This document shows, piece after piece, positions 1 through 55,845 of a stretch of DNA of 55,845 nt (positions are counted from its first letter, which is position 1; every line of letters begins with the position of its first letter). The notes under the pieces were generated by a model. That model was not told the DNA's origin, did not search any database, and saw only the letters and a list, made by a program, of their open reading frames with translations. The stretch is from Gammaproteobacteria bacterium (GTDB taxonomy: Bacteria > Pseudomonadota > Gammaproteobacteria > Ga0077536), in assembly GCA_030429865.1 (NCBI GenBank), contig JAUIFX010000004.1, forward strand, positions 1 through 55,845, read 5' to 3'. A program made the position numbers and the translations under genes.

Positions 1-798
1 CGCTACGAGCTCCTCGCCGAGGCCGGCTGCCGCGACATCGCCAGCTACAACGACCTGGAGTGGGACGACCTCCGCGATCGCATGAACCCCAAGAGCGAGG
101 AGGAGGAAGCGGGCATCCCGCGCAAGCTGCCCTACATCGTCGTCGTCATCGACGAGCTGGCCGACATGATGATGGTGGTCGGCAAGAAGGTCGAAGAGCT
201 GATCGCGCGTCTCGCGCAGAAAGCGCGCGCGGCCGGCGTACACCTCATCCTCGCGACCCAGCGTCCCTCGGTCGACGTCATCACGGGGCTCATCAAGGCC
301 AACATTCCTAGCCGCATTGCGTTCCAGGTCTCCTCGCGCATCGATTCGCGCACCATCCTCGACCAGATGGGCGCCGAGACCCTGCTCGGTCACGGCGACA
401 TGCTCTACCTGCCGCCCGGCACCGCGATTCCGAACCGCGTGCACGGCGCATTCGTCTCCGACGAGGAGGTGCACAAGGTCGTCGAGCGGCTCAAGAAATC
501 GGGTGAGCCCGAGTACATCGACGCCATTCTCTCGGGCCCGTGCGAGGACGACGGCGGCGCCGGCGGCATGGGCGACTTCGGCGGCGGCGGCGGCGAGCAG
601 GACGAACTCTACGACCAGGCCGTCGCCATCGTCACCGAGACGCGGCGGGCCTCGGTGTCCGGGATTCAGCGCCGCCTCAAGATCGGTTACAACCGCGCCG
701 CGCGCATGGTCGAGGAGATGGAGCGTGCGGGCGTCGTCGGCGAGCTGCAGTCGAACGGCTCGCGCGAAGTGCTCGCGCCGCCGCCGCCGAAGGGCTAG
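1..798 (+). CDS. ftsK: DNA translocase FtsK, C-terminal part (5' end outside window)
   Basis: This is the C-terminal 265 residues of the septal DNA pump that moves the chromosome terminus through the closing septum and activates XerCD. The reading frame is open from base 1, so the membrane, linker and Walker A parts lie upstream of the window. The Walker B segment ([13 protein letters not shown]) and the [19 protein letters not shown] motif are clear. A Gly/Asp-rich linker leads to the gamma winged-helix domain (about the last 65 residues, starting DELYDQAV) that reads KOPS sequences. The protein ends in APPPPKG, normal for the family. The TAG stop lies inside the terminal inverted repeat of the element that follows. 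lolA, rarA and serS downstream give the standard gammaproteobacterial order. Confidence 0.97.
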
Positions 799-1067
799 AA
801 CCGGTCTCAAAATTATTCATGGTTGCGTTGGCGCCCAAAAAGCTCGGCTACAAGGCGCAGTGCGCAGGGAATAGTGGTTCTATTGCCAAGCACTGTAACG
901 CTGTAGACGGGCTTTTTGGGTCCAACCCGAAGGGCCGACGGCTGTTTTCGCGCATTTCCGCGTTGCTCGTCGCTCATTTAGCTGCCGCTAAACCACGCTC
1001 CTCGCGCCTTGAACTGCGCGAAAACAGCCGTCGGCGCAGCCACGAATAATTTTGAGACCGGTTCTAG
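795..1067. repeat. 273-bp nested palindromic element (MITE-like) abutting ftsK
   Basis: Terminal inverted repeats of 33 bp (795-827 and 1035-1067) match at 31 of 33 positions. Inside lie two further arms: CCCAAAAAGC at 834-843 pairs with 911-920, and a perfect 21-bp repeat at 934-954 pairs with 1015-1035. Each arm encloses a smaller perfect hairpin (870-874/880-884 and 977-982/987-992). No transposase is encoded. The ftsK stop codon (796-798) is within the left end. The design suggests a non-autonomous mobile or structured-RNA element. No second copy was seen in this window. Confidence 0.75.
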
Positions 1068-1116
1068 TCGCGGTCCGGCCGTGGCAGTGAACCGGCTGGG
1101 GGTGCCCGCGGTCGGA

Positions 1117-1122
1117 TAGACT
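1117..1122 (+). promoter_or_regulatory. putative -10 element for lolA
   Basis: TAGACT lies 31 nt before the lolA ATG and just after the palindromic element. No clear -35 was found. The same hexamer precedes other genes in the window. Confidence 0.4.
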
Positions 1123-1153
1123 GCGCGCCCCTGATTCAACCCGGAACACCGCC

Positions 1154-1783
1154 ATGGCCTCGTCACGTCACCCCGTCTTCGCCTGCGTTCTTGCCGTGGC
1201 CAGCGCCGCGGCCGCCGCCGACAGCGGGGAGGTCGTCAGCTACCTCGACAGCCTGCAGAGTTTCACCGCGAGCTTCACCCAGCAGCGCTACGACGAAGAC
1301 GGCGAGCTGCTCGAAACGCTCGCGGGCGAGGCCTACATCGAGCGCCCCGGACGTTTCCGCTGGGCTTACGGCGAGCCCTACGTGCAGCTCATCGTGAGTG
1401 ACGGCGAGACGCTGTGGATCTACGACGAGGATCTCGAGCAGGTCACGGTCAATACCGTCACCGAGACCGGCGCCGGCTCACCGGCCGCGCTGCTCGGCCG
1501 CGAGAGCGACGTCGCCGCGCACTACGCGATTACGGCGCTGCCGGCAGCCGATGACGGCTACGCGTGGTACCGGCTCGAGTCCAAGGAAGCGACGAGCGAT
1601 TTCAGCGCCATCGCGCTGGGCTTCGCCAACGGCGAGGTGCGCGCGATGCGCCTGACCGACAACCTCGGCCAGCTCACCGCGCTCAGCTTCGACGACGTCG
1701 CGCGCAACCGCGACGTCGACGACGCGTTGTTCCGTTTCGAGCCGCCGGCGGGCGTCGACGTAGTGCAGGGCGCCATGCCCTGA
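1154..1783 (+). CDS. lolA: outer-membrane lipoprotein carrier protein LolA
   Basis: This is the periplasmic chaperone that accepts lipoproteins from LolCDE and hands them to LolB at the outer membrane. It has 209 residues, the usual length. An N-terminal signal peptide (hydrophobic FACVLAVASAAAAA) is followed by the LolA-type start of the mature protein, with LDSLQSFTASFTQ and then RPGRFRWAY, the segment that lines the lipid-binding cavity. The C-terminus contains the typical hydrophobic-Phe pattern ALFRFEPPAGVDV. It sits between ftsK and rarA, as in most Gammaproteobacteria, which supports orthology over a general LolA-like protein. A -10-like TAGACT lies 31 nt upstream. Confidence 0.95.
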   Translation: MASSRHPVFACVLAVASAAAAADSGEVVSYLDSLQSFTASFTQQRYDEDGELLETLAGEAYIERPGRFRWAYGEPYVQLIVSDGETLWIYDEDLEQVTVNTVTETGAGSPAALLGRESDVAAHYAITALPAADDGYAWYRLESKEATSDFSAIALGFANGEVRAMRLTDNLGQLTALSFDDVARNRDVDDALFRFEPPAGVDVVQGAMP

Positions 1784-1846
1784 GCGCGCCGGCCGGTGGC
1801 GTCGGCGGCTTTCCCTGTGCCGCGCGCTGTGCTATCCCTGCGCGCC

Positions 1847-3133
1847 ATGCCGCCGCTCGCCGACCAGCTCCGTCCCGCCAGCCTCGCCGATTTTCACGGC
1901 CAGGCGCACCTGCTCGGCCCCGGCCAGCCGCTGCGGCGTGCGCTCGAGGAGGGCGCGCTGCATTCCATGGTCCTGTGGGGGCCGCCGGGAACCGGCAAGA
2001 CGACCCTCGCGCGTATGCTCGCGGTCAACGCCGGCGCCGCCTTCGTCACGCTCTCGGCCGTGCTGTGCGGGGTCAAGGACATCCGCGCCGCGGTCGAGGC
2101 GGCGCGTGCCGAGCGCGCCAGCGGACGCGCCACGGCGGTGTTCGTCGACGAGGTGCACCGCTTCAACAAGGCGCAGCAGGATGCCTTCCTGCCGCACATC
2201 GAGGACGGCACCATCACCTTCATCGGCGCGACGACCGAGAACCCGGCCTTCGAACTCAACAACGCGCTGCTCTCGCGCGTGCGCGTCTATGCCCTGCGCG
2301 CGCTCGATGCCGACGCGCTGACCGGCATCATCGACCGCGCGCTAGCCGAACTCGGCGCCACGGCGCCGCTCGAGATGGACACGCGCCTGCGCCGGCGCCT
2401 CGCCGAGGTCGCCGACGGCGACGCGCGCCGCGCGCTCAACCTGCTCGAGCTGGCCGCCTCGCTGGCCACCGGCGGCGTGATCGACGAGGCGACCATGAAG
2501 CGCGCCGTCGAAGGCGCCGAGGTGCGCCGTTTCGACAAGGGGCAGGACGACTTCTACGACCAGATCTCGGCGCTGCACAAGTCGGTGCGCGGATCGAATC
2601 CGGACGCCGCGCTGTACTGGTTCGCGCGCATGCTCGACGGCGGCTGCGATCCCAATTTCATCGCGCGCCGCGTCGCTCGCATCGCCTCCGAAGACGTCGG
2701 CAACGCCGATCCGCGCGCGCTCGGCATTGCCATCGACGCGTGGGAAGCGTGGCGCCGTCTCGGTCCGCCGGAGGGCGAACTGGCCATCGCCCAGGCGCTC
2801 GTCTACTGCGCCTGTGCGCCGAAGAGCAACGCGCTCTACAACGCGTTCAACGCGGCCATGGCCGAGGTGCGCGGACGCGGCTCGGACGCGGTTCCGGCGC
2901 ACATCCGTAACGCGCCGACGGCGCTCGCGCGCGCGCAGGGGCATGGCCGTGCCTACCGTTACGACCACGACGAACCCGACGGCTTCGCTGCCGGCCAGAC
3001 CTACTTTCCCGACAGCATGGGGGAGCGTATCTATTACGAGCCGGTCAACCGCGGCATGGAAATCCAGATCGGCGAGAAGCTGCGCCGCCTGCGTGCCGCG
3101 GGGCGCGGGGAGCCGGGGGAGGCGGACGCCTGA
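1847..3133 (+). CDS. rarA: replication-associated recombination protein A (RarA/MgsA)
   Basis: This is an AAA+ ATPase of the clamp-loader family that acts at stalled replication forks and interacts with SSB. Walker A GPPGTGKT is at about residues 45-52, Walker B is in AVFVDEVHRFNK, and sensor 1 is in GATTENPAFE. The C-terminal tetramerisation region contains LYWFARMLDGGCDPNFIARR and ends with PDSMGERIYYEPVNRG, as in orthologues. The ATG at 1847 (PLADQLRPASL) matches the family start; an in-frame GTG at 1796 would add 17 unlikely residues. The stop codon overlaps the crcB ATG by one base, so the two are probably translationally coupled. It has 428 residues from this start. Confidence 0.95.
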   Translation: MPPLADQLRPASLADFHGQAHLLGPGQPLRRALEEGALHSMVLWGPPGTGKTTLARMLAVNAGAAFVTLSAVLCGVKDIRAAVEAARAERASGRATAVFVDEVHRFNKAQQDAFLPHIEDGTITFIGATTENPAFELNNALLSRVRVYALRALDADALTGIIDRALAELGATAPLEMDTRLRRRLAEVADGDARRALNLLELAASLATGGVIDEATMKRAVEGAEVRRFDKGQDDFYDQISALHKSVRGSNPDAALYWFARMLDGGCDPNFIARRVARIASEDVGNADPRALGIAIDAWEAWRRLGPPEGELAIAQALVYCACAPKSNALYNAFNAAMAEVRGRGSDAVPAHIRNAPTALARAQGHGRAYRYDHDEPDGFAAGQTYFPDSMGERIYYEPVNRGMEIQIGEKLRRLRAAGRGEPGEADA

Positions 3134-3516
3134 TGCCGGCGCTCGGCACGCTGGCCCTGGTCGCGCTCGGCGGCGCGCTCGGTGCGGTGCTGCGTTTCCT
3201 GCTATCGAGCGGGGTTGCAGCGCTGTTCGGGCGTGGATTCCCCTACGGCACCCTGCTCGTCAACGTGATCGGTTCTGGCGCCATCGGCATGCTCTACGTG
3301 CTGCTGATCGAACGGCTCCTCGCGGCGCCCGGCTGGCGCGCCTTCCTGGTCGTCGGCCTGCTCGGCGCGTTGACGACGTTCTCGACCTTCTCGCTCGAGA
3401 CGCTGCAGCTGCTCGAAGCCGGGCTCGCCGGGCGCGCCGCGTTGAACGTCGTGCTGAACGTGACACTGTGCCTCGCCGCCTGCTGGATCGGCCTCGTCGC
3501 GATGCGCCAGTGGTGA
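3133..3516 (+). CDS. crcB: fluoride channel CrcB (Fluc)
   Basis: This is a small inner-membrane fluoride exporter that works as an antiparallel dimer. The 127 residues form four hydrophobic helices. Family motifs are visible: GTLLVNVIGSGAIG (conserved Asn in helix 2) and LLGALTTFSTFSLET, which carries the Phe-box and the central Na+ site region. The ATG overlaps the rarA stop. It is followed 34 nt later by a DUF190 gene, a common crcB companion, so this pair is probably a fluoride-tolerance unit. No fluoride (crcB motif) riboswitch was recognised upstream, as expected for a gene embedded in an operon. Confidence 0.95.
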   Translation: MPALGTLALVALGGALGAVLRFLLSSGVAALFGRGFPYGTLLVNVIGSGAIGMLYVLLIERLLAAPGWRAFLVVGLLGALTTFSTFSLETLQLLEAGLAGRAALNVVLNVTLCLAACWIGLVAMRQW

Positions 3517-3550
3517 CTGAACGCGGCCCCGGATGCTTGAGGAGCAGGGC

Positions 3551-3859
3551 ATGAATACCCAGGACGTTTTGATGGTGCGGGTCTACCTCGCCGAGCGCGG
3601 CGGCCAGCTCGAGGCGCTGCTCGATTTCCTGCACGACGAGGCGGGGATCCGCGGCTGGACGGTCTACCGCGGGATCTCGGGCTACGGCAGCTCGGGGCGC
3701 GTGCGCACCGCCTCGCTGGTCGATCTCTCGCTCGACCTGCCGGTCACGGTCGAGTTCTTCGACACGCCGCCGCGTGTCGAAGCGATCCTCGAGCGCCTCG
3801 TCGCTTTCGCCGGCGACGGGCACGTGGTGAGCTGGCCGGCGCGCGCGGCCAGCCGTTGA
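3551..3859 (+). CDS. DUF190 family protein, CrcB partner
   Basis: A small cytosolic protein of 102 residues with a ferredoxin-like PII fold expected for DUF190. It shows the family features LMVRVYLAERGG, an acidic helix, GWTVYRGISGYGSSG and VTVEFFDTPPRVEAIL. Members often sit beside crcB, and a PII-like sensory role is proposed for the family but unproven here. The ATG at 3551 has GAGGAG about 8 nt upstream; the earlier ATG at 3533 overlaps that ribosome site and is less likely. It is the last gene of the rarA-crcB-DUF190 run, ahead of a separate serS promoter. Confidence 0.88.
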   Translation: MNTQDVLMVRVYLAERGGQLEALLDFLHDEAGIRGWTVYRGISGYGSSGRVRTASLVDLSLDLPVTVEFFDTPPRVEAILERLVAFAGDGHVVSWPARAASR

Positions 3860-3921
3860 GCGCCGCGCCGGCATCGCCCGGTCGGCTGACGGAAGCACGG
3901 GCGATCGGCGGCGGGAGGCGG

Positions 3922-5265
<1,344 letters not shown>

Positions 5266-5313
5266 AGAAGCGCGCTCGATCGGCGCGCCCGCCGGCGCGG
5301 CACGGCGCCGGGC

Positions 5314-5667
5314 TCAGCTGCCCGCCGCGCCGGCCTCGTGACCGAGTACGGTCGGGATCGTGGCGTATTCCTTGCGGCTCAGCACGCCATCGTCGTTGGC
5401 ATCGGCATCGGCGAACGTCTGCCGGTCGAGATCGGTGTCCTTGACCTCGTGTCGTTGCAGCATGCCGTCGGCGTTGGCGTCGAGCCGCGTGAAGGCACGT
5501 GCGTCGACCACCTTCGCCGGCGGCGCGGCCGAGCCCTGTTCGAGCGCCTTTTCCGCCTCGTCGGCGATCATGCGCTTGGCGGTGGTTTCGTGTCGTGCTT
5601 CGTCGGCGTGGGCCAGGGTGCCCAGGAAGAGCACGAGCGTGGATAGCATCGGGGCGGGTTTCAACAT
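5314..5667 (-). CDS. secreted EF-hand calcium-binding protein
   Basis: A 117-residue exported protein. The start ATG at 5667 has AGGAGG 7 nt upstream and opens a signal peptide (MLSTLVLFLGTLAHADEA, cleavage after HADA-like site near residue 21). Two EF-hand loops follow: residues 63-74 (D-x-N-x-D-G-x-L-x-x-x-E) and 89-100 (D-x-N-D-D-G-V-L-x-x-x-E), each with the expected Ca2+ ligands. The middle helix is Lys/Glu-rich. It is convergent with serS and alone in its transcription unit. Function beyond probable periplasmic calcium binding cannot be assigned. Confidence 0.85.
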   Translation of the reverse strand: MLKPAPMLSTLVLFLGTLAHADEARHETTAKRMIADEAEKALEQGSAAPPAKVVDARAFTRLDANADGMLQRHEVKDTDLDRQTFADADANDDGVLSRKEYATIPTVLGHEAGAAGS

Positions 5668-6081
5668 GCAAACCTCCTTCTCGTGATTGCGTCGGGCGAC
5701 GACGCTGCAATGCGCGGCGCGGCCCGTTGAACGCAAGGAAGCAGCCTGCGTGCCAACCCGGCCGGCGCCCGCTGCGCGTCTGTGAGCAAGGCGGACGACG
5801 CCCGCCGCGTCGTCGCCCTGTGGTCGCCGTGTAGTGCTTACAAGCCCTTGCAATCGGCGGTCGGCCGAACCGTTGCCGCGCGGCCGTGCGGCCGGCGTGG
5901 GCGCCGTTCGCTTCGCCCGGGGGACCGGGTTGCCGCATCGCCGCTGTCCCTGCCCGGGAACACGGCTGGCGCCCGGCATGCGTCGTCGCCCGGGTAGGGG
6001 GTGGGGGCGGCGTGGCCCGCGCCTTGCAACCTTGCAAGACGTCCCGGTAACCAGGCGGCGGTTCGCCGCGAGGAGGCATTC
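5668..6081. other. 414-bp intergenic region with a short palindrome
   Basis: No convincing gene. Short frames here are Arg/Pro-rich composition artefacts. A 7-bp perfect palindrome CTTGCAA-CC-TTGCAAG lies at 6023-6038, 44 nt before the next gene, and could be an operator. A related half-site CTTGCAA occurs near 5848. Confidence 0.4.
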
Positions 6082-6330
6082 ATGCGCGGATTCGCACTGG
6101 CGGTAAACGCCGAACACCGTTGCGCGGCCGTGGAGTACGGCGACGATCGCTACGCCATCGTCGGCCTTGCCAACCTGCACGACATCGAGCAGGAGGATTT
6201 CGTCGAGGGCGACCTGACGACGCGGGGCGCGGTGGTGCTCTACAACGCCTCGCAGGAACGCAGAGTGGAAGTCGACGTGCGCCGAACGGAATGTACGATG
6301 ATCGAGGCGCTGGCCGAGGCCGAGGCCTGA
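6082..6330 (+). CDS. small conserved-looking hypothetical protein
   Basis: An 82-residue acidic soluble protein with no family I recognise. The ATG at 6082 is preceded by GAGGAGG at good spacing, and the sequence has normal third-position GC bias and balanced composition, so it is likely real. It contains RYAIVGLANLHDIEQEDF and GAVVLYNASQERRVEVDV, predicted as alternating beta strands. It ends 20 nt before the convergent small membrane protein gene. The palindrome at 6023-6038 may regulate it. No signal peptide or membrane segment is present. Confidence 0.6.
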   Translation: MRGFALAVNAEHRCAAVEYGDDRYAIVGLANLHDIEQEDFVEGDLTTRGAVVLYNASQERRVEVDVRRTECTMIEALAEAEA

Positions 6331-6349
6331 ACGCTGGCTCGTCCGCGCT

Positions 6350-6529
6350 TCAGACCAGCCACATCAGCAGCGCGACGAAGCCGCCCACCGCGAGCAGCGG
6401 CAGGATGAAAGCGCGCCAGTCGCCCGGCTCCGCGTCCGGGCTGTGCTTGAGCATGTGGCGGGCCTGCGGAAAGAGCAGGATGAGCAGCATCCCGAGCAGG
6501 ATGGCGGAACCAATCTTCATCCAGTCCAT
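6350..6529 (-). CDS. 59-aa small membrane protein
   Basis: A short gene starting at ATG 6529 with GGAGGA 7-8 nt upstream. The product begins MDWMKIGSAILLGMLLILLF, has a central polar stretch with KHSPDAEPGDWRAF, and ends in a second hydrophobic segment (ILPLLAVGGFVALLMWLV). That gives two transmembrane helices joined by a charged loop. The strong ribosome site, the two clean hydrophobic blocks and the stop right after the second helix argue for a real gene. It lies downstream of the YccA-like gene on the same strand, but a terminator-like hairpin (6556-6582) separates them. Function unknown. Confidence 0.75.
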   Translation of the reverse strand: MDWMKIGSAILLGMLLILLFPQARHMLKHSPDAEPGDWRAFILPLLAVGGFVALLMWLV

Positions 6530-6555
6530 CGTCGTCCTCCCGTGGCCGAGAAAGA

Positions 6556-6582
6556 AAACGGCCCCGCAGAGCGGGGCCGTTT
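6556..6582 (-). terminator. rho-independent terminator of the YccA-like gene
   Basis: AAACGGCCCCGC (6556-6567) pairs perfectly with 6571-6582 around a 3-nt loop. On the minus strand the stem is followed by a T-rich stretch (TTTTCTTTCTC). It lies 22 nt after the YccA-like stop codon and could also work on the plus strand. Confidence 0.85.
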
Positions 6583-6604
6583 CGGCAGCGTGGCGCGTGC
6601 AGAC

Positions 6605-7270
6605 TCAGTCGTTGCTGGCGAAACCGAGCAGGTGCAGCAGGCTGATGAACAGGTTGAAGATGTTCACGTAGAGCTGCACGGTCGCGACGATGTAGTTGTC
6701 GACACCGCCGTTCACCATGCGGCTGGTGTCATAGAGGATGAAACCACTCATCAGCATGACGATCGCCGCGGACAGCGCGAGTGACATCGCCGGAATGGCG
6801 AGGAAGATGTTCAACAGGGCCGCACCGAGCACGACCAGCAGGCCGACGAACAGGAAGCCGCCGAGAAAGCTGAAGTCACGCCGCGTGGTCAGCGCGTAAC
6901 CGGACAGGCCGAGGAAAATCACACCCGTGCCGCCCAGCGCGGTCGCAATGATCTGGGGACCGTTGGCGAGCGACAGGTAGTTGTTGAGGATGGGGCCAAG
7001 GCCGAAGCCCATCAGGCCGGTGATGGCAAAGACCACGGCAAGGCCGGCGGAGGAATTGGCGGTGCGCGGGAGCGCCAGCCACATCAGCAGCATCGCGCCG
7101 CCCAGCGAGAGCAGGTAGGTGATCGGCGGCATCTGCATGAAGACCGAAGCAGTCGCCGTCAAAGCGCTGAACAAGAGCGTCATCGACAACAGCATGTAGG
7201 TGTTGCGCAGCAGCTTGTTCGTGGCCAGTACGCCCGTCTGCGAGCGGGAGTTACTGAGAATGGTCGCCAT
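6605..7270 (-). CDS. yccA: Bax inhibitor-1/YccA family membrane protein
   Basis: An inner-membrane protein of 221 residues with seven hydrophobic segments. Proteobacterial members such as E. coli YccA modulate the FtsH protease; others form pH-sensitive Ca2+ leak channels. Family signatures include the N-terminal LATNKLLRNTYMLLSMTLLFSALTA, GFGLGPILN, and the C-terminal DTSRMVNGG...NYIVATVQLYVNIFNLFISLLHLL, where the conserved Asp pair region lies. The ATG at 7270 has GGAGGT upstream. It is monocistronic, with a promoter at 7360-7387 and a strong terminator after it. The symbol is by family; exact orthology to E. coli yccA is inferred. Confidence 0.93.
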   Translation of the reverse strand: MATILSNSRSQTGVLATNKLLRNTYMLLSMTLLFSALTATASVFMQMPPITYLLSLGGAMLLMWLALPRTANSSAGLAVVFAITGLMGFGLGPILNNYLSLANGPQIIATALGGTGVIFLGLSGYALTTRRDFSFLGGFLFVGLLVVLGAALLNIFLAIPAMSLALSAAIVMLMSGFILYDTSRMVNGGVDNYIVATVQLYVNIFNLFISLLHLLGFASND

Positions 7271-7359
7271 GTTTGTCTACCTCCAGGTATACGTTGCACG
7301 GGCGCCGCAGAGGCGGCCCGATTCATTGGACCACGCCGGGCCCGATAGTTCTATCGAGC

Positions 7360-7387
7360 ATGATAGGGCTGATCCACCAGAATTCAA
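7360..7387 (-). promoter_or_regulatory. sigma70-like promoter of the YccA-like gene
   Basis: Read on the minus strand: TTGAAT (7387-7382), 16-bp spacer, TATCAT (7365-7360), about 90 nt before the ATG. Both hexamers are 4-5 of 6 matches to consensus. Confidence 0.55.
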
Positions 7388-7599
7388 CAGAAACCCTTGA
7401 TATCGCGTGCTTTTGCCCGTTCTGAAGGGGGGCGGATGGTGCGTGATGAACAAATCGTCACGATTTCTCCAGTGGCAAGCCCGAGAGCACGCCGAACCCG
7501 GCCTGTGGGCGGCGCTCCGTGCCAACGCAATGCCCCCGTCACCCGCGCCACGATGCGTGAGCGAACGCCCACAGCGCTGCCGCCCGAAGCGCTCTCGGT

Positions 7600-7605
7600 T
7601 ACAAT
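7600..7605 (+). promoter_or_regulatory. -10 element of tRNA-Ser
   Basis: TACAAT lies 11 nt before the first base of the tRNA, the distance expected for a tRNA promoter. Confidence 0.55.
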
Positions 7606-7616
7606 CCGCCGCCATC

Positions 7617-7706
7617 GGAGAGGTGGCAGAGCGGTTGATTGCACCGGTCTTGAAAACCGGCAAGGGTTAACCCCCTTCGAGGGTTCGAATCCCTCCCTCT
7701 CCGCCA
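7617..7706 (+). tRNA. tRNA-Ser (anticodon UGA)
   Basis: A 90-nt type II tRNA with encoded CCA. The acceptor stem GGAGAGG pairs with 7696-7702, the discriminator is G7703 and CCA is 7704-7706. The anticodon stem CCGGT/ACCGG encloses the loop CTTGAAA with TGA at 7651-7653. A long variable arm and a T-arm with GGTTCGAATCC follow, as in serine tRNAs. Confidence 0.97.
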
Positions 7707-7756
7707 GATACGACAGGGCCCGCAACAGCGGGCCCTGTCGTATCTGGCGGAGAGGG
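7695..7756 (+). terminator. perfect 29-bp palindrome starting inside the tRNA 3' end
   Basis: Bases 7695-7723 are the exact inverted complement of 7728-7756 around the loop AACA. The inner 17 bp would act as a GC-rich terminator of the tRNA transcript. The outer 12 bp copy the tRNA acceptor 3' strand and CCA in inverse orientation, which goes beyond what termination needs. No T-run follows directly. Confidence 0.75.
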
Positions 7757-7784
7757 CGCGCCGATGAGAACCCTTCGGTTCGAC

Positions 7785-7862
7785 AATCTCGCGAAGCGAG
7801 ATTGGACGCCGCAGCGCAGCGGAGGCGCCCCGCAGGGGCGAGAAAACGCAACCAGCGTTTTC
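7785..7862. repeat. row of small perfect hairpins downstream of tRNA-Ser
   Basis: Consecutive stems: AATCTCGC with a GAA loop (7785-7803), CCGC/GCGG (7809-7822), CGCCCC with a GCA loop (7826-7840), and GAAAACGC/GCGTTTTC (7842-7862). The stretch 7757-7971 otherwise holds no gene. It resembles REP-like extragenic sequence. Confidence 0.5.
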
Positions 7863-7971
7863 GAGTCAATCCCTCGGTGGTCGCTTGTCAGGTCAAGGGA
7901 TGACACAGCGGGCCTTGTCGACGCTGGCGGCGCGGGGGGACCCTCGCCGCCGCGGCCGGCATCGTTGGCGG

Positions 7972-10251
7972 TCACTTTGTCTTGGCGGGAGGCAGGTGAC
8001 GCCGTAAACGCAGCAGGAGCGTCGGCGTCACGGCGAGGTCGGTCAGCCAGGCGATGAACAGGGTCGCGGCGGCGAGCAGGCCGAATTCGACCTGCCCGCG
8101 GAGTTCGGCGAAGGCGAGCGTGGCGAAGCCTGCGACCAGCGCCGCGGTGGTGATGGTGACCGGGCGCAGGACGGCAGCGAGCGCCGCCTCGAGTTCCGCT
8201 TCGCATGTGCCGTGGTCCCGGCACGCCGCGGCGTAGCGGGCCAGCAGGTGCACGCTGTCGTCAATCGCGATGCCGAAAACGGCGCACGCGACCAGGCTCG
8301 TGCTGAGATTGAGAGTGGTCGGTATGACGCCGAGCAGCCCGAAGAAACAGAGGATGGGCAGCCCGCTCGGCAAGAGCACGATGAGCCCGATGTGCCACGA
8401 ACGGAACACCAGCGCGAGCACCACGGCAACGAGGCCGAGGGCCACGCCGAGACTCCCTACCTGGCCACGGCTGATGGCGTCGATGCCACGCGCCGACAGC
8501 GCCGTCGTGCCGGTCACGCTGCCGTGCAGGGTATCCGGCAGTGCCGCCAGGCGGGCCTCGATGCGCGTGGCTAGTGCGTTTACCGCCGCGGTCGACAACG
8601 CGCTCGTGCGCAGGTGGATGACCGTGGTGCGCAGATCGGGCGTGGCGAAGCGCCCGAGCAGGGTCGGATCCGCGAGCAGCAGGGCGTGCCGGAGCGGGCG
8701 CGCCGCGGGCAGTGGCTCGGATGCAGCGAGTTCCGGCGCCAGCGCGCGGTAGAGCAGGCCGACGTAGTCCACCAGCCCGTAGGCGATCCCGATGTCTGCC
8801 TGGCCTTCCAGCCACGCGTCGAGTGCTGCGAGGGCGGCAATCCCCGCGGGGTCCTGCAGGCCTTCCGGGTGCGTGCTTTCGATCACGATTTGCAACGGTA
8901 CCGGGCCAGCGAAGCGCGTGGCCAGTTCGGTGAAGTTCTGCCGCGCCGGATGCCCGGCGGCGAAGTTGTCGAGCAGCGTGGTATCGACCTGCAGGCGCGT
9001 TGCCGCGGCGCATGCCAGGATGGCGAGCGCCGTCGCTGCCGCGAGCGCCATGCGGCCGTGCCGGCAGGCAAAGCTGGCGAGGCGTGACGCGATGCGCGTC
9101 GCCCCCGCTTTCGGCGCGCGCTGCCGGCCGGGAACCAGCACGAGCAGCGCCGGCACGAGCGTCACCGCGCCGATCCATGCGAACGCGATGCCGCAGGCCG
9201 CGGACAAGCCGAACGTGCGGATCGACGCGACGGGAGAGACCGCGAGCGCGGCGAACCCGATGACGGTCGTCACCGCGGTCAGCCCCAATGCCGACCAGAC
9301 CTCACACAGCGCGCGCGCGGCCGCGCCGGCCCGCGGCCCTCCCGCGTAACGGCGTTCGAATGCACACACGACGTGCACGGCGTAGGCGAAGCCGACCACG
9401 AACACGACCGGGACCAGCGTCGCGGTGACGAAATCGAAGCGGCCGCCGGTGGCCGTGTAGGCGGCCAGTGCGATGAGCGTCGTCAGCGCGTTGGCAACCA
9501 GCGGTATGCAGGCGCCGCGCAGGCTGCGGAAGGCGAATGCGGCGACGAGGAACGTCGCCAGCATGGCCAGCGGCGTCAGGCGCAGCAGGTCACGCTCGAG
9601 CGCGGCGGCGACAGCAAGGCGCAGGTGCAATGGCCCGCTGAGAAACTGCTCGCGGCCGTCGGCATGCTCCGCGGAGAGTGCTGCTACCGAAGCGACCAGG
9701 GCCGCGAGCTGCCCGCGCGGCAGGCCCGGCTCGAAACGGACTGCGAGCAGCAGGTCGCGTCCGTCGCTGCTCAGCAGCATGCCGCGGACGAGCGGGTTGG
9801 CCAGGGCGCGTTCGCGTAGGGCGATGGCATCGGCCGTGTTGGCCGGTGGAGGGTCGAGGAACGGGACGACCACGCTGGCTTCGTCGTCGATCCGCAGGTC
9901 GAGCGCGCCGGGAAGACCGTCGACGCGGTCCACCGCCGGCAAGGCGGCGATGTCGTCGACGAGACGGGCGTGTGCCGCGAGGGCCGCCGGTGTGAAGAGG
10001 TCGTCGCCGTGCCAGACGACGAGCAGCAGGTCGTCGTCGCCGATGAGGGCGCGCGCGCGGGCGAACGTCGCGGCGGCCGCGCCATGTTGCGGAATCAAGG
10101 CGGTCATTGCGGGGTCGAGCGCGAGACGCAGGTGACCGCCGGGCACATCGACCAGCACCGCCAGCGCGGCCAGGCCGGCGCACAGCATGCCGCCCAGCAC
10201 GTGCCATGGACGAGCCGTGACGCGGCGAGCGTGCCGCGCGACTCGGTTCAC
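7972..10251 (-). CDS. MmpL-type RND superfamily transporter
   Basis: An inner-membrane exporter of the hydrophobe/MmpL branch of RND pumps, 759 residues with the family duplication: one N-terminal helix, a large periplasmic loop, five or six helices, then the same pattern again. The two membrane halves show GFAYAVHVVCAFERRY and VFGIAIDDSVHLLARY, the twin D/H-containing segments of helix 4 that carry protons. The GTG start at 10251 overlaps the preceding stop (GTGA), so it is translationally coupled to the LolA-like gene. With that gene, DUF1329 and DUF1302 it forms an operon probably moving a lipid-like substrate between membranes. The substrate is unknown. An upstream in-frame extension lies inside the previous gene and was discarded. 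Confidence 0.9.
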   Translation of the reverse strand: MNRVARHARRVTARPWHVLGGMLCAGLAALAVLVDVPGGHLRLALDPAMTALIPQHGAAAATFARARALIGDDDLLLVVWHGDDLFTPAALAAHARLVDDIAALPAVDRVDGLPGALDLRIDDEASVVVPFLDPPPANTADAIALRERALANPLVRGMLLSSDGRDLLLAVRFEPGLPRGQLAALVASVAALSAEHADGREQFLSGPLHLRLAVAAALERDLLRLTPLAMLATFLVAAFAFRSLRGACIPLVANALTTLIALAAYTATGGRFDFVTATLVPVVFVVGFAYAVHVVCAFERRYAGGPRAGAAARALCEVWSALGLTAVTTVIGFAALAVSPVASIRTFGLSAACGIAFAWIGAVTLVPALLVLVPGRQRAPKAGATRIASRLASFACRHGRMALAAATALAILACAAATRLQVDTTLLDNFAAGHPARQNFTELATRFAGPVPLQIVIESTHPEGLQDPAGIAALAALDAWLEGQADIGIAYGLVDYVGLLYRALAPELAASEPLPAARPLRHALLLADPTLLGRFATPDLRTTVIHLRTSALSTAAVNALATRIEARLAALPDTLHGSVTGTTALSARGIDAISRGQVGSLGVALGLVAVVLALVFRSWHIGLIVLLPSGLPILCFFGLLGVIPTTLNLSTSLVACAVFGIAIDDSVHLLARYAAACRDHGTCEAELEAALAAVLRPVTITTAALVAGFATLAFAELRGQVEFGLLAAATLFIAWLTDLAVTPTLLLRLRRHLPPAKTK

Positions 10252-11039
10252 CGCCCCTGCTCGAGTGACTGCGGGGCGAACAAGGCGTCGGGTAGCGGTT
10301 CGTCGATCGCCACCGCTTCCAGCGTCACGGTCGTGCGGTTGCCGCTCTGCGCATCGACCACGACGACCTGCATCGGCACGTGGCGCCCGGCAACGGCGGA
10401 CACCTGCGCGGCGGGGGCTTCGAGTGACTTCACGGCGGCGCCGGCGGCGTCGAGGAAGACGGCGCGCAGGGGGACGCACCAGGCGCGATCGAGCGTGACG
10501 CGGATGCGCTCGTAGCCGGCATCGGTTGCGGCAACCGGCGCTTCGAGCAGCAGGGCTGCGCGTCCGGCGTGGGTGGTGTCGCCGAGTACGCGCACCGCGT
10601 CGCCCGCGAGGAAAGCGGCGAGGTGCTCGGCATCGGCTGCCGTGAAGTCGCTGCCCAGCGCTGAACTCGAGGCGCCCGCACCGACCATGCGCCGCGCGCG
10701 GCGCATATCCGGCGAATAGACCCACACTTCCGGCCGCGCGCCGTCCTGCTTGATGACGAGCACTTTGAGGCCCGCCTCCTGGCGAGGTTCGTCGAGCACG
10801 ACGAGCAGGCGTGTCTCGTTGCTGCCCGTGCGTTTGAAATAGACCCGGCGCAGCGACTCGCGCACCCAGCCGCCCGCGCCCTCGACACGCACCCGCTGCA
10901 CCTGTGTCATGCTCGTGTGCGGCAGGGCCCGCGCAGCACAGTCGGCGAGTGCCGGGTCAGGCGGCGCCGCATCGGCAGCGCCGGTCGTCCATGCGGCAAG
11001 CGACATCGCGGCGAACAACCACCCGTGATACCGCGGCAC
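10248..11039 (-). CDS. LolA-like outer-membrane lipoprotein-sorting protein
   Basis: A periplasmic protein of 263 residues with a LolA/LolB-like fold inferred from ESLRRVYFKRTGSNETRLLVVLD, GLKVLVIKQDG and VWVYSPDMRRARRM, which match the outer membrane lipoprotein-sorting domain found next to MmpL pumps. The GTG start at 11039 lies 2 nt after the DUF1329 stop and gives a clean signal peptide (HGWLFAAMSLAAWTTGAADA). A longer version starting upstream would overlap DUF1329 and lose the signal peptide. Expected role: a soluble shuttle that accepts substrate from the RND pump encoded next. The specific cargo cannot be told. Confidence 0.85.
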   Translation of the reverse strand: MPRYHGWLFAAMSLAAWTTGAADAAPPDPALADCAARALPHTSMTQVQRVRVEGAGGWVRESLRRVYFKRTGSNETRLLVVLDEPRQEAGLKVLVIKQDGARPEVWVYSPDMRRARRMVGAGASSSALGSDFTAADAEHLAAFLAGDAVRVLGDTTHAGRAALLLEAPVAATDAGYERIRVTLDRAWCVPLRAVFLDAAGAAVKSLEAPAAQVSAVAGRHVPMQVVVVDAQSGNRTTVTLEAVAIDEPLPDALFAPQSLEQGR

Positions 11040-11041
11040 GG

Positions 11042-12421
11042 TCAACTGCCCATGCGGCGCAAGGCCTGTTCGGTCATGAACTCGGACACGAGATCGATCG
11101 GCGGGTCGAGGCGCGTGCGCCAGTTGCCGCGGCAATGCTCGGCCTGCAACACGCGCGTCACGCGATTCGCCTGGACGTCATGTGAGATGAGCCAGTTGAA
11201 GCTCCACTCGATGCGTCCGTCGCTGCAGCGCTCGGCCGCGTTGCCGGCGAGGCGTTGGCCGGAACCGGTTTCGAAGCTCTTCCACGCCTCGCCGTGACGA
11301 TCGTAGGTGATCGCCTGCAGCACGTTCATGTTGCGCGCATCGACGTAGATACGCCGACGCGACACCGGCGCGTTGGGGTAGGCCACCGGTTCGGCCTCCA
11401 CCACGATGACCTCGGGCACGAGGGCCTTGCCGACCTCGAAGTAGCTGATGCCGCCCGCACCGCCGACCAGCGGGTGCGCCCAGTTGGCCCGTGCGGGGCG
11501 CCACTGGGCGTGGCACGAGGCGAGGTAGGGACCGCGATGGATGATGCGGAAGTTGCCCCAGGTGAGCATCGGGTCGCCCGCCGCCCAGGCATCGGAGAGA
11601 TACAGGTTGAGGCCGGGCATGTAGGGTTCGAAACGCTGGTTGGCGGGAAAGCGCCTGACGCGCTTGAGGTTCGGAAGGTAACCGAACAGTTCCGGCACGC
11701 GGCGCTGGTCATAGGGCCAGATCGACAGGAACGCCGAGCCGCGCACATCGTTGGTATGGGTGAACCAGAGCGACTGGCGGCGCAACTCGCCGGCATGCCC
11801 CGGCAGTAGCGTGCCGGGGGCATCCGGGTGCACGAGTCCCGCACACTGCTGCTCGGCCCACACGAAGTCGTACTCGTACGCCTGCGCGCCGGCAGGGTCG
11901 ATGACGACGGCCGGAAACGCGTACAGGGCCCGATCGTGGCGGCCCCAGGAAAGGGTGAGGTTGGCGATGACCTCGGCACCGCTCGTGGCGGCCGGGAACG
12001 GGAGCCCGCCGGGCCAGCTGTCGCCGCCGTCGGTCACCACGTTGCCATCCGCGTCGAAGCGGGCGCGGCCCTGGTGGCGCAGCGTGGCGTCGAGGAAGTA
12101 CGGCGGGAACAGCGTCTCGAGGCCGTTGGCGGCCGGCTGGACGAAGAAGCGGCGCCGGTCCTGCTTGACCTCCTGGTAGACGACCGGGTCGACCAGGTCC
12201 TGGACGAGTTCGATGCTGTCGGCGTCGATCCAATCCCCCGGGCGCACTCGACCCGCGGTGAACGCCTCGATGTCGAGGAGCGCCGGGGCAAAAGCGTCCG
12301 CCGCGTCGCCGTGGGCGGACAGCGCCGGCCACACGGCCATGGCAACGCCGCCGCGCAGGAAGCGGCGGCGCGCGGGCTCGCCCGCGGTACGCCGCGGCTG
12401 GTCAGAAGAACCAGGTCGCAC
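11042..12421 (-). CDS. DUF1329 family periplasmic protein
   Basis: About 459 residues from a GTG at 12421; the start is uncertain because the gene overlaps the end of DUF1302. The chosen N-terminus has ARRRFLRGGVAMAVWPALSAHG, a plausible twin-arginine signal. Family segments include GGLPFP, YDFVWAEQQ, RIYVDARNMNVLQAITYDRHGEAWKSFE and the tail FMTEQALRRMGS. DUF1329 proteins are LolA/LolB-fold relatives that occur beside DUF1302 and RND exporters in Pseudomonas-like and Nevskiales bacteria. Here it is the second gene of that set. A periplasmic lipid or hydrophobic substrate-binding role is inferred, not shown. Confidence 0.85.
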   Translation of the reverse strand: MRPGSSDQPRRTAGEPARRRFLRGGVAMAVWPALSAHGDAADAFAPALLDIEAFTAGRVRPGDWIDADSIELVQDLVDPVVYQEVKQDRRRFFVQPAANGLETLFPPYFLDATLRHQGRARFDADGNVVTDGGDSWPGGLPFPAATSGAEVIANLTLSWGRHDRALYAFPAVVIDPAGAQAYEYDFVWAEQQCAGLVHPDAPGTLLPGHAGELRRQSLWFTHTNDVRGSAFLSIWPYDQRRVPELFGYLPNLKRVRRFPANQRFEPYMPGLNLYLSDAWAAGDPMLTWGNFRIIHRGPYLASCHAQWRPARANWAHPLVGGAGGISYFEVGKALVPEVIVVEAEPVAYPNAPVSRRRIYVDARNMNVLQAITYDRHGEAWKSFETGSGQRLAGNAAERCSDGRIEWSFNWLISHDVQANRVTRVLQAEHCRGNWRTRLDPPIDLVSEFMTEQALRRMGS

Positions 12422-14732
12422 GCACGAAGATCTCGTCGGCGAAATCGAGGCTTTCCATGACGTCGTCGTTCTCGTCACCGCCATCCTCCATGAGATTGGC
12501 ATAGAGATCGAACTGCCAGTCGTCGCCCGGACGGTAGCGCAGGCCCGGCTGGACCAGGAATCCGCCTTCCACGTCGACCAGGACCGCCATGTCGAAACGC
12601 CACATGAGGCTGCGCGTCGGCTGCTGGAAGCCGAAGACCACGTAGTCGGCGGCCCCGGACCCCCGCGGGCTCGCCGCACCATCGACGAAGGCCGCGGGAG
12701 TGAAGTCGCCGGTGGCAGGATCGATGAAGCGCGAGAATGGCACGGTCTCGGTCCCGCTCAAGTGGCGCCCGAAGAGATCCGATGCTTCGCGATGCATCCA
12801 TTGCCACACCATGTACGTGGCCGGAATGGCGTCGGAGAAGCGGTGGAACTTCTCGATGATCAGCGCCGAGATCACCTCGGTTTCCTCGATGTAGTCGCGG
12901 CTGAGCCCGAGGCTGGTGAACTGCTTGTGCGGCGTCACGGCGACCTCGCCGCGCAGGATCATCGAATCGAAGAACGAGTGCGGATCGTCCATCTGGATGA
13001 TGTAGTTGGCGCCGAGCGCGAAAACCTGCTCGCGTTTGAACTCGCGTGTCGCGTAGGCTCGGAAGCCGCCGAGATAGCCGTGAAACGCTTCCAAGGTCCG
13101 GAGGGCGTCGGCGACGTTGCGTTCCTCGCCGAAACCGAATATCTCGCGCACCGCCCAGTGCGTCGCGGGCCATTCGTCGATCGCCGTTCGCAGTGCCTGC
13201 ATCGGGTCGAGCCGGCTGCGCCCCATGGCGTGCCAGTACTCGGTCGAGCCAGGCCCGTGGTTGTCGGGCGCGAGCGCCGCGCCGCAGTGCCCGAGCACCT
13301 GGTGCTGACCACCGCGCAATGCCGGCATCAGTCCGAGGCCGCTGGCCGCCACCGCGCCTTGCAGCGGTCCGGCGGGAAGGAGCGGGCCGCCGGCGAACAG
13401 CGCGCCGCCACGGAAGTTCGACAACAAGGCGTTGGTCGCATTGGCCGGGCCGGCGCACCAGGCGTTGGCGATGCCCGCGTTCGTGGCGGGGGCTTCGGCG
13501 TAACGGAACACGCCGTCGGGGTTGCGGCGGTTCGTGTACATCGCCGTCACGGTGAGCTGTTCCGAGAGCGGAACGCTCAGGCGGGCGCCGAAATTGAGCG
13601 CGCCGGCGGCATCGTCGAACTCGTCGCGCTCGTCCAGCGTCGTCCCGGACGAAATCAGGTTGTAGGCGGAATTCTGCGCGGGCAGCACGGTAGGGGTGAA
13701 CAGGGAGACGAACAGGTCGAGTTCGGGGCCCGCATCGAAGGCGTAGGAGACGCGCAGCGCGGGCGAGGCGATGCGCTGATCCTGGAACTCCTCGCCGCCT
13801 GGACCGAGCGTCAGGTGGCGACGCAGGTCGAGACCATTGGCCACGTCCATGACGCGGAAGAAATAGGCCTCGCCCCAGGCCACGATCTGGTTGCCCAGCC
13901 GGATCCACAGGGGGCCGCGGTTGTAGTCGAGATACAAGGCCGGCAGGTCGAGCAAGAAGTTCGGCGTGCTCCATTCGCCCGGCGTGCTGCGCGTCCCCCA
14001 GTAGGGATTCTCGTTGAGGTTGCCGATGCGCCCGTCGGTGAAGCTCGAGGTGGCATCGGCGTAGAAACGTACGCGGGCAAATGCAGCGAAGCCGGCGCCG
14101 AATCGGGCCTGTACGTCGAACTCGGCGCGCGTGTTGAACAGGTTGAAGTTGATGTCGTCGTCGAGGGCGGCGCCCTGGGCGCTGATTCCGGCGGCCACGC
14201 CCGGCGTCGCGCCGGGCACCCATGCGCTGCCGGCGCCGTTCGGACACAGCACGCCGGCGAATGCGCCGGTACCGGCCAGGCCGGGGCTGCCGGCGGCGCG
14301 CGCATTGGCGAGTCCGAAGCGGCAATTGGCCGTCGCCTGCGTGAACAGGCCGGCGGCGGTTGCGCGTCGACGCGCCGCGCCCGCAACACCGGCCAACCCG
14401 CCTTGCTGGAAGAATCCGGGCACGCCTTCGGCGTTCAGGTAGGTCGATGTCAACGCCGCGGCGTTTGCGCCGCTGCCCCAGGTGCGGTGCGTGTAATGGG
14501 GCGTGATGCGATCGTTGAACACGTTGCCCATCTGGTTGAGTTCGTTGTTGTTCGCCGCGATGCTGTAGGCGATTTCCTGGCGGACGTGGCCACTCAGGTT
14601 CCAGTCGATGGCATGTGATTCGAGGTGACAGAGCACGCCGGCGACGGCAACGGCGGTCCACGACCCGCGACGCGGCGCTGCGCGTGCCATGGCACCGGCG
14701 TGTGACCTGGGCACAGGGTAACGAGCGGGCAT
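12402..14732 (-). CDS. DUF1302 family outer-membrane barrel protein
   Basis: A 776-residue protein with an N-terminal signal (SWTAVAVAGVLCHLESHA, mature part starting near IDWNLSGHVRQEIAYSI). It has many alternating-strand segments such as VDVQARFGAGFAAFARVRFYAD and ends in an aromatic residue (RATWFF), as outer-membrane barrels do. The pattern LWIRLGNQIVAWGEAYFFRVMDVANGLDLRRH is a hallmark of DUF1302. The ATG at 14732 has AAGGAAG upstream. It is the first gene of the DUF1302-DUF1329-LolA-like-RND operon and is its likely outer-membrane component. A low-complexity Ala/Gly insert lies around residues 95-180. Confidence 0.87.
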   Translation of the reverse strand: MPARYPVPRSHAGAMARAAPRRGSWTAVAVAGVLCHLESHAIDWNLSGHVRQEIAYSIAANNNELNQMGNVFNDRITPHYTHRTWGSGANAAALTSTYLNAEGVPGFFQQGGLAGVAGAARRRATAAGLFTQATANCRFGLANARAAGSPGLAGTGAFAGVLCPNGAGSAWVPGATPGVAAGISAQGAALDDDINFNLFNTRAEFDVQARFGAGFAAFARVRFYADATSSFTDGRIGNLNENPYWGTRSTPGEWSTPNFLLDLPALYLDYNRGPLWIRLGNQIVAWGEAYFFRVMDVANGLDLRRHLTLGPGGEEFQDQRIASPALRVSYAFDAGPELDLFVSLFTPTVLPAQNSAYNLISSGTTLDERDEFDDAAGALNFGARLSVPLSEQLTVTAMYTNRRNPDGVFRYAEAPATNAGIANAWCAGPANATNALLSNFRGGALFAGGPLLPAGPLQGAVAASGLGLMPALRGGQHQVLGHCGAALAPDNHGPGSTEYWHAMGRSRLDPMQALRTAIDEWPATHWAVREIFGFGEERNVADALRTLEAFHGYLGGFRAYATREFKREQVFALGANYIIQMDDPHSFFDSMILRGEVAVTPHKQFTSLGLSRDYIEETEVISALIIEKFHRFSDAIPATYMVWQWMHREASDLFGRHLSGTETVPFSRFIDPATGDFTPAAFVDGAASPRGSGAADYVVFGFQQPTRSLMWRFDMAVLVDVEGGFLVQPGLRYRPGDDWQFDLYANLMEDGGDENDDVMESLDFADEIFVRATWFF

Positions 14733-15042
14733 GAGCGGCTTCCTTGGACTGAGCAACCTGTGCAGGAACATGCGGTGACGCCTTCCCTTCCTGCGCACCA
14801 CGGTAGTCGCGATGTTAGTGCATCTTGTTCCCTGCATGGTTCAGTCACGCGGGTCGCGCACCCCGCTTGCGTGACGGCCGGGTGGATTGGCCGAGCGCGC
14901 CTTCGTCGACATCGCTCCCGCGGACACCTCGCATAGTGGTGCGTCGAGCGTCGTCGTCCCGGCGCGAAGCGCGCAGGCCCCGGTTGCCGCCGTCGGTCAG
15001 CGGCCCCGCCACGTCCACTCGGTGCGCTTGTGCGGCATGCGG
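14733..15042. other. 310-bp intergenic region, no gene seen
   Basis: Separates two minus-strand units. It must hold the DUF1302 promoter, but I could not pick a convincing -35/-10 pair. Short frames are not gene-like. Confidence 0.4.
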
Positions 15043-17778
15043 TCAGAATGCGAGCGATAGGCCGATCATCGCGGCGTGACTTACCGCGGTGTTGCCGAGA
15101 CTGGCGCTGTAGCCGGCGAACGCGGACACGTCGCGCCAGGCGCTGAAGCCGAGGCGGGCTGAAACCCGCGCCTGGTCGCGCGGCATGCGCGGCCCACGCA
15201 GGCGCATGTCGATCGCGTCGCGGACCAGGTGGCTCTCGACGATCTGCGCAGTGGGTGTGAACTGGTGGATCCAGGCGACCGCGAGGCTGGGCGTCCAGGT
15301 CACACGACCACGCTGCACCGTGCGGGACGCCCGCAGCCCGACACGGCTGGTAATCGCATCGTGCGTGTCGTCGGCGAGTTCCAAGGCGGTCAGCGGCGCG
15401 TCGCGCTCCCGGGCGCGGTTGCGTTGCAGAGCGGCGAAGCCCAGTGCGAGCGAAGGCCGGATGTCGTAACCGTGCCAGCTGGCGAGGTAACCGGCCTCGA
15501 GCCCGCCTGCCCAGAGGTTCCCCGCGTAATCGGCGTGTGCGGTTTCGCGCAGCGCGCCGACGACGACGCCGCGCGTGCTGTCGTATTCCTGGCGTCCGTA
15601 GCCGACGTTTGCCGCAAGGTAAGCGTGACCCGTACGCCAGGCTGCGTAGCCGCCGACTCGGAAATCATCGATTTCGAGCGAGTCTGCAGCGTCGTTGCGA
15701 TCGATGCCGTGCCTGACGTAGGACATGTAACCGCCCAGCAGGAAGGCCCCGGAGACGGGACGGTCGATGCCTACCGCGAAACCGGCGTAGTCGAAATCGA
15801 GCGCACCCGCATTGCGGTCCGCGTCCACCTCGCCGGCACTGCCGAGGCCGCTGAACCAGGCAACCGAATGCGCGCCGGTGCCCGGCGCATCGATATCAGC
15901 CACCGCGGTCTCGGCGTGGGCGAGACCGAAACTCGCCGCGCTTCCGCCAGCGCCCCGGTACCCACGCAGCCGGCCGATACGTCCTGCGAGCAGATCGTCG
16001 AGCGTGTCACGCGCGGCCAGCAGGGACGGTGCGGCCATCGCGTGGAGTTCCCCGCCCAGCGTGTCCAGCGCACGCGCCGCCTGGGACTCGTCGAGCAGCA
16101 ACAGCCGGCTGCCCAGCGAGCCTGCCTCGATTGGCGTGCCGGCCAGGTCCGTTTCCACCGCCGCGGCAACCACGCGTTGATTGCCACGGGTAGCTGCCGC
16201 GGCCAGCGAGACGGCGTTTCGCGCCAGCGTGACGACGACGTCGTTGCCGTCGCCGCCAGTGGTCGTGACCATCGGCGAGAGGAAGCGCAAGTCGAGATCG
16301 AGTTCGACCGCGGCGAACTCACCGACCACGGCATCGCCGCCGTCATTGCTGATGATCAGGTAGTCCGTGAGGGGTTGGTAGTCGCCCTCGGCCGCAACCA
16401 GGCGCAGGGTCGACGAGCCGAGGTCGACACTGCCGTTGACGATGACCCGGTCGCTTTGCCCGGTCGCGTCGAGTTCGATTTCCAGCGTCGACTGCGGGCC
16501 CAGGGCGAACGTGCCGTTGACCGTCGCCGTGCCGATGGAGTTGCCGGGCGCCACCGTGCCGACGGGCGCGAAGAGGTCGCCGAAGGTGCCCGAACCCTGG
16601 ACCATGCCCGGTCCCCCGAGCCGCGTGGCGCCGACGACGGAGCCGTTGACGACCAGTGTCCCGCTGCCGACGTTCAGGCTTCCGGTGAACGAATGGTCCG
16701 CGGTCAGGATCACCGTGGAACCGTCGGCGACGGTAAGTCCGCCGCCGCCGGAGAATGGCACCGTGACGACGGTCGAGACCCCGGGCGACCCCAGCAGCAG
16801 GTTGTTGCCCGGCAATCCCTCCAGCTCGATCGCGGCAACCTCGGCGAATGCGAGGCCGACGGGGTTGTTCAGGCCGCCGGCACCGGCCGGCACGTACGCA
16901 TCGATGAACGCGCCGGTCTGGCCGTTGAAGCGCAGCACCGTGCCTTCGTTGCCGCCTGCCCCGACGTACAGGTTTCCATCCGGACCGAAGGCGAGATCGC
17001 GCGGTGTGCGCAGACCGCCGCTGCCGGGCGCTACGAACGTGCCGAGGAATGCGCCACTTTCGCCGTCGTACCTGAGGATGCTGTCGTCGAAGAAGTTGCT
17101 GATGTAGAGATTGCCATCAGGCCCGATGATCATCTCGTTGGCGGTCAGCGTCGTGCCGGTGCCGCCCGCTATGTGGATACCCTCGAACGCGCCGCTCGTG
17201 CCATCGAAGCGCAGGACCCGCGTTTCCTGACCGATCACCAGGGGATCGGGGAACGCAACCACGGCGCGGGTCAGGACGAGGAGGTCGCCGTTGCGATTGA
17301 ACTGCAGGTCGACCGGCTGCGAAAGGCCGCCGGCCCCAGCGCTGACGAACGCGTCGACGAAGGCGCCGCTGCCGCCGTCGTAGCGCAGTACCTGGTTGCT
17401 CTGTTCGCTGGTGACGTAGAGATTGCCGTCAGGTCCGAACGCGAGCCGCGGCGTACTGGTGTTCGTCAGGCCTCCACTGCCGGAGGGAATGAACGTATCG
17501 ACGTACGCCGCGCTGGACGGCCGAAAACGCAGGAAGTCGTTGGTGCCGCCGCTGCCGACGTAGAGAAGATCGTCCGGCCCACGCACGATTTCGCCGGCGC
17601 AGCAGGTGCCGTTGATGGCGGTGACATCGACGAACGCGCCGAGAAACGCCCCCGACGACCCGTCGTAGCGGTGCATGATGATGTCGTCGAACGGATCGAC
17701 GACGTAGAGTACCGGCGCCGCGCCGGCCGTCGCCGCGACGAGCCACGCGCCGGCGATCCCTGCTAGTTTTCGCATCAT
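15043..17778 (-). CDS. autotransporter with beta-propeller (NHL-like) passenger
   Basis: A 911-residue type V secretion protein. A signal peptide (about residues 1-20, GAWLVAATAGA) is followed by six or so propeller-like repeats (about 22-325), each with a form of LRYDG-SGAF...GSGGL...FGPDGNLYV. Next comes a short autotransporter-type repeat region (about 340-520) with GGGGLTVADGSTVILTADHSF, GTLVVNGS and VGTVAPGNSIGTATVNGTF. The last 270 or so residues form the autotransporter barrel (SGLGSAGEVDADRNAG...DYAGFAVGIDR) ending in GLSLAF with terminal Phe. The ATG at 17778 has GAGG-rich sequence upstream. It is monocistronic. Propeller passengers are unusual. The ligand is unknown. Confidence 0.88.
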   Translation of the reverse strand: MMRKLAGIAGAWLVAATAGAAPVLYVVDPFDDIIMHRYDGSSGAFLGAFVDVTAINGTCCAGEIVRGPDDLLYVGSGGTNDFLRFRPSSAAYVDTFIPSGSGGLTNTSTPRLAFGPDGNLYVTSEQSNQVLRYDGGSGAFVDAFVSAGAGGLSQPVDLQFNRNGDLLVLTRAVVAFPDPLVIGQETRVLRFDGTSGAFEGIHIAGGTGTTLTANEMIIGPDGNLYISNFFDDSILRYDGESGAFLGTFVAPGSGGLRTPRDLAFGPDGNLYVGAGGNEGTVLRFNGQTGAFIDAYVPAGAGGLNNPVGLAFAEVAAIELEGLPGNNLLLGSPGVSTVVTVPFSGGGGLTVADGSTVILTADHSFTGSLNVGSGTLVVNGSVVGATRLGGPGMVQGSGTFGDLFAPVGTVAPGNSIGTATVNGTFALGPQSTLEIELDATGQSDRVIVNGSVDLGSSTLRLVAAEGDYQPLTDYLIISNDGGDAVVGEFAAVELDLDLRFLSPMVTTTGGDGNDVVVTLARNAVSLAAAATRGNQRVVAAAVETDLAGTPIEAGSLGSRLLLLDESQAARALDTLGGELHAMAAPSLLAARDTLDDLLAGRIGRLRGYRGAGGSAASFGLAHAETAVADIDAPGTGAHSVAWFSGLGSAGEVDADRNAGALDFDYAGFAVGIDRPVSGAFLLGGYMSYVRHGIDRNDAADSLEIDDFRVGGYAAWRTGHAYLAANVGYGRQEYDSTRGVVVGALRETAHADYAGNLWAGGLEAGYLASWHGYDIRPSLALGFAALQRNRARERDAPLTALELADDTHDAITSRVGLRASRTVQRGRVTWTPSLAVAWIHQFTPTAQIVESHLVRDAIDMRLRGPRMPRDQARVSARLGFSAWRDVSAFAGYSASLGNTAVSHAAMIGLSLAF

Positions 17779-18454
17779 GCCCTGCCTCGCCGGTCACGTC
17801 ATCCTGGGCGGTAGTGTAGCGCGTGGTTCGTGTCACCCGATGCACGCCAGGTGCCGGCCAGCCTGACCGCCCGGCCTGTGTCCGGGCGCGGGGCGTGCCG
17901 CCGCGCTCGAGCGGGCAATCGACGGTCGGGATAGCGGCGATGCCGGGTTGGCCAGCGCGGCCTGGTGGTGCACGGGACGTGGCTCCGGACTGAACGGCTC
18001 ACGCTCGCAGCATGCATGAAGCGCTCCACGTGGCGCTGCCGGGCGTGCACGGGTATGCCGCGCGAACCGCCGGTCCATCGATTGGTCGCGTCTGGATGCC
18101 CGGACGCACGGGCGCATGAGCCTGGGCGGGCGGCCCCACGCGCTTTTCTGACCGACGTCATGACCGCGCGTGCGTGGCAGCGCTAGATTCCGTCGAAGTG
18201 GCGTGTTGCCACGTTCAGCGAAGGCAAGGCTGCCGTGTTCATCATGATCCCGCGCCCGGGCGCGACATCGTTCACGCCGGCGTGCGCCTTCTTCAGCGCG
18301 ACCATGCCCACGGTGTAGGCAGGGGTCCGAACCGCGGCAGGTGGTGCCTTCCCGCGCACGGCATGTGTTCCGGGTGGGTGCCGTCGAGCCGCCGGACCCG
18401 CCCGCGCCGCACGTGCAACCGAACCAGGGAATCCGAATGACGGGAGGAGACGAG
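17779..18454. other. 676-bp intergenic region between divergent genes
   Basis: Holds the autotransporter promoter and the leader of the PEP-CTERM gene. A short inverted repeat GTGGC-N5-GCCAC lies at 18198-18212. No convincing gene was found. No sigma54 -24/-12 signature, which precedes many PEP-CTERM genes in other organisms, could be seen. Confidence 0.4.
17813..17818 (-). promoter_or_regulatory. putative -10 of the autotransporter gene
   Basis: TACACT on the minus strand, 34 nt before the ATG at 17778. No clear -35. Confidence 0.35.
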
Positions 18455-19225
18455 ATGAACGATGTGACCACCACGGCACCGAGCCATGATCCGGAAGCGC
18501 AGGTCTCGTGGCTTTCGCGTACGCGCAGGCCCGCATCGCCGGGCGCGCTGTCGCGCATGGCTGCCGGTGTCGGCTTGTGCCTGGCGCTGGCGATGCCGGC
18601 GGGCGCCACGGTCATCGTCGACCAGGCCCACGACGCCACCTTGCCGGGCAAGTTCAGCAATTACGTCGGTGCGCTCGAGACGAACCAACAGGCAGCTGAC
18701 AATTTCTCGCTGTTCGATGATGCGACGCTGACCTCGCTGTCCTGGGTCGGGCAATACGACGTCGAGCAAACCGCGCTGACCAACCCGGTCGACTTCCGCA
18801 TCTACTTCTTTGCCGATGCCGGCGGCTTGCCGGGCAGCGTGCCCGTGATCACGGTCGATGCGCCCGCTACGGGCGTTGCTACTGGCGGGTCGTTCGACAG
18901 CTCACCGTGGCTCGCCTACAGCATCGCCTTACCGTCGTTGTTCCTGTCCAGCGGCGAGTTCTGGATATCGATCCTCGAGTACGACACGCAGACCCCTGAC
19001 GTCGGCGGCAGCCAGTGGATGTGGGGACGCGCGTCGCTCTCCGGTTCGAGCGCCACGCGCTCGGGTGACGTGGACACGTGGATGATCACGGGCAGCAACA
19101 TGGCCTTCACGCTCGAGGGCACGGCGGCGGGTGTGCCGGAGCCGGCGTCGCTCGCCTTGTTTGGCCTCGGGATCCTCGCCGTGAGGTCGGTGCGCCGGCG
19201 CGCGCGGGCAGACTGCGGGTCGTAA
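18455..19225 (+). CDS. PEP-CTERM sorting domain protein
   Basis: A 256-residue exported protein. ATG 18455 follows GGAGGAGA. About 35 polar residues precede the signal helix (MAAGVGLCLALAMPAGATV), an unusually long N-region, so a later start is possible. The C-terminus carries VPEPASLALFGLGILAV followed by an Arg-rich tail, the canonical PEP-CTERM signal processed by exosortase. The mature domain (IVDQAHDATLPG to LEGTAAG) looks like the DUF4114/choice-of-anchor beta-sandwich type, with FRIYFFADAGGLPGSVP and WISILEYDTQTPDVGGSQWMWG. No exosortase is in the window. Confidence 0.85.
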   Translation: MNDVTTTAPSHDPEAQVSWLSRTRRPASPGALSRMAAGVGLCLALAMPAGATVIVDQAHDATLPGKFSNYVGALETNQQAADNFSLFDDATLTSLSWVGQYDVEQTALTNPVDFRIYFFADAGGLPGSVPVITVDAPATGVATGGSFDSSPWLAYSIALPSLFLSSGEFWISILEYDTQTPDVGGSQWMWGRASLSGSSATRSGDVDTWMITGSNMAFTLEGTAAGVPEPASLALFGLGILAVRSVRRRARADCGS

Positions 19226-19396
19226 CAGCACGCTGCGGCGGGGCCGCGTGTCGCGCGCGGCGCCGCACGACGACAGGTGCTGCGAGGACGCCAAGCCGCT
19301 GCGAGACGGGCGGCGCGGCCCTCGTATACCCTCGGCGGCGTTCTGGCGGAGACAGCGCGGAGGGCGCGCGTTAAGCGCCGGTTCAGCCCGAGCGGG

Positions 19397-19402
19397 TAGC
19401 AT
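19397..19402 (+). promoter_or_regulatory. putative -10 for the DUF3300 gene
   Basis: TAGCAT lies 56 nt before the ATG at 19459. The -35 is unclear. Confidence 0.35.
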
Positions 19403-19458
19403 GACGCTGGCGCCACGCAAAGCCCCGCGGTGTGGGGCTGGTCGCCCGCGAGGAACCC

Positions 19459-20598
19459 ATGACATCCGGATTCCGCTCATCACGTCGCCGCCTGGGCCGG
19501 ATCAAGTCGCGCCTGTGCGCATTGCTGCTGATGCTCGCGCCCGGACTCGTCGGCGCGATAGAGGATGGCGCCGGCGCCACCTACGGGCCCCCGGCCGCTT
19601 TCGCGCCGCGCGAGTCCGCGCCGCAGTATCTGGCGCCCGCCGAACTCGAGAAGCTGGTCGGGCCCATTGCACACTACCCGCACCCGGTCGTCATTGACGT
19701 GCTGGCTGCGTCGACCTACCCGCTGCAGGTCGTGCAGGCCGCACGCCTGCTCGCGGCAACCGGCGGTGCACCCGCGCCCCATGCGACGGCCGGCTGGGAC
19801 GGCAGCGTCGTCGCCCTGCTCGCTTACCCGGACGTCGTCGCGATGATGGATCGCGAACTCGACTGGACCGCGCGCCTGGGCACCGCCGTCGTCCACCAGC
19901 AAGCCGACGTCGTTGCGGCGGTCGAGGCGGTCCGCGCAAGGTCCGCGGATGCGGGCGTGGCACCACCTTCGGCGGCCTACGCGACGCAGTCCGAGGTCGT
20001 CACCGTGCCCGATTACCCACCGTCCCAAGTGACCGTCTACTCGACGGCGCCACGCATCGGCTACCGCGATTCCTGGTCGTCACCCGCGCTGGTCCCACGT
20101 TTCGGCAGCGCAGCGTGGGCCGGGTCGCGAGCGACGTGGCGCCCGGGTGCGACGCTGTCGTTCGGTTGGAGTAACCGTGACTTCGGCCGGCGGGATCTCG
20201 GCCGGCACGACTGGCGGGGGCGCGATCGTCACGGTCATCGCGAGGGTCGCGAGCGGCGCTGGCATGACGACCGCCGGGACGTGCGCCGTCGCGATCGGGA
20301 CACGGGTTCGCGCGATTCGGCGCGGCGGCAGCGTGACCATGACGGCGTGAACCAGGCGCGTGCGCGAACGCCCAGCGCGGCCGTGCGCGCGCCGGCGCGC
20401 GACCAGCGCGAGCTGCGCCGGTCGCGGACCACCTCCGAGCACCGCCAGGCCCCGCGCAGTGCGACTCGTGCGGCACCGGCGACGCGGCAGGCGCCGCGTT
20501 CCACGGCGCGCGACATGAGTTCGCCCGCGCGTCGCGCAAAGATGGTACAGGAGGGCATCGCGGCGCACCGCGAACGCTTCAATCTCGGACCACGCTAG
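19459..20598 (+). CDS. DUF3300 domain protein
   Basis: A 379-residue exported protein. The start at 19459 has GAGGAA upstream and leads into a signal peptide (LCALLLMLAPGLVGA). The DUF3300 domain follows: LEKLVGPIAHYPHPVVIDVLAASTYPLQVVQAARLL, then GWDGSVVALLAYPDVVAMM and DWTARLGTAVVHQQADVVAAV. The rest is low-complexity, very basic and His/Arg/Asp-rich (about residues 230-365), probably disordered. The family is widespread in Proteobacteria and its function is unknown. It is separated from the PEP-CTERM gene by its own promoter-like sequence. Confidence 0.88.
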   Translation: MTSGFRSSRRRLGRIKSRLCALLLMLAPGLVGAIEDGAGATYGPPAAFAPRESAPQYLAPAELEKLVGPIAHYPHPVVIDVLAASTYPLQVVQAARLLAATGGAPAPHATAGWDGSVVALLAYPDVVAMMDRELDWTARLGTAVVHQQADVVAAVEAVRARSADAGVAPPSAAYATQSEVVTVPDYPPSQVTVYSTAPRIGYRDSWSSPALVPRFGSAAWAGSRATWRPGATLSFGWSNRDFGRRDLGRHDWRGRDRHGHREGRERRWHDDRRDVRRRDRDTGSRDSARRQRDHDGVNQARARTPSAAVRAPARDQRELRRSRTTSEHRQAPRSATRAAPATRQAPRSTARDMSSPARRAKMVQEGIAAHRERFNLGPR

Positions 20599-20710
20599 CA
20601 GCGGTGTCGAGCTCGTTGATGGCGCCGCGAACGCTTCGCCCGCGGACCGCTTCCAGTCGTTCCGTGGCGGCGAAGCGCGGGATGCCCGGCCGGAGCGTCC
20701 GTTTGTCGGC

Positions 20711-21721
20711 TCAGTCGTCCGTGCCGAGCGCTTCGCGCAAGGCCGCGAGTGCAGCGGCCGCTTCGTCTCCGTGTTGTGCCGATGCGCCAGCCGCATCGAG
20801 CAGGAAGGCGCTCATGCGCGCGAGGTAGTCGCCCATGTTGTGCGCGGTGAAGAAGTTGTAGCTGTAGGTCAGCGATGGCGATAAGCCGACGACGAAATGC
20901 CACCAGCCGGACGGCACGATCGCGGTGTCACCGGCTTCCAGCAGGGCCACGTAGGGCTGCGCCGCGGCGAAGCGCGGAAAGCGTGCGAGGTCGACGGCGA
21001 GAGGATTGCGTACCGCGCCATGGTAGACGTTCTCGTCATCGTCCGGCGCGAACAGTACGCACAGCTTGCGTCCGGCGAGCTGCGCCAGGTAGGCATGGCT
21101 CGACCAGTAGTCGGTGTGCAGGAAGGAGACGGAATCGCGCGGTGCGAAGAACAGGTAATGGATGGGGCTGCCGCAACGATCGAGAAACCCGCGCAGCGCG
21201 CCCGGCAGCCGGGTGAACAGGTCGTCCATGAAGTAGAGCGTCGATCCGGCGACGTCCGCGGCGAGTTCGGGGTGCAGGTGCAGGACGCGGTAGATCGGCG
21301 CGTAGAGCGGTATGCGGTCGCGGCGCAGGGCGTCCAGGTCGCCGACCGTGTAGCGTGCCCTGGGCGCCTGGCGCGTATCGCCGATGTAGTCGATGTAGTC
21401 GGCCAGGCGCATGCGCGCCTGCACCGGCGCGAGGCCCAGGTCCGGCTCGAGAAACATCGGCCGGTTGGCGATGACCTCGTCGTCGCCGTAGCGTTCGCGG
21501 AAGAACTCGAACGTCCAGCGCGTGCGCGCCGGCCATGCATCGAGCGCATCGCCGACCACGACCGGCAGGCCGCCGTCGTCGAGGTGTTCGCGGACGAACT
21601 CGGCGGCGTCGAGTCCGCGCTTGCGCACGATGGGTTGCGCGCGCTGCATCACCGGCAGGTCCCTGACGGGCAACCCGTCGAGGAGTTGGTCGAGGCGGGG
21701 ATGGTCGACGGTGCTCGGCAA
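20711..21721 (-). CDS. cupin-like/JmjC-type Fe(II)/2-oxoglutarate oxygenase
   Basis: A cytosolic protein of about 336 residues of the cupin-8/JmjC family, whose members hydroxylate protein side chains or small molecules. The metal-binding HxD is in FLHTDYWSSHAYLAQLAGRK. The distal His lies in PSGWWHFVVGLSPSLTYSYNF. The central beta-sandwich includes IHYLFFAPRDSVS and CVLFAPDDDENVYHG. The frame opens with TTG at 21721, downstream of a good -10. A shorter start (ATG 21649) is possible but would cut a normal-looking N-terminus. It is divergent from the molybdopterin oxidoreductase gene. The substrate is unknown. Confidence 0.82.
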   Translation of the reverse strand: MPSTVDHPRLDQLLDGLPVRDLPVMQRAQPIVRKRGLDAAEFVREHLDDGGLPVVVGDALDAWPARTRWTFEFFRERYGDDEVIANRPMFLEPDLGLAPVQARMRLADYIDYIGDTRQAPRARYTVGDLDALRRDRIPLYAPIYRVLHLHPELAADVAGSTLYFMDDLFTRLPGALRGFLDRCGSPIHYLFFAPRDSVSFLHTDYWSSHAYLAQLAGRKLCVLFAPDDDENVYHGAVRNPLAVDLARFPRFAAAQPYVALLEAGDTAIVPSGWWHFVVGLSPSLTYSYNFFTAHNMGDYLARMSAFLLDAAGASAQHGDEAAAALAALREALGTDD

Positions 21722-21752
21722 AGCGTGACGGCCCTGAAACGGGGGAGGCCGG

Positions 21753-21758
21753 AGTATA
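21753..21758 (-). promoter_or_regulatory. -10 element of the JmjC-type gene
   Basis: TATACT on the minus strand, 31 nt before the TTG start, a 5-of-6 match to consensus. The remaining divergent gap (21759-22040) shows nothing else definite. Confidence 0.5.
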
Positions 21759-22040
21759 GAGCATCATGTGCGCTCCGCCGCGGGTGGCGCACCCGGGAGG
21801 GCGACTGCCCGGCCCCCCGGAACCGCTGTCTGCACGGCCCTGGCGGCCACGCCGGATTCGCCATCTCTGGTGCGGACGCGGTACGGGCGTTACGCTCGAC
21901 CGCGGGTGCGTGACGTGCCCGCCAGCCTGGAGGTGAACGATGATGCTACGCCGGTGCTCGAGACGTCCCGCCCGTTACGTGGCGAGTCGCAGAGCCGGGC
22001 CGTTCGCGACGGGGTGTCGCGGCGGGTGCGGGATACTGGC

Positions 22041-24443
22041 ATGAGCGCGGCAGGCGAGCAGCAGCGCGTGCATGGCTACTGCGCGCTGTGCTGGTCGAGC
22101 TGCGGCTGCGTTTCGGTGGTCGAGGACGGGCGCCTGGTCGCGGTCGAACCCGATCCCGACCATCCCACCGGGCAGGCCTTGTGTGCCAAGGGGCGTGCCG
22201 CGCCCGAGCACGTCTACAGCGACGCGCGCGAACTCTACCCGCTCAAGCGCACGCGGCCCAAGGGCGATCCCGATCCCGGCTGGCAGCGCATATCCTGGGA
22301 CGAGGCCCTCGACCTGACCGCCAACGGCCTGCGCCGCGTGATCGAGCGCGCGGGAGCGGAGGCCGTTGCTTTCGCGATCACGACGACCGCCGGCACCGCG
22401 ATGCAGGATGGCTACCCGTTCATCGAACGCCTGCGCCACGCAATCGGTTCGCCCAATGCGGCGGTGTCGATGGAGTTGTGCGGCTTCGCCAAGATGTTCG
22501 TACACGGCTTCACTTTCGGCACGCCGCAGCCGCCGCCCGATGTCGCGCACAGCGACTGCATCGTGCTGTGGGGGCACAACCCGTCGCACACCTGGCTGGC
22601 CCTCGCGACGCGCATCAACGCCGCGCTGCGGCGCGGCGCGCATCTTATCGTCATCGATCCGGCGCGCGTCGGTCTCGCGACCAAGGCCGACCATTGGCTG
22701 CGCCTGCGCCCGGGCAGCGACGGTGCGCTGGCGCTGTCGTTCGCGCACGTGCTGATCGAGGAGCAGCGCTTCGACGCCGAGTTCGTGCGGACCTGGACCA
22801 ACGGCCCGTTCCTCGTGCGTGACGACGACGGGCGCTGCGTGAGCGAGGCCGACCTGTACGATGGCGGCGATCCGGCCGTGCGCGTCGGCTGGGACGAGGT
22901 ACGCGGGCAGGCCGTCACCTACGACCCGGGCGCCGGGCAGTGGGCGCGTGCGGATGCGCGCCCCGCGCTGTTCGGGCGCTACACGCTGCAGGGCGTGCGC
23001 GGCACGATCGCCTGCCGCCCGGCATTCGATCTCTATGCCGCGCTGTGCGCCCGCTACGCGCCCGCCCGCGCCGCGGCGATGACCTGGCTGGACGCCACGC
23101 AGATCCAGGCGGCGGCACGGGCCATCGGCAGCGGCAAAGCGGTGTCCTTCTCCACCTGGGCCGGTCTCGAGATGCACAGCAACACGACGCAGACGGCACG
23201 CGCGATCGGATGCCTGTTCGCGCTCACCGGCTGCGTCGACGCGCGCGGCGGCAATGTCGCCTTCGACAAGCTCGTGGTGGGCGACGTGCTCGGTGCCGAC
23301 CTGCTCCCTGCCGAACAGCGGGCCAAGACCCTGGGCCGCTCCGAGCGGCCGCTCGGGCCCGAAGGGATTTTCGGCTGGATCAATACCGATGCCCTGTACC
23401 GCGCGGTACTCGAGCGCGAGCCCTACGGCGTCGACGCGCTGGTCGGGTTCGGACTCAACATGCTGGTGTCGCACGCCGACGGCGAGCGCGGAGCACGCGC
23501 GCTCGCCGCGCTCGATTTCATGGTGCAGGCCGACCTCTTCATGACGCCGACGGCGCGGTACGCCGATGTCTTCCTGCCGGTCGGCACACCCTGGGAGCGC
23601 GACGCGCTGAAGACCGATTTCGTCGTCGACCAATGGGCCAGCGCGACGGCGCAGTGGCGTCCGGCGGTCATCGCGCCGCGCGGCGAGGCGCGCTCGGACC
23701 TGTGGATCGCGTTCGAACTGGCGCGCCGCCTGGGCCTCTCCGAACATTTCTGGGACGGCGACGAGGACGCCGCCTGGCGCGCGCTGCTGGCGCCGAGCGG
23801 CATCGATCTCGACGCCCTCAAGCGCGCCCCGCAGGGGCACGTCACGCGACCCCTGGCGACACGCTACCGCAAGTATGCCGGCGCGGACGGCGCGGCCGCG
23901 CCCGGCTTCGCCACGCCGAGCCGCCGCGTCGAGCTCTTCTCCGAGACGCTGCAGGCACACGGCCATGCGCCGCTGCCGGAATACGTGGAACCGCTGATGG
24001 GGCCGGCTGCACGGCCCGACCTGGCCGCGCGCTTTCCGCTCGTGCTGACCGATACGAAATCGTCGCATTTCATCCATAGCCAGTACCGTCACGTGCCGGC
24101 GCTGCGCCGCCACGAACGCGAACCACGCGTGCACCTGCATCCCGATACGGCGCGCGCGCGTGGTATCAGCGACGGCGAGCAGGTCGAGCTCAGCACGCCG
24201 CACGGCAGCGCGCGCCTGCGCGCGACCTTGAATCCCGCACTCGATCCGCGCGTGGTGCGCGCGAGTTACGGCTGGTGGCAGGGCTGCGCGCCGCTGGGGC
24301 TCGCCGCTTACGATGCCGAGAACGACGCCGGTGCCAACCTCAACCGCACGATCGGCAGCGCCGAGGCGGATCCGGTGGGCGGCTGCGTGCCCCACAAGTC
24401 CTACCTGTGCGAGGTACGCGCGCTCGCGCCGCGCGGCGGTTGA
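22041..24443 (+). CDS. molybdopterin-dependent oxidoreductase, DMSO-reductase superfamily
   Basis: An 800-residue cytoplasmic enzyme (no signal peptide) with an N-terminal [4Fe-4S] motif in YCALCWSSCGCVSVVEDG...LCAKGRA (C-x2-C-x3-C-xn-C). Domains of the bis-MGD family follow: WDEALDLTANGLRRVI, MELCGFAKMF (a Cys at the expected molybdenum-ligand position), CIVLWGHNPSHTW, FSTWAGLEMHSNTTQTARAIG, and the C-terminal cofactor-binding barrel (HLHPDTARARGISDGEQVELSTPHG). The ATG at 22041 lies 6 bp after GATACT. No electron-transfer subunit or chaperone gene is adjacent, so it may use a soluble donor or act as a hydratase/transhydroxylase. The substrate cannot be inferred. Confidence 0.88.
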   Translation: MSAAGEQQRVHGYCALCWSSCGCVSVVEDGRLVAVEPDPDHPTGQALCAKGRAAPEHVYSDARELYPLKRTRPKGDPDPGWQRISWDEALDLTANGLRRVIERAGAEAVAFAITTTAGTAMQDGYPFIERLRHAIGSPNAAVSMELCGFAKMFVHGFTFGTPQPPPDVAHSDCIVLWGHNPSHTWLALATRINAALRRGAHLIVIDPARVGLATKADHWLRLRPGSDGALALSFAHVLIEEQRFDAEFVRTWTNGPFLVRDDDGRCVSEADLYDGGDPAVRVGWDEVRGQAVTYDPGAGQWARADARPALFGRYTLQGVRGTIACRPAFDLYAALCARYAPARAAAMTWLDATQIQAAARAIGSGKAVSFSTWAGLEMHSNTTQTARAIGCLFALTGCVDARGGNVAFDKLVVGDVLGADLLPAEQRAKTLGRSERPLGPEGIFGWINTDALYRAVLEREPYGVDALVGFGLNMLVSHADGERGARALAALDFMVQADLFMTPTARYADVFLPVGTPWERDALKTDFVVDQWASATAQWRPAVIAPRGEARSDLWIAFELARRLGLSEHFWDGDEDAAWRALLAPSGIDLDALKRAPQGHVTRPLATRYRKYAGADGAAAPGFATPSRRVELFSETLQAHGHAPLPEYVEPLMGPAARPDLAARFPLVLTDTKSSHFIHSQYRHVPALRRHEREPRVHLHPDTARARGISDGEQVELSTPHGSARLRATLNPALDPRVVRASYGWWQGCAPLGLAAYDAENDAGANLNRTIGSAEADPVGGCVPHKSYLCEVRALAPRGG

Positions 24444-24490
24444 TGTGAGCGATACCGCGCTTCAGCCGCCCGGGGTCCGGCGTTCGAGAA

Positions 24491-24508
24491 CGAGGACGAG
24501 GACGAGGA
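24491..24508. repeat. hexanucleotide microsatellite (CGAGGA)x3
   Basis: Three tandem copies in the 176-bp gap between the oxidoreductase and the convergent DUF5610-like gene. The gap shows nothing else. Confidence 0.6.
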
Positions 24509-24619
24509 CCCCGGGGGCGTCGCCGCGAGGGCGGGTGAATCGGCGCGCGATCGTAGCGCGTGCGCTACCCGCGGGCTTCGCGGCCGGCTGCGCGCAGCGC
24601 GCGCCCATGTTGACGATAC

Positions 24620-26011
24620 TCAGGCTGCGCGCGTCGCCTGTGCAGCGCTGTCCGTGCCTGCGGCTTCAGCGTCGGCGTCGGCGGGCGGGTTCGTGTCCGA
24701 TGCGTCCGGCGCGAGCACATGCGTGACCGCCTGGAGCAGGGTGAGCTTGAAGGATTGCGTGTAGTGATAATGCACACTCATACCCCCTTCGTTGCCGCCG
24801 AAGCCCGTCGCCACGCCGTGCAGGAAGCGGGCGATCTGCGGCTCGTCCGCGAATGCCGGCGCCGCGGGCGCAGCGGTTTCGGCGCCGGCTGGCGTGTCCG
24901 CGGCGGGTGGCGCGCCGGCGGCATCGCCGGGCGCGGGGACAGCGCTGTCTTGCGCGGTGTTCTCGCTGGCACCAGCCGTGCTGCCGTCGGCGGCAGGAGG
25001 CGCTCCTGCCGGCCCCGCCACGGCTTCGCCCTGCGACGCGATGAAGGCGGGCTGCGGAGCACGCATTGCGGTGTACTCGAGGGTCGCGCTCTGCCTCATG
25101 CGCAGGCGCAGATCGACCGCGGCGAGCTGCTCGCCGTCGACGTTCAACGCCGCCGCAAGGCCGTCGCTGCCGCCGCCCGCGCCACGCGCGAAGAAGTCGT
25201 TGGCGGCGTTCTCGGCTTGCGCGAGGATGTCGCGGATCGCGCCGAGCTCGGCCTCGTTGAGGTCGCCTTCCACGCGCAAACGCAGCCGTGATCGACTCGA
25301 GAGTTCGATGCTCGCCGCGGCTGCCGCGCCGTCCGCGGTGCTGACGCCGGCGCTGTCGGCCGACAGCCGATCGACACGTCGCAGGTCGAGCACCACGAGG
25401 TCGCCCTCCTGGGTGCGGATCCGCAGGGTCGTCCGCTGGCGGGTCTGCAGGTCGAGATCGAGGACGCTCGCGCTGGCCGCGCGATGCGTGGCCGTTTCGT
25501 TGTCGAGCGCGTCGAGACCGGCGTCGATGCGGGCGACGGCGTCATCGAGTTCGTCGCCGTCGCCGGTGCCGACGAGCGCACGGGTCTGTGCCGCGGCATC
25601 GCGCACGGCGCTGCGGAACGCGTCGAGCGTGCGCGCCGCATCGGCCGGATCGCTCCGGGTCAGGCGGCGCGCGGCACCGAGCGTGTCGGCGGCGAGGCTT
25701 ACCGGGTCACTGCCGTCGTCCTGCCCCGCGCTGAAACCGCCTGAAGCGCTCGTGACAGCCACGCGCAGCTCGCTGCGCAGGTGCGCGTGCAGTTCCTGGC
25801 GCAGGACTTCGACGGCCCGGCCGGGGCGCGCCCCGAGACCATGGCCGCGCGCGTGCCCGTGCGAAGCCTTCGCGCAACAGCCTTGCCCCGCGTCGCGTGC
25901 GGCATGCGCGTGGCGGGCGTGGGCAGGCCGGTGGCGCGCCGCATCCGCCTGCGCTTTGCCCGGCGACAGTTTCTCCATCAGTGCCGAGACCGGCAGTGCA
26001 GTGACGTTCAT
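24620..26011 (-). CDS. DUF5610-like protein
   Basis: A 463-residue soluble protein. The ATG at 26011 has GGGGGAG 5 nt upstream. The N-terminal part is His/Ala-rich (HARHAHAARD). A central region, about residues 70-130, has AVEVLRQELHAHLRSELRVAVTSA, which resembles the DUF5610 domain seen in Pseudomonas and Shewanella proteins. Then come LDLDLQTRQRTTLRIRTQEGDLVVLDLRRVDRL, an acidic helical part, an Ala/Pro-rich linker (about 330-400) and MSVHYHYTQSFKLTLLQAV. There is no signal peptide. The function of the family is unknown. The family call is by memory of domain appearance and is moderate. Confidence 0.65.
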   Translation of the reverse strand: MNVTALPVSALMEKLSPGKAQADAARHRPAHARHAHAARDAGQGCCAKASHGHARGHGLGARPGRAVEVLRQELHAHLRSELRVAVTSASGGFSAGQDDGSDPVSLAADTLGAARRLTRSDPADAARTLDAFRSAVRDAAAQTRALVGTGDGDELDDAVARIDAGLDALDNETATHRAASASVLDLDLQTRQRTTLRIRTQEGDLVVLDLRRVDRLSADSAGVSTADGAAAAASIELSSRSRLRLRVEGDLNEAELGAIRDILAQAENAANDFFARGAGGGSDGLAAALNVDGEQLAAVDLRLRMRQSATLEYTAMRAPQPAFIASQGEAVAGPAGAPPAADGSTAGASENTAQDSAVPAPGDAAGAPPAADTPAGAETAAPAAPAFADEPQIARFLHGVATGFGGNEGGMSVHYHYTQSFKLTLLQAVTHVLAPDASDTNPPADADAEAAGTDSAAQATRAA

Positions 26012-26149
26012 GAACTCCCCCGTGCCCCGATGAGCACGGCGCAGGCCCTCTGCGAGCGCCGCCGGACGGGGACATCAGGATGCTTAGCGGCCGCGGTGCG
26101 CGCATGGTTGAGCGCACCCGGCTGGCCGCGCCGCCCGGCGTGGCCGCGA

Positions 26150-27973
26150 TCAGCCGGCGCCCACTCCGTGCACCGTGACCTGCTGGAAGGGGATGCCCCA
26201 GCCGTACTCGTTACAGGCCTCGACCAGCAGCATCGGGACGGCGCGCCGGATCTCGGGCAGCTCGGGCGCCGCCGCGCCGGTGAGGTCGAGTTCGATCTCG
26301 TAGTCGAGCGAGGAGGCCGCCGCGGCCTGGAACTCGACCCTGACGTGGCGCAGCATGTCGGCGCCGAACGCCTCGCGCAGGCCGGCTTCGACCTTGGCCT
26401 GCATCAGCTCGGGAATCGTCGTGGTGCACTCCGCCTGGTGCGCATAGTCGATGCCGAACGTGATCTCGAGACGGAAGCCGGTGCTCAGGTTGCGCGGCGA
26501 GAGGGCGAGGAAGTCGCCGGTCTGGTAGGTGACCTGGGCGCCGCCGAGCTCGACGAGTTCGACCAGCGCGGGTGACTGGTGGGCGACGCGGCCTAGGCGG
26601 CCGTCGGCGAGTTCCACCCAGTCGCCGGTCTTGCACGGGAACCATTCCTCGCGCGGCCCGGCCGGCCGCGAATGCAGGCCGACGAGGTAGCGCACCGGGA
26701 GGAGCTGTACGCCGCCCTCGAGCCGCGGGTTGACCAGCCGCGCCGAGAAGCCGAGGTGATCGACCCGCCACGGGCTGCCGTCGAACACCAGGCGTTCGCC
26801 TTCGCGCACCGCGCCGATGTTGAGCATCAGCTTGATGGTCTCGATGTGGGCAGGCAGGGTGTTGATGCTGGCCCAGCCGATACCGAGCAGGAAGATGACC
26901 AGGATGCCGAGCAGGAACCAGTCGCCGACCAGGTTGAACACGAGCAGCGTCGCACCGAGTCCGCCGAGTACGCTGAAGACATGGAACAACAGCGTGCCCA
27001 GGCGGTTGGAGAACGTGCGGCCGCGGCGCGCCGAGTAGATGCGGTCGTACAGGCGGCCGAGCAGGCGTACGCCGAGAAACACGGCGAGGAAAGCCGCGAT
27101 GCCCATGACGAGGTTGAGGCCCCGCTTGCGGAAAAAGGTCTTGGCGTAGCTCGCCGTCTGGTCGAGCACGGAGGTGCGCTCGGCGAGGCGCTTGTCGAGT
27201 TGTAATTCGAGCGCGACACGCCGGTTGCGCGCATCGTCATGGCGCTGCTGCCAGCGCTTGAGATCCCGCTCCAAGCGCTCGCGCAGCGCCCCCGGCGGCG
27301 CGCTCGCGATCAGCCCCGACAGGTTGGCGCTCGCCGCCTCCGCGGTCTGTTCGCGCTCGCTCGCTTCCTCGATCGCGCCGCGCAGCTCGCCGATCACGCG
27401 TGATTCGGCCGTGGCGCTTTTCAGCTCGGCGACGATCGGCTGTACGAGGGCGCTGATTTCCTCCTGCCAGTCGAAACGTTGCTGTTCTTCTTCGACGAAC
27501 GGGCTGATGTCGACATCGACCGCGAAGCGTTCGAACTGGCGCTCGAGCTTCTCCGCTTCCTTGCTCGTCTCGGCGAGCCGCGCGAGGATCTGATCGCGGC
27601 TGACGTCGTCGACCGCAGACTGAAAACGCTCGCGCAGTGCCGCGACCTCGGCTTGCTTGCTCTCGATGGTCTTGAGGAAGGCCTCGAGGGAGCGTACCGC
27701 GCTCGCGCGCGGGTTCGGCGTCTCCAGGCGCTCACCGTCGGCGGGCGCGAATGCCTCCTCGGGGACCTGCGGCACGGCTGCATCGGCGTTCGCGTCGAAC
27801 TCGCCAGGCGCGGCATCCGTATCCGCCGCTGCCGCTGACGTGGCCGGTGGGGCGGCGTCCTGGGCCGGCGCGTGCGGGGTCCCGGCCAGCACCAGGAGGA
27901 GCGCGAGAAGCATGCGCCGCGATGACGCGAACCGCGGCGCGCGGGCGACGGACAGGGGGCGGGAGTCGGGCAT
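26150..27973 (-). CDS. MscS-family mechanosensitive ion channel with periplasmic coiled coil
   Basis: About 607 residues. A signal peptide (RRMLLALLLVLAGTPHAPAQ) is followed by an Ala/Asp-rich linker, a long periplasmic helical domain (about 95-285; VRSLEAFLKTIESKQAEVAALRERF and similar coiled-coil heptads), then four membrane segments (from NLVMGIAAFLAVFLGVRLLG), the MscS beta domain (IKLMLNIGAVREGERLVFDG) and the C-terminal alpha/beta domain. The layout resembles large MscK/YbdG-like channels that release osmolytes. ATG 27973 is preferred to 28009, because the latter lies within the predicted -10. It precedes the DUF5610-like gene at 139 bp. Confidence 0.85.
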   Translation of the reverse strand: MPDSRPLSVARAPRFASSRRMLLALLLVLAGTPHAPAQDAAPPATSAAAADTDAAPGEFDANADAAVPQVPEEAFAPADGERLETPNPRASAVRSLEAFLKTIESKQAEVAALRERFQSAVDDVSRDQILARLAETSKEAEKLERQFERFAVDVDISPFVEEEQQRFDWQEEISALVQPIVAELKSATAESRVIGELRGAIEEASEREQTAEAASANLSGLIASAPPGALRERLERDLKRWQQRHDDARNRRVALELQLDKRLAERTSVLDQTASYAKTFFRKRGLNLVMGIAAFLAVFLGVRLLGRLYDRIYSARRGRTFSNRLGTLLFHVFSVLGGLGATLLVFNLVGDWFLLGILVIFLLGIGWASINTLPAHIETIKLMLNIGAVREGERLVFDGSPWRVDHLGFSARLVNPRLEGGVQLLPVRYLVGLHSRPAGPREEWFPCKTGDWVELADGRLGRVAHQSPALVELVELGGAQVTYQTGDFLALSPRNLSTGFRLEITFGIDYAHQAECTTTIPELMQAKVEAGLREAFGADMLRHVRVEFQAAAASSLDYEIELDLTGAAAPELPEIRRAVPMLLVEACNEYGWGIPFQQVTVHGVGAG

Positions 27974-28004
27974 GGGACACGGTTCCGGCAGACAGGAGCG
28001 CCCC

Positions 28005-28010
28005 ATCATA
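28005..28010 (-). promoter_or_regulatory. -10 element of the MscS-family gene
   Basis: TATGAT on the minus strand, 31 nt before the ATG at 27973. It overlaps the alternative start, arguing against it. Confidence 0.45.
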
Positions 28011-28097
28011 CCGGCCTTGCCGTCCGCGCGCGGCGCAAAAGCGGGCCTCTTTCAAGAAAGCCGGCGGCGCCGATTGCGCCGGCGCACGCGCCGCTCG

Positions 28098-28103
28098 TAG
28101 ACT
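28098..28103 (+). promoter_or_regulatory. putative -10 of the VPLP-CTERM gene
   Basis: TAGACT lies 36 nt before the ATG at 28140. Confidence 0.4.
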
Positions 28104-28139
28104 CGGGCGCAATCGCCAATCAGCAGGGAAAAGCTCCGC

Positions 28140-28877
28140 ATGCGACAGTTCCACGCCACGCTAATCGCCGCCGCTTTCTACGCCGGCGCAGCGCCTGCCG
28201 CCGTGATGCAGTACGGTGACAAGGACGTTCTCGGTTTCGGCAGCTACCCGACCGACCCGGTCACGGGCGCGACGCTCGAAGGCCTCGCGCCGGGCGTGTC
28301 GACGGTCGGCACCTACGGCCTCGGCGGCTTCAGCCACGCCTTCCCGTTCTCACCCGATCCCGGCGACTATGCCGGAACCGACCAGATTTACGTCGGCAGC
28401 GCCCAGAGCGGCAACGAGGACGGCTACTCCAGTTTCAGTGGCCGTCTCGCCGGTCCCCAGGTGGTGACGCTGGACTACGGCTCGTTGATCGGCGCCGGCC
28501 AGCAGCTCGCGACGCTGACGCTCGGCATCGCGTTCGACGACTTCCAGTTTCCGAACTTCGGCGAGCCTTACAGCGTGAGCATCAACGGCATTGCCGACAC
28601 CGCGCTGACCGCGTTCGCCAACAGCTTCAACCAGACCGGTCCGCGTGTCTCGTTCGGCACCATCGGCATCGATCCGGGCGTGCTCACGCCCGACCACGTC
28701 CTGGTGCTCGCCATCGACCAGGGCGGTAACGGTGGCGACGGCTGGGCGGTCGACTTTCTCACCGTGGGCGTGACCACGACGCCGGTGCCCCTGCCGGGAG
28801 CGTTGGTCCTGGCGGTCAGCGGAATCGCCGGCCTGCTCGGCTGGCGGCGGCGCGCCGTCGTCAGCACTTCCCTATAG
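28140..28877 (+). CDS. VPLP-type CTERM (PEP-CTERM-like) secreted protein
   Basis: A 245-residue exported protein. ATG 28140 has AGGGAAAA upstream. Signal peptide ATLIAAAFYAGAAPAAV. The C-terminal sorting signal is VPLPGALVLAVSGIAGLLGWRRR, the VPLPA variant of PEP-CTERM, recognised by exosortase and anchoring proteins to the envelope or exopolysaccharide. The mature part is acidic and Gly/Ser-rich with likely beta-sandwich fold (VTLDYGSLIGAGQQLATLTLGIAFDDFQF, HVLVLAIDQGGNGGDGWAVDF). Its stop codon overlaps by 6 bp the end of the convergent transporter gene. No function is evident beyond surface localisation. Confidence 0.85.
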   Translation: MRQFHATLIAAAFYAGAAPAAVMQYGDKDVLGFGSYPTDPVTGATLEGLAPGVSTVGTYGLGGFSHAFPFSPDPGDYAGTDQIYVGSAQSGNEDGYSSFSGRLAGPQVVTLDYGSLIGAGQQLATLTLGIAFDDFQFPNFGEPYSVSINGIADTALTAFANSFNQTGPRVSFGTIGIDPGVLTPDHVLVLAIDQGGNGGDGWAVDFLTVGVTTTPVPLPGALVLAVSGIAGLLGWRRRAVVSTSL

Positions 28878-30266
28878 CGGCACCCAGGTGACGATGATGC
28901 CGGTGTAGGTCGTCATCCACAGGAACGGGATGACCAGGTAGCCCATGACGTCGCGCGCCTGGATGCGCACACCGACCCCCATCACCGGCAGGATCGCGAG
29001 CAGGAAGAAGGGCTGCAGGAGGTTGCTCGACGTCTCGCCGTACGCGACGGCCATGGCGATGCGCGCGATGTAGGCCTGCGCCTCGTCGGCGGGCAGGTTG
29101 GCCGCGAGCGATTGCGCGGTGGCGGTCATCGACGGCCCGAGCACCGCCCATTCGCCGCCGGCCGAGGGAATCGCCATGTTGACCAGTGCACCGGACAATT
29201 GGGCGATGAACGGAAAGGTCGTGAGGCTGGCGTTGCCGGCCAGCCAGCCGGCCGTCGCCTCCGCGAGGCCGGTGAACATCATGATGCCCATGATGCCGGC
29301 GTAGAAGGGGTATTGGAAAATGATCCCCGAGACGTTCGCGCAGGCGCGTTTCATCGCGATGACGTAGCGGATCGGCGTGCGATGCATCAGCAGCCCGGCC
29401 TGCACGAAGACGAAGATCATGATGTTCAGGTTGAGATCGAAGCCGCGCGTGTAGAAGTAATCGATGATGTACCACCAGCCGGCCGCGCAGATAATCCACA
29501 CCAGCAGGCGGCTGTTGTTGAGGCGATCGGACAGCGCGTTGCCGTCGAGGTGCATCAGTCGCGCCTCCTCTTCGATCGGCACCGGCTCGACGGCTTCGGC
29601 CTCGCGCAGTTCCTCGATCGTCGCCGGGTTGCGGTCGCGCGGGCGCAGGAAGTAGAACAGCGCCGGCATGCTGAGAAAGAACACCGCCATCTGCACCTTG
29701 TTCATCGTGCTGCCGAGAGTCATGGCAATCGGCACGGTGCCGTCGAGCACGCCGGTCTCGATGAGAAAGTTGGCTTCGGTGTTCAAGACCAGCGGAATCG
29801 AACTCGACAGGCCGCACACCCAGGTCACGCCCGCGCCATAGGCGCAGGCCGTGAGATAGGCGTAGTCGACGCCGCGCACGCGCCCGGCGAGCTCGCGCGC
29901 GAGCACGGCCGTCAGCACCGCCCAGCCCCAGCTGACCAGGCCGAACAGGCCGCCGACGATGCCGACGATGAGGTAGACGCTGCCGGGGCCGCGCGCGAGT
30001 TTCGCCACGCGGTCGATGAGGCGCGCGATGGTCGGTGAGAGCGCGATGGCGAAACCCGTCGTCAGCAGCAGTACGACCTGCATGCCGAACTCGAGCAGGA
30101 TCCAGAATCCCTGGTACCAGCCATCGACGATCTGCTTCGGCGCGGCGTCGGCGCCGAGCCACGCGAGCAGCGCGACAAGCAGCGTCAGGAGCAGTGCGAA
30201 GACGAACGAATCAGGAATCAGGCGGCGCAGCGCCCGCGCCAGCACGGCGCCCATTTCTTGCAGCAC
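28872..30266 (-). CDS. atoE: short-chain fatty acid transporter (AtoE family)
   Basis: An inner-membrane permease of about 464 residues with 10-12 hydrophobic segments. Family features include IPDSFVFALLLTLLVALLAWLGA, WGWAVLTAVLARELA, SSSIPLVLN, LGSTMNKVQMAVFF, IPSAGGEWAVLGP and MAVAYGETSSNLLQPFF. AtoE imports acetoacetate, butyrate and similar acids. The GTG at 30266 has GGGGGA at 8 nt; ATG 30254 is the alternative. It follows meaB on the same strand after 140 bp. A short-chain acid importer next to a cobalamin acyl-CoA mutase suggests a shared carboxylic acid pathway, which is inference. Confidence 0.9.
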   Translation of the reverse strand: MLQEMGAVLARALRRLIPDSFVFALLLTLLVALLAWLGADAAPKQIVDGWYQGFWILLEFGMQVVLLLTTGFAIALSPTIARLIDRVAKLARGPGSVYLIVGIVGGLFGLVSWGWAVLTAVLARELAGRVRGVDYAYLTACAYGAGVTWVCGLSSSIPLVLNTEANFLIETGVLDGTVPIAMTLGSTMNKVQMAVFFLSMPALFYFLRPRDRNPATIEELREAEAVEPVPIEEEARLMHLDGNALSDRLNNSRLLVWIICAAGWWYIIDYFYTRGFDLNLNIMIFVFVQAGLLMHRTPIRYVIAMKRACANVSGIIFQYPFYAGIMGIMMFTGLAEATAGWLAGNASLTTFPFIAQLSGALVNMAIPSAGGEWAVLGPSMTATAQSLAANLPADEAQAYIARIAMAVAYGETSSNLLQPFFLLAILPVMGVGVRIQARDVMGYLVIPFLWMTTYTGIIVTWVPL

Positions 30267-30406
30267 GTTGTCGATCCCCCGGAGCGTGGCGCGCGGCCGT
30301 CGGCGCGCGAGACCGCATTGTCTCCGACCGCGGGCATGGGTCAAGGCGTGGCGGCATCTGCCGATGGCCGCCGGAAGTGGCGGTGACGTGCGGTCCGTTG
30401 CCGCCC

Positions 30407-31375
30407 TCAGGTCGAACGCAGGGCTGTCTCGATGGCGTCGCCGATCCGCGCGACCCGTACCAGCGGCGGCAGGTCGGCGACGGCGGCGAGGTGCGCGGCG
30501 AGACCTTCGGGGCCGCCGATCGCGGCGATGCCGAAGCTGCCGTAGCGTTGCAGCAGCTCGTTGCGCACGAAGCGCTCCTCGCCGGCGCGGCGGCGGGCGC
30601 GGCGCGCGTCCGGCGCGACCGCGTCGCGGTGGGCGAGGATGGTATCGACCAGGGCATCGATGCCGCGGTCTTCGCTTGCCGCGATCAGCAGTACCGGCGG
30701 CTGCCAGTCATCCGCGGCAACGGCGCCGAGGGCGAGTCCGCGCCGCAGCTCCTGCGCGGTGCGTTCGGCCGGCAGCCCGAGGTCGGCCTTGTTGACGGCG
30801 AACACGTCGGGCAGTTCGAGCACGCCGGCTTTCATGGTTTGCAGGATGTCGCCGGCGCCGGGTTGGGCAACGAACACCAGGGTATCGACGAGATCCGCGA
30901 CCTCGATCTCCGACTGGCCCACGCCGACCGTCTCGACGACGACCCAGTCATAGGCCGCGGCGAGAACGTCCAGACCGGCGCGCGTCGCCGCGGCGAGTCC
31001 GCCGAGGCGTCCGCGCGCGGCCATCGAGCGAAAGAACACCTGGTCGTCGCCGGCGGCGCGACCGGCGCGGATGCGATCGGCGAGCAGCGCGCCGCCGCTG
31101 TGCTGGCTGGAGGGATCGACGGCGATGATGCCGATGCTGCGTCCGCGCGCGCGCAGTGCCGCGACGAGGGCGTCGAGCAGGGTCGACTTGCCGGCACCCG
31201 GTGCGCCCGTGAGGCCGACACGAACGGTGTCCTCCCGCGCCCCGCGCGCGAGCTCGTCGAGCAGCGGTGCGGCGCGCTCGCGCGTGGCCCGGTCGCGCGC
31301 GTCGAGCAGGTTCAACGCGGTGGCGACGGCGGCACGCTCGCCGCGGCGGATACGCTCGAACAGTTCAGATGACAT
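30407..31375 (-). CDS. meaB: MeaB/ArgK-family GTPase (acyl-CoA mutase chaperone)
   Basis: A 322-residue G3E P-loop GTPase that guards adenosylcobalamin-dependent acyl-CoA mutases against inactivation and gates cofactor loading. Walker A GAPGAGKST at about residues 57-65, AVDPSSQHSGGALLADRIRA (switch I), VVVETVGVGQSEIEVAD (switch II and Mg2+ ligand) and VFAVNKADL (NKxD base specificity). It is divergent from the mutase genes across a 72-bp gap whose CTATAG core can be read as a -10 on both strands. No clear ribosome site precedes the ATG. Confidence 0.93.
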   Translation of the reverse strand: MSSELFERIRRGERAAVATALNLLDARDRATRERAAPLLDELARGAREDTVRVGLTGAPGAGKSTLLDALVAALRARGRSIGIIAVDPSSQHSGGALLADRIRAGRAAGDDQVFFRSMAARGRLGGLAAATRAGLDVLAAAYDWVVVETVGVGQSEIEVADLVDTLVFVAQPGAGDILQTMKAGVLELPDVFAVNKADLGLPAERTAQELRRGLALGAVAADDWQPPVLLIAASEDRGIDALVDTILAHRDAVAPDARRARRRAGEERFVRNELLQRYGSFGIAAIGGPEGLAAHLAAVADLPPLVRVARIGDAIETALRST

Positions 31376-31432
31376 GGGTCAAGAAGTGCGTGGCCGGCGA
31401 GCCTGGCCGTCGCGGGGCGGCGCGGGACGCGG

Positions 31433-31441
31433 TGCTATAGT
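31433..31441 (+). promoter_or_regulatory. extended -10 of the mutase genes, leaderless configuration
   Basis: TGCTATAGT with hexamer TATAGT ending at 31441, 6 nt before the ATG at 31448, so transcription probably begins at the start codon. The same CTATAG core reads as TATAGC on the minus strand toward meaB. No -35 was found. Confidence 0.5.
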
Positions 31442-31447
31442 CGATTC

Positions 31448-33049
31448 ATGAATCATCGCATGACGCAGTCGGGGATCCCGCTCGAGCCGTTCTACACCGC
31501 CGCGCACGTTGCCGGAGAGGTGGCGGACCGGGGGGAGGTGCCCGGCGAGTATCCGTTCACGCGCGGCCGGCTGGCAAGTCCGCGCCGGCGCGAGGCCTGG
31601 ATTCAGCAGGAACTGTCCGGGGAGGGCACGGCGCGGCGTTCGAACGAACAGTTCCGCCAGCTCATCGCGCGCGGCGCGCGCGGCATCGACGTCATCGGCG
31701 ATGCGCCGACGATGTCGGCGCTCGACCCGGATCACCCGCTCGCGCGCCATGCCGTCGGCAATACCGGCGTGTCGCTGTGCCGCCTGCAGGACTTCGAGGA
31801 ACTGTACGCCGACCTGCCGCTCGACGAGCTGACCGTGTCGCACTCGCTGCCGCCCGGGGCCTACGCCATCGCCGCGCTGCATCGCGTGTCTGCACGACGC
31901 GGCTTCGCGCCCTCGGCGCTGCGCGGATCGACCATCCTGCTGCCCGCCTACTGCGAGGACTGCAGTTACCAGATCCACATGCCCTACGAGCTGCGCATGC
32001 GGCTCGCGCTCGATTCCATCGAGTTCGCCGCGCGCGAGATGCCGCGCTTCCACGCCTTTCTCGAAGACACCTATTACATCAGCGACGGCGGCCTCGATGC
32101 GGTGGAGGAAATGGCCCTCGGCTTCGTCGAGATCCGCGAAATCGTGCGGCGGCTCGTCGCGCGCGGGGTCGACATCGACAGCTTCGCGCCGCGCATCGCC
32201 ATCCTCGTCAACTGCCGCATGGATTTCTTCGAGGAGATCGCGAAGATCCGGGCCACGCGGCGCATTTTCGCGCGCATGATGCGCGAAGAGTTCGGCGCCA
32301 GGGATCCACGCTCGTGGTCATGCGCGATCACGGCGCACACCTCGGGACTTTCGCTGACCCTCGCGCAGCCGGCCAACAACGTCGCGCGGGGTGCGCTGCA
32401 GGGCCTCGCGCTCGCGCTCGCCGGCGTGCAGGCGGTCGAAATCTCGTGCTTCGACGAGGCCTACCGCACGCCCAGCCACGACGCCCACATGGTCAGCCTG
32501 CGCACGCAGCAGATCGTGCAACTCGAGGCGGGCGCCGATCGCGTCGCCGATCCGCTTGGCGGTTCGTATTACGTCGAATCGCTGACCGACGAGATGGAGT
32601 CGCGCATTCTCGCGATGGTCGGGAAGATCGAGTCGATGGGCGAACTCGGCGAACTGTGCGACGGCGGCTGGTTTCGCGAGCTGTTCCAGGACGCGATGAC
32701 GCGGCGCGCACGCGCCATCGAAGACAAGAGCGAAATCCAGGTCGGCGTCAACGCGTTCCAGGTTGCCGAGGAAGAGGACACGCTGCTGCGCGCGGCCAGC
32801 GAGTCGAAGCTCGAACCTTGCCGCGAGCGCATCGACGAGATCCGGTTTTTCAAGGAGCAGCGCGACCGCGCGCGCGTGGGCGAGCACTTCGCGCGCCTGC
32901 GCGAGGCGGCGGCAGCACCGGCCAACCTGCTGCCGGCGATCGGTGACGCGCTGGAAGCGGAACTCACCCAGGGCGAGATCTCGGGCGCGCTGCGCCTCGG
33001 TGTCGGTGCCCCCTACGATCCGCTCGGCATGATGGAGCCGCCGCTGTGA
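31448..33049 (+). CDS. adenosylcobalamin-dependent acyl-CoA mutase, large subunit, divergent
   Basis: A 533-residue TIM-barrel subunit of the methylmalonyl-CoA mutase superfamily. YPFTRG (35-40) and SLPPGAYA, SLTLAQPANNVARGALQGLALALAGVQAVEISCFDEAY and DPLGGSYYVESLTDEME are clear. Lined up without gaps against methylmalonyl-CoA mutase (Propionibacterium numbering, from memory), the pocket residues differ: R82 is E49, R87 is Q54, Y89 is L56, Q197 is I163, R207 is S173, N236 is H202, and the catalytic H244 is Y210. The substrate is therefore probably not methylmalonyl-CoA. The B12-binding domain is separate and encoded next, overlapping by 4 nt. A second start at 31460 is possible. Confidence 0.85.
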   Translation: MNHRMTQSGIPLEPFYTAAHVAGEVADRGEVPGEYPFTRGRLASPRRREAWIQQELSGEGTARRSNEQFRQLIARGARGIDVIGDAPTMSALDPDHPLARHAVGNTGVSLCRLQDFEELYADLPLDELTVSHSLPPGAYAIAALHRVSARRGFAPSALRGSTILLPAYCEDCSYQIHMPYELRMRLALDSIEFAAREMPRFHAFLEDTYYISDGGLDAVEEMALGFVEIREIVRRLVARGVDIDSFAPRIAILVNCRMDFFEEIAKIRATRRIFARMMREEFGARDPRSWSCAITAHTSGLSLTLAQPANNVARGALQGLALALAGVQAVEISCFDEAYRTPSHDAHMVSLRTQQIVQLEAGADRVADPLGGSYYVESLTDEMESRILAMVGKIESMGELGELCDGGWFRELFQDAMTRRARAIEDKSEIQVGVNAFQVAEEEDTLLRAASESKLEPCRERIDEIRFFKEQRDRARVGEHFARLREAAAAPANLLPAIGDALEAELTQGEISGALRLGVGAPYDPLGMMEPPL

Positions 33050-33456
33050 GCGAACGCCCCCTGCGCATCCTGCTGTCGATACTCGGGCTCGATCAACACG
33101 AGGCAGGCGCCTTCGCGGTCGCGCGCCTGCTGCGCGATGCCGGCATGGAAGTGGTCTACCTCGGCCGCTTCGGTACGCCTGAACGCATCGTCGATGCCGC
33201 GCTCGAGGAAGGCGTCGACGTGATCGGGCTGTCGTGCCATTCCTGGGAGTACCTCTACTATCTCGATGAATTGTTCGAGCTGCTCGCCGCCCGTGGGCTC
33301 GACCTGCCGGTCGTCGTCGGGGGCTCGGTGCTGAGCGGCGACGACAAGCGTGAGATCGAAGCCAGGGGCGTCGCCGCGACGTTTGGGCCGGGCGCCGGCG
33401 CAGAGGAGATCGTCGCGCGCATCCGCGAGCTGACGGCGACCCGCGGCGCGGCGTGA
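33046..33456 (+). CDS. cobalamin-binding small subunit of acyl-CoA mutase
   Basis: A 136-residue Rossmann-type B12-binding domain. The lower-ligand motif DxHxxG is present in LDQHEAGAFAVARLL, so base-off/His-on cobalamin binding is expected. LSCHSWEYLYYLDELF and VVGGSVLSGDDKREIEARGVAATFGPG complete the nucleotide-loop pocket. The GTG start at 33046 overlaps the large-subunit stop (GTGA), indicating equimolar coupled translation. Together with the large subunit and MeaB it forms a split holo-mutase, like 2-hydroxyisobutyryl- or isobutyryl-CoA mutases in layout. hypD begins 75 nt later. Confidence 0.9.
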   Translation: MSERPLRILLSILGLDQHEAGAFAVARLLRDAGMEVVYLGRFGTPERIVDAALEEGVDVIGLSCHSWEYLYYLDELFELLAARGLDLPVVVGGSVLSGDDKREIEARGVAATFGPGAGAEEIVARIRELTATRGAA

Positions 33457-33531
33457 GCTTCGCGTGAGCGACACGCCGGGCCCGCGTGCATCGCTGCCAT
33501 CGTGCGGCCCCGGCCGCGCACGTGGATGGCA

Positions 33532-34620
<1,089 letters not shown>

Positions 34621-34646
34621 GCGGCGCCGCGTGTCGCGCGCGTCGA

Positions 34647-34676
34647 TTGTTCCGCCGTCCGGCAGACTGCTAGCAT
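34647..34676 (+). promoter_or_regulatory. promoter of the methyltransferase-hypE unit
   Basis: TTGTTC (34647-34652), 18-bp spacer, extended -10 TGCTAGCAT (hexamer 34671-34676), 92 nt before the ATG at 34769. It lies between hypD and the methyltransferase gene. Confidence 0.5.
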
Positions 34677-34768
34677 CGACCGCCTGCGCTGCCCGCACGG
34701 GCACGCCCCCGACATCTGCGCGGCGGCCCCGAGACGGGCGGCGCCCGCCAAGGACGAGGACACCGACC

Positions 34769-35635
34769 ATGAACCTACGCAATCTTCTCGGCGCCTGCTG
34801 CGGCGCCGCCCTGCTGATCGGCGCCGGCGCGCCGGCGGCACTTGCGCAAGACGCCGCGGCGCGTCTCGACGCCGTGCTCGCCGCGCAGCCCGACGAGGTC
34901 AAGGCGCGCTATGGCGCGCGCCATCCGCGCGAGACGCTCGGCTTCTTCGGCATCGAGCCCGGCATGACCGTCTACGAGGCGCTGCCCGGCGGCGGCTGGT
35001 ATTCGAAGATCCTGCTCGATTACCTCGGCGCCGACGGCAAGCTGGTCGGCATCGATTACGCCTATGCCATGTACCCCATGTTCAACTTCTACGACGAGGC
35101 CTACCTCGAGGCGAAGAAGACCTGGACGACGAGCTGGCCGGAGCAGGCGCTCGAGTGGCGGGACGCGGACGACGCCGCGGTGGGCGCATTCCTGTTCGGC
35201 TCGATGCCGGACGCGATGGCGGGACAGGCCGATGCCGTGCTGCTCGTGCGCGCGCTGCACAACCTGGCGCGCTTCGAGGACAAGGGCGGCTACCTGACCA
35301 CCGCGCTGGCCGATATCCACCGCGCGCTCAAGCCGGGCGGCGTGGTCGGCGTGGTTCAGCACCGCGCACCCGAGGACGCCGACGACGCCTGGGCCGACGG
35401 CAGTAACGGCTACCTCAAGCAGAGCTTCGTCGTGGCGCGCTTCGAGGCCGCCGGCTTCGAACTCGTCGGCGAGAGCGCGGTCAACCGCAACCCGGCCGAC
35501 CAGCCCGGTCCCACCGACTACGTGTGGCGCCTGCCGCCCACGCTGCACCTCAACGCGGACAACGAAGCGCAGCGTGCGGACTACGTCGCGATCGGCGAAT
35601 CCGATCGCATGACGTTGCTGTTCCGCAAGCGCTGA
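34769..35635 (+). CDS. exported class I SAM-dependent methyltransferase-like protein
   Basis: A 288-residue protein with a signal peptide (LLGACCGAALLIGAGAPAALAQD). The body shows a methyltransferase fold: GMTVYEALPGGGWYSKILLDYLGADGKLVGIDY (glycine-rich motif I and acidic motif II), ADAVLLVRALHNLARF, and the end of the fold with GFELVGESAVNRN. It resembles the predicted methyltransferases of COG4798, which are exported. Because SAM is cytosolic, an exported enzyme of this fold is puzzling. It lies between hypD and hypE, 7 nt before hypE, so it is co-transcribed with the hydrogenase maturation genes. Confidence 0.82.
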   Translation: MNLRNLLGACCGAALLIGAGAPAALAQDAAARLDAVLAAQPDEVKARYGARHPRETLGFFGIEPGMTVYEALPGGGWYSKILLDYLGADGKLVGIDYAYAMYPMFNFYDEAYLEAKKTWTTSWPEQALEWRDADDAAVGAFLFGSMPDAMAGQADAVLLVRALHNLARFEDKGGYLTTALADIHRALKPGGVVGVVQHRAPEDADDAWADGSNGYLKQSFVVARFEAAGFELVGESAVNRNPADQPGPTDYVWRLPPTLHLNADNEAQRADYVAIGESDRMTLLFRKR

Positions 35636-35641
35636 GGCGCG

Positions 35642-36697
35642 ATGGCCGCGCAGGAACCGCCCGGCGCCTGGTGTCCGCTGCCGTTCGCGGACGGCGCGCA
35701 GGTGCAGCTCGCCCATGGCGGCGGGGGGCGGCTCGGTCTCGACCTCGTCGAGCGCCTGTTCCGTCCCGCCTTTACCAATCCCTGGCTCGACGCCGCGCAC
35801 GACGGTGCGGTGCTCGACCTCGGCACGGCGCGTATTGCATTCACCACCGACAGCTACGTCGTGCGCCCGTTGTTCTTTCCCGGCGGCGATATCGGCACCC
35901 TGGCCATTCACGGCACGGTCAACGATCTCGCCATGTGCGGCGCGCGGCCGCGCCACCTGAGCGCCGGCTTCATCCTCGAGGAGGGCTTCCCGCTCGCCGA
36001 TCTCGAAGCGATCGTGGGTTCGATGCGCGCGGCGGCGCAGCGCGCCGGCGTAACGCTCGTCACCGGCGACACCAAGGTGGTCGAACGCGGCCGCGGCGAC
36101 GGGCTCTACGTCAACACGGCCGGCGTCGGGCTGATCGAGCACGGGCTGACGATCGGGCCGGCCGCCGTGCGGGCGGGGGACGTGCTGCTGGTCAGCGGCG
36201 ACCTCGGACGCCACGGCATCGCGGTGATGGCGGCGCGCGAAGACCTCGATTTCACGCCGCCGGTGACGAGCGACTGCGCACCGCTCGCCGACGCCGTCGG
36301 CGCCATGCTCGCTCGCGGCCTGCCACTGCGCTGCCTGCGTGACCTGACCCGCGGCGGGCTCGCCGCGGCGTTGGTCGAGATCGCCCGCGCCGCCGGCTGC
36401 GCACTGCACGTCGAGCGCCGCGCGGTGCCGGTGGCCGACAACGTCGCCGGTGCCTGTGAACTGCTCGGCCTCGACCCGCTGTTCGTCGCCAACGAAGGGC
36501 GTATGCTGGTCGTCGTGCCCGGGGACGCGGCGCAGGCGGCCCTGGCCTGCCTGCGAGAGTGCGAAGTCGGCGCCGGCGCCGTGCAGGTCGGCAACGTCAG
36601 CAGCGGTCCCGCGGGGCAGGTCACCGTGGCCTCGGAGATCGGCACCGTGCGCAAGCTCGAATTACCGAGCGGCGAGCAGTTGCCGCGGATCTGCTGA
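35642..36697 (+). CDS. hypE: hydrogenase expression/formation protein HypE
   Basis: A 351-residue AIR-synthase-fold enzyme that dehydrates the S-carboxamide made by HypF to a thiocyanate, the cyanide source for the iron centre. AHGGGGRLGLDLVERLFRPAF, FTTDSYVVRPLFFPGGDIG, GTVNDLAMCGARP, TGDTKVV and LRDLTRGGLAAAL are family motifs. The C-terminus ends PRIC, with the terminal Cys that carries the carboxamide. The ATG is 7 nt after the methyltransferase stop. Confidence 0.97.
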   Translation: MAAQEPPGAWCPLPFADGAQVQLAHGGGGRLGLDLVERLFRPAFTNPWLDAAHDGAVLDLGTARIAFTTDSYVVRPLFFPGGDIGTLAIHGTVNDLAMCGARPRHLSAGFILEEGFPLADLEAIVGSMRAAAQRAGVTLVTGDTKVVERGRGDGLYVNTAGVGLIEHGLTIGPAAVRAGDVLLVSGDLGRHGIAVMAAREDLDFTPPVTSDCAPLADAVGAMLARGLPLRCLRDLTRGGLAAALVEIARAAGCALHVERRAVPVADNVAGACELLGLDPLFVANEGRMLVVVPGDAAQAALACLRECEVGAGAVQVGNVSSGPAGQVTVASEIGTVRKLELPSGEQLPRIC

Positions 36698-36751
36698 CGG
36701 CGCCGGGCGCCGCGTTCGCGCAACGCGTCGAGGATCGGTAATCCCGATCAA

Positions 36752-36779
36752 TTCACGCGGCGGCGGCGTTCGCTAGACT
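36752..36779 (+). promoter_or_regulatory. promoter of the hydrogenase structural operon
   Basis: TTCACG (36752-36757), 16-bp spacer, TAGACT (36774-36779). The -10 ends 6 nt before the ATG of the beta subunit, so the mRNA may be leaderless. Confidence 0.45.
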
Positions 36780-36785
36780 AGCGTC

Positions 36786-37933
<1,148 letters not shown>

Positions 37934-37937
<4 letters not shown>

Positions 37938-38455
37938 CGATGGAGATCCACGACCTCGAGAACTACCTCGCCCATCACCCGTTCTTCGCCGGCCTGGCGC
38001 CCGAGTACCTCGCGCTGCTCACGGGTTGCGCGGGCAACGTCACGTTCGCTGCCGGCGAGACCGTCTTCAGCCAGGGCGGAACGGCCGAGCACTTCTACCT
38101 CCTGCGCGACGGCCGCGTCGCGCTCGAGTTCCCGCACCCGGCCGGCAACGGCGTGGTCATCGACACGCTCGACGCGGGTGACGTGCTCGGCGCGTCGTGG
38201 CTGGTTGCCCCGTATCGCTGGCCCTACGATGCCCGCGCGCTCGCACCGACGCGCGCGCTGGCGCTCGATGCCGTGTGCCTGCGCGGCAAGTGCGATGCCG
38301 ATCCCGCGCTCGGTTTCGACCTCTCGCGACGTTTCGCCGCCGTCATCGTCGAACGTCTGCATGCGGCGGAGCTGCGCCTGACCGACATGTACGCCAATCC
38401 CGCCTCCGATGTCTCCGACGCGGCTGTCGCTGCCGGCGCCGGCGGGGCTGCCTGA
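37934..38455 (+). CDS. cyclic nucleotide-binding domain protein
   Basis: A 173-residue protein with a CAP-like effector domain: [48 protein letters not shown] and [21 protein letters not shown]. There is no DNA-binding helix-turn-helix after the dimer helix ([17 protein letters not shown]), so it is not a classical transcription factor. Genes of this kind are found inside group 3b hydrogenase operons in many bacteria, suggesting a regulatory or redox-sensing subunit. The ligand is unknown. The phosphate-binding Arg of cAMP pockets is not obvious. Translationally coupled to the beta subunit. Confidence 0.88.
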
Positions 38456-38456
38456 C

Positions 38457-39323
38457 GTGGCGGTGCCGGGGGCGCCGGCCGATTCGTACGGCGGGTCGAG
38501 GCCGGACCCGATGCTGCCGCGCGTGTTCACCGTCGCCGCGCGGCACGAGGAGACGGCCGATACGTTCACGCTCGAACTGCTGGCGGAGGATGCGGCCGAT
38601 CTCGCGTTTGCGCCCGGGCAGTTCAACATGCTCTACGCATTCGGGCGCGGCGAGAGCGCGATTTCGATCAGCGGCGACGCCGCCGAGCCGCAGCGGCTCG
38701 TGCACACGATCCGGGCGGTGGGCACGGTCACCCGGGCGCTCGCCGAACTCGCGCCGGGCGCACAGCTCGGCGTGCGTGGGCCTTACGGCACGGCCTGGCC
38801 GCTGGCTGCCGCGCGCGGACGCGATGTCGTCTTCGTCGCCGGCGGTATCGGTCTCGCGCCGTTGCGCCCGGCCATCCTAGAAGTCCTCGCGGCGCGCCGC
38901 GACTACGGCCGCGTGGTGCTGCTCTACGGTGCGCGCACGCCCGGTGACGTCCTCTACGCCGCGGAGATCGCGCGCTGGCGTGCGCGCGGTGACATCGAGA
39001 TCCATGTCACGGTCGACGCCGCGGGCAGCGACTGGCGTGGCAACGTCGGCGTCGTGACGCAGCTCGTGCGCCGCGCCGGCTTCGATGCCGCGCATGCGCT
39101 CGCCATGCTGTGTGGACCCGAGATCATGATGCGTTACACCGTCGTCGAGCTCGGCCGTGCCGGCATGTCGCCGAACGACGTGCACGTCTCGCTCGAGCGC
39201 AACATGAAGTGCGCGATCGCGTTCTGCGGCCACTGCCAGTACGGTCCCGAGTTCATCTGCCGCGACGGGCCGGTGTTTCCCTATGATCGCGTCGCGCGCT
39301 GGTTCGACGCGCGCGAGCTGTGA
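38457..39323 (+). CDS. hydG: hydrogenase gamma subunit, FAD/NAD(P)-binding oxidoreductase
   Basis: A 288-residue diaphorase subunit that exchanges electrons with NAD(P)H. The FAD-binding barrel has [23 protein letters not shown], the NAD(P) domain has [18 protein letters not shown] and [16 protein letters not shown], and a C-terminal [2Fe-2S] site has [23 protein letters not shown] (C-x4-C-x2-C-x8-C). The GTG at 38457 begins 1 nt after the cNMP gene stop. ATG 38409 (overlapping) and ATG 38511 (nearer the conserved PRVFTV) are alternatives. The domain order matches group 3b HydG, not the [FeFe] maturase of the same name. Confidence 0.92.
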
Positions 39324-39330
39324 GGTGACG

Positions 39331-40131
39331 ATGAGCGAGGCGCATTCCCGACCCAAGCTCGCGGTATGGAAGTTCGCTTCCTGCGACGGCTGCCAGCTTT
39401 CCTTGCTCGACTGCGAGGACGAGCTGCTCGCCGTCGCCGAGGCAATCGAGATCGCGAACTTCCCCGAGGCCTCGCGCGCCGTCGTCGCGGGTCCGTACGA
39501 CCTCTCGCTGGTCGAGGGCTCGATCACCACGCCGCACGATGCCGAGCGCATCCGCGACATCCGCGCGCAATCGAAGACGCTCGTCACCATCGGCGCCTGC
39601 GCCACGGCCGGCGGCATCCAGGCGCTGCGCAACTTCGCCGACGTCGAGGCGTTCACGCGTATCGTCTACGCCCGTCCCGAGTACATCGCGACGCTGGCCG
39701 AGTCGACCGCGATCGCCGATCACGTCGCGGTCGACTTCGAACTGCGCGGCTGTCCGATCAGCAAGACCCAGCTGCTCGAAGTGATCAGCGCCTTCCTCGC
39801 CGGCCGCCGCCCGGTGACGCCGGCGCACAGCGTGTGCGTGGAATGCAAGCTGCGTGGCACGGTGTGCGTGATGGTGGCCCAAGGTACACCCTGCCTGGGT
39901 CCGGCCACGCATGCCGGTTGCGGCGCCATCTGTCCGGCCTACGATCGCGGCTGCTACGGCTGTTTCGGCCCGATGGAAACGCCGAACCCCGCCGCGCTCG
40001 ACGCCCGCTGGGGCGAGCTGGGTGCCGATCGCGCGCGGCGCGAGCGGGTCTACCGCACCTTCAACGCGGGCGCGCCGGCGTTTCGCGAGGCGGCGGCGCG
40101 CATCGCGGCCGCGGACGAGGAGGAATCGTGA
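39331..40131 (+). CDS. hydD: hydrogenase small (delta) subunit
   Basis: A 266-residue iron-sulfur subunit. The proximal-cluster motif is near the start ([18 protein letters not shown]), then [15 protein letters not shown] and [13 protein letters not shown]. Two further clusters are held by [21 protein letters not shown] and [21 protein letters not shown]. No Tat signal is present, so the enzyme is cytoplasmic, as expected for group 3. ATG 39331 has GAGGTGA 4 nt upstream. Its stop overlaps the alpha subunit GTG. Confidence 0.95.
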
Positions 40132-41417
40132 GCACCCGGACGATCAAGGTCGACTACCTCGCGCGCGTCGAGGGCGAGGGCGCGATGCACGTGACGGTCG
40201 AAGCAGGCCGCGTGAGTCGCTGTGAGCTGCGCATCTTCGAGCCGCCGCGCTTTTTCGAAGCGTTCCTGCGCGGGCGCGAATACGCCGAGGCGCCGGACAT
40301 CACGGCGCGCATCTGCGGCATCTGTCCCATCGCCTACCAGATGAGCGCAGTGCACGCGATGGAGGACATCTTCGGCGTCCGCGTCGGCGGTCCGCTGCGC
40401 GCGCTGCGCCGCCTGATCTATTGCGGCGAGTGGATCGAAAGCCACGTACTGCACATCTACATGCTGCACGCGCCGGACTTTATCGGTTACGAGAGTGCGA
40501 TCGAGATGGCGCGCGACCACCCGGAGCTCGTACGCCAGGGCTTGCGCCTGAAGAAGATCGGCAACGATCTCATGACCCTCGTCGGCGGCCGCGAGATCCA
40601 CCCCATCAACGTGCGCGTCGGCGGCTTTTACCGCGTGCCGCGGCGGCATGAACTCGAGACCTTGCGCGCCGATCTCGAATGGGGCATGAAGGCGGCGGAG
40701 GATACGGTGCACTGGGCCGCGGGCCTCGCGTTTCCCGACTTCGAGCAGGACTACGAGTTCGTCGCGCTGCGTCACCCGCACGAGTACCCGTTCAACGAGG
40801 GACGCCTGGTGTCGAGCGCGGGGCTCGACATTCCCGTCAACGCGTTCGACGAGCACTTCGAAGAGATCCACGTGCCGCACTCGACCTCGCTGCACGCCAG
40901 GCTGCGCGCCCGCGGCAATTATTTCGTTGGCCCGCTGGCGCGCTACAACCTCAACTTCGATCGCCTCTCGCCGCGGGTGCAGGCCGCGGCGCGGGCGGCG
41001 GGCATCGCCGGCGGCTGCCGCAACCCGTTCCAGAGCATCGTGGTACGCGCGCTCGAAGTGCTGCATGCCTACGAGGAAGCGCTCGCGATCATCGATGCCT
41101 ACGTCGAGCCCGAGGCGCCGGTCATCGACTACGAGGTGCGCGCGGGGACCGGCCACGGCTGCACCGAGGCGCCGCGCGGGATCTGTTACCACCGCTACAC
41201 CGTCGGTGCGGACGGGCTCATCGGCGACGCGGTGATCGTGCCGCCGACGTCGCAGAACCAGCCGACCATCGAGAACGACCTGCGCGGCTTCGTCGAGCGC
41301 CATCTCGACGAAGACGACGAGCGGCTGCAGTGGCTGTGCGAGCAGGCCATCCGCAACTACGATCCGTGTATCTCCTGCTCGTGCCACTTTCTGAACCTGA
41401 CCGTGGAGCGGCGCTGA
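40128..41417 (+). CDS. hydA: [NiFe]-hydrogenase large (alpha) subunit, group 3b type
   Basis: A 429-residue catalytic subunit. The L1 motif RICGIC is near residue 65 in [22 protein letters not shown]. The L2 motif is DPCISCSCH near the C-terminus, so all four nickel-ligand cysteines are present. About nine residues (FLNLTVERR) follow the His and would be removed by the protease encoded next. Start GTG 40128 overlaps the delta stop and has GGAGGA upstream. A longer frame upstream runs through the delta gene and is not used. Clade by memory of motif pattern ([23 protein letters not shown]): NAD(P)-coupled group 3b. Confidence 0.96.
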
Positions 41418-41420
41418 GTC

Positions 41421-41891
41421 ATGACAAGCACCCTGTGCCTCGGCATCGGCAACCGTTTCCGGCGCGACGACGGCGCCGGTCCGGCACTGGCCGCCGCGCT
41501 TGCCGCGCGCGCCTTGCCGGACGTCTCGGTGGATACGCAGAGCGGTGAAGGTGCGGGACTGGTGGAAGCGTTCGCGCGCGCGCCGCGCGTGCTGGTGTTC
41601 GACGCCGTCGCTTCCGGCGCCGCGCCGGGTACCGTGCACCGCATCGATGCGCACGCGGCGAACGTCCCGCGGGGATTCTTCGCCTACTCGACGCACGCTT
41701 TCAGCCTCGCCGAAGCCATCGAACTCGCGCGTGCCCTCGACGCCTTGCCGCGGGAGCTGCTCGTCTACGGCATCGAGGGCGCGGATTTCGCCAGCGGCGA
41801 AGGGCTGAGCCCGGCGGTTGCGGCGTCGGTCGAGGCGCTCGCGGACGAACTGGCGGCGACTCTCGGCAACGGAGCGCCGGCCCATGCATGA
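41421..41891 (+). CDS. hydrogenase maturation endopeptidase
   Basis: A 156-residue HyaD/HybD-type protease that cuts the C-terminal extension of the large subunit after nickel insertion. GNRFRRDDGAG carries the first nickel-sensing acidic residue, VFDAVASGAAPG the second, and YSTHAFSL the conserved His. The start lies 3 nt after the alpha stop. Its end overlaps the HypA-like gene by 8 nt. It has a little longer C-terminus (GAPAHA) than E. coli HycI, with no consequence seen. Confidence 0.93.
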   Translation: MTSTLCLGIGNRFRRDDGAGPALAAALAARALPDVSVDTQSGEGAGLVEAFARAPRVLVFDAVASGAAPGTVHRIDAHAANVPRGFFAYSTHAFSLAEAIELARALDALPRELLVYGIEGADFASGEGLSPAVAASVEALADELAATLGNGAPAHA

Positions 41892-42147
41892 GGCGAGCCT
41901 GATGCGCGGGTTGATGACGCAGATCGAGCAGGTGATCGAGGCCAACGGGGGCCGTCGCGCGGTCGCCATCGAAGTCTGGCTGGGCGCGCTGTCACACATG
42001 TCGCCGGCACATTTCGAGGCGCATTTCGCGAGCGCGTCACCCGGCACCCGGGCTGCCGGGGCACGGCTCGTCATCGAGACCTCCGACGATGTCGGGCATC
42101 CGCAGGCGCTCGACGTCGTGCTCAAGACCGTCGAGGTCGAGACCTGA
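41884..42147 (+). CDS. hypA: HypA-like nickel insertion protein lacking the zinc domain
   Basis: An 87-residue protein that starts MHEASLMRGLM, with the nickel-binding His2 and the N-terminal HypA fold (EVWLGALSHMSPAHFEAHF, GARLVIETS). Normal HypA has about 115 residues and, after the equivalent of GARL, a zinc finger with two C-x2-C pairs. Here that segment is replaced by a short loop (DDVGHPQALD) and the protein contains no Cys at all. The remainder VVLKTVEVET resembles the final strand. The ATG overlaps the protease stop. It may still bind nickel but cannot hold zinc in the usual way. Confidence 0.8.
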   Translation: MHEASLMRGLMTQIEQVIEANGGRRAVAIEVWLGALSHMSPAHFEAHFASASPGTRAAGARLVIETSDDVGHPQALDVVLKTVEVET

Positions 42148-42148
42148 C

Positions 42149-44446
42149 GTGGGCGCCCTGCCGGCAACGGTGCGGGCGTCCGGGGCGGCGTGGTCGCTGC
42201 GCCTGCACGGCGTCGTGCAGGGCGTCGGCCTGCGCCCGTTCGTGCTGCGCGAGGCGCGCGCGCTGGGACTCACGGGGCGCGTGCTGAACGACGGCGCCGG
42301 GGTCGTCATCGAGGTCGAAGGCGAGGCGGCAGCGCTGGCACGCTTCGCCGAGCGCGTCGTGACGGCGGCACCGCCGCAGGCGCGCATCGATGCCGTCGCG
42401 CGCACGCCGCTCACGCCGCGCGGGTACGACGCGTTCGTCATCGAACCGAGCGCGGACAGCGGGCACGGCACGCTGCCGTCGCCCGACCTCGTCATGTGCG
42501 AGGCGTGCCGCGCCGAGATTGCCGATCCGGGCGCGCGGCGCTACCGCTACCCGTTCACGAGCTGCACCCGCTGCGGGCCGCGCTACAGCATCACGCGTGC
42601 GCTCCCGTTCGACCGCGCCAACACCGCCATGGATGCCTTCCCGCCGTGCGCGGCGTGCCGCGCGGAGTACGCCGACCCGGACGATCGCCGCTGCCACGCG
42701 CAGACCCTGGCCTGCCCGGCATGCGGGCCGCGCCTGCTGCTCGGCGATGCCGCCGGCGAGGTGCAGGCCGAGGGGACCGCAGCGCTCGACGGCGCCATCG
42801 CGGCACTCGCGGCCGGGCGCATTGTCGCGGTCAAGGGGCTCGGCGGCTTCCAGCTCGTGGTGCGGGCCGACCGGGCGGCCGCGGTATCGCGCCTGCGCGC
42901 GCGCAAGGCCCGCGGCGGCAAGCCGTTCGCGGTGATGGTGCGCGACCTGGCCGCCGCCGCGCACGAGGTGAGGCTGGAGACGGCGGCGCGCGAGCTGCTC
43001 GCCGGCCCGGCTGGTCCCATCGTGATCCTGCCGCGATCGGGCAAGGGCCGCGCCGTCGCCGCCTGCGCGCCCGGCTGCCCCGATCTCGGCGTGATGCTGC
43101 CGACGACACCCCTGCACCAGCTGCTGCTCGACGGCGTCGGCGCGCCGCTGGTCGTGACGAGCGGCAACCGCGCGGGCGAACCGCTGTGCCGCGACGGCAG
43201 CGAGGCGCGCACCCGGCTCGGCGCGATCGCGGACCTGTTCCTCGACCACGATCGCGCCATCGAACAGCCGCTCGATGACTCGGTCGTGCGCCTCGATGGC
43301 ACGCGCCTGCTGATGCTGCGCCGCGCGCGCGGCTACGCGCCGCTGCCGCTCGAGCTGCCCGGGGACACGCCCGCCGCCGGCGTGCGCGCGGCGATACTTG
43401 CGTGCGGCGCGCAGGCGAAGAGCGTGGCCGCGGTGACCTCGGGTTCAGTTGCGTGGCTCGGACCCTACCTGGGCGACCTGGACGATACGCTCGCTGAGCG
43501 GCGCTACCGCGCCGGCATTGCCGCGCTCGAACGCCTCGCCGGCGTGGTGCCGCGCGTGGTCGCCCACGACGTGCACGGCGATTACACCAGCACGCGCCAG
43601 GCGCTGACACGGGCGGGGCGCCATGTCGCCGTCCAGCACCACCATGCGCACATCGCCGCCTGCATGGCCGAGCACGGCCTCGCCGGGCGCGTGCTCGGTA
43701 TCGCCTGGGACGGCAGCGGCGACGGCGGCGACGGCACCGTGTGGGGCGGTGAATGCCTCGATGCCGGGTATACCGATGCCGTGCGCGTGGCGACCCTCGT
43801 GCCGTTCCGGCTCGCCGGCGGCGAGGCGGCGGTGCGCGACCCGCGGCGCGTGGCGCTCGCGCTCCTTGCTGCGGGCGGGCGCGAGGAAGACGCTGCTATG
43901 CTCGGCTTTGCGCCGGATACGCGGGCCAATCTGCTGCGCATGATCACGCGCGGGCTGCACGCACCGCCGACGACCAGCGTCGGAAGGCTGTTCGACGGCG
44001 TCAGCGCGCTGCTCGGACTGTGTCATGTCGCGGACTACGAAGGCGAGGCGGCGATGCGCCTGGAATGGGCCGCGCGCCGCGCGAGCCTGCCGGCAGGCGG
44101 TTACCCGCTGCCGCTCGATGTCGGCGCCACGCCGTGGCGGCTCGACTGGCGCGCCTTGCTCGCGGCGCTGCTCGCCGATCGGGCGGCCGGCGTCGCCATC
44201 GAGGACATGGCGGCACGCTTTCACCTCGCGCTCGCCGAGGCCGTGCTCGCCGTCGCCACGCGCGCGGGGCACGCAACGGTGTGCCTGTCCGGCGGCTGTT
44301 TCCAGAACGTGCTGCTCGTACGCCTCGTGCGCGAGCGGCTCGAGCAGGCGGGTTTCCGCGTCCTGACACACGAGCGGTTGCCGCCCAACGACGGCGGCCT
44401 GGCACTCGGCCAGGCCGTGGTCGCGGCGCACCGGGCAGCGGGCTGA
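42149..44446 (+). CDS. hypF: carbamoyltransferase HypF
   Basis: A 765-residue multidomain enzyme that converts carbamoyl phosphate and ATP to the carbamoyl group loaded on HypE. The N-terminal acylphosphatase domain has VVQGVGLRPFVLREA; two zinc fingers follow (CEACRAEI...CTRCGPRYSIT and CAACRAEY...CPACGP), then a YrdC-like domain (GRIVAVKGLGGFQLV, TSGNRAGEPLC) and the Kae1-like domain (HHHAHIAACMAEHGL, CLSGGCFQNVLL, NDGGLALGQA). The GTG at 42149 starts 1 nt after the HypA-like stop. Full length. Confidence 0.97.
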   Translation: MGALPATVRASGAAWSLRLHGVVQGVGLRPFVLREARALGLTGRVLNDGAGVVIEVEGEAAALARFAERVVTAAPPQARIDAVARTPLTPRGYDAFVIEPSADSGHGTLPSPDLVMCEACRAEIADPGARRYRYPFTSCTRCGPRYSITRALPFDRANTAMDAFPPCAACRAEYADPDDRRCHAQTLACPACGPRLLLGDAAGEVQAEGTAALDGAIAALAAGRIVAVKGLGGFQLVVRADRAAAVSRLRARKARGGKPFAVMVRDLAAAAHEVRLETAARELLAGPAGPIVILPRSGKGRAVAACAPGCPDLGVMLPTTPLHQLLLDGVGAPLVVTSGNRAGEPLCRDGSEARTRLGAIADLFLDHDRAIEQPLDDSVVRLDGTRLLMLRRARGYAPLPLELPGDTPAAGVRAAILACGAQAKSVAAVTSGSVAWLGPYLGDLDDTLAERRYRAGIAALERLAGVVPRVVAHDVHGDYTSTRQALTRAGRHVAVQHHHAHIAACMAEHGLAGRVLGIAWDGSGDGGDGTVWGGECLDAGYTDAVRVATLVPFRLAGGEAAVRDPRRVALALLAAGGREEDAAMLGFAPDTRANLLRMITRGLHAPPTTSVGRLFDGVSALLGLCHVADYEGEAAMRLEWAARRASLPAGGYPLPLDVGATPWRLDWRALLAALLADRAAGVAIEDMAARFHLALAEAVLAVATRAGHATVCLSGGCFQNVLLVRLVRERLEQAGFRVLTHERLPPNDGGLALGQAVVAAHRAAG

Positions 44447-44450
44447 CGCC

Positions 44451-44717
44451 ATGTGCCTCGCCGTTCCCGGACGCATCGTCGCGATTACCGACACCGATCC
44501 GCTCACGCGCGCCGGGCAGGTCGCCTTCGGCGGCGTCGCCAAGAGCGTCAACCTCGCGTTCGTGCCGGAAGCGCAGGTCGATGACTACGTCGTCGTCCAC
44601 GCCGGTTTCGCCATCAGCGTGCTCGACCGTGCGGAGGCCGCGCGCACCCTGGCGACCTTGCGCGAGCTCGATGCCGGCGGACTCGCGGCGCTCGGCGGGG
44701 ACGACGACGCGTCCTGA
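44451..44717 (+). CDS. hypC: hydrogenase assembly chaperone HypC
   Basis: An 88-residue OB-fold chaperone that carries the Fe(CN)2CO unit with HypD to the large subunit. The start MCLAVPGRIV gives the essential Cys2 after Met removal. DYVVVHAGFAISVLDRAEA is the usual C-terminal half. It begins 4 nt after hypF. It closes the locus; hypB, the nickel GTPase, is absent here. Confidence 0.97.
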   Translation: MCLAVPGRIVAITDTDPLTRAGQVAFGGVAKSVNLAFVPEAQVDDYVVVHAGFAISVLDRAEAARTLATLRELDAGGLAALGGDDDAS

Positions 44718-44743
44718 ACCGGGGCGCCGCGCCGTGTTTGCGC

Positions 44744-45652
44744 TCAGCGCGCAGCGACGAGTTCGAAAGTACGTTCGTAGACGTCTTCCGCGGTTGCCAT
44801 GATGGCAGTGCTGAAATCGGTCACGCCGGCGTCGCGGTAGCGCGCGATGCCCTCGCGCAGGGTGCGCTCGTCACCGACCAGCGCGAGGTCGGCCGGACCG
44901 GCAACCGCTTCCTGGTCGAGCATGGCGCGGTAACTCGGCAACTGGCCGTAGATGGCGAGCGCGTTGGCGAGTCGCTCGCGCGTGGCCTCGACATCGTTGG
45001 TCAGCACGACCGGGACGGCCGCGACGATGCGCGGCGGTGGCGCACCGGCTGCTGCGGCCGCGGCGCGCAAGCGCGGGCCGACGTGGGCTTCGAGCGTGCG
45101 CGGTCCGACCATCCAGGTGCTGGTGCCCGCGGTGTGGCGGCCGGCGAGATCGAGCATGATCGGCCCGAGGGCGGCCATTACCACCGGCACGGGTGCCGCC
45201 TGCGGCACGTCGATGCCGAGGTTGCGCGTCACGTAACGCGCGTTCTCGACGTTGGCCGCTTCCCCGCGCAGCAGCGGCAGCAGCACCTCGAGGTAGTCGC
45301 GCATCTGCGCCGCGGGGTGGGCATAGGAGAGGCCGAGCATGTCTTCGATGACGAGCTTGTGCGAGACCCCGACGCCGAGCGTGAAGCGCCCACCGGCCGC
45401 CTGGTTGGCGGTGAGCGCCTGTTGCGCGAGCGCCATCGGGTGACGCGGTTGAATCGGGGTGACCGCGGTGCCGAGTTCGATGCGCGCGGTGTGCGTGCCG
45501 GCAACGGTGAGCGCCGCGATGGCGTCGAGCGCGCGGATGTGCGCCATCCACAGGCTGTCATAGCCGGCGGCCTCGGCGCGCCTGGCCATCTCGACCACGC
45601 CGTCGATACGGGTCGCGCCGCGGTCGGCGCCGAGCATGAGTCCGATGCGCAT
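44744..45652 (-). CDS. LLM class (luciferase-like) flavin or F420 oxidoreductase
   Basis: A 302-residue TIM-barrel enzyme of the bacterial luciferase-like family. MRIGLMLGADRGA, ARRAEAAGYDSLWMAHI, IELGTAVTPIQPRHPMALAQQALTANQAAGGRFTLGVGVSH and VPVVMAALGPIMLDLAGRHTAG are typical of the TIGR03564-like F420-dependent branch. Whether this organism makes F420 cannot be seen; FMNH2 is the alternative. ATG 45652 has GAGGAG upstream. A longer frame continues upstream through the GST gene and is an artefact. It follows the GST gene by 14 nt, probably in one operon. Confidence 0.88.
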   Translation of the reverse strand: MRIGLMLGADRGATRIDGVVEMARRAEAAGYDSLWMAHIRALDAIAALTVAGTHTARIELGTAVTPIQPRHPMALAQQALTANQAAGGRFTLGVGVSHKLVIEDMLGLSYAHPAAQMRDYLEVLLPLLRGEAANVENARYVTRNLGIDVPQAAPVPVVMAALGPIMLDLAGRHTAGTSTWMVGPRTLEAHVGPRLRAAAAAAGAPPPRIVAAVPVVLTNDVEATRERLANALAIYGQLPSYRAMLDQEAVAGPADLALVGDERTLREGIARYRDAGVTDFSTAIMATAEDVYERTFELVAAR

Positions 45653-45666
45653 GACTTCTCCTCGTT

Positions 45667-46332
45667 TCAGGCGCTGTCGCGCCGGCTCCAGGTGCCGGCT
45701 TCCTCGTCGATGAGCGGCTTGAACGTCGCGCCCGCGAACTGGCGTGCGAGGAAGGCGGCGAGCCGCGGGTAGGCCGCGGCATCGACGTCGACGCCCGCAT
45801 GCCAGAGATTGACGTGCGCACTCGCGACGGCGAGGTCGGCAATGCTGAGCGCGTCGCCGACGAAGAACTCGCGCGCGCCGAGCTGACTCTCGAGGTAGGC
45901 CCACATCGGCTGCAGGTCGTCGGCGATGACCTGGTCGACCCTGGCGCGGACCTCGTCGGTGACCGGCTGCTGCATCATCGGGCCGAGCACCAGCGGAAAG
46001 AACACGCCGCCTCCCGCTTTCGGCACGAAGCCCGAGTCGATGTACTCCTCCAGCCACAACGCCTGCGCCCAGGCCGCGTCGTCCCGTGGATAGAGTGGCG
46101 GCGCAGGGTGCCGGCGTTCGAGGTAGAGCAGGATGACCGAGGAATCGGCCAGCGTGACGTCGTCGTCGCGCCACGCCGGGATCTTGCCGAGCGGGCTGAT
46201 GTCGCGGTAACCGGCCGGCGGGTCGAAGGGATTGACCGGTTCGAGGGTGTAATCGATGCCTTTCAGCGCGAGGTAGGCGCGCACCTTGCGCACGAACGGC
46301 GACACGTTGGCGCCATAGAGGGTTGCGGGCAT
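45667..46332 (-). CDS. glutathione S-transferase family protein
   Basis: A 221-residue GST. The N-terminal thioredoxin-like domain has LYGANVSPFVRKVRAYLALKG, with Ser at the catalytic SPF, followed by PLGKIPAWRDDDVTLADSSVILLYLE (GSH-binding cis-Pro and the DSS triad). The C-terminal all-alpha domain has FFVGDALSIADLAVASAHVNL. ATG 46332 has CCAGGAG upstream. It is the first gene of the GST-LLM pair. The specific substrate is unknown. Confidence 0.92.
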   Translation of the reverse strand: MPATLYGANVSPFVRKVRAYLALKGIDYTLEPVNPFDPPAGYRDISPLGKIPAWRDDDVTLADSSVILLYLERRHPAPPLYPRDDAAWAQALWLEEYIDSGFVPKAGGGVFFPLVLGPMMQQPVTDEVRARVDQVIADDLQPMWAYLESQLGAREFFVGDALSIADLAVASAHVNLWHAGVDVDAAAYPRLAAFLARQFAGATFKPLIDEEAGTWSRRDSA

Positions 46333-46537
46333 GGGCTGGGCTCCTGGGTGGGGGCGGTGAGTCTCGGTGCACGGCGCCGAGTCCGGCAGCGTGGCTTCCT
46401 CGCCGAGCACATCATGAACGTTGACCGTGGCGCTGTGCGTTTTCTCACCGCGACGGCGTCCGGGTGAGGGCGCGCCGTGCGTGAGCGTCGCCCGCGCCTG
46501 GCGTGCGGTTGGCGAACCGGCGCTGGCGGCCGCGTGC

Positions 46538-47317
46538 TCAGCCGGCTGCAGCGCCGCAGCACTTCTTGTATTTCCTGCCGCTGCCACAGGGGCAGGGCGC
46601 GTTGCGGGCGATCTTCTCGCGGCGCACCGGGATTCGCTGGGCCTCGCGCGCGAGGGTGTAGTCGTAGATGCGGCGGCCGCGCCCGGCGAAGCGCGCCAGC
46701 GCCCGGTCGAACCCGGCGCGCACGGCCTGCACCTCGCGATGAAAGGCGGCGTCGGCGTCGCGGCGGCTGCGGCGTGCCCGGGCGGCGACGTCCGCGCGGA
46801 TCCTTTCGGCGGCGGCCGGGAACGTCAGGTAGTAGAGATCGTCCTCGTGCTCGGCTTCGAGTTCGAGCGGCAAGTGGTCCTCCCACAAGGAGAGCAGCCA
46901 CTCGTAGCCGGCCTGGAAGCCCTGCGACCATCGCGCCGCCGGCGCGTCGGGCGCACAATCGGCGAGGACATCGTCGCCGAGGGCGCAGCGCGCCGGCAGG
47001 CGGGGCTGCGCGGCCTGCGCGTTGGCTGCCGCCGCGTCGTACGCCGTGACGAGATCCTGAAAGACCTGCACCGATTCGGCGTCGCTCGCAAAGCCCGGAT
47101 CGGCGTCGGCAAACACGGCAGGGATCCAGTCGCCCGTCTCGATGCGTTCCGGCGCGGTGACGACCGCGAACAGGAAGCCCTCGAGCTGACAGGCGTCGAG
47201 CGTGTCCTCGGGGCGCTCGGGGCTGGCCAGGAAGGCTGCCAATCGGGCCGCCGCGTCGTCGGCGATTGGAGAAGCGGTCGAATCGGCTGCGTTCATGAGG
47301 CTCGGTATCGGGTTCAT
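46538..47317 (-). CDS. UPF0149 family protein with C-terminal SEC-C zinc motif
   Basis: A 259-residue cytosolic protein. The UPF0149/YecA-type helical domain runs through most of it ([39 protein letters not shown]). The C-terminus [18 protein letters not shown] is the SEC-C zinc-binding motif that SecA uses to bind SecB and ribosomes. E. coli YecA has the same combination. ATG 47317 or ATG 47296 are both possible. The role may lie in ribosome or protein-export quality control, which is inference. Confidence 0.88.
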
Positions 47318-47365
47318 CCCCGTATTCCGGGCAGGCATTGTACGCCGCCTGCGCACGCCGCCTGG

Positions 47366-47410
47366 GTGTCTGACACTTTTGCTCAAAAATTAAGCAAAAG
47401 TGTCAGACAC
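47366..47410. repeat. 18-bp perfect inverted repeat with GTGTCTGACAC core
   Basis: GTGTCTGACACTTTTGCT (47366-47383) is the exact inverse complement of 47393-47410, around a 9-nt A/T loop. The right arm and the sequence after it repeat ACTTTTGCC twice more. It lies between divergent genes. This core is typical of REP-like extragenic palindromes. A transposase or RAYT gene is not in the window. Confidence 0.7.
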
Positions 47411-47544
47411 TTTTGCCTGCTTTTGCCTGGGTCTTGACCACGAGTGGCGGACCCTGGCAGGGGTTGCGGGCTTGTGAGCTGGACGCTGCGGGCACGGCGA
47501 TGAAATACTCGGTGGCATGCAGGACGCGATGGGGAGGAGCCGTC

Positions 47545-48402
47545 ATGCCACTGAGTATCGAACCGACTTCCGCGACGCTAGGCGCGACGGTGCGCGGCGT
47601 CGATCTGAACGCGCTAGACGACGCGAGCTGGCAGGCCGTGCTCGACGCCTTTCACGAGTACGCGCTGTTGATCTTCCCCGGCCAGGGACTCTCGGCCGCC
47701 GAGCAGGCGGCGTTCGCGCGGCGCTTCGGCGACATCGAGGTGCTGGTCGAGAATCTCGAGACCATCCCGATCTCGAACAAGGGCGCCGACGGCGCGCTGC
47801 TCGACGACGACACCTTCCACATGCAGCTGCTGCGCGGCAACGAGGGCTGGCACACGGACAGCTCCTACATGCCGCTCGCGGCCAAGGCGTCGGTGCTGTC
47901 GGCGCAGGTCGTGCCGCCGGCCGGGGGCGAGACCGAGTGGGCCGACTGCCGCGCGGCCTGGGATGCACTCGACGCCGCCACCCGCGAGCGCCTTCGTACG
48001 CTCAACGCCTACCACTCGTATTTCTACTCCCAGCGGCGTATCGGGCACGACGTCGCGACGGGGCAGGCCTACGGTTTCTTCGAGGGGCCGCCGCCGCTGC
48101 GCCCGCTGGTCAAGCGGCACCCCGTGACCGGGCGCGAGGCCCTCTACATCGGGCGCCACGCCTGCGATATCCCGGGGCTCGACGGGGCCGAGTCCGAGCG
48201 TCTGCTAGACGAGCTGATGGCCTTCACCTGCCAGCCGCCGCGCACCTACATGCACCACTGGCAGCCGGGCGACGTGGTGGTGTGGGACAACCGCAGCCTG
48301 CTGCATCGGGCGCGGCCCTACGATCACCGCCACGAACGGGTGATGATGCATACCCGGGTCCGCGGCGAGCCGGAGAGCGAGAGCGCGCTGGTCAGCGCGT
48401 AA
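47545..48402 (+). CDS. TauD/TfdA family dioxygenase
   Basis: A 285-residue Fe(II)/2-oxoglutarate-dependent dioxygenase. The HxD motif lies in NEGWHTDSSYMPLAAKASVLSA, the distal His in DNRSLLHRARPYD, and the 2OG-binding Arg in HTRVRGE. TauD/TfdA members oxidise sulfonates, phenoxyacetates and similar carboxylates. ATG 47545 has GGGGAGGAG upstream; an earlier in-frame start at 47413 lies within or near the inverted repeat. It is monocistronic. The substrate is unknown. Confidence 0.93.
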   Translation: MPLSIEPTSATLGATVRGVDLNALDDASWQAVLDAFHEYALLIFPGQGLSAAEQAAFARRFGDIEVLVENLETIPISNKGADGALLDDDTFHMQLLRGNEGWHTDSSYMPLAAKASVLSAQVVPPAGGETEWADCRAAWDALDAATRERLRTLNAYHSYFYSQRRIGHDVATGQAYGFFEGPPPLRPLVKRHPVTGREALYIGRHACDIPGLDGAESERLLDELMAFTCQPPRTYMHHWQPGDVVVWDNRSLLHRARPYDHRHERVMMHTRVRGEPESESALVSA

Positions 48403-48423
48403 CCGCGTGGCCGCGGCGCGGCG

Positions 48424-48903
48424 TCAGCGCCCGTAGGGTTCCGCGCCGGGCGTGTACGTGACGCCGGGCTCCGCACCGCCGTCCGCGCCGTCCGCCGCCG
48501 GCGGGTCGCTGTCGCCGCCGGTGACGGGACCGTCGAGGCTCGGCCGGCGGCGCGGCTCGCCGTAGCAGGTGACGTCGAAACGCCCCGAGTAGCTCGTGCG
48601 CTTGACCCTGACCATGATGGTATCCATCGGGCAGGTCACGATGCCGCGCAGGTAGCGGCAGGTGTAGCGCAGGATGCCGGTCGGCGTGCTGACCTGGACG
48701 GTTTCGTACTTGCCCGGCGGATAGCGCATGCGCCGCCCGGCGTTGTCGAACGTGACTTCGCCTTTCTTGCAGGTGAACGAGCGCGTGCCGAAACGCTCCG
48801 GCTCGGCGGCCTGGACCGCGCCACCGAGCAGTACCGCGACGAGCAGCGCCGCCCGGTACGGCGCGCCGCGCGCTGAGCCCGTGCCGCGCCCGGTGCCCGT
48901 CAT
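48424..48903 (-). CDS. small secreted protein of unknown function
   Basis: A 159-residue exported protein: basic N-region, signal helix (AALLVAVLLGGAVQAAE), then a Cys-containing domain with SFTCKKGEVTFDNAGRRMRYPPG, LRYTCRYLRGIVTCPMDTIMV and FDVTCYGEP, giving four cysteines and possible disulfides. The tail is Pro/Gly/Asp-rich. It begins 16 nt after the PQQ-dehydrogenase stop, so it is likely co-transcribed and may serve it. I recognise no family. Confidence 0.75.
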   Translation of the reverse strand: MTGTGRGTGSARGAPYRAALLVAVLLGGAVQAAEPERFGTRSFTCKKGEVTFDNAGRRMRYPPGKYETVQVSTPTGILRYTCRYLRGIVTCPMDTIMVRVKRTSYSGRFDVTCYGEPRRRPSLDGPVTGGDSDPPAADGADGGAEPGVTYTPGAEPYGR

Positions 48904-48919
48904 GCCGGTGCCAGCGCCG

Positions 48920-50791
48920 TCACAGGCCCTGCACGTAGGCGGCGACGTCGTTGACCGCCTGCGCGTCGAGCGGCGCCGGGAACAGCTTGGGCATCTTCGC
49001 CGACGGTTCGCGTATCCACTGCACCGTGCGCTCGAAGTCCATGCGCGTGGCGAGCCCGCGCAGCGACGGACCGACTGCGCCTTCCCCCTGGGCGCCGTGG
49101 CAGGCCGCGCAGACCTGCGCGTAGAGCACCTTGCCGGCGGCGGCGTCGGCCGCCGCGCCGGCCTGCGGTGCGCTGTCCGTGCTCGACGCCGGCGCCGCGG
49201 CGGGCGCCTCGTTGCTGCCGCCGAGCGCGTAGACGACCAGCGTCGGGCTGCCGGTCACGCCGAAGGTCAGGCGCGAGACGTTGCCGGACAGCGCCGCGAC
49301 GTACTGCTTGCCATCGCGCATGTAGGTGATGACGCCGCCCGCCAGCGCGCCGCCGGTCTGGCTCTGATAGAGCACCTTGCCGTCGCGCGCGTCGAGCGCG
49401 AGGAAGTTGCCGCCCATGTCGCCGGCGAAGACCACGCCGCCGGCGGTCGGCGTGATGCCGGAGACGACCGGCGCCGCGGTTTCGTGTTTCCAGCGGATGG
49501 CGCCGATGTCGGCGTCGAGCGAGACGATCCAGCCGCGGCTCTCGTCGAGGAACTCCATCTTGCCGCCGAGGTTGAACTGCCCGGGCTTGAAGGTGAAGCC
49601 TTCTTCGGCAATCAGCTTCGCACACCAGTCGACGGTGCCGACGACGATGGCCTTGTTGGCGCGATCGAGCGCCGGGCCGTTCCATTCGACGCCGCCGAGC
49701 GGGCCCGGACAGACCTCGATGCCCTGGGTGGTCGGTTTCACGCCGGGGTTTCTGATCGTCGTGATGGCGGTCTTGAACTCGCGCTTGCGGGTTTCGCGAT
49801 TGACCCCGTAGACGTAGCCGTCCTTGCTGCCGAGCGCGACCATGCGTTCACCGTCGGAGTTGAAGTACAGCATCGGCGCCGCGCCGAGATCGAGGTCCTG
49901 GCCATCGTTCGACAGCAGCTGGTGATACCACTTCGGCTTGCCGGTAGCGGCGTCGAGCACGACCATCGAATTGGTGTAGAGATTCTCGCCCGGGCGCAGG
50001 TCGGGCAGCAGGTCGGGCGCCGGGTTGCCGACCGGAACGAAGATTTCGCCGGCGGCATGGTCGAGGGTGTAGGTGGTCCAGGTGCCGCCGCCGCCGAAGC
50101 GCGCGCTGTCGGCGTTGTGCCACGACTCGGCGCCGGGTTCGTCGCCGCGCGGCACGGTGTAGAAGCGCCAGACCTCACGCCCGCTGAGCGCGTCGTAGGC
50201 CATGACGCGGCCGCGAATGCCCCAGTCGCCGCCGGCGGCGCCCATGATCACGAGGCCCTGGTAGATCTGCGGCGCGGCGCTGAAGAACTCGCCCTGGTGC
50301 GGATCGCCGACCTGGTACTGCCACAACGTCTCGCCGGTCGCGGCGTCAATCGAGAGCAGGCGCGCGTCCAGCGTGCCGCGGTAGAGGCGCCCGTTGGCAT
50401 AGGCGACGCCGCGATTGACCCGCAACGGCGAACCGCCCGGATCCTCGGCCTCGTAGTGATGGCGCCAGCGCACTTTGCAGGTGCTCGAATCGACCGCGAG
50501 GGTATCGGTCGCGGTGGTGAAGAACAGCGTGCCGTCGACGTGCAGGATGGAACTGTGGAAGGCGCCGACCTGTTCCACCTCGAGCCGGCACACTTCGCCG
50601 AGACGCGACGCGTTGCCGCTGTTGATCTGCTCCAGGTCGGTCCAGCGCTGGCCGTTGACCTGGTTGTTGTAGCTCAGCCAGTTGGTGTCGGCGGGAGCGG
50701 CCGGTGCGGCATCCTCGGCGAGGACGGGCAAGCTCAGGACGATGCCGGCGAGGGCCGTGGCGAGGCCGGCGTACGGGCGGTAACAGGGCAT
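48920..50791 (-). CDS. PQQ-dependent dehydrogenase with C-terminal cytochrome c domain
   Basis: A 623-residue periplasmic quinoprotein with a signal peptide (ATALAGIVLSLPVLAE). The beta-propeller has tryptophan-docking repeats (LDARLLSIDAATGETLWQYQVG, RPGENLYTNSMVVLDAATGKPKWYHQ). The C-terminal domain has CAACHGAQGEGAVGP and the axial-ligand region KMPKLFP. This matches quinohemoprotein alcohol dehydrogenases (type II), which oxidise alcohols and pass electrons to cytochrome c. The vicinal Cys-Cys disulfide of methanol dehydrogenases is absent, and the usual catalytic Asp region (HDxWDYD) reads NDGQDLDLG, so activity should be verified. No pqq genes are near. Confidence 0.88.
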   Translation of the reverse strand: MPCYRPYAGLATALAGIVLSLPVLAEDAAPAAPADTNWLSYNNQVNGQRWTDLEQINSGNASRLGEVCRLEVEQVGAFHSSILHVDGTLFFTTATDTLAVDSSTCKVRWRHHYEAEDPGGSPLRVNRGVAYANGRLYRGTLDARLLSIDAATGETLWQYQVGDPHQGEFFSAAPQIYQGLVIMGAAGGDWGIRGRVMAYDALSGREVWRFYTVPRGDEPGAESWHNADSARFGGGGTWTTYTLDHAAGEIFVPVGNPAPDLLPDLRPGENLYTNSMVVLDAATGKPKWYHQLLSNDGQDLDLGAAPMLYFNSDGERMVALGSKDGYVYGVNRETRKREFKTAITTIRNPGVKPTTQGIEVCPGPLGGVEWNGPALDRANKAIVVGTVDWCAKLIAEEGFTFKPGQFNLGGKMEFLDESRGWIVSLDADIGAIRWKHETAAPVVSGITPTAGGVVFAGDMGGNFLALDARDGKVLYQSQTGGALAGGVITYMRDGKQYVAALSGNVSRLTFGVTGSPTLVVYALGGSNEAPAAAPASSTDSAPQAGAAADAAAGKVLYAQVCAACHGAQGEGAVGPSLRGLATRMDFERTVQWIREPSAKMPKLFPAPLDAQAVNDVAAYVQGL

Positions 50792-50871
50792 GCGATGAAA
50801 ATCTCCGGGAGTCGGCGTCGGGGCGCGCCGGGCGGCGTGCCGCCCGGCGTGGCCGGGGTCGCGTTGCGGGC

Positions 50872-51366
50872 TCAGGCCGCGAGCAGGCCGCGCGCGGTGA
50901 CGACGCGCTCGCTGTGGCGTGTCTCCTCGCGGCCGTTGAGACGGTAGAGTTCGGCCACCTCGGCATTGGGTTCGGCGTCGGCCCAGGCCTGGTAGGCGAG
51001 ATCGCCGTCGAGTTCGCCTTGCTCGAGCAGCGCGAACAGTTCGGCGTCGGCCGGCACTTCGGCCGGGGCGAGCGCCATGAACGGGTTGTCGGCCGCGGCC
51101 GGCAGCTCGAACGGCTCACCGCCGAGCAGGCGGATCGCCTTGAGCACGCGGTGCGCATGGCCGCGTTCCTCGGCACCGTTGCGTTCGAGCAGGGCGCGCG
51201 CTTCGGCGTGCCCCACGCCGGCGGCGATGATCTGGTAGAAGGCTTCGCCGTAACACTCGATCATGGCGAGCACCTTGAGATCTTCGATGTCGAGCCGCTT
51301 GCGGGTCTTGAGGAAGGCGAATGCCTCGAATGCATCGGCCGGGTAGCCGTCAGGCAGCGTGACCAT
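50872..51366 (-). CDS. ferritin-like domain protein
   Basis: A 164-residue four-helix protein with two ExxH motifs: EERGHAHRVLKAIRLLGG in helix 2 and EETRHSERVVTARG in helix 4, with Glu ligands in IECYGEAFYQIIAAG. This matches rubrerythrin/ferritin-like diiron folds. No rubredoxin domain is present. ATG 51366 has GAGAGG upstream. It sits 80 nt upstream of the PQQ dehydrogenase on the same strand; a metal or peroxide stress role is plausible but unproven. Confidence 0.82.
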   Translation of the reverse strand: MVTLPDGYPADAFEAFAFLKTRKRLDIEDLKVLAMIECYGEAFYQIIAAGVGHAEARALLERNGAEERGHAHRVLKAIRLLGGEPFELPAAADNPFMALAPAEVPADAELFALLEQGELDGDLAYQAWADAEPNAEVAELYRLNGREETRHSERVVTARGLLAA

Positions 51367-51515
51367 GAGGGAACCTCTCCGTGGATGGCGTGAAACTTGC
51401 CGCCAAAGGTAGCCCAAAGCGTTTCCCGGGGGAAACGGCACGGCGCCCGTGCGCGCCATCGATACCCCTGCCGGGGAGGACGCTGCAGCGCCGACGCCCG
51501 AGGAATCCGCCAGGC

Positions 51516-51524
51516 TGCTAGCAT
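51516..51524 (+). promoter_or_regulatory. extended -10 of the enoyl-CoA hydratase gene
   Basis: TGCTAGCAT with hexamer 51519-51524, 30 nt before the GTG start. Identical to the -10 at 34668-34676. Confidence 0.45.
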
Positions 51525-51554
51525 GCGCGCTGGTTTGTCTGCAGCGGGGAAACG

Positions 51555-52313
51555 GTGAGCACTGTCTATTCCGAAATCGAACTCGATATCAGCGACGATG
51601 TCGCGACGGTGACGATGAACCGGCCGGCCGCGCTGAACGCGATCACGCCGACGATGCTGGCCGAGCTGAACGACGCGTTCGCCACGCTCGCCGCACGCGA
51701 CGGCCTGCGTTTCGTCGTGTTGACCGGGGCGGGACGCGCGTTCAGTGCCGGGGTCGATCTCAAGGCGCTCGGTGAGCGCGAGCTCGTCGACGGCAAGGTC
51801 GGCGACATCCTCGACCTGCCGGCGCGCGCCCTCATCGAGCGCATCGAGACGTTACCACTGCCGGTGATCGCGCGCGTGAACGGTTTCTGTTTCACGGGTG
51901 CGCTCGAGATCGTGCTCGCCTGCGACCTCGTCGTCGTCGCCGAGCAGGCGAAGCTCGGCGATACCCACGCGAAATGGGCCATCCGCCCGACCTGGGGCAT
52001 GACCCAGCGCCTGCCGCGGCGCGTCGGTATCGCCAAGGCGCGCGAGTTGTCCTACACCGCGCGCACGCTGAGCGGCCGCGAGGCCTGTGCGCTCGGCATC
52101 GCCAACGTCTGCGTCGAGCTCGAGGCGCTCGACGCGGCGGTCGCCGCGCTGCTCGCCGAGATGCGCCCGAACAGCGCCGAGGCTTTCGCCGCCTACAAGG
52201 ATCTCTACCAGGCGGCGGAGAACCACGGGCTGGCCGACGGCCTGGCCTACGAGGCGGCGACCGACTACCCGTTCAGCGAGACGGCGGCGCGCCTCGAAGC
52301 GTTCCGCAAGTAA
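51555..52313 (+). CDS. enoyl-CoA hydratase/isomerase family protein
   Basis: A 252-residue crotonase. VATVTMNRPAALNAITPTMLAEL, AGRAFSAGVDLKALGE (oxyanion hole), FCFTGALEIVLACDLVVVAEQAKLGDTH (one catalytic Glu) and WGMTQRLPRRVG are clear. The second catalytic Glu position, usually in a GGGGTQRL setting, is unclear, so the reaction (hydration, isomerisation or hydrolysis) is open. The start is GTG. Monocistronic with its own -10; convergent with the SNF2 helicase. Confidence 0.92.
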   Translation: MSTVYSEIELDISDDVATVTMNRPAALNAITPTMLAELNDAFATLAARDGLRFVVLTGAGRAFSAGVDLKALGERELVDGKVGDILDLPARALIERIETLPLPVIARVNGFCFTGALEIVLACDLVVVAEQAKLGDTHAKWAIRPTWGMTQRLPRRVGIAKARELSYTARTLSGREACALGIANVCVELEALDAAVAALLAEMRPNSAEAFAAYKDLYQAAENHGLADGLAYEAATDYPFSETAARLEAFRK

Positions 52314-52377
52314 ACACGGCGCGGCTCCGCCGCCGACCGGCGCCCGGACCGTGCCTGCCACGCGCGGGCGCCGGGCG

Positions 52378-55300
52378 TCACTCGCCGGCGGCAGCCGCCT
52401 CGTCCGCTGGCGCCGCCCCGAGCGGTGCGAACAGCGCGCCGAGGGCAGCGGCGTCGAAATCGAGCGCATCGTTGCCGTCCTCGCCGGCATAGATGCCGCT
52501 CGCGAGGCTGCGTTTCCTGTCCTGCAACTCGAGCATCTTCTCTTCGACGCTGTTCTCGACGATCAGCTTGTAGACGAACACCGGCTGGGTCTGGCCGATG
52601 CGGTAGGCGCGATCGGTGGCCTGGCTCTCGACCGCCGGGTTCCACCACGGGTCGTAGTGGATGACGGTGTCGGCCTCGGTCAGATTGAGACCGACACCGC
52701 CGGCCTTGAGGCTGATGAGAAACAGGTTGGCGTCGCCGTCGCGGAAGCGGGCAATGGCCGCGTCGCGATCGCGCGTGCGCCCGGTCAGCTTGGCGAACGG
52801 CACACCGCGCGCGGCGACTTCCGCTTCGATCAGCGCAAGCATGCTCGTGAATTGCGAGAACAGCAGCACCTTGCGCCCCTCGGCGAGCAGTTCCTCGAGC
52901 AGTTCGAGCAGCAGTTCGAGCTTGGCCGAGGGCGGCGGCGCTTCGTCGAGTTCGAGCAGGCGCGGGTCGCAGCACGCCTGGCGCAGCTTGAGCAGCGCAT
53001 CGAGGATGGTGATGTGGCTGCGCGCGATGCCCTGGCGGCTGATCGCCTCGCGCACGCGCTTGTCCACGGTGGCGCGGATCGATTCGTAGAGCTCGGCCTG
53101 CGCGGCGCCGAGTTCGATGCGCTGGACGATCTCGGTCTTGGGCGGCAGCTCGGTCGCGACCTGCTGCTTGGTCCGGCGCAGGACGAACGGCGCGATCCGC
53201 CGCGCGAGCTCGGCATGGCGCTCGGTATTGCCGTCGTTCTCGATCGGCGTGCGGTAGTGAAGGCGGAAGCCCTCGGCGCTGCCGAGAAAGCCTGGCATGA
53301 GGAAATCGAACAGCGCCCACAGCTCGCCGAGGTGGTTTTCGAGCGGCGTGCCGGTCAGGCACAGGCGGTGACGGGCCTCCAGCGCGCGCACCACCTGGGC
53401 GGCCTTCGCACGCGGATTCTTGATGCTCTGCGCCTCGTCCAGGATCACGCTGTGGAAGGCCTGACCGAGCAGGCGCCCGGTGTCGCGCGAGAGCAGTGGG
53501 TAGGTCGTGAGCACGAGGTCGGCGTCCGCCAGCTCGGCGTATCGGCTGTGGCGTTCCTGGCCGTGCAACACGACGACGCGCAGCGACGGCGCGAAACGCG
53601 CGGCCTCGCGTTTCCAGTTGCCCATCAGGCTGGTCGGCGCGACCAGCAGGGCCGGAACGTCGAGCCGTCCGGCGGACTGCTCGACGAGCAGGTGGGCGAG
53701 GGTCTGCACGGTCTTCCCGAGTCCCATGTCATCGGCGAGGATGCCGTTGAAGCCGTACTCGCGCAGGAACTGCAGCCAGTCGAGGCCGCGTTGCTGGTAG
53801 GTGCGCAAGGTCGCGCCGAGGCCCGGATCCGGCGGCACGCTCGCGATGCCGTCGAAGTCGGCCAGGCGTTCGCCGAGCGCACGCCACGTGTCGCCGCCGC
53901 GAACTTCCACGCCGCCCGCTTCGAGGGCCGCGACGAGGGCGCAGTCGCTGCGTGCGAGCGCCACGGTGTCGCCGTCGGTCGGCGCCAGGCGCGCGAACAG
54001 GGCATGCAGGGTGTCGAGCAGGGGGCGCAGGCGCGCGGCGGGCACGTCGACGTAGCGCTGCGGGCCGATGGCCACGCTGACGGTCTCCGGCAGGCGTGAC
54101 CAGTCGGCTTCGAGGACCGGCGCGAGGAGATCGAGCAGCGGCAGCGACTCGCCGTCGATTTCGAGACGGAAGCCGAGCGCGAACCAGTCGCTGCCGCCCT
54201 CGGGCGTGTCGACCTCGGCGATGACCCGTCCCGATTCGAAGCGCAGTTCGAAGCTCGGCGATTCCTCGATGCGCCAGCCTTCGGCCTCGAGCCGGGGCGC
54301 GTCCTCGCGCAGGAAGGCCGACCAGCGCGAGGCGCGTTCGATGTCGTGGGCGCCGCGTGGCACGTAGACCGCCTGCGAGGCCGGCAGGTCGACTCGGTCG
54401 GCGGCGATCGGCTCGAAGCCGAGCGTCGCCAGGCGCGCCGCGGCGGCAGCTTCGGCGTCGAGGTCGCGCGCGACGCGCACCAGGCCGGTCGCCCCCTGCA
54501 CCAGGCTGCTGGGCGACGCCGGTAACGGATCGACGCTTTCCGTCCCGTAGCCGAATGTCAGCGCGAGATAGGCCTGGTGGCGCTGAGCTTCGCCGTGGCC
54601 GGCCAGCCGCAGCCGCGGGATCGGTGCCTGGCCGCGGTTGTCGCGCACCGCGAGCGGGGCCGGTGGCGGCAACGGCAGTGTCGGGTGACTGGCGGCGAAG
54701 GTCTGCGCACAGGTCTCGGCCAGCTCGCGCGGCAGCACCGGGGCTTCGGTCAGCAGCGCGATCTGGCGCGCGTTCAGGCCGGGACAGGTGACCGCGCCGA
54801 CCTCGCGCCGCGCGAGGTCGAGGTACAACGGCGGCAGGGTGTCGAGCAGGCAGGTGTCCTCGCCGAGGCGCGCCGTGAGTTCGAGGGCGTTACCGCCCGG
54901 CCGCGTCTCCCAGGCGAGTTCCAGGGTGCGCTCGGGGCCCGGCTTCAACGGCGCGTCGTCGGTCGTCTCGAGCCAGCAGCGGCCGCTGTCGACGAGCGCC
55001 TGCAACGCGTGGTAACCGGGCGCGCCGCTCAGCGCCGCGCCGCGCCAGTAGCCGCCGCCGGCCATCAGCAGCGCGGCGATTTCGCGATCCGTGGCGGTCG
55101 CGGCCTGGCTGCCGCCGCCCGCGACGCCGAGGTTGTAGAGATCGACCTCGCGTCCACGCGTTAGACCGCCACCCCGGACGCGCGGACGTACGACACGTGC
55201 CTCGACGCCGAGCGTTGCCGGGGCGTTGCCGTCGTCCGCGGCGTCGCTGTGCAGCAGGTAGGCGATGAACTCGCCGTCCGGCTGCGCGCGGACGGGCTGA

Positions 55301-55665
55301 CCGGCGCTGGCCACGGCGTCGAGCCAGCGGCGGAAAGCGGCGGGGGCGAGGGCGTCGCCCGGGTCGGCGTGCTGCGGGCGTTCCATGTAGGCCAGGCACG
55401 CCGCGGCGACGTGCTTGCAGTTGTAGCCGACGGGGCAGGTGCACTCGCCGTCGATAACCGCGTCGTGCTCGCCGAGATCGACGTCGATGTCCTGGTCGTA
55501 GGTCGCGCCCGCGCTGCCGGTGGTGGTCGCCTCGAGGCGGCAGCCGCCGGGCTCCTCGCTCACCCGCAGGCGCAGCACGCGGTCCTGCTGGAAGTAGCCG
55601 TGTCCGCGCTGGTAAGCGGCGTCGCCAACGGCGGCACGAATGTCCTGGCGGGTCAGTTTCACGGT
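52378..55665 (-). CDS. SWIM zinc-finger SNF2-family DNA helicase/translocase
   Basis: About 1095 residues. The SWIM motif CTCPVGYNCKH lies near residue 75. A long middle region ends in the SNF2 ATPase: TYQQRGLDWLQFL (Q motif), DDMGLGKT (Walker A), ILDEAQSIKNP (DEAQ), LTGTPLENHLGELWALFDF, FLISLKAGGVGLNL and ATDRAYRIGQ (motif VI). Such RapA/SNF2 proteins act on DNA or chromatin-like complexes. GTG 55665 (KLTRQDIRAAV) matches the family N-terminus; an ATG at 55713 overlaps the likely -10 (TAGAAT, 55712-55717). Confidence 0.93.
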   Translation of the reverse strand, partial: TVKLTRQDIRAAVGDAAYQRGHGYFQQDRVLRLRVSEEPGGCRLEATTTGSAGATYDQDIDVDLGEHDAVIDGECTCPVGYNCKHVAAACLAYMERPQHADPGDALAPAAFRRWLDAVASAGQPVRAQPDGEFIAYLLHSDAADDGNAPATLGVEARVVRPRVRGGGLTRGREVDLYNLGVAGGGSQAATATDREIAALLMAGGGYWRGAALSGAPGYHALQALVDSGRCWLETTDDAPLKPGPERTLELAWETRPGGNALELTARLGEDTCLLDTLPPLYLDLARREVGAVTCPGLNARQIALLTEAPVLPRELAETCAQTFAASHPTLPLPPPAPLAVRDNRGQAPIPRLRLAGHGEAQRHQAYLALTFGYGTESVDPLPASPSSLVQGATGLVRVARDLDAEAAAAARLATLGFEPIAADRVDLPASQAVYVPRGAHDIERASRWSAFLREDAPRLEAEGWRIEESPSFELRFESGRVIAEVDTPEGGSDWFALGFRLEIDGESLPLLDLLAPVLEADWSRLPETVSVAIGPQRYVDVPAARLRPLLDTLHALFARLAPTDGDTVALARSDCALVAALEAGGVEVRGGDTWRALGERLADFDGIASVPPDPGLGATLRTYQQRGLDWLQFLREYGFNGILADDMGLGKTVQTLAHLLVEQSAGRLDVPALLVAPTSLMGNWKREAARFAPSLRVVVLHGQERHSRYAELADADLVLTTYPLLSRDTGRLLGQAFHSVILDEAQSIKNPRAKAAQVVRALEARHRLCLTGTPLENHLGELWALFDFLMPGFLGSAEGFRLHYRTPIENDGNTERHAELARRIAPFVLRRTKQQVATELPPKTEIVQRIELGAAQAELYESIRATVDKRVREAISRQGIARSHITILDALLKLRQACCDPRLLELDEAPPPSAKLELLLELLEELLAEGRKVLLFSQFTSMLALIEAEVAARGVPFAKLTGRTRDRDAAIARFRDGDANLFLISLKAGGVGLNLTEADTVIHYDPWWNPAVESQATDRAYRIGQTQPVFVYKLIVENSVEEKMLELQDRKRSLASGIYAGEDGNDALDFDAAALGALFAPLGAAPADEAAAAGE

Positions 55666-55711
55666 GGCAACGATGCGGCTTGCGGTGCTCGGTGAAGCGG
55701 GAAAACCCGTC

Positions 55712-55717
55712 ATTCTA
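55712..55717 (-). promoter_or_regulatory. putative -10 of the SNF2 helicase
   Basis: TAGAAT on the minus strand, 47 nt before the GTG at 55665. It overlaps the alternative ATG. Confidence 0.4.
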
Positions 55718-55773
55718 GCCTGTCAGGGCACCGCCTTTCGCGCCCCGCGCCGCCGTGTTTTCGCCCCAGATTG

Positions 55774-55845
55774 GTGCAGATTGCTCAGACACTCGACGAG
55801 GCCTGCGAGCACTGGCGGGGCGCCGCCGGCGCCGCGCTGCGTCCG
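55774..55845 (+). CDS. possible gene start, cut by window end
   Basis: From GTG 55774 the frame stays open to the last base (24 codons), starting VQIAQTLDEACEHWRG and continuing with an Ala/Gly-rich run. The pattern is reminiscent of the N-terminus of pantothenate synthetase, but it is too short to assign. No strong ribosome site precedes it. The region 55718-55773 is intergenic. Confidence 0.35.
   Translation, partial: MQIAQTLDEACEHWRGAAGAALRP

Follow-up and report, generated by a model that had tools for sequence, protein, structure and literature searches.

A two-subunit cobalamin-dependent acyl-CoA mutase with a remodelled active site from a putative new subfamily

The window (the whole stretch of 55,845 nucleotides analysed) encodes a two-subunit mutase whose large subunit (L) belongs to a conserved clade with a remodelled active site. 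We interpret the protein pair as a working adenosylcobalamin-dependent carbon-skeleton mutase that acts on an acyl-CoA and belongs to an undescribed subfamily; most likely, it would convert a branched 2-hydroxyacyl-CoA and a 3-hydroxyacyl-CoA into each other. We give this interpretation an even chance of being right. To our knowledge, only few acyl-CoA mutase specificities are known. The genes and codons concerned are listed below, with the corresponding positions of methylmalonyl-CoA mutase (MCM) in brackets.

28872-30254, minus strand: AtoE-like short-chain fatty acid transporter, 460 aa from the preferred ATG (PF02667, 3.3e-100)
30407-31375, minus strand: MeaB-type G-protein chaperone, 322 aa (PF03308, 4.8e-77), divergent from the L gene
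31448-33049, plus strand: mutase large subunit L, TIM barrel (PF01642), 533 aa, assigned by Pfam and NCBIfam profiles and PDB matches
31688-31690, plus strand: codon for D81 (MCM S114), Asp in 100% of the clade
32051-32053, plus strand: codon for H202 (MCM N236), His in 100% of the clade
32072-32077, plus strand: codons for Y209-Y210 (MCM Y243-H244), Y243 retained, position 244 Phe in 68% and Tyr in 31% of the clade
32336-32338, plus strand: codon for H297 (MCM Q330), His in 100% of the clade
33046-33456, plus strand: mutase small subunit S, B12-binding (PF02310), 136 aa, assigned by profiles, closest PDB chain 4r3u_C
33091-33108, plus strand: codons for DQHEAG, the cobalamin-coordinating DxHxxG motif, Q and E clade-specific

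The start of the S gene overlaps the end of the L gene by 4 bp, and 72 bp separate the L gene from the divergent MeaB gene. Both subunits match their Pfam families (L: PF01642, 5.7e-128, 428 bits against a cut-off of 22.1; S: PF02310, 3.5e-21, 75.7 bits against 32.1), and MeaB reaches 243.5 bits with the NCBIfam profile TIGR00750, just above the cut-off of 240.75. The initial annotation of this DNA had placed MeaB next to the mutase and had noted an intact DxHxxG motif in the B12 subunit; both observations hold. The AtoE-like gene lies downstream of the MeaB gene, its ORF possibly starting from 30344, and its tie to the mutase is positional only. The remaining neighbour is an apparently unrelated [NiFe]-hydrogenase operon (33526-44717) directly downstream of the S gene, with hypD, hypE and sulfhydrogenase-type beta and gamma subunits. 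Further ORFs of this region resemble the remaining hydrogenase structural and maturation genes, and a methyltransferase-like ORF (34769-35635) sits between hypD and hypE. A functional tie between this operon and the mutase was rejected, since the 97% sister (L034) has the operon and the 80% relative (L035) lacks it. At 28140-28877 the window encodes a secreted protein of 245 aa with a C-terminal PEP-CTERM-like sorting signal (VPLPGALVLAVSGIAGLLGWRRR). The same genome encodes a second split mutase on contig C273 and an IcmF-like mutase on contig C38, so that the window mutase is not the housekeeping copy; contig C218 carries another MeaB together with a B12 subunit.

Active-site residues were assigned from PDB alignments with human and P. 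shermanii MCM and with the 2-hydroxyisobutyryl-CoA mutase (HCM) 4r3u, using P. shermanii numbering. The seven replacements named initially (R82E, R87Q, Y89L, Q197I, R207S, N236H and H244Y) are correct against these references. The alignment to MCM is not free of gaps, as had been stated, but contains a small indel between positions 195 and 207, owing to which R207 falls on S in some aligner runs and on D in others, and Q197 is less secure. Furthermore, S114D, F117G, H328T, Q330H and N366S were detected, and Y243 and E370 of MCM are retained. Clade-wide changes relative to MCM are S114D, F117G, H328T/A, Q330H, N366S and F287L. The residues D114, H236, H330, Y243, E370 and L89 are fixed in all 51 clade sequences, which have Phe (68%) or Tyr (31%) at position 244. 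R82 varies within the clade and Arg87 is present in 90% of the relatives, indicating that R82E and R87Q are local to the branch of the window. The other replacements in the substrate pocket are fixed clade-wide; these two are not features of the family.

As predicted from the alignments, the pocket is one without the carboxylate clamp (Y89, R207) and without the contact of His244 to the thioester carbonyl, with D114, H236 and H330 instead. These three residues might form a new contact to a hydroxyl group and keep the thioester carbonyl in place. With Y89 and R207 lost, a malonyl-type substrate carrying a free carboxylate is unlikely.

A scan of GTDB species genomes together with blastp yielded at least about 50 clade loci or species genomes from several phyla, at 51-97% identity. 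Among the matches listed there is a sharp gap below 51%, the next match being at 40% identity, and the hosts comprise Deltaproteobacteria/Myxococcota, Rokubacteria, Desulfobacteraceae, Acidobacteriota/Holophagales, Alpha-, Beta- and Gammaproteobacteria as well as Chloroflexota. Cultured hosts are Desulfotruncus alcoholivorax, Actinoplanes subtropicus and Novosphingobium sp. B1. A class-wide draw of 369 genomes yielded a clade member in the own genome only, and thus the clade is sparse among relatives; none was found in viral contigs. In maximum-likelihood trees (quick searches with SH-aLRT support, without bootstrap) the clade forms one branch with a long stem (SH-aLRT 100), separate from MCM, ICM, IcmF, classical HCM and the HCMs with Asn244 described below. 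Compared with the 97% homologue, the dN/dS ratio was 0.06; with the 80% homologue it was 0.14. These low ratios and the fixation of the other substitutions over at least about 50 species genomes indicate that the replacements are more than chance. No description of the clade was found in the open PMC literature, where the matches were papers on HCM, acetone, Lcm engineering and IaaGH; its novelty is provisional.

The S subunit of the window carries the motif as LDQHEAG. In the 44 clade S sequences compared, the usual KxGxDGHDRG has become xxGxDQHExG, with Gly replaced by Gln and Asp by Glu in 100% and the preceding Lys mostly by a hydrophobic residue. In MCM this Lys is part of the Co-His-Asp-Lys chain. 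Since S shows clade-invariant changes matching those of L, both subunits diverged together. The loss of most textbook active-site residues might also mean that the protein resembles a mutase but is inactive or regulatory, comparable to the beta subunit of heterodimeric MCM. This is very improbable, because the protein has its own B12 subunit with DxHxxG, retains E370 and Y243, is accompanied by MeaB at several loci and keeps the same pocket, under strong purifying selection, throughout the clade; moreover, a profile search of the window contig found no second PF01642 gene that could encode an alpha-type partner. Purifying selection, cobalamin motif, MeaB and E370/Y243 together make the pair look active, as had been predicted.

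The window pair has the motifs of the superfamily (DxHxxG, Y243, E370) and is nevertheless distinct from the known mutases, as had been suggested: by residues and tree it is neither MCM, ICM, IcmF nor classical HCM. With MCM, L shares the barrel fold, Y243, E370, S164 and R283 at 29-31% identity. Instead of the MCM signature Y89, R207 and H244, the first two of which bind the carboxylate, it has L, S/D and Y, the S subunit is unfused, and with 307 bits L stays below the cut-off of 876 bits of the MCM equivalog PRK09426 (NCBIfam). IcmAB is split like the window mutase and ICM also has a G-protein partner, but the ICM signature F89, Q207 and H244 is absent from L, as is the fusion of the IcmF type, and the clades are separate. 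The benzylmalonyl-CoA mutase IaaGH of indoleacetate degradation is a split B12 mutase in an acyl-CoA pathway, too, and hydantoinase-like genes near a few clade members (L060, L063, L073) are a further resemblance. Compared by gene set and hosts, clade loci have no iaa gene set, and none of the known iaa organisms is among the clade matches. Another genome (G418; L161, L162) carries an Asn244 mutase clustered with two hydantoinase A/B-like pairs, ligases and a molybdenum-hydroxylase-like gene, a cluster that could serve indoleacetate-type degradation; a search with this mutase returned mostly classical HCMs.

HcmAB of Aquincola tertiaricarbonis (PDB 4r3u) is the best match in sequence and fold. 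An AlphaFold2 model of L built with 50 related sequences (mean pLDDT 90.3, pTM 0.91) had 4r3u as best PDB fold (Foldseek, TM 0.86, 32% identity), and among solved proteins the subunits of this enzyme are closest to L and S. Split subunits, an aliphatic residue at position 89 (Ile there, Leu here and in the acetone-type mutases) and the ligase/MeaB context are shared, and the combination of ligase, mutase, MeaB and SDR resembles the hcl-hcmAB-meaH and acetone clusters (PMC7176365, PMC7888143). The clade might accordingly be a divergent HCM proper that converts the HcmAB/RcmAB substrate with an independent pocket solution. We regard this as unlikely. At 33% identity, the window mutase lacks D116, Q207, H244, Q197, N236 and Q330 of HcmAB; within the clade D116 is Ile, Q207 Ser/Gly and H244 Phe/Tyr. 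The HcmA-type signature (I89, D116, Q207, H244 and grouping with 4r3u) is thus absent from L, and the clade groups with neither HCM lineage.

His244 commonly counts among the core catalytic residues, and HCMs had initially been said to keep it. This is not the case for the acetone-induced HCMs of sulfate reducers. The acetone-induced cluster of Desulfotomaculum arcticum comprises a thiolase, an enoyl-CoA hydratase, a dehydratase, mutase S and L, a Xaa-Pro aminopeptidase and a threonine dehydrogenase (PMC8084838). We found this order in genome G413 (L163) and the D. geothermicum version in G412 (L164), the L subunits being 84% identical, which matches PMC8084838; the D. cetonica-type order L-S-MeaB-SDR (PMC7888143) was found at L191. 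All three mutases, assigned to D. arcticum, D. geothermicum and the D. cetonica type by gene order and in the first two cases also by identity, have Asn at position 244. Counting relatives of these sulfate-reducer HCMs, Asn244 occurs at L163, L164, L166, L169, L171-L177 and L191. According to a passage of PMC7888143, which cites Frey et al. 2018, the D. biacutus homologue was confirmed as HCM with the heterologous enzyme. In D. cetonica and D. biacutus the analogous mutase and then an SDR-type 3-hydroxybutyryl-CoA dehydrogenase follow in sequence (PMC7888143). As these HCMs have Asn244, a missing His244 alone implies no exotic reaction.

The acetone-type HCMs resemble the clade in the replacement of His244, in Leu89, in the cluster of L, S, MeaB and SDR and in an SDR-type 3-hydroxyacyl-CoA dehydrogenase after the mutase. 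They differ from it by retaining Q197, N236, H328, Q330 and T85, are only 30-34% identical, form a separate clade, and their genes cluster with a ThDP enzyme, not with an acyl-CoA ligase of the clade type. Window L lacks the sulfate-reducer signature, i.e. N244 and grouping with the acetone-cluster enzymes. That the clade represents the Desulfotruncus acetone pathway was rejected, because in that family only D. alcoholivorax has a clade member and the acetone-cluster mutases form a different lineage. A mutase type with His243 and Asn244 is encoded at L107:9953-11596 and L110:3159-4802, at L107 beside acyl-CoA dehydrogenase, HMG-CoA-synthase-like and thiolase-like genes; its identification as the D. 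biacutus acetone mutase was rejected, since neither a ThDP enzyme nor an SDR adjoins.

Within 9 kb of the mutase, the 51 clade loci contain SDR (21 loci), crotonase (17), acyl-CoA ligase (16), MeaB (8) and acyl-CoA dehydrogenase (5) genes; these are raw counts, and as the SDR, crotonase and ligase families are common, fusions and 4-bp overlaps weigh most. The SDR lies within the same-strand run of the mutase in 12 of the 51 loci; at L036 and L038 its gene and the L gene share 4 bp. Recurring orders are SDR-mutL-mutS (L036, L038, L042, L084) and mutL-mutS-crotonase-ligase-SDR (L061, L070), besides mutL-mutS-crotonase-ligase-MeaB (L077) and mutL-mutS-MeaB (L058). In Actinoplanes (L060, 11545-12843; PF02310 and PF00106) the B12 subunit and the SDR form a single polypeptide, and the same fusion occurs in Streptosporangiaceae (L063, 11857-13281); no mention of a B12-domain/SDR fusion was found in the open PMC literature. 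SCP2-type thiolases are present at L035, L053 and L061. A non-CoA substrate, which had been considered initially, is unlikely and an acyl-CoA likely, because the mutases of the relatives sit with acyl-CoA ligase, enoyl-CoA hydratase, SDR and sometimes thiolase. The gene neighbours in relatives suggest a role in branched-acid breakdown. Neither the window genome nor its sister has a ligase or an SDR closely orthologous to those of the relatives, and therefore this context applies only indirectly to the window.

The recurrent SDR partner makes the interconversion of 2-hydroxyacyl-CoA and 3-hydroxyacyl-CoA the likeliest reaction. The S subunit would bind cobalamin through DxHxxG, and MeaB would load the cofactor on S and protect it. 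An acyl-CoA provided by a ligase or another route would enter the L barrel where, following the chemistry of the family, the 5'-deoxyadenosyl radical would abstract a hydrogen and the thioester carbonyl would shift to the neighbouring carbon. The product 3-hydroxyacyl-CoA would be oxidised by the SDR to 3-oxoacyl-CoA, followed by thiolysis. Such a scheme would follow the pattern by which 2-hydroxyisobutyrate or acetone is degraded, with a related or different substrate. Against the hydroxyacyl reading speak the replacement of the hydroxyl-binding Asp116 of HCM by Ile in window L and an identity of only about 30-34% between the clade and any HCM. Alternatively it might be that the mutase acts on a non-hydroxylated branched or bulky (alkyl- or aryl-branched) acyl-CoA and that SDR, hydratase and thiolase serve later beta-oxidation. 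Hydrophobic residues at positions 89, 197, 244 and 287, small ones at 117 and 207, acyl-CoA dehydrogenase and enoyl-CoA hydratase genes near L061, L053 and L077, and TonB-type and branched-chain ABC transporters at some loci would fit such a substrate. We see a rather small chance for it: acyl-CoA dehydrogenase genes occur near 5 of the 51 loci and SDR genes near 21, in two of them fused to the B12 subunit, and the three new polar invariants D114, H236 and H330 suggest that the pocket accommodates a polar group.

Other unusual mutases were encountered, too. Deltaproteobacterial loci L082, L085, L086 and L087 represent a second group, with Asp244 and His330, in which several L genes stand in tandem, accompanied by ABC transporter and acyl-CoA dehydrogenase genes. 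The second split mutase of the window genome (L001, G000:C273:30978-32453) has kept Y89, R207 and H244 and has Ala243, Val330 and Gly328; these residues are conserved in several genera of the same family (L009, L010, L012, L014). This type possibly acts on a larger malonyl-type substrate.

What makes the clade interesting is above all its remodelled active site, the fusion to an SDR and what it tells about His244. Tentatively, and at less than even chances, it may be seen as a new functional class, defined by the absence of the His244 contact, the set of Asp114, His236 and His330, a re-tuned cobalamin site (Lys604 lost, DQHExG), a substrate new to mutases and channelling by SDR fusion in actinobacteria. 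A broad conserved lineage in which this residue and the carboxylate clamp are replaced, together with the Asn244 HCMs of sulfate reducers, indicates that His244 is no requirement of mutase chemistry. The automated annotation of clade genes as methylmalonyl-CoA mutase is probably wrong, and the clade offers new scaffolds for mutase engineering. It points to an unrecognised route of branched-acid degradation in soil, sediment, groundwater and sponge bacteria.
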